Shown: positions 1 through 9,001 of the stretch, piece after piece
How the letters are laid out: the number at the start of each line of letters is the position of its first letter
Position numbering within the stretch: position 1 is the first letter of the stretch
NCBI GenBank assembly: GCA_946479335.1
Contig: CAMLFP010000226.1
Location: forward strand, 1 to 9,001
Direction: 5' to 3'
Origin: an uncultured Archangium sp.
Lineage (GTDB): Bacteria > Myxococcota > Myxococcia > Myxococcales > Myxococcaceae
DNA length: 9,001 nucleotides
Notes under the pieces: model-generated
What the model saw: the letters and a program-made list of their open reading frames with translations, nothing else
What the model was told of the DNA's origin: nothing
Database searches by the model: none
Translations under genes and position numbers: made by a program

Positions 1-918
1 GACGCGTCCGCGGTGGATGTCGACCGTGCGTTGCCACACGCGGAAACCCTCGTGCTGCACCCGCACCAGGTGGCGGCCTTCAGCGAGCGCGTACCGGCGC
101 GAAGGTTCATCGACCACGTCGCCATCGATGATGACGCGCGGGCTCGTGAGCGGCAGCGCGTCGGGCGTGGTGATGGAGAGCACCAGCGCACCATCGCCTG
201 CGGGAGCGAGGACCACCGGGGTGGGCCTCTCGGGGACGCGCAGCGACGCACGCAGGCCCAACCCCGCGCGCACGGTGACGCCGGAGTAGCGCGCGCCGCC
301 GAACTCCATGAACGCCGCGGCGTCGGCGCCGAGCCACCAGCGCGTGATGCCCGCGTCGCCCAGCTTCACCGCCAGCCACAGCCGCGGCTCAAGCTGCGTC
401 ACCTTGAGCGCACCGGTGAAGGGCACGAGCACCGCGCCCGTCAGCGAGCCCTGAAAGCGCTGATGCTCGAGGCCCACCTCGAGCGCGCCCGTGAGCCCAG
501 ACACCTGCAGCGGCGTCGGCGTCAACGCGGCGTCAAGCGCTGGCGAGCTGCTCCCGCCGTAGCCGAGCGCGCCGCGAAACCAGAAGCCCGAGGGCGCGAC
601 GTAGCGCGCCGTCAGCGCCACGGAGCCACCAGCGAAGCGCAGCAGCGGGCTCTTCACGCCGTCACAACACGAGCCATCGAGCTCGCTGAGCAGCGAGACC
701 TCCACGCCCAGAAACGGGAGGAACCAGCCCTGACCGCCGACCCGCAGCATCGGCGTGAGCGCGTTGTGCTGGGCGTGACCGTCGAGGTGCGCGTTGCGAA
801 CGTCGATGCCGCCCCCGACCTGGAAGTCGGCGCCGGGAGACTGGGCGCGCGCCGTCGTCGCGAACAGCGCGAAGGCGATCGGCGCCAGAAATTGCACTGT
901 CGTTAAACGAGAGATCAT
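1..918 (-). CDS. Secreted envelope protein, beta-rich with PEGA-like C-terminus (partial, 3' end missing)
   Basis: The frame is open from the ATG at 918 to the window edge (306 residues), so the gene continues beyond position 1. Residues 1-25 are a classical signal peptide: Arg4, a hydrophobic core at about 8-20, and an A-R-A cleavage site before Gln26. Residues 30-230 show alternating hydrophobic/polar stretches, many Gly and aromatic residues and no long helical hydrophobic segment, which suggests an outer-membrane barrel or beta-rich periplasmic protein. Residues 260-306 (VIIDGD, then YALAEGRHLVRV, then a Gly-Phe and a TVDIHRG ending) resemble a PEGA domain, a surface or cell-wall associated fold. 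The start is fixed: an in-frame TGA lies upstream at 962-964 with no other start codon between. No clear Shine-Dalgarno sequence precedes the ATG. The family is not recognised; envelope location is well supported, function unknown. Confidence 0.8.
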   Translation of the reverse strand, partial: MISRLTTVQFLAPIAFALFATTARAQSPGADFQVGGGIDVRNAHLDGHAQHNALTPMLRVGGQGWFLPFLGVEVSLLSELDGSCCDGVKSPLLRFAGGSVALTARYVAPSGFWFRGALGYGGSSSPALDAALTPTPLQVSGLTGALEVGLEHQRFQGSLTGAVLVPFTGALKVTQLEPRLWLAVKLGDAGITRWWLGADAAAFMEFGGARYSGVTVRAGLGLRASLRVPERPTPVVLAPAGDGALVLSITTPDALPLTSPRVIIDGDVVDEPSRRYALAEGRHLVRVQHEGFRVWQRTVDIHRGRV

Positions 919-974
919 CGGGGGGAGGCCTGTTCTTCGCGGCTCCCCCGGTGCCGTGTGTCAGGTCCCCTCTC

Positions 975-990
975 TGCGAACCGGGTGCCA
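975..990 (-). promoter_or_regulatory. Possible sigma-54 (-24/-12) promoter for the envelope gene
   Basis: On the minus strand this reads TGGCACCCGGTTCGCA. It matches the sigma-54 pattern TGGCACG-N4-TTGCA with the GG and GC dinucleotides exactly 10 bases apart, but the G after TGGCAC is C and TTGC is TCGC. It would place transcription start near 964, about 45 nt before the ATG at 918. Sigma-54 promoters are common in myxobacteria, but a single match of this quality can arise by chance in GC-rich DNA. Confidence 0.3.
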
Positions 991-1038
991 TCGGCGCAAG
1001 CCCGCAAGCACTCGGATTCGCGCAACGCGCGCGGCGTC

Positions 1039-1060
1039 GCTGCGTAGTTGCCAACGCAGC
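1039..1060. repeat. Hairpin-forming inverted repeat in the intergenic region
   Basis: Nine-base arms (GCTGCGTAG and CAACGCAGC) pair with one internal mismatch around a 4-nt loop. On the minus strand the loop is GCAA, a GNRA-type tetraloop. It lies about 50 nt downstream of the transporter stop and about 120 nt upstream of the next minus-strand gene. It could be a terminator-like or RNA-stabilising structure for the PHA operon (there is no T tract), or an operator for the downstream gene. The rest of this 193-nt gap holds a 10-bp palindrome (ACCGCGCGGT, 1091-1100) and the possible sigma-54 site. Confidence 0.4.
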
Positions 1061-1111
1061 AATGCAATGCGGTGGCGAATCACGACACACACCGCGCGGT
1101 CACGCCGAGGC

Positions 1112-1762
1112 TCAGACCGCGGGCGGCGGCGTCGCCTTGAACATCGGCCCCGAGGTGGGGAACACCGCGCGCCCCGCGGCCGGGTTCACCAGCAGCACGA
1201 ACGCGATGTAGAGCGCGATGACCATCAGCGCGACGGTCGCGATGCCCACGCCGGTGCCCAGCAGCTTGTTCCCGTCGCTCCCCACGTCGGTGAAGTGCCG
1301 CGCGATGCGCAGCACGTAGAGCAGGTCGATGTCGACGAGGAAGAAGAAGAGCAGCTTGCTGAAGAAGCCGAACGCGTACGTCAGCACCAGGAAGATGACG
1401 ATGAACGCGACGTCGACGGGGAAGACGACCGACGCGTCGGCCACGCCGCCGCGCGAGGCCTCGTCGAGCGCCCACCAGTTCATCACCCAGTTGAAGCTGA
1501 AGGTGGTGAGCAGCGTGCCGCCCAGGGTGTTCTTGTTCGCCAGCGACATGAGGCCGGCGATGAACTGACCGCCCGCGCCGAACAGCAGGCAGAACCACGC
1601 GGTGGTCTTGAAGAACATGGGGAACTTCGCCGGGTCGGCGGGCAGGTGCCCGAAGGCCAACGGCAGCAGCGCCGCGCAGCCGATGGCGAGCCCGAGGAGG
1701 CCCAGCGGCGTGGGGTCACCGAAGACAGGCGGCGGCGTGTTCGCAGATGCGGGAGCGCTCAT
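1112..1762 (-). CDS. AceTr (GPR1/FUN34/SatP) family acetate/succinate-type transporter
   Basis: A 216-residue inner-membrane protein with about six hydrophobic segments (roughly 18-38, 52-74, 80-98, 113-134, 136-152, 168-193). Family marks are visible: the N-terminal DPTPLGL at 16-22 (usually NPAPLGL), the FGAGGQFIAGL block at 61-71 followed by the NTLGGTL turn at 78-84, and the C-terminal GRAVFP at 198-202. Characterised members (E. coli SatP, yeast Ady2) move acetate or succinate with protons. Asn-to-Asp and Ala-to-Thr in the signature may alter substrate preference. The ATG lies 3 nt after the phaC stop, and its Shine-Dalgarno sequence GAGGA sits inside the last phaC codons, so translation is probably coupled. 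Inferred role: uptake or release of a short carboxylate that feeds, or results from, PHA turnover. Family call is strong; substrate is inferred. Confidence 0.88.
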   Translation of the reverse strand: MSAPASANTPPPVFGDPTPLGLLGLAIGCAALLPLAFGHLPADPAKFPMFFKTTAWFCLLFGAGGQFIAGLMSLANKNTLGGTLLTTFSFNWVMNWWALDEASRGGVADASVVFPVDVAFIVIFLVLTYAFGFFSKLLFFFLVDIDLLYVLRIARHFTDVGSDGNKLLGTGVGIATVALMVIALYIAFVLLVNPAAGRAVFPTSGPMFKATPPPAV

Positions 1763-1765
1763 GGT

Positions 1766-2743
1766 TCAGGTCCTCGAGGCCCACTCGATGAGAGCGGGGT
1801 ACAGCGTGTGAGACGACTGGCTCCCAGCGACTGCGCTGACGTGTCCCCCGGGCACGGGGAGCAAGGTCTTGTGCGTTGCACCAACGGCGTCGTTGAGCGC
1901 GACCGACGCGCGCGGCGGGCAGATGGTGTCGTGCTCGGCGGTGACGGTGAGCACCGGGCAGGTGATGGCCTTCAAGTCGACGCGGCGGCCCAGCACCTGG
2001 TGGCGGCCGTGCACGAGGTTGTTCTGCTGGTACAGCTCCGAGATGTACGTGGCGTACGTCGCGCCGGGGAAGGGGATGTAGTCGGACGCCCAGGCAGAGA
2101 TGGCGCGGTGGCTGCGCTGGTACGCGGCGTCCTGCGCGCGGTCCGCGGCGTTCACCTGCATCAGCAGCTCCTGCGTCGGGCGGAGCATGAAGAAGCCGGC
2201 CTGCATCTGGTGCTGGCTGACGTTGCCGGCCTCGGCGATGAGCTGCGCGTTGAACCAGCGCGCGTCGGTCATCCGCCCGGGGATGCCGGCGTCGGTGAAG
2301 TCGATGGGGCCCGCGACGTTGACGAAGCCCGCGTACAGCTCGGGGTGGAGCGCGGCGTGCACCGCCGCCAGCGTGGCGCCCATGCTGTAGCCCAGCACCG
2401 TCACCTTCTCGGCGCCGGTCTCGCGACGCACGCGGCGCACCATGCGATCGAGCCGCTTCAGCGCGTCGGCCCAGGTGAAGTAGCGGTCGTGTTCTTCGGG
2501 CACGCCCCAGTCGAGGAGCCACGTGTCGAAGCCGCCGTTGACGAAGGCCTCCGCGACCGACGCGCCCGGCGTGAGGTCGAGCACGTACCAGCGGTTGATC
2601 ATCGACGGCACCAACAGCACCGGCGGCGCGTCGGCGCTCTGCACGGCGTCAGACGCCATGAAATGAAACAGCGACGCCGACCCGTCGGTCAGCACCGTGC
2701 TCTTCCGCGTGGGCATCAACTGGAGGTCTTCGGAGTGGAACAT
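1766..2743 (-). CDS. phaC: PhaC-like PHA synthase (class III/IV fold) with Ser in place of the catalytic Cys
   Basis: A 325-residue alpha/beta-hydrolase-fold protein, close in length to class III PhaC (about 355). PhaC features: PVLLVPSMINRWYVLDL near the N-terminus, DTWLLDWGVPE (conserved DWG), the ELYQQNNLVHG and VDLKAITCPVL blocks, AEHDTICPP with the acid Asp272, and PGGHV with His301. The nucleophile box is G-Y-S-M-G with Ser120 (codon AGC at 2384-2386), whereas PHA synthases use Cys here. It could be a natural Ser variant of the polymerase, a PHA depolymerase or thioesterase, or a less active synthase. Start choice: a GTG at 2809 would add 22 residues encoded by a strong hairpin, so I prefer the ATG at 2743, preceded by AAGGA with a 4-nt spacer. 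It lies between phasin and transporter on the minus strand. Family certain, catalytic activity uncertain. Confidence 0.87.
   Translation of the reverse strand: MFHSEDLQLMPTRKSTVLTDGSASLFHFMASDAVQSADAPPVLLVPSMINRWYVLDLTPGASVAEAFVNGGFDTWLLDWGVPEEHDRYFTWADALKRLDRMVRRVRRETGAEKVTVLGYSMGATLAAVHAALHPELYAGFVNVAGPIDFTDAGIPGRMTDARWFNAQLIAEAGNVSQHQMQAGFFMLRPTQELLMQVNAADRAQDAAYQRSHRAISAWASDYIPFPGATYATYISELYQQNNLVHGRHQVLGRRVDLKAITCPVLTVTAEHDTICPPRASVALNDAVGATHKTLLPVPGGHVSAVAGSQSSHTLYPALIEWASRT
1868..1880 (-). promoter_or_regulatory. Possible internal PhaR-type site inside phaC
   Basis: The minus strand reads TGCAACGCACAAG, matching 11 of 13 bases of the element upstream of the phasin gene (TGCAGCGCACAAA). 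It lies within the 3' part of phaC, about 105 nt before the transporter start. It may be an internal operator for the transporter or a coincidence of codon choice. Confidence 0.2.
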
Positions 2744-2763
2744 CGCGTCCTTGTGGTGACGTG

Positions 2764-2796
2764 AAAGCCCCCTCCGTGATCGGCGGAGGAGGCTTT
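2764..2796 (-). terminator. Intrinsic terminator or attenuator between phasin and phaC
   Basis: Arms of 13 nt (2764-2776 and 2784-2796) pair around a 7-nt loop. In the minus-strand transcript the single non-Watson-Crick position is a G-U pair, so the stem is effectively complete, and the stem ends in UUU. It lies 22 nt after the phasin stop and 20 nt before the preferred phaC start. The U tract is short, so partial termination with read-through is likelier than a full stop. This would give much phasin and less synthase, as granule systems require. Confidence 0.65.
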
Positions 2797-2818
2797 GCGT
2801 TTGCTGCACCTGCGAACT

Positions 2819-3073
2819 TCAGGCCTTGAACGACTCAGCGGTCTTCTTCGCCGCTTCCGTCGACAGCTTGCGCCAGCCGGCCGCCAGCTCGTTGGCGTAG
2901 TTGAACTGGGTCTTGAAGAGCTCGTTGAGCTCGTCGAGCTGCGAGTTGCCGTACTCGATCCACTTGGTGTGGGCCTTGCCCATCTCTTCGAACATCTGCG
3001 TCATACGCGCCGACTGCTCGTCGAACAGCTTCTTCATCTGCTCCGCGCCGGGGATCTGGGTGGTCTCGGTCAT
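2819..3073 (-). CDS. Phasin-like PHA granule-associated protein
   Basis: A short, charged, almost entirely helical protein of 84 residues (MTETTQIPG start). The pattern of Met/Phe/Leu at helical spacing, KWIEYGNSQLDELNELFKTQF in the middle and a basic Ala/Lys C-terminus (KLSTEAAKKTAESFKA) fits the phasin family of amphipathic granule-coat proteins. There is no signal peptide or membrane segment. The ATG at 3073 is chosen over an upstream start at 3124, because the upstream 17 residues are low-complexity Pro-rich sequence spanning the predicted promoter and a repeat. A weak AGAGAG ribosome site precedes it. It sits between phaR and phaC, where phaP genes usually lie. Alternatives: a small PhaE- or PhaR(Bacillus)-type synthase subunit. 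Phasin identity rests on composition plus context. Confidence 0.75.
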   Translation of the reverse strand: MTETTQIPGAEQMKKLFDEQSARMTQMFEEMGKAHTKWIEYGNSQLDELNELFKTQFNYANELAAGWRKLSTEAAKKTAESFKA

Positions 3074-3110
3074 GGTGTGGCTCTCTTTCGTGGGTGGTGG
3101 AGGGGTTGTC

Positions 3111-3125
3111 TGCAGCGCCCACAAA
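3111..3125 (+). promoter_or_regulatory. Candidate PhaR operator, copy A (phasin promoter)
   Basis: Reads TGCAGCGCCCACAAA on the plus strand. It repeats the element at 3162-3174 with two extra C residues, starting 51 nt away, close to five DNA helical turns. It overlaps the -10 end of the predicted phasin promoter, where a repressor would act. Characterised PhaR proteins bind TGC-rich sites upstream of phasin and phaR genes; binding here is inferred. Confidence 0.5.
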
Positions 3126-3150
3126 GTAGCCAGCTCACGCGAAGCGTCAA
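3123..3150 (-). promoter_or_regulatory. Predicted sigma-70-type promoter of phasin (and phaC, transporter)
   Basis: On the minus strand TTGACG (3150-3145) is followed after 16 nt by TACTTT (3128-3123). The -35 matches 5 of 6 consensus bases; the -10 is weak but keeps the T-A start and final T. Transcription would begin near 3116, leaving a leader of about 43 nt before the ATG at 3073. The stretch is also AT-richer than its surroundings. Confidence 0.45.
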
Positions 3151-3158
3151 GACGAAAA

Positions 3159-3174
3159 TTGTGCAGCGCACAAA
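3159..3174. promoter_or_regulatory. Candidate PhaR operator, copy B (perfect inverted repeat)
   Basis: TTGTGC and GCACAA form perfect 6-bp arms around AGC (3159-3173), a typical dimer-binding palindrome. The same stretch contains TGCAGCGCACAAA (3162-3174), shared with copy A. It sits 8 nt upstream of the predicted -35 hexamer of the phasin promoter and just downstream of phaR. Confidence 0.55.
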
Positions 3175-3181
3175 TTCAACG

Positions 3182-3676
3182 TCATTTCTTGCGCTTGCGC
3201 AGCATGCCCTTGAGCTCATCGAGCTCGCGGCGGAGGTCGTCGACGTTGTTCGACGGCGGCGGCATCTGCATCGGCGGAGGCGCCGAGGGCTGGCCCCACG
3301 AGAAGGGCGAGTTGTTGGCGGCGTACTGGGTGAGCGCCACCAGCGGGTTGAAGGGCATGAAGCTCTGGGTGGTCTTCTTCGCCGTCAGGTACAGCTCGAG
3401 CGCGGCCTGCACGTAGCGGCCGAAGAAGTCGGCGAGGGCGTCGTCTCCGAGGCGAATGAGCTGGTGGAGCAGGGGAGACGGCAGCAGGTTCTGCCCGCCG
3501 CGGCCCTCCATGATGATCTGCGTGAGCGTCACCTGGGTGAGGTCGGCGCCGGTCTTGGCGTCGATCACCCGGCACTCCGCCCCGTCGTGGATGGCCTTCG
3601 TCAGGTCCTCCAGCGTGATGTAGCGGCTCGACTCCGTGTCGTAGAGGCGACGGTTGCCGTATTTCTTGATGAGCAT
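3182..3676 (-). CDS. phaR: PhaR, PHA synthesis regulator (DNA-binding repressor)
   Basis: A 164-residue cytoplasmic protein opening with LIKKYGNRRLYDTESSRYITLEDL, the hallmark of the PHB_acc_N DNA-binding domain (about residues 1-60). Residues 63-105 match the PHB accumulation region (LLHQLIRLGDDALADFFGRYVQAALE). Residues 129-144 are a Pro/Met-rich linker, and 145-164 a short coiled coil with a basic tail. Known PhaR proteins sense nascent PHA granules: free PhaR represses the phasin gene and its own gene, and granule-bound PhaR releases them. Start ATG 3676 fits the family N-terminus exactly; its ribosome site is weak. It is first in the minus-strand PHA cluster and divergent from the right-hand operon, so it could control both. 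Candidate operators lie on both sides of the gene. Confidence 0.95.
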   Translation of the reverse strand: MLIKKYGNRRLYDTESSRYITLEDLTKAIHDGAECRVIDAKTGADLTQVTLTQIIMEGRGGQNLLPSPLLHQLIRLGDDALADFFGRYVQAALELYLTAKKTTQSFMPFNPLVALTQYAANNSPFSWGQPSAPPPMQMPPPSNNVDDLRRELDELKGMLRKRKK

Positions 3677-3695
3677 GCCGGCGGCCTATTCTCAG

Positions 3696-3710
3696 TTTGT
3701 GTGCAATGCA
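3696..3710 (-). promoter_or_regulatory. Candidate PhaR autoregulatory operator, copy C
   Basis: The minus strand reads TGCATTGCACACAAA, 12 of 15 bases identical to copy A at the phasin promoter. It lies 20 nt upstream of the phaR start, in the 92-nt gap shared with the divergent operon. This position suits autorepression of phaR and possibly control of the plus-strand operon. Confidence 0.45.
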
Positions 3711-3731
3711 ACAGGGGGAGGCTTGACAGGG

Positions 3732-3754
3732 GCCTCTTGTGTGCGCCAAGAGGC
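3732..3754. repeat. Perfect 8-bp inverted repeat in the phaR/lipoprotein divergent gap
   Basis: GCCTCTTG and CAAGAGGC are separated by 7 nt (3740-3746). It lies 15-37 nt before the lipoprotein A ATG and just after a TTGACA (3723-3728) that resembles a -35 box, although no good -10 follows at the right distance. It may be an operator for an unknown regulator or a 5' leader hairpin that hides the only purine-rich stretch (AAGAGG) upstream of lipoprotein A. Confidence 0.45.
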
Positions 3755-3768
3755 GCGACTGTTCGCAT

Positions 3769-4758
3769 ATGCACAATCGACACGCCATCGTTGCTCTCGC
3801 GTTGCTCGCCGGGTGTTCGGGCGCGCCTCCTGTTGATTGTCGCGTCGGCGCCGACTGCGCGAGCGGCGTGTGTCTGCGCGACGGCACGTGCATGCCCATG
3901 AGCGTCGATGGCGGCGGCACTGGTGTCACGGGTGGCGGCTCCGGCACTGACGACGGCGGCGTGACGGGCGGCGGCTCGGGTAACGACGACGGTGGCGCGG
4001 TGACCGGCGGAGGGACGACGACCGGCGGTGGCACCGGCGACGCAGGCGCGACGTGCCTGCCGAACCACGACGGCACCATCGAGCGCGGCGAGGTCTTCTT
4101 CCAGCCGGGCCTGCGCGCGACCTTCAAGATCAGCGGCGCGGCGACCTTCGACACGCGCGGCACCGACGGCGGCTATTGGGACTTCACGGGCGCGCTCACG
4201 GGTGACGCGTCGAAGCTCGTGGAGACCAAGGCGCTGACGGGCGAGTGGTACGAATCGGAGTTTCCCGACGCGGGCTACGTGACGGAGCTGGGCGGCGGCA
4301 GCGACCTGCTCGGCGTGTTCTCGGCGACCAGCGACGCGCTGTACTTGCAGGGCGTGGTCTCGCCGACCGACGGGTCTTCGTCGACGCGCATCCGCTACAC
4401 GCCGTGGGTGAAGGTGATGGCCTTCCCGCTGACCGAGGGCGCGCAGTGGTCGACCGACAGCGATGTGAGCGGCCGGTACAACGGGCTCATCATCGGCTTC
4501 AACCTGCCGTACCAATCGGAGTCGTACACGATGCAGGTCGATCGCCGCGGGACCGCGAAGACCCCGTTCGCCGAGTTCGACGTGTTGCGAGTGCGAACGA
4601 CGATGGTGCGCTCGTTCAACACCGTGCCGTCGGTCACCATCCGCAGCTTCAATTGGAACACCGAGTGTTTTGGCACCGTGGCGACGGTCTCCTCGACCGA
4701 CAACGAGAGCAGCACCGAGTTCACCGACGCGTCTGAAGTGCGGAGGTTGTCGAACTGA
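3769..4758 (+). CDS. Lipoprotein A: Cys-rich head, Gly-rich linker, beta-rich domain shared with lipoprotein B
   Basis: A 329-residue protein. A short lipoprotein signal ends in LLAGC, so Cys16 would be lipidated. Residues 22-41 hold Cys24, 30, 35 and 41 in a CRVGADCASGVC-type motif, common in myxobacterial surface lipoproteins. Residues 47-92 are a Gly/Thr/Asp linker with a 12-residue repeat. Residues 95-329 are a beta-rich domain of unknown family that aligns along its length with the product of 7279-8109. Shared marks are C-x-PN-x-DG-x-I-x-x-x-E (96-107, like an EF-hand loop lacking its first Asp), GEW/SEFPD, FPL-x-x-GA-x-W, LRVRTT and ECFG-x-VA. Cys96 and Cys300 are both conserved and could form a disulfide. 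I prefer the ATG at 3769; a GTG at 3739 would add ten residues. First gene of the operon; its stop overlaps the hydrolase start by 1 nt. Function unknown. Confidence 0.85.
   Translation: MHNRHAIVALALLAGCSGAPPVDCRVGADCASGVCLRDGTCMPMSVDGGGTGVTGGGSGTDDGGVTGGGSGNDDGGAVTGGGTTTGGGTGDAGATCLPNHDGTIERGEVFFQPGLRATFKISGAATFDTRGTDGGYWDFTGALTGDASKLVETKALTGEWYESEFPDAGYVTELGGGSDLLGVFSATSDALYLQGVVSPTDGSSSTRIRYTPWVKVMAFPLTEGAQWSTDSDVSGRYNGLIIGFNLPYQSESYTMQVDRRGTAKTPFAEFDVLRVRTTMVRSFNTVPSVTIRSFNWNTECFGTVATVSSTDNESSTEFTDASEVRRLSN
3925..3996 (+). repeat. Two tandem 36-nt repeats encoding the Gly-rich linker
   Basis: Two copies of a unit encode VTGGGSG-T/N-DDGG, followed by a partial third (VTGGG). The copies differ mostly at third codon positions. 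The product is a flexible, acidic spacer between the Cys-rich head and the beta domain of lipoprotein A. Such repeats often vary in copy number between strains. Confidence 0.75.
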
Positions 4759-5651
4759 TGCGCGTGCTGTCCTTCATCGCGCTCGGCGCCGCCCTGTCTG
4801 GGTGTCTGCACTTCCACACCGGCGCCATGCCGGGTGAGCCGAAGACCGCCACCTTCGCGACGGTCGACGGCACGCGCGTGCGCTACGTCGATCAGGGCAG
4901 CGGGCCGGTGGTGGTGTTGCTCCACGGCTTCGCCTCCAGCATCGAGAACTGGGCGCTGGTGATGCCGGAGTTGGTGAAGGACTACCGCGTCATCGCGCTC
5001 GACCTCCGCGGCTTCGGGTGGACCGATCGGCCCGAGGGTGACTACTCGCCGGAGGCGCAGGCCAAGCTGGTGGCGGCGCTGCTCGAGGAGCGCGGCGTGA
5101 CGGGCAAGGTGTCGATCGTCGCGCACTCTTGGGGCTCATCGGTGGCGATGGCCTTCGCACTTGCACAACCGGAGCGCGTGGAGCGCATCGCGCTGTACGA
5201 CGCGTGGCTCTACGACAACCAGCTGCCGTCGATGTTCCACATGGCGCGCGCGCCGGGGCTCGGCGAGCTGCTCTTCGGGCTCTTCTACGACCAGCGCGCC
5301 GACGAGCGCATCACGCAGGCCTTCTACGACCCCGACTTCGTCACCGAAGCGCTCGTGGAAGACGTCGAGCGCGCATTCGAACGCCCGGGCACGCGCGCCG
5401 CGGCGTTGGCCACCGTGCGCGGCATGGACTTCACGCGCCAGGAGTCGAAGTACGCGCAGGTGAAGGTGCCGACGCTGTTGCTGTGGGGCCGGGAGGATCT
5501 CGTGACGCCGGTCTCCATCGGCGAGCGCCTCACGCGGTCGCTGCCGCAGTCGAAGCTGGTGGTGTACCCGCGCTGCGGCCACTTCCCGATGTTGGAAGCC
5601 GCCAGTGAGTCGACGCGGGAGCTCCGCGCGTTCCTCGGGGGGGCGAAATGA
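4758..5651 (+). CDS. Lipid-anchored alpha/beta hydrolase
   Basis: A 297-residue protein with a lipoprotein signal (hydrophobic 3-13, LSGC box, lipidated Cys16), followed by a full alpha/beta-hydrolase domain of the MhpC/haloalkane dehalogenase/epoxide hydrolase-like group. Visible residues: oxyanion HG at 56-57 (LLHGFASS), DLRGFGWTDRP at 82-92, nucleophile Ser124 in AHSWGSS (first box position Ala rather than Gly), acid Asp247 in WGREDLVTP, and His275 in CGHFPMLE. The triad is complete, so it should be active as an esterase, lipase or related hydrolase on the periplasmic or surface side of a membrane. It overlaps lipoprotein A by 1 nt (TGATG) with GGAGG 11 nt upstream, and overlaps the next gene by 4 nt (ATGA), so translation is coupled on both sides. 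The substrate cannot be read from sequence; short esters, lipids or PHA oligomers are possible. Confidence 0.9.
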   Translation: MRVLSFIALGAALSGCLHFHTGAMPGEPKTATFATVDGTRVRYVDQGSGPVVVLLHGFASSIENWALVMPELVKDYRVIALDLRGFGWTDRPEGDYSPEAQAKLVAALLEERGVTGKVSIVAHSWGSSVAMAFALAQPERVERIALYDAWLYDNQLPSMFHMARAPGLGELLFGLFYDQRADERITQAFYDPDFVTEALVEDVERAFERPGTRAAALATVRGMDFTRQESKYAQVKVPTLLLWGREDLVTPVSIGERLTRSLPQSKLVVYPRCGHFPMLEAASESTRELRAFLGGAK

Positions 5652-7276
5652 GCGCTCCCTCCCCTCACCGGAGCCTGCGGCTCCTGCCTCTCCCCAGGGG
5701 AGAGGCGTTTCTCGCGGTCATGCTCGTGAGCGTCAGCGCCTTCGCGTCGGGCCTCAGCGACCACGGCGAAGATCTCTTCCCCCGCGAGACGTTCGACTTC
5801 GCGCTCGACGGCTATTTCCGCACGCGCGGCGAGTGGCTCTACAATCTCGATCTCGATCGTGGCACCACGCCGTCGGGCAAGCCGCTCTACGCGGTTCCGC
5901 TGTCGGATCCGAAGGGCCAGTCGTTGATGGCGGCCGACATGCGCATGCGCACCGACCTCGCGCTCTACGCGCCGTTCGCGTCGGCCGCGGTGAAGCTGCG
6001 CATCGACCTCATCGACAACCTCACGCTCGGCTCCACGCCGGTGTTGTCGCCGGGCACGGGGAACGCGCCGACGCCCGCCACCACGCCGGGCCAACTGCCG
6101 AACACGCTCTTCCGCCTCAAGCGCGCGTACGGAGAGGTGCTCACGCCCGTCGGCTACTTCGCTGCGGGCCGCATGGGGAACATGTGGGGCCTCGGCATCA
6201 TGGCCAACGGCGGCGACTGCCTCGACTGCAACCTCGGCGACGCCGCTGACCGCCTCGCCTTCGTCACCTCCGTCGCGAATCACCTGTGGGCGCTGGCGTA
6301 CGACTTCAGCGCCGTCGGCCCGACGCAGTTGAAGAAGGACGGCTCGCGACAGCTGATTCTCGACCCGAGCACCAACGTGCACTCCGTGTCGTTCGCGTTC
6401 ATGAACGTGAAGGACGACAACTCGCGCCGCCGCCGTCGGCTCGCCGACAAGTGGACCGTCGAGTACGGGCTCCTCGCGTCGTACCGCTGGCAAGACAACG
6501 ACGTGCCCACCGACTACCTGCCGACGAGCGCGACCGCGCCACTGACGCCGACCTCGGTGATGCAGCGCGGGTACAAGGCGGGCGTCGGCGATGTGTGGCT
6601 GCGCGTGCAGGGCCCGATCTTCAAGGCGGAGCTGGAGTTCGCGCTGTTGGGCGCGGTCATCGATCAGCCCTCGCTGCTGCCCGGCGTGTTGCTGCGCGAC
6701 AAGGCGACGTCGCTGCAGGCCGGCGGCGCGCTCGAGACGACCTTCGGCGCGCCGGAGTCGGTGATTCAGGGCGGCCTCAACTTCGGCTTCGCGAGCGGTG
6801 ACCCGGCGCCCGGTTTCGGCGCGTACCCGCCGGCTGGGCAGACCTCGACGCAGCCCGGTGAACTCGATGGCCCGCAGGCGTCGCTGCCGACCGACACGCG
6901 CGTCGACAACTTCCGCTTCCATCCCGACTACCGGGTCGATCGCATCCTCTTCAATGAGATCGTCGGCACCGTCACCGACGCCTGGTACCTCCGCCCGTGG
7001 GGCCGCGCGCGGCTGCTGGAGTTCTCGAGCTACCAGTTGCTGCTCAACGCCGACGCGACGGTGAGCCGCGCGTTCTACGCCTCCAGCACGCCGGGCAACG
7101 ACCCGATGCTGGGCCTCGAGTTCCACGGGAGCCTCACGTGGGCCGCGAAAGACGGCTTCGACGTGATGGCGGAGTACGCGGCGCTGATTCCGTTCGCTGG
7201 TTTCGACAACCCCGCGCAAGGGCTGAAGGCCCGCCCGGCGCAGATGGCGCGAGTTCGTCTCGCGTGGAGATTCTGA
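5648..7276 (+). CDS. Outer-membrane beta-barrel-like protein, resembles TIGR04551 family
   Basis: A 542-residue protein with a signal peptide: basic n-region to Arg17, hydrophobic 20-33, likely cleavage after A-F-A (33). The mature part is rich in alternating amphipathic strands ending in Arg/Trp/Phe and finishes in W-R-F, the terminal aromatic typical of outer-membrane barrels. Recognisable blocks are DGYFRTRGEWLYNLDLDRG (54-72), RLKRAYGEVLTPVGYFAAGRMGNMWGLG (156-183) and GGDCLDCNLGD (188-198) with a close Cys pair. From memory these fit an uncharacterised myxobacterial family, TIGR04551; I have not searched it. An odd RRRRR run lies at 260-264. The N-terminal codons overlap a palindromic repeat (5670-5706), and the ATG overlaps the hydrolase stop. 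It lies between the hydrolase and lipoprotein B, suggesting a shared envelope role such as a porin or substrate channel. Function unknown. Confidence 0.82.
   Translation: MSAPSPHRSLRLLPLPRGEAFLAVMLVSVSAFASGLSDHGEDLFPRETFDFALDGYFRTRGEWLYNLDLDRGTTPSGKPLYAVPLSDPKGQSLMAADMRMRTDLALYAPFASAAVKLRIDLIDNLTLGSTPVLSPGTGNAPTPATTPGQLPNTLFRLKRAYGEVLTPVGYFAAGRMGNMWGLGIMANGGDCLDCNLGDAADRLAFVTSVANHLWALAYDFSAVGPTQLKKDGSRQLILDPSTNVHSVSFAFMNVKDDNSRRRRRLADKWTVEYGLLASYRWQDNDVPTDYLPTSATAPLTPTSVMQRGYKAGVGDVWLRVQGPIFKAELEFALLGAVIDQPSLLPGVLLRDKATSLQAGGALETTFGAPESVIQGGLNFGFASGDPAPGFGAYPPAGQTSTQPGELDGPQASLPTDTRVDNFRFHPDYRVDRILFNEIVGTVTDAWYLRPWGRARLLEFSSYQLLLNADATVSRAFYASSTPGNDPMLGLEFHGSLTWAAKDGFDVMAEYAALIPFAGFDNPAQGLKARPAQMARVRLAWRF
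5670..5706. repeat. REP-like double palindrome inside the signal-peptide coding region
   Basis: Two adjacent inverted repeats: GGAGCC-TGC-GGCTCC (5670-5684), then ten-base arms GCCTCTCCCC and GGGGAGAGGC around a single A (5686-5706). Together with CCCCTCACC just upstream, this resembles the bipartite REP-type palindromes often scattered between genes of GC-rich Proteobacteria. Here it lies within the first 20 codons of the outer-membrane gene and encodes the basic n-region of its signal peptide (around R8-R17). Confidence 0.65.
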
Positions 7277-7278
7277 AC

Positions 7279-8109
7279 ATGCGACGAGCGCTCTTGTGCA
7301 TCGCAACATTGTTGCTGGCGTGCGGGGACAACCGCACCATCGTGCCGAAGGAGGCGTATCAGGCGGGCTCCGTCGCGCCGCTCGCGTGCGTCCCCAACCT
7401 CGATGGGAAGATTGACGGCACCGAGCTGCAGGCCGCGCTCGACACGCCAGTGCACTACGTGGTGTCGCCCAACGGCGTCTCGCGCCCGGTGTCGCTGACC
7501 GGCGAAGTGAACGAGCAGGGCCAGCGCGAGTGGGACCTCGCCACCGACTACGCCGATGATCGCGTCGCGACGCTGCAAGCCTCGGCGCTGAGCGGCAAGT
7601 GGTTCGCCGCCAGCTTCCCCGATGGGCAGTTCGTTTCTCCGCTCGACCTCGGCGGCACCACGCTGGGCGTCTACCAGCACGACGGCGCGCACCTGCTGCT
7701 GCTCGGGTACGCGTCGAGCGAAGAGAACCCGTCGACCGGCCAGACGCGCGTCGTCTATTCGTCGCCCGTCGTCGTCTACAACTTTCCGCTCGAGGTGGGC
7801 GCGGAGTGGGTCAGCGTCGGCCAGGTCGTCAACGGCGTCATCCGCGGGTTGCCGTACGCGGGGCGCGACACGTACCAGTCGAAGGTCGAGGCGGCCGGCG
7901 TGCTGGATCTCCCCGATGTCTCGTTCACGCAGGCGCTGCGCGTGCGCACCACCACCACCATCGAGCCCGCGGTCGGCAACGTCATCGTGCGCCGCCAGTC
8001 GGGCTGGGTCTTCGAGTGCTTCGGCGAGGTCGCGCGCGCGACGGCGGCTGACGGCGAGACCAACGACGACTTCACCACCACCGCTGAGCTGCGTCGGCTC
8101 GGCCTCTGA
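7279..8109 (+). CDS. Lipoprotein B, diverged paralogue of lipoprotein A
   Basis: A 276-residue protein. The lipoprotein signal is MRRALLCIATLLLAC with lipidated Cys15. It lacks the Cys-rich head and Gly linker of lipoprotein A and goes almost directly to the shared domain. C-VPNLDGKIDGTE (37-49) matches the EF-hand-like motif, SGKWFAASFPDG (105-116) and FPLEVGAEW (169-177) match A, and LRVRTTTTIE (220-229) and ECFGEVA (246-252) close the domain. Cys37 and Cys247 match Cys96 and Cys300 of A, so a disulfide is likely in the periplasm or at the surface. The ATG is 2 nt after the outer-membrane gene stop, and its ribosome site GGAGA is inside that gene's last codons. The longer frame from 6997 is a shadow reading through the upstream gene. 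No known function; the pairing with A suggests two lipoproteins flanking one outer-membrane partner. Confidence 0.87.
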   Translation: MRRALLCIATLLLACGDNRTIVPKEAYQAGSVAPLACVPNLDGKIDGTELQAALDTPVHYVVSPNGVSRPVSLTGEVNEQGQREWDLATDYADDRVATLQASALSGKWFAASFPDGQFVSPLDLGGTTLGVYQHDGAHLLLLGYASSEENPSTGQTRVVYSSPVVVYNFPLEVGAEWVSVGQVVNGVIRGLPYAGRDTYQSKVEAAGVLDLPDVSFTQALRVRTTTTIEPAVGNVIVRRQSGWVFECFGEVARATAADGETNDDFTTTAELRRLGL

Positions 8110-8124
8110 AGAAGGAGCAGCACC

Positions 8125-8412
8125 ATGTGGGAACAATGGAAGAAGGGCTTTGACACCTGGGAGCAGAAGACCGCGGAGTACTTCGAGACGATGCTCAAGT
8201 CGCCGACGGTGCTGCAGCCGATGGGCGCGATGTTGTCGGCGAGCATGAAGGCCAAGGCGGCGACCGAGAAGGCCGCGGCGGCGTGGTGGGGCGCGTGGGG
8301 CCTGCCGACCAAACGTGAGCAGGAGAAGTCGCTCCACACGCTGAACCAGATCAACAGCCGCCTCATCGATCTCGAAGAGAAGCTCGCGGAGCTGCAGTCG
8401 AAGAAGCCCTGA
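8125..8412 (+). CDS. Small PhaE-like PHA synthase subunit / phasin
   Basis: A 95-residue helical, soluble protein. Its N-terminus is Trp-rich (MWEQWKKGFDTWEQKT), a central Ala/Lys helix carries AAWWGAWGLPTKRE at about 52-65, and residues 66-92 form a coiled coil (LHTLNQINSRLIDLEEKLAELQ). The GLPTKRE followed by a coiled coil resembles the C-terminus of PhaE, the partner that activates class III PhaC. At 95 residues it is far shorter than classical PhaE (about 350) and would be a minimal version. It has an excellent ribosome site (AAGGAG, 7-nt spacer) and lies 15 nt after lipoprotein B and 30 nt before the acyl-CoA synthetase. It is on the opposite strand from phaC, about 5.4 kb away. Alternatives: a phasin or another granule-targeting adaptor. 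Family assignment is by eye and moderate. Confidence 0.7.
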   Translation: MWEQWKKGFDTWEQKTAEYFETMLKSPTVLQPMGAMLSASMKAKAATEKAAAAWWGAWGLPTKREQEKSLHTLNQINSRLIDLEEKLAELQSKKP

Positions 8413-8442
8413 ACTCGCGGTCCCTCACGAAAGACCTCCACC

Positions 8443-9001
8443 ATGGACATCACGCCCTTCATCGACCTCAAGCCCGCGCCGCGCGCGATCTTCGACACGC
8501 TGCCGGAGCGCAAGACGCGCGCGCGCTTCATGCTGCCCACGCCCGACGGCGACTGGAGGTCGGTGACCTGGGGCGCGTACGCGAAGGGCATCCGCAACGC
8601 GGCGCTGTTCCTCGCGTCGTCGGGGCTGCAGTCAGGCGAGTGCGCGGCGGTGTTCGCGCCGAACTCGGTGGAGTGGATCTCCGCGGCGATGGCCATCCAG
8701 GCCGTCGGCGGCGTGATGGTGCCCGTGTACCCGGCCAACACCACGAGCCAGGCCGCGTACGTGGTGAAGCACAGCGACACCAAGGTGCTCTTCGTCGACA
8801 CGCCGGCGCTGCTGCAGCGCGTGCTCGAGGCGTGGAGCGACTACGGGCACGTCACGCACATCGTCACCATCTCCACGTTGGACATCGGGCCCATCATCGA
8901 AGGCATGCGCAGCAAGGGGCTGCCGACGCCGCCCGTCGCGGAAGTTGAGCGCAAGCTCGTCTCGTGGGCGCGCGTGCAGGCGCTGGGCGCGGCGCGTGAC
9001 G
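8443..9001 (+). CDS. AMP-dependent acyl-CoA synthetase, N-terminal part (runs off the window)
   Basis: The first 186 residues are visible. The pattern fits the N-terminal domain of ANL-family long-chain acyl-CoA synthetases: DGDWRSVTWGAYAKGIRNAALFL (35-57), an AAVFAPNSVEWISAAMAIQAVGGVMVPVYPANT block (68-100) that is the classic entry-side core, and YVVKHSDTKVLFVDT (106-120). The AMP-binding YTSGTTGxPK motif and catalytic C-terminus lie beyond 9001, so the substrate cannot be judged. The enzyme would make acyl-CoA from a free carboxylic acid, ATP and CoA in the cytoplasm. It is the last visible gene of the plus-strand operon, 30 nt after the PhaE-like gene, with only a weak ribosome site. The context suggests it activates acids destined for storage or beta-oxidation. 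Confidence 0.88.
   Translation, partial: MDITPFIDLKPAPRAIFDTLPERKTRARFMLPTPDGDWRSVTWGAYAKGIRNAALFLASSGLQSGECAAVFAPNSVEWISAAMAIQAVGGVMVPVYPANTTSQAAYVVKHSDTKVLFVDTPALLQRVLEAWSDYGHVTHIVTISTLDIGPIIEGMRSKGLPTPPVAEVERKLVSWARVQALGAARD

What the first reader, a model, noticed from the sequence alone, without database searches (positions are those of the whole stretch)
2384..2386. PhaC-like protein with Ser instead of the catalytic Cys
The nucleophile box reads G-Y-S-M-G, the Ser codon AGC being one base from the Cys codon TGC. Asp272, His301 and the surrounding PhaC blocks are intact. PHA synthases form a thioester on Cys, and engineered Cys-to-Ser changes in model enzymes are reported to lose most activity. 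A naturally fixed Ser beside phaR and phasin genes suggests either a lineage-specific polymerase chemistry or a changed role, such as depolymerase, thioesterase or transacylase.
Basis: partly seen in the sequence, partly recalled or inferred. Interest (0 to 1): 0.75.

Follow-up and report, generated by a model that had tools for sequence, protein, structure and literature searches.

The report
Bioplastic synthase with serine active site
A small group of bacterial proteins that descends from bioplastic (PHA) synthases has swapped the catalytic cysteine for a serine, which raises the testable question of whether it still makes polymer or now breaks it down.

Summary
Window 1766-2743 (-) encodes a 325-aa PhaC-lineage protein whose nucleophile codon (2384-2386) is AGC, Ser120, with Asp272 and His301 intact. 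It is no sequencing error: of 153 aligned proteins (window's own included), 150 have Cys and 3 have Ser. The 3 form one fully supported clade nested among Cys-type relatives, which are myxobacterial where named; one Ser member is only 76% identical to the window protein. The Ser clade shares three further changes at sites near-invariant in its relatives (K195M, G303S beside the catalytic His, A310S), has a long stem branch and evolves fast relative to its phasin-like neighbour, yet purifying selection persists. Of 25 columns nearly invariant in distant PhaC-like frames it keeps 22. Most likely it is a PHA-granule enzyme with an acyl-O-Ser intermediate; I lean slightly to polymerase over hydrolase or transacylase. 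Function is untested, and the genome could not be searched for a second phaC. Verdict: new variant of a known kind.

The parts
1766..2743 (-). PhaC-lineage alpha/beta-hydrolase-fold protein, 325 aa, with Ser120-Asp272-His301 triad
   Evidence: Open frame; NCBIfam TIGR01836 class III PhaC 223 bits, E 5.2e-66, below the curated cut-off of 365.3; fold matches led by solved PhaC structures
2384..2386 (-). Nucleophile codon AGC, Ser120; Cys in 150 of 153 aligned proteins
1928..1930 (-). Catalytic Asp272 codon
   Evidence: residue 272 of the frame starting at 2743; Asp in 153 of 153
1841..1843 (-). Catalytic His301 codon
   Evidence: residue 301 of the frame; His in 153 of 153
1835..1837 (-). Ser303 codon, position of Ala510 of C. 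necator PhaC; Gly in 150 of 150 Cys-type relatives, Ser in 3 of 3 Ser-type
   Evidence: A510/A479 equivalence from PMC5509742
2819..3073 (-). Phasin-like small protein, 84 aa, upstream of phaC
   Evidence: 43 homologues, among them one 90% identical whose contig is 9992 bases, the length of the contig of Ser-type P0003; Phasin_2 only 14.9 bits, below its cut-off of 24.9
3182..3676 (-). PhaR-type PHA synthesis repressor
   Evidence: PF07879 94.3 bits; TIGR01848 107.9 bits, just below its cut-off of 109.45
8125..8412 (+). 95-aa protein like the C-terminal part of synthase subunit PhaE; possible partner subunit
   Evidence: PF09712 29.1 bits, above cut-off 25.7; TIGR01834 31.5 bits, below its cut-off of 154.95

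Best explanation
A class III/IV-like PHA synthase of a (probably myxobacterial) lineage has changed its catalytic Cys to Ser, a one-base difference, and other residues near the active site have changed with it. It most likely still works on hydroxyacyl-CoA at PHA granules: His301 and Asp272 activate Ser120, which takes the acyl group from the CoA thioester as an oxyester, and the 3-hydroxyl of the next unit attacks it so that the chain grows. Shown: PhaC ancestry, derived and conserved Ser, intact Asp and His, 22 of 25 near-invariant PhaC columns kept, co-changes, purifying selection, PHA-type neighbours. Inferred: catalytic activity, CoA substrate, polymerisation rather than hydrolysis, and any compensating role of the co-changes.
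For: Ser clade has 100/100 support and lies inside starred groups of Cys-type rows. Of 25 columns in which at least 30 of 31 distant PhaC-like frames agree, the query departs at three: C120S, A123 (Ala in 120 of 153 relatives, Cys-type ones included) and 322. Equivalents of C. necator S260, D351, W425, D480, G507 and H508 are kept. Of four residues described as near the CoA site (PMC10215190 passages), three are kept (D56, L57, H301). Purifying selection within the Ser clade: 6 of 77 near-invariant sites differ against 72 of 238 others, p = 3e-5. G303S gives the state found in class IV Priestia PhaC and three other distant frames and the Ser state which, as A479S in a class I enzyme, raised 3HHx incorporation (PMC5509742). 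The title of Amara and Rehm 2003 says that Cys296-to-Ser class II synthase made a new polyester (title seen in reference lists only).
Against: Cys-to-Ser mutants of class I and III synthases are recalled as nearly inactive (not verified here). The fourth CoA-site residue, His, is Thr273 here; but only 11 of 153 relatives have His there, so this is a group-wide trait. The stem branch is long (0.45); each Ser row departs at 7 of 77 near-invariant sites against a mean of 0.5 for Cys rows; the Ser-Ser pair differs at 6 such sites against 0-5 in 300 control pairs; Ser-Ser PhaC/phasin distance ratio is 2.90 against 0.81-1.74 for six Cys-Cys pairs. These fit a changed role or partial relaxation as well. 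There are no activity data, and I know of no assayed member of this group, Cys or Ser (recall).
Confidence: 0.42

Rival explanations
1. The protein was recruited from synthase to hydrolase or transacylase: with Ser it releases the acyl group to water or another acceptor, acting as an intracellular PHA depolymerase, a hydroxyacyl-CoA thioesterase or a chain-transfer enzyme, while another enzyme makes the polymer.
For: Ser is the usual nucleophile of lipase-type enzymes, and PHA depolymerases with GXSXG boxes are described (PMC2667194 passages). Three further fixed changes at sites near-invariant in the relatives, one two residues after the catalytic His; long stem branch; faster change relative to the phasin-like neighbour.
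Confidence: 0.35
2. Catalytically weak or dead paralogue or scaffold: the cell has a working Cys-type PhaC elsewhere and this copy is tolerated or serves as a subunit.
For: The Ser clade changes faster than its Cys relatives.
Against: Ser, Asp and His are kept in 3 of 3 Ser rows; purifying selection at near-invariant sites persists.
Confidence: 0.2
3. Sequencing or assembly error at one codon.
For: AGC and TGC differ by one base; 150 of 153 aligned proteins have Cys.
Against: P0002 (99% identical, sources lgn and ena) and P0003 (76% identical, source ncbi) share the Ser and share K195M, G303S and A310S with it.
Confidence: 0.02

Closest known systems
Class III PHA synthase PhaC (TIGR01836; PhaC of PhaE-PhaC synthases)
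   Same: Best family profile, over nearly the full length (residues 5-323); similar size; same Asp-His pair; a PhaE-like small protein is encoded in the window
   Different: 223 bits, below the cut-off of 365.3, as are the 10 relatives tested (2 Ser-type, 8 Cys-type) at 208-257 bits, so the group as sampled is a divergent sister; Ser in place of Cys; Ala for the Gly after the box; Thr for the His after the catalytic Asp
Class IV PHA synthase PhaC (Priestia, L009; class label IV recalled, the record's annotation says class III subunit PhaC)
   Same: GY-nucleophile-MG box and Ser at the position after catalytic His-Val (GHVS)
   Different: Priestia has Cys (GYCMGG) and a synthase subunit named PhaR beside it; the window's PhaR is the DNA-binding repressor of the same name
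Engineered Cys296Ser class II PhaC of Pseudomonas aeruginosa (Amara and Rehm 2003; title only seen)
   Same: Ser in place of the catalytic Cys of a PHA synthase
   Different: An engineered change in a class II enzyme; here a natural change, conserved across 24% protein divergence, with accompanying substitutions
Streptomyces SCO7613 / S. aureofaciens 'PhaC' with GASAG box (PMC8313934)
   Same: Reported as a putative PhaC with Ser in the box
   Different: The authors say the other triad residues were not found around the box and that the effect may be indirect (discussion read); the protein here has the full triad and PhaC ancestry

Membership tests
PHA synthase PhaC (as a protein lineage) | Groups with PhaC proteins by phylogeny | tested here: met
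   Ser clade 100/100, inside starred groups of Cys-type rows, some of which one source names PHA synthase; rooted on 6 outgroup PhaC-like frames, 74 rows; bootstrap not fully settled
PHA synthase PhaC | Catalytic Cys in the G-X-C-X-G box | tested here: not met
   Ser in 3 of 3 members of the clade; Cys in 150 of 153 aligned proteins and in 30 of 31 distant rows
PHA synthase PhaC | Catalytic Asp and His | tested here: met
   Asp272 and His301, 153 of 153 rows
PHA synthase PhaC | Further residues shared by class I and III (S260, D351, W425, G507 of C. necator) | tested here: met
   S62, D148, W218, G300. S260, W425 and G507 are in the list of PMC10215190 as shown; D351 is recalled
PHA synthase PhaC | Gly after the box (G322) and His after the catalytic Asp (H481) | tested here: not met
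   Ala123 and Thr273; group-wide: Ala in 120 of 153, His in only 11 of 153; in distant rows Gly 30 of 31, His 27 of 31
PHA synthase PhaC | PhaC fold | tested here: met
PHA synthase PhaC | Polymerises hydroxyacyl-CoA | not testable with these tools
   needs an assay
Class III PhaC (TIGR01836) | Score over the curated cut-off of 365.3 bits | tested here: not met
   223 bits; the 10 relatives tested score 208-257
Class III PhaC | PhaE partner subunit nearby | tested here: inconclusive
   95-aa PhaE-like protein 5.4 kb away on the other strand, PF09712 29.1 bits, TIGR01834 below cut-off
Intracellular PHA depolymerase (TIGR01849 PhaZ) | Score over the curated cut-off of 300.75 bits | tested here: not met
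   21.6 bits

The most novel reading that the evidence does not exclude
A natural PHA polymerase that grows its chain through a serine oxyester instead of a cysteine thioester, made workable by changes around the site (K195M, G303S, A310S), fixed in one lineage at the ancestral phaC locus.
Probability: 0.4. Interest if true: 0.75.

Novelty: new variant of a known kind. Interest (0 to 1): 0.55.

Why it matters
PHA synthases are described by a Cys nucleophile, while their lipase-fold relatives use Ser; what the Cys is needed for is a question of mechanism. A natural clade that made the switch, with the accompanying changes laid out by evolution, gives a ready test: either Ser can support polymerisation in the right setting, or the switch marks the conversion of a polymerase into a hydrolase. 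Both answers bear on engineering of bioplastic enzymes.

Tried and rejected
Sequencing error: rejected because P0003 (76% identical) shares the Ser and three other derived residues. A relocated Cys nucleophile: rejected for the window protein, whose only Cys residues are 262 and 275, which are Cys in 149 and 148 of 153 rows. Ordinary hydrolase outside PhaC: rejected by profile, tree and fold.

The window's own genome could not be searched for a second phaC: none is held. The one genome-contig scan gave a single locus, 34% identical, titled Desulfotomaculum. A Myxococcota genome was not reached: TIGR04551, which matches a window protein, rang in 0 of 398 genomes around that locus and in 0 of 14 controls, which shows nothing about absence. 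A viral-contig scan found no relative. In the plasmid collection 198 records matched, all under 60% identity.

Literature: searches returned no paper; one search showed that Amara and Rehm 2003 is not held, so only its title was seen. on myxobacterial PhaC listed 5 papers each; by title none is on this, and I opened none of them. For a natural Ser PhaC, searches listed 0, 18 and 13 papers; of the papers from all searches I read passages or single sections of 11 (PMC9760699, PMC5509742, PMC6403647, PMC1636056, PMC8313934, PMC2667194, PMC7175313, PMC4326521, PMC3227634, PMC9989198, PMC10215190). Only the Streptomyces claim came up; PMC4326521 describes its environmental PhaCs by a box with S or C, so a Ser case there is not excluded.

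Limits: of 1077 and 1073 homologues found, only the best 120 each were listed, giving 153 proteins with the window's; the rest were not examined. For the tree I gave 68 of those 153 plus 6 outgroup rows. The distant survey used 31 frames (250 aa or more, E up to 1e-20) from 39 loci; by place these are 28 genes, since L001/L002/L006 and L008/L027 repeat; other loci gave no such frame. Its alignment kept the length of A1 and is unsure around 195, which also lies in the low-confidence part of the model. The near-invariant columns are defined by the Cys rows, which favours finding departures in Ser rows; one search used leave-out control pairs. PhaC and phasin-like proteins were paired by equal contig length and a shared source, by eye, an inference, and there is only one Ser-Ser pair. 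Three other phasin-like proteins of 85-92% identity (P0154, P0156, P0157) have no PhaC paired with them.

Full report
OBSERVATION. The minus-strand frame 2743-1766 encodes 325 aa. The codon at 2384-2386 is AGC, Ser120, in LGYSMG; Asp272 and His301 are present. The finding is accurate as to place and residues.

NOT AN ERROR. Two protein searches listed the best 120 of 1077 and of 1073 homologues; with the window protein they make 153 aligned proteins. Cys is at the nucleophile in 150, Ser in 3: the window protein, P0002 (99% identical, sources lgn and ena) and P0003 (76% identical, source ncbi). Those that do are 'polyhydroxyalkanoate synthase' from one source, or 'alpha/beta fold hydrolase' of Archangium, Byssovorax, Myxococcaceae, Myxococcales or Myxococcota assemblies, with one 'bacterium' and one 'Deltaproteobacteria bacterium'; a few bear other or unreadable labels. 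In a 74-row maximum-likelihood tree (68 of the 153 plus 6 outgroup rows) the three Ser rows are one clade (100/100) inside starred groups of Cys rows; P0004-P0006 are the nearest kin (that fork 91/92, not starred). The program noted that the bootstrap had not fully settled. One change from Cys to Ser, then kept through 24% protein divergence, is the simplest history.

WHAT ELSE CHANGED. Of 77 columns near-invariant among the Cys rows, each Ser row departs at 7; Cys rows average 0.5, 149 of 150 of them at most 3 and one at 14. Shared by the three Ser rows: C120S, K195M (Lys in 149 of 150 Cys rows), G303S (Gly in 150 of 150), A310S (Ala in 147 of 150, Ser in 1). Position 303 aligns with Ala510 of C. 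necator PhaC, two after the catalytic His; Ala479 of the Chromobacterium enzyme is its equivalent, and A479S there raised 3HHx incorporation about fourfold (PMC5509742 discussion, first of two parts; PMC9760699 passages). In 31 distant PhaC-like frames, 4 have Ser at 303 (Priestia among them), 9 have Ser at 310, and 20 have no Lys at 195, though none has Met. So these states, Met195 apart, occur in Cys-type proteins; they may mark tuning rather than loss, and they do not prove compensation. Ser at the nucleophile was in none of the 31: 30 Cys, 1 Tyr.

STILL UNDER SELECTION, BUT FASTER. Between the window protein and P0003, 6 of 77 near-invariant sites differ against 72 of 238 others (Fisher p = 3e-5), so the gene is not drifting freely; yet 300 similarly diverged Cys pairs show 0 to 5 differences at such sites, so the constraint is altered. 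The stem branch is 0.45 against end branches of 0.045-0.13 in P0004-P0006; P0003's own end branch is 0.36. Scaled to the phasin-like neighbour, the Ser-Ser PhaC distance is 2.90 times the phasin distance, against 0.81-1.74 in six Cys-Cys pairs and 1.11-2.35 in eight mixed pairs. This is one Ser pair only.

NEIGHBOURHOOD. Next to the gene are an 84-aa phasin-like protein (2819-3073) and a PhaR-type repressor (3182-3676; PF07879 94.3 bits). The name phasin-like rests on place, size and a sub-threshold match (14.9 bits, cut-off 24.9). A search with it gave 43 homologues; five have a longest contig of the same length, and a shared source, as a PhaC relative: 9992 (P0155 with Ser-type P0003), 262137, 69573, 9422076 and 407544 bases (with Cys-type P0008, P0014, P0007, P0011). 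If these are the same contigs, Ser and Cys genes both travel with this phasin-like gene, which suggests that the Ser gene is the ancestral copy and not a side copy. The longest contigs show presence, not nearness. On the plus strand, 8125-8412 encodes a small PhaE-like protein followed by an AMP-binding, acyl-CoA synthetase-like frame. Among the nine window frames scanned by profile, no Cys-type PhaC was found; the window is 9 kb and its genome is not held.

MECHANISM. With the triad, the fold, three of four CoA-site residues and PHA-type neighbours kept, I take the protein to be an active acyl transferase with an acyl-O-Ser120 intermediate. Polymerisation (0.42) is slightly ahead of hydrolysis or transacylation (0.35); a weak or scaffold copy has 0.20. 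For polymerisation: conservation of PhaC-wide residues, the retained phasin-like protein, and the titled report that Cys296Ser class II PhaC made a new polyester (Amara and Rehm 2003; title only). Against: recalled near-inactivity of class I and III Ser mutants, the altered constraint, and the habit of Ser triads to hydrolyse. From recall, not from a call: thioesterase domains with Ser triads can oligomerise hydroxyacyl chains, so the chemistry is possible.

NOVELTY. In the passages seen, PhaC boxes are described as Cys-based with variation in flanking positions such as the first Gly; one survey writes the box with S or C. The one natural-Ser claim found, Streptomyces SCO7613 and its S. aureofaciens relative, lacks the other triad residues around the box by the SCO7613 authors' account. 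I found no report of a Ser clade inside true PhaC in searches of the open-licence library, of which I opened only part. I rate it a new variant of a known kind.

Noticed in passing
A natural synthase paralogue without Cys or Ser nucleophile.
   Followed up: partly
window 8125-8412: A 95-aa protein matching only the C-terminal part of PhaE, placed before an AMP-binding acyl-CoA synthetase-like frame; possibly a minimal synthase subunit.
   Followed up: partly
window 3769-4758 and 7279-8109: Two proteins with lipoprotein-like starts (by eye), 32% identical over 249 columns, flank an alpha/beta hydrolase (4758-5651) and a TIGR04551 protein (5648-7276); perhaps a duplicated unit of unknown role.
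   Followed up: partly
window 1112-1762: Protein downstream of phaC with weak similarity to acetate uptake transporters (20.3 bits, cut-off 50).
   Followed up: no
residues 123 and 273 of the PhaC family alignment (window codons 2375-2377 and 1925-1927): The Gly after the nucleophile box and the His after the catalytic Asp, common in distant PhaC-like frames (30 and 27 of 31), are Ala in 120 of 153 and His in only 11 of 153 here, Cys-type relatives included.
   Followed up: partly
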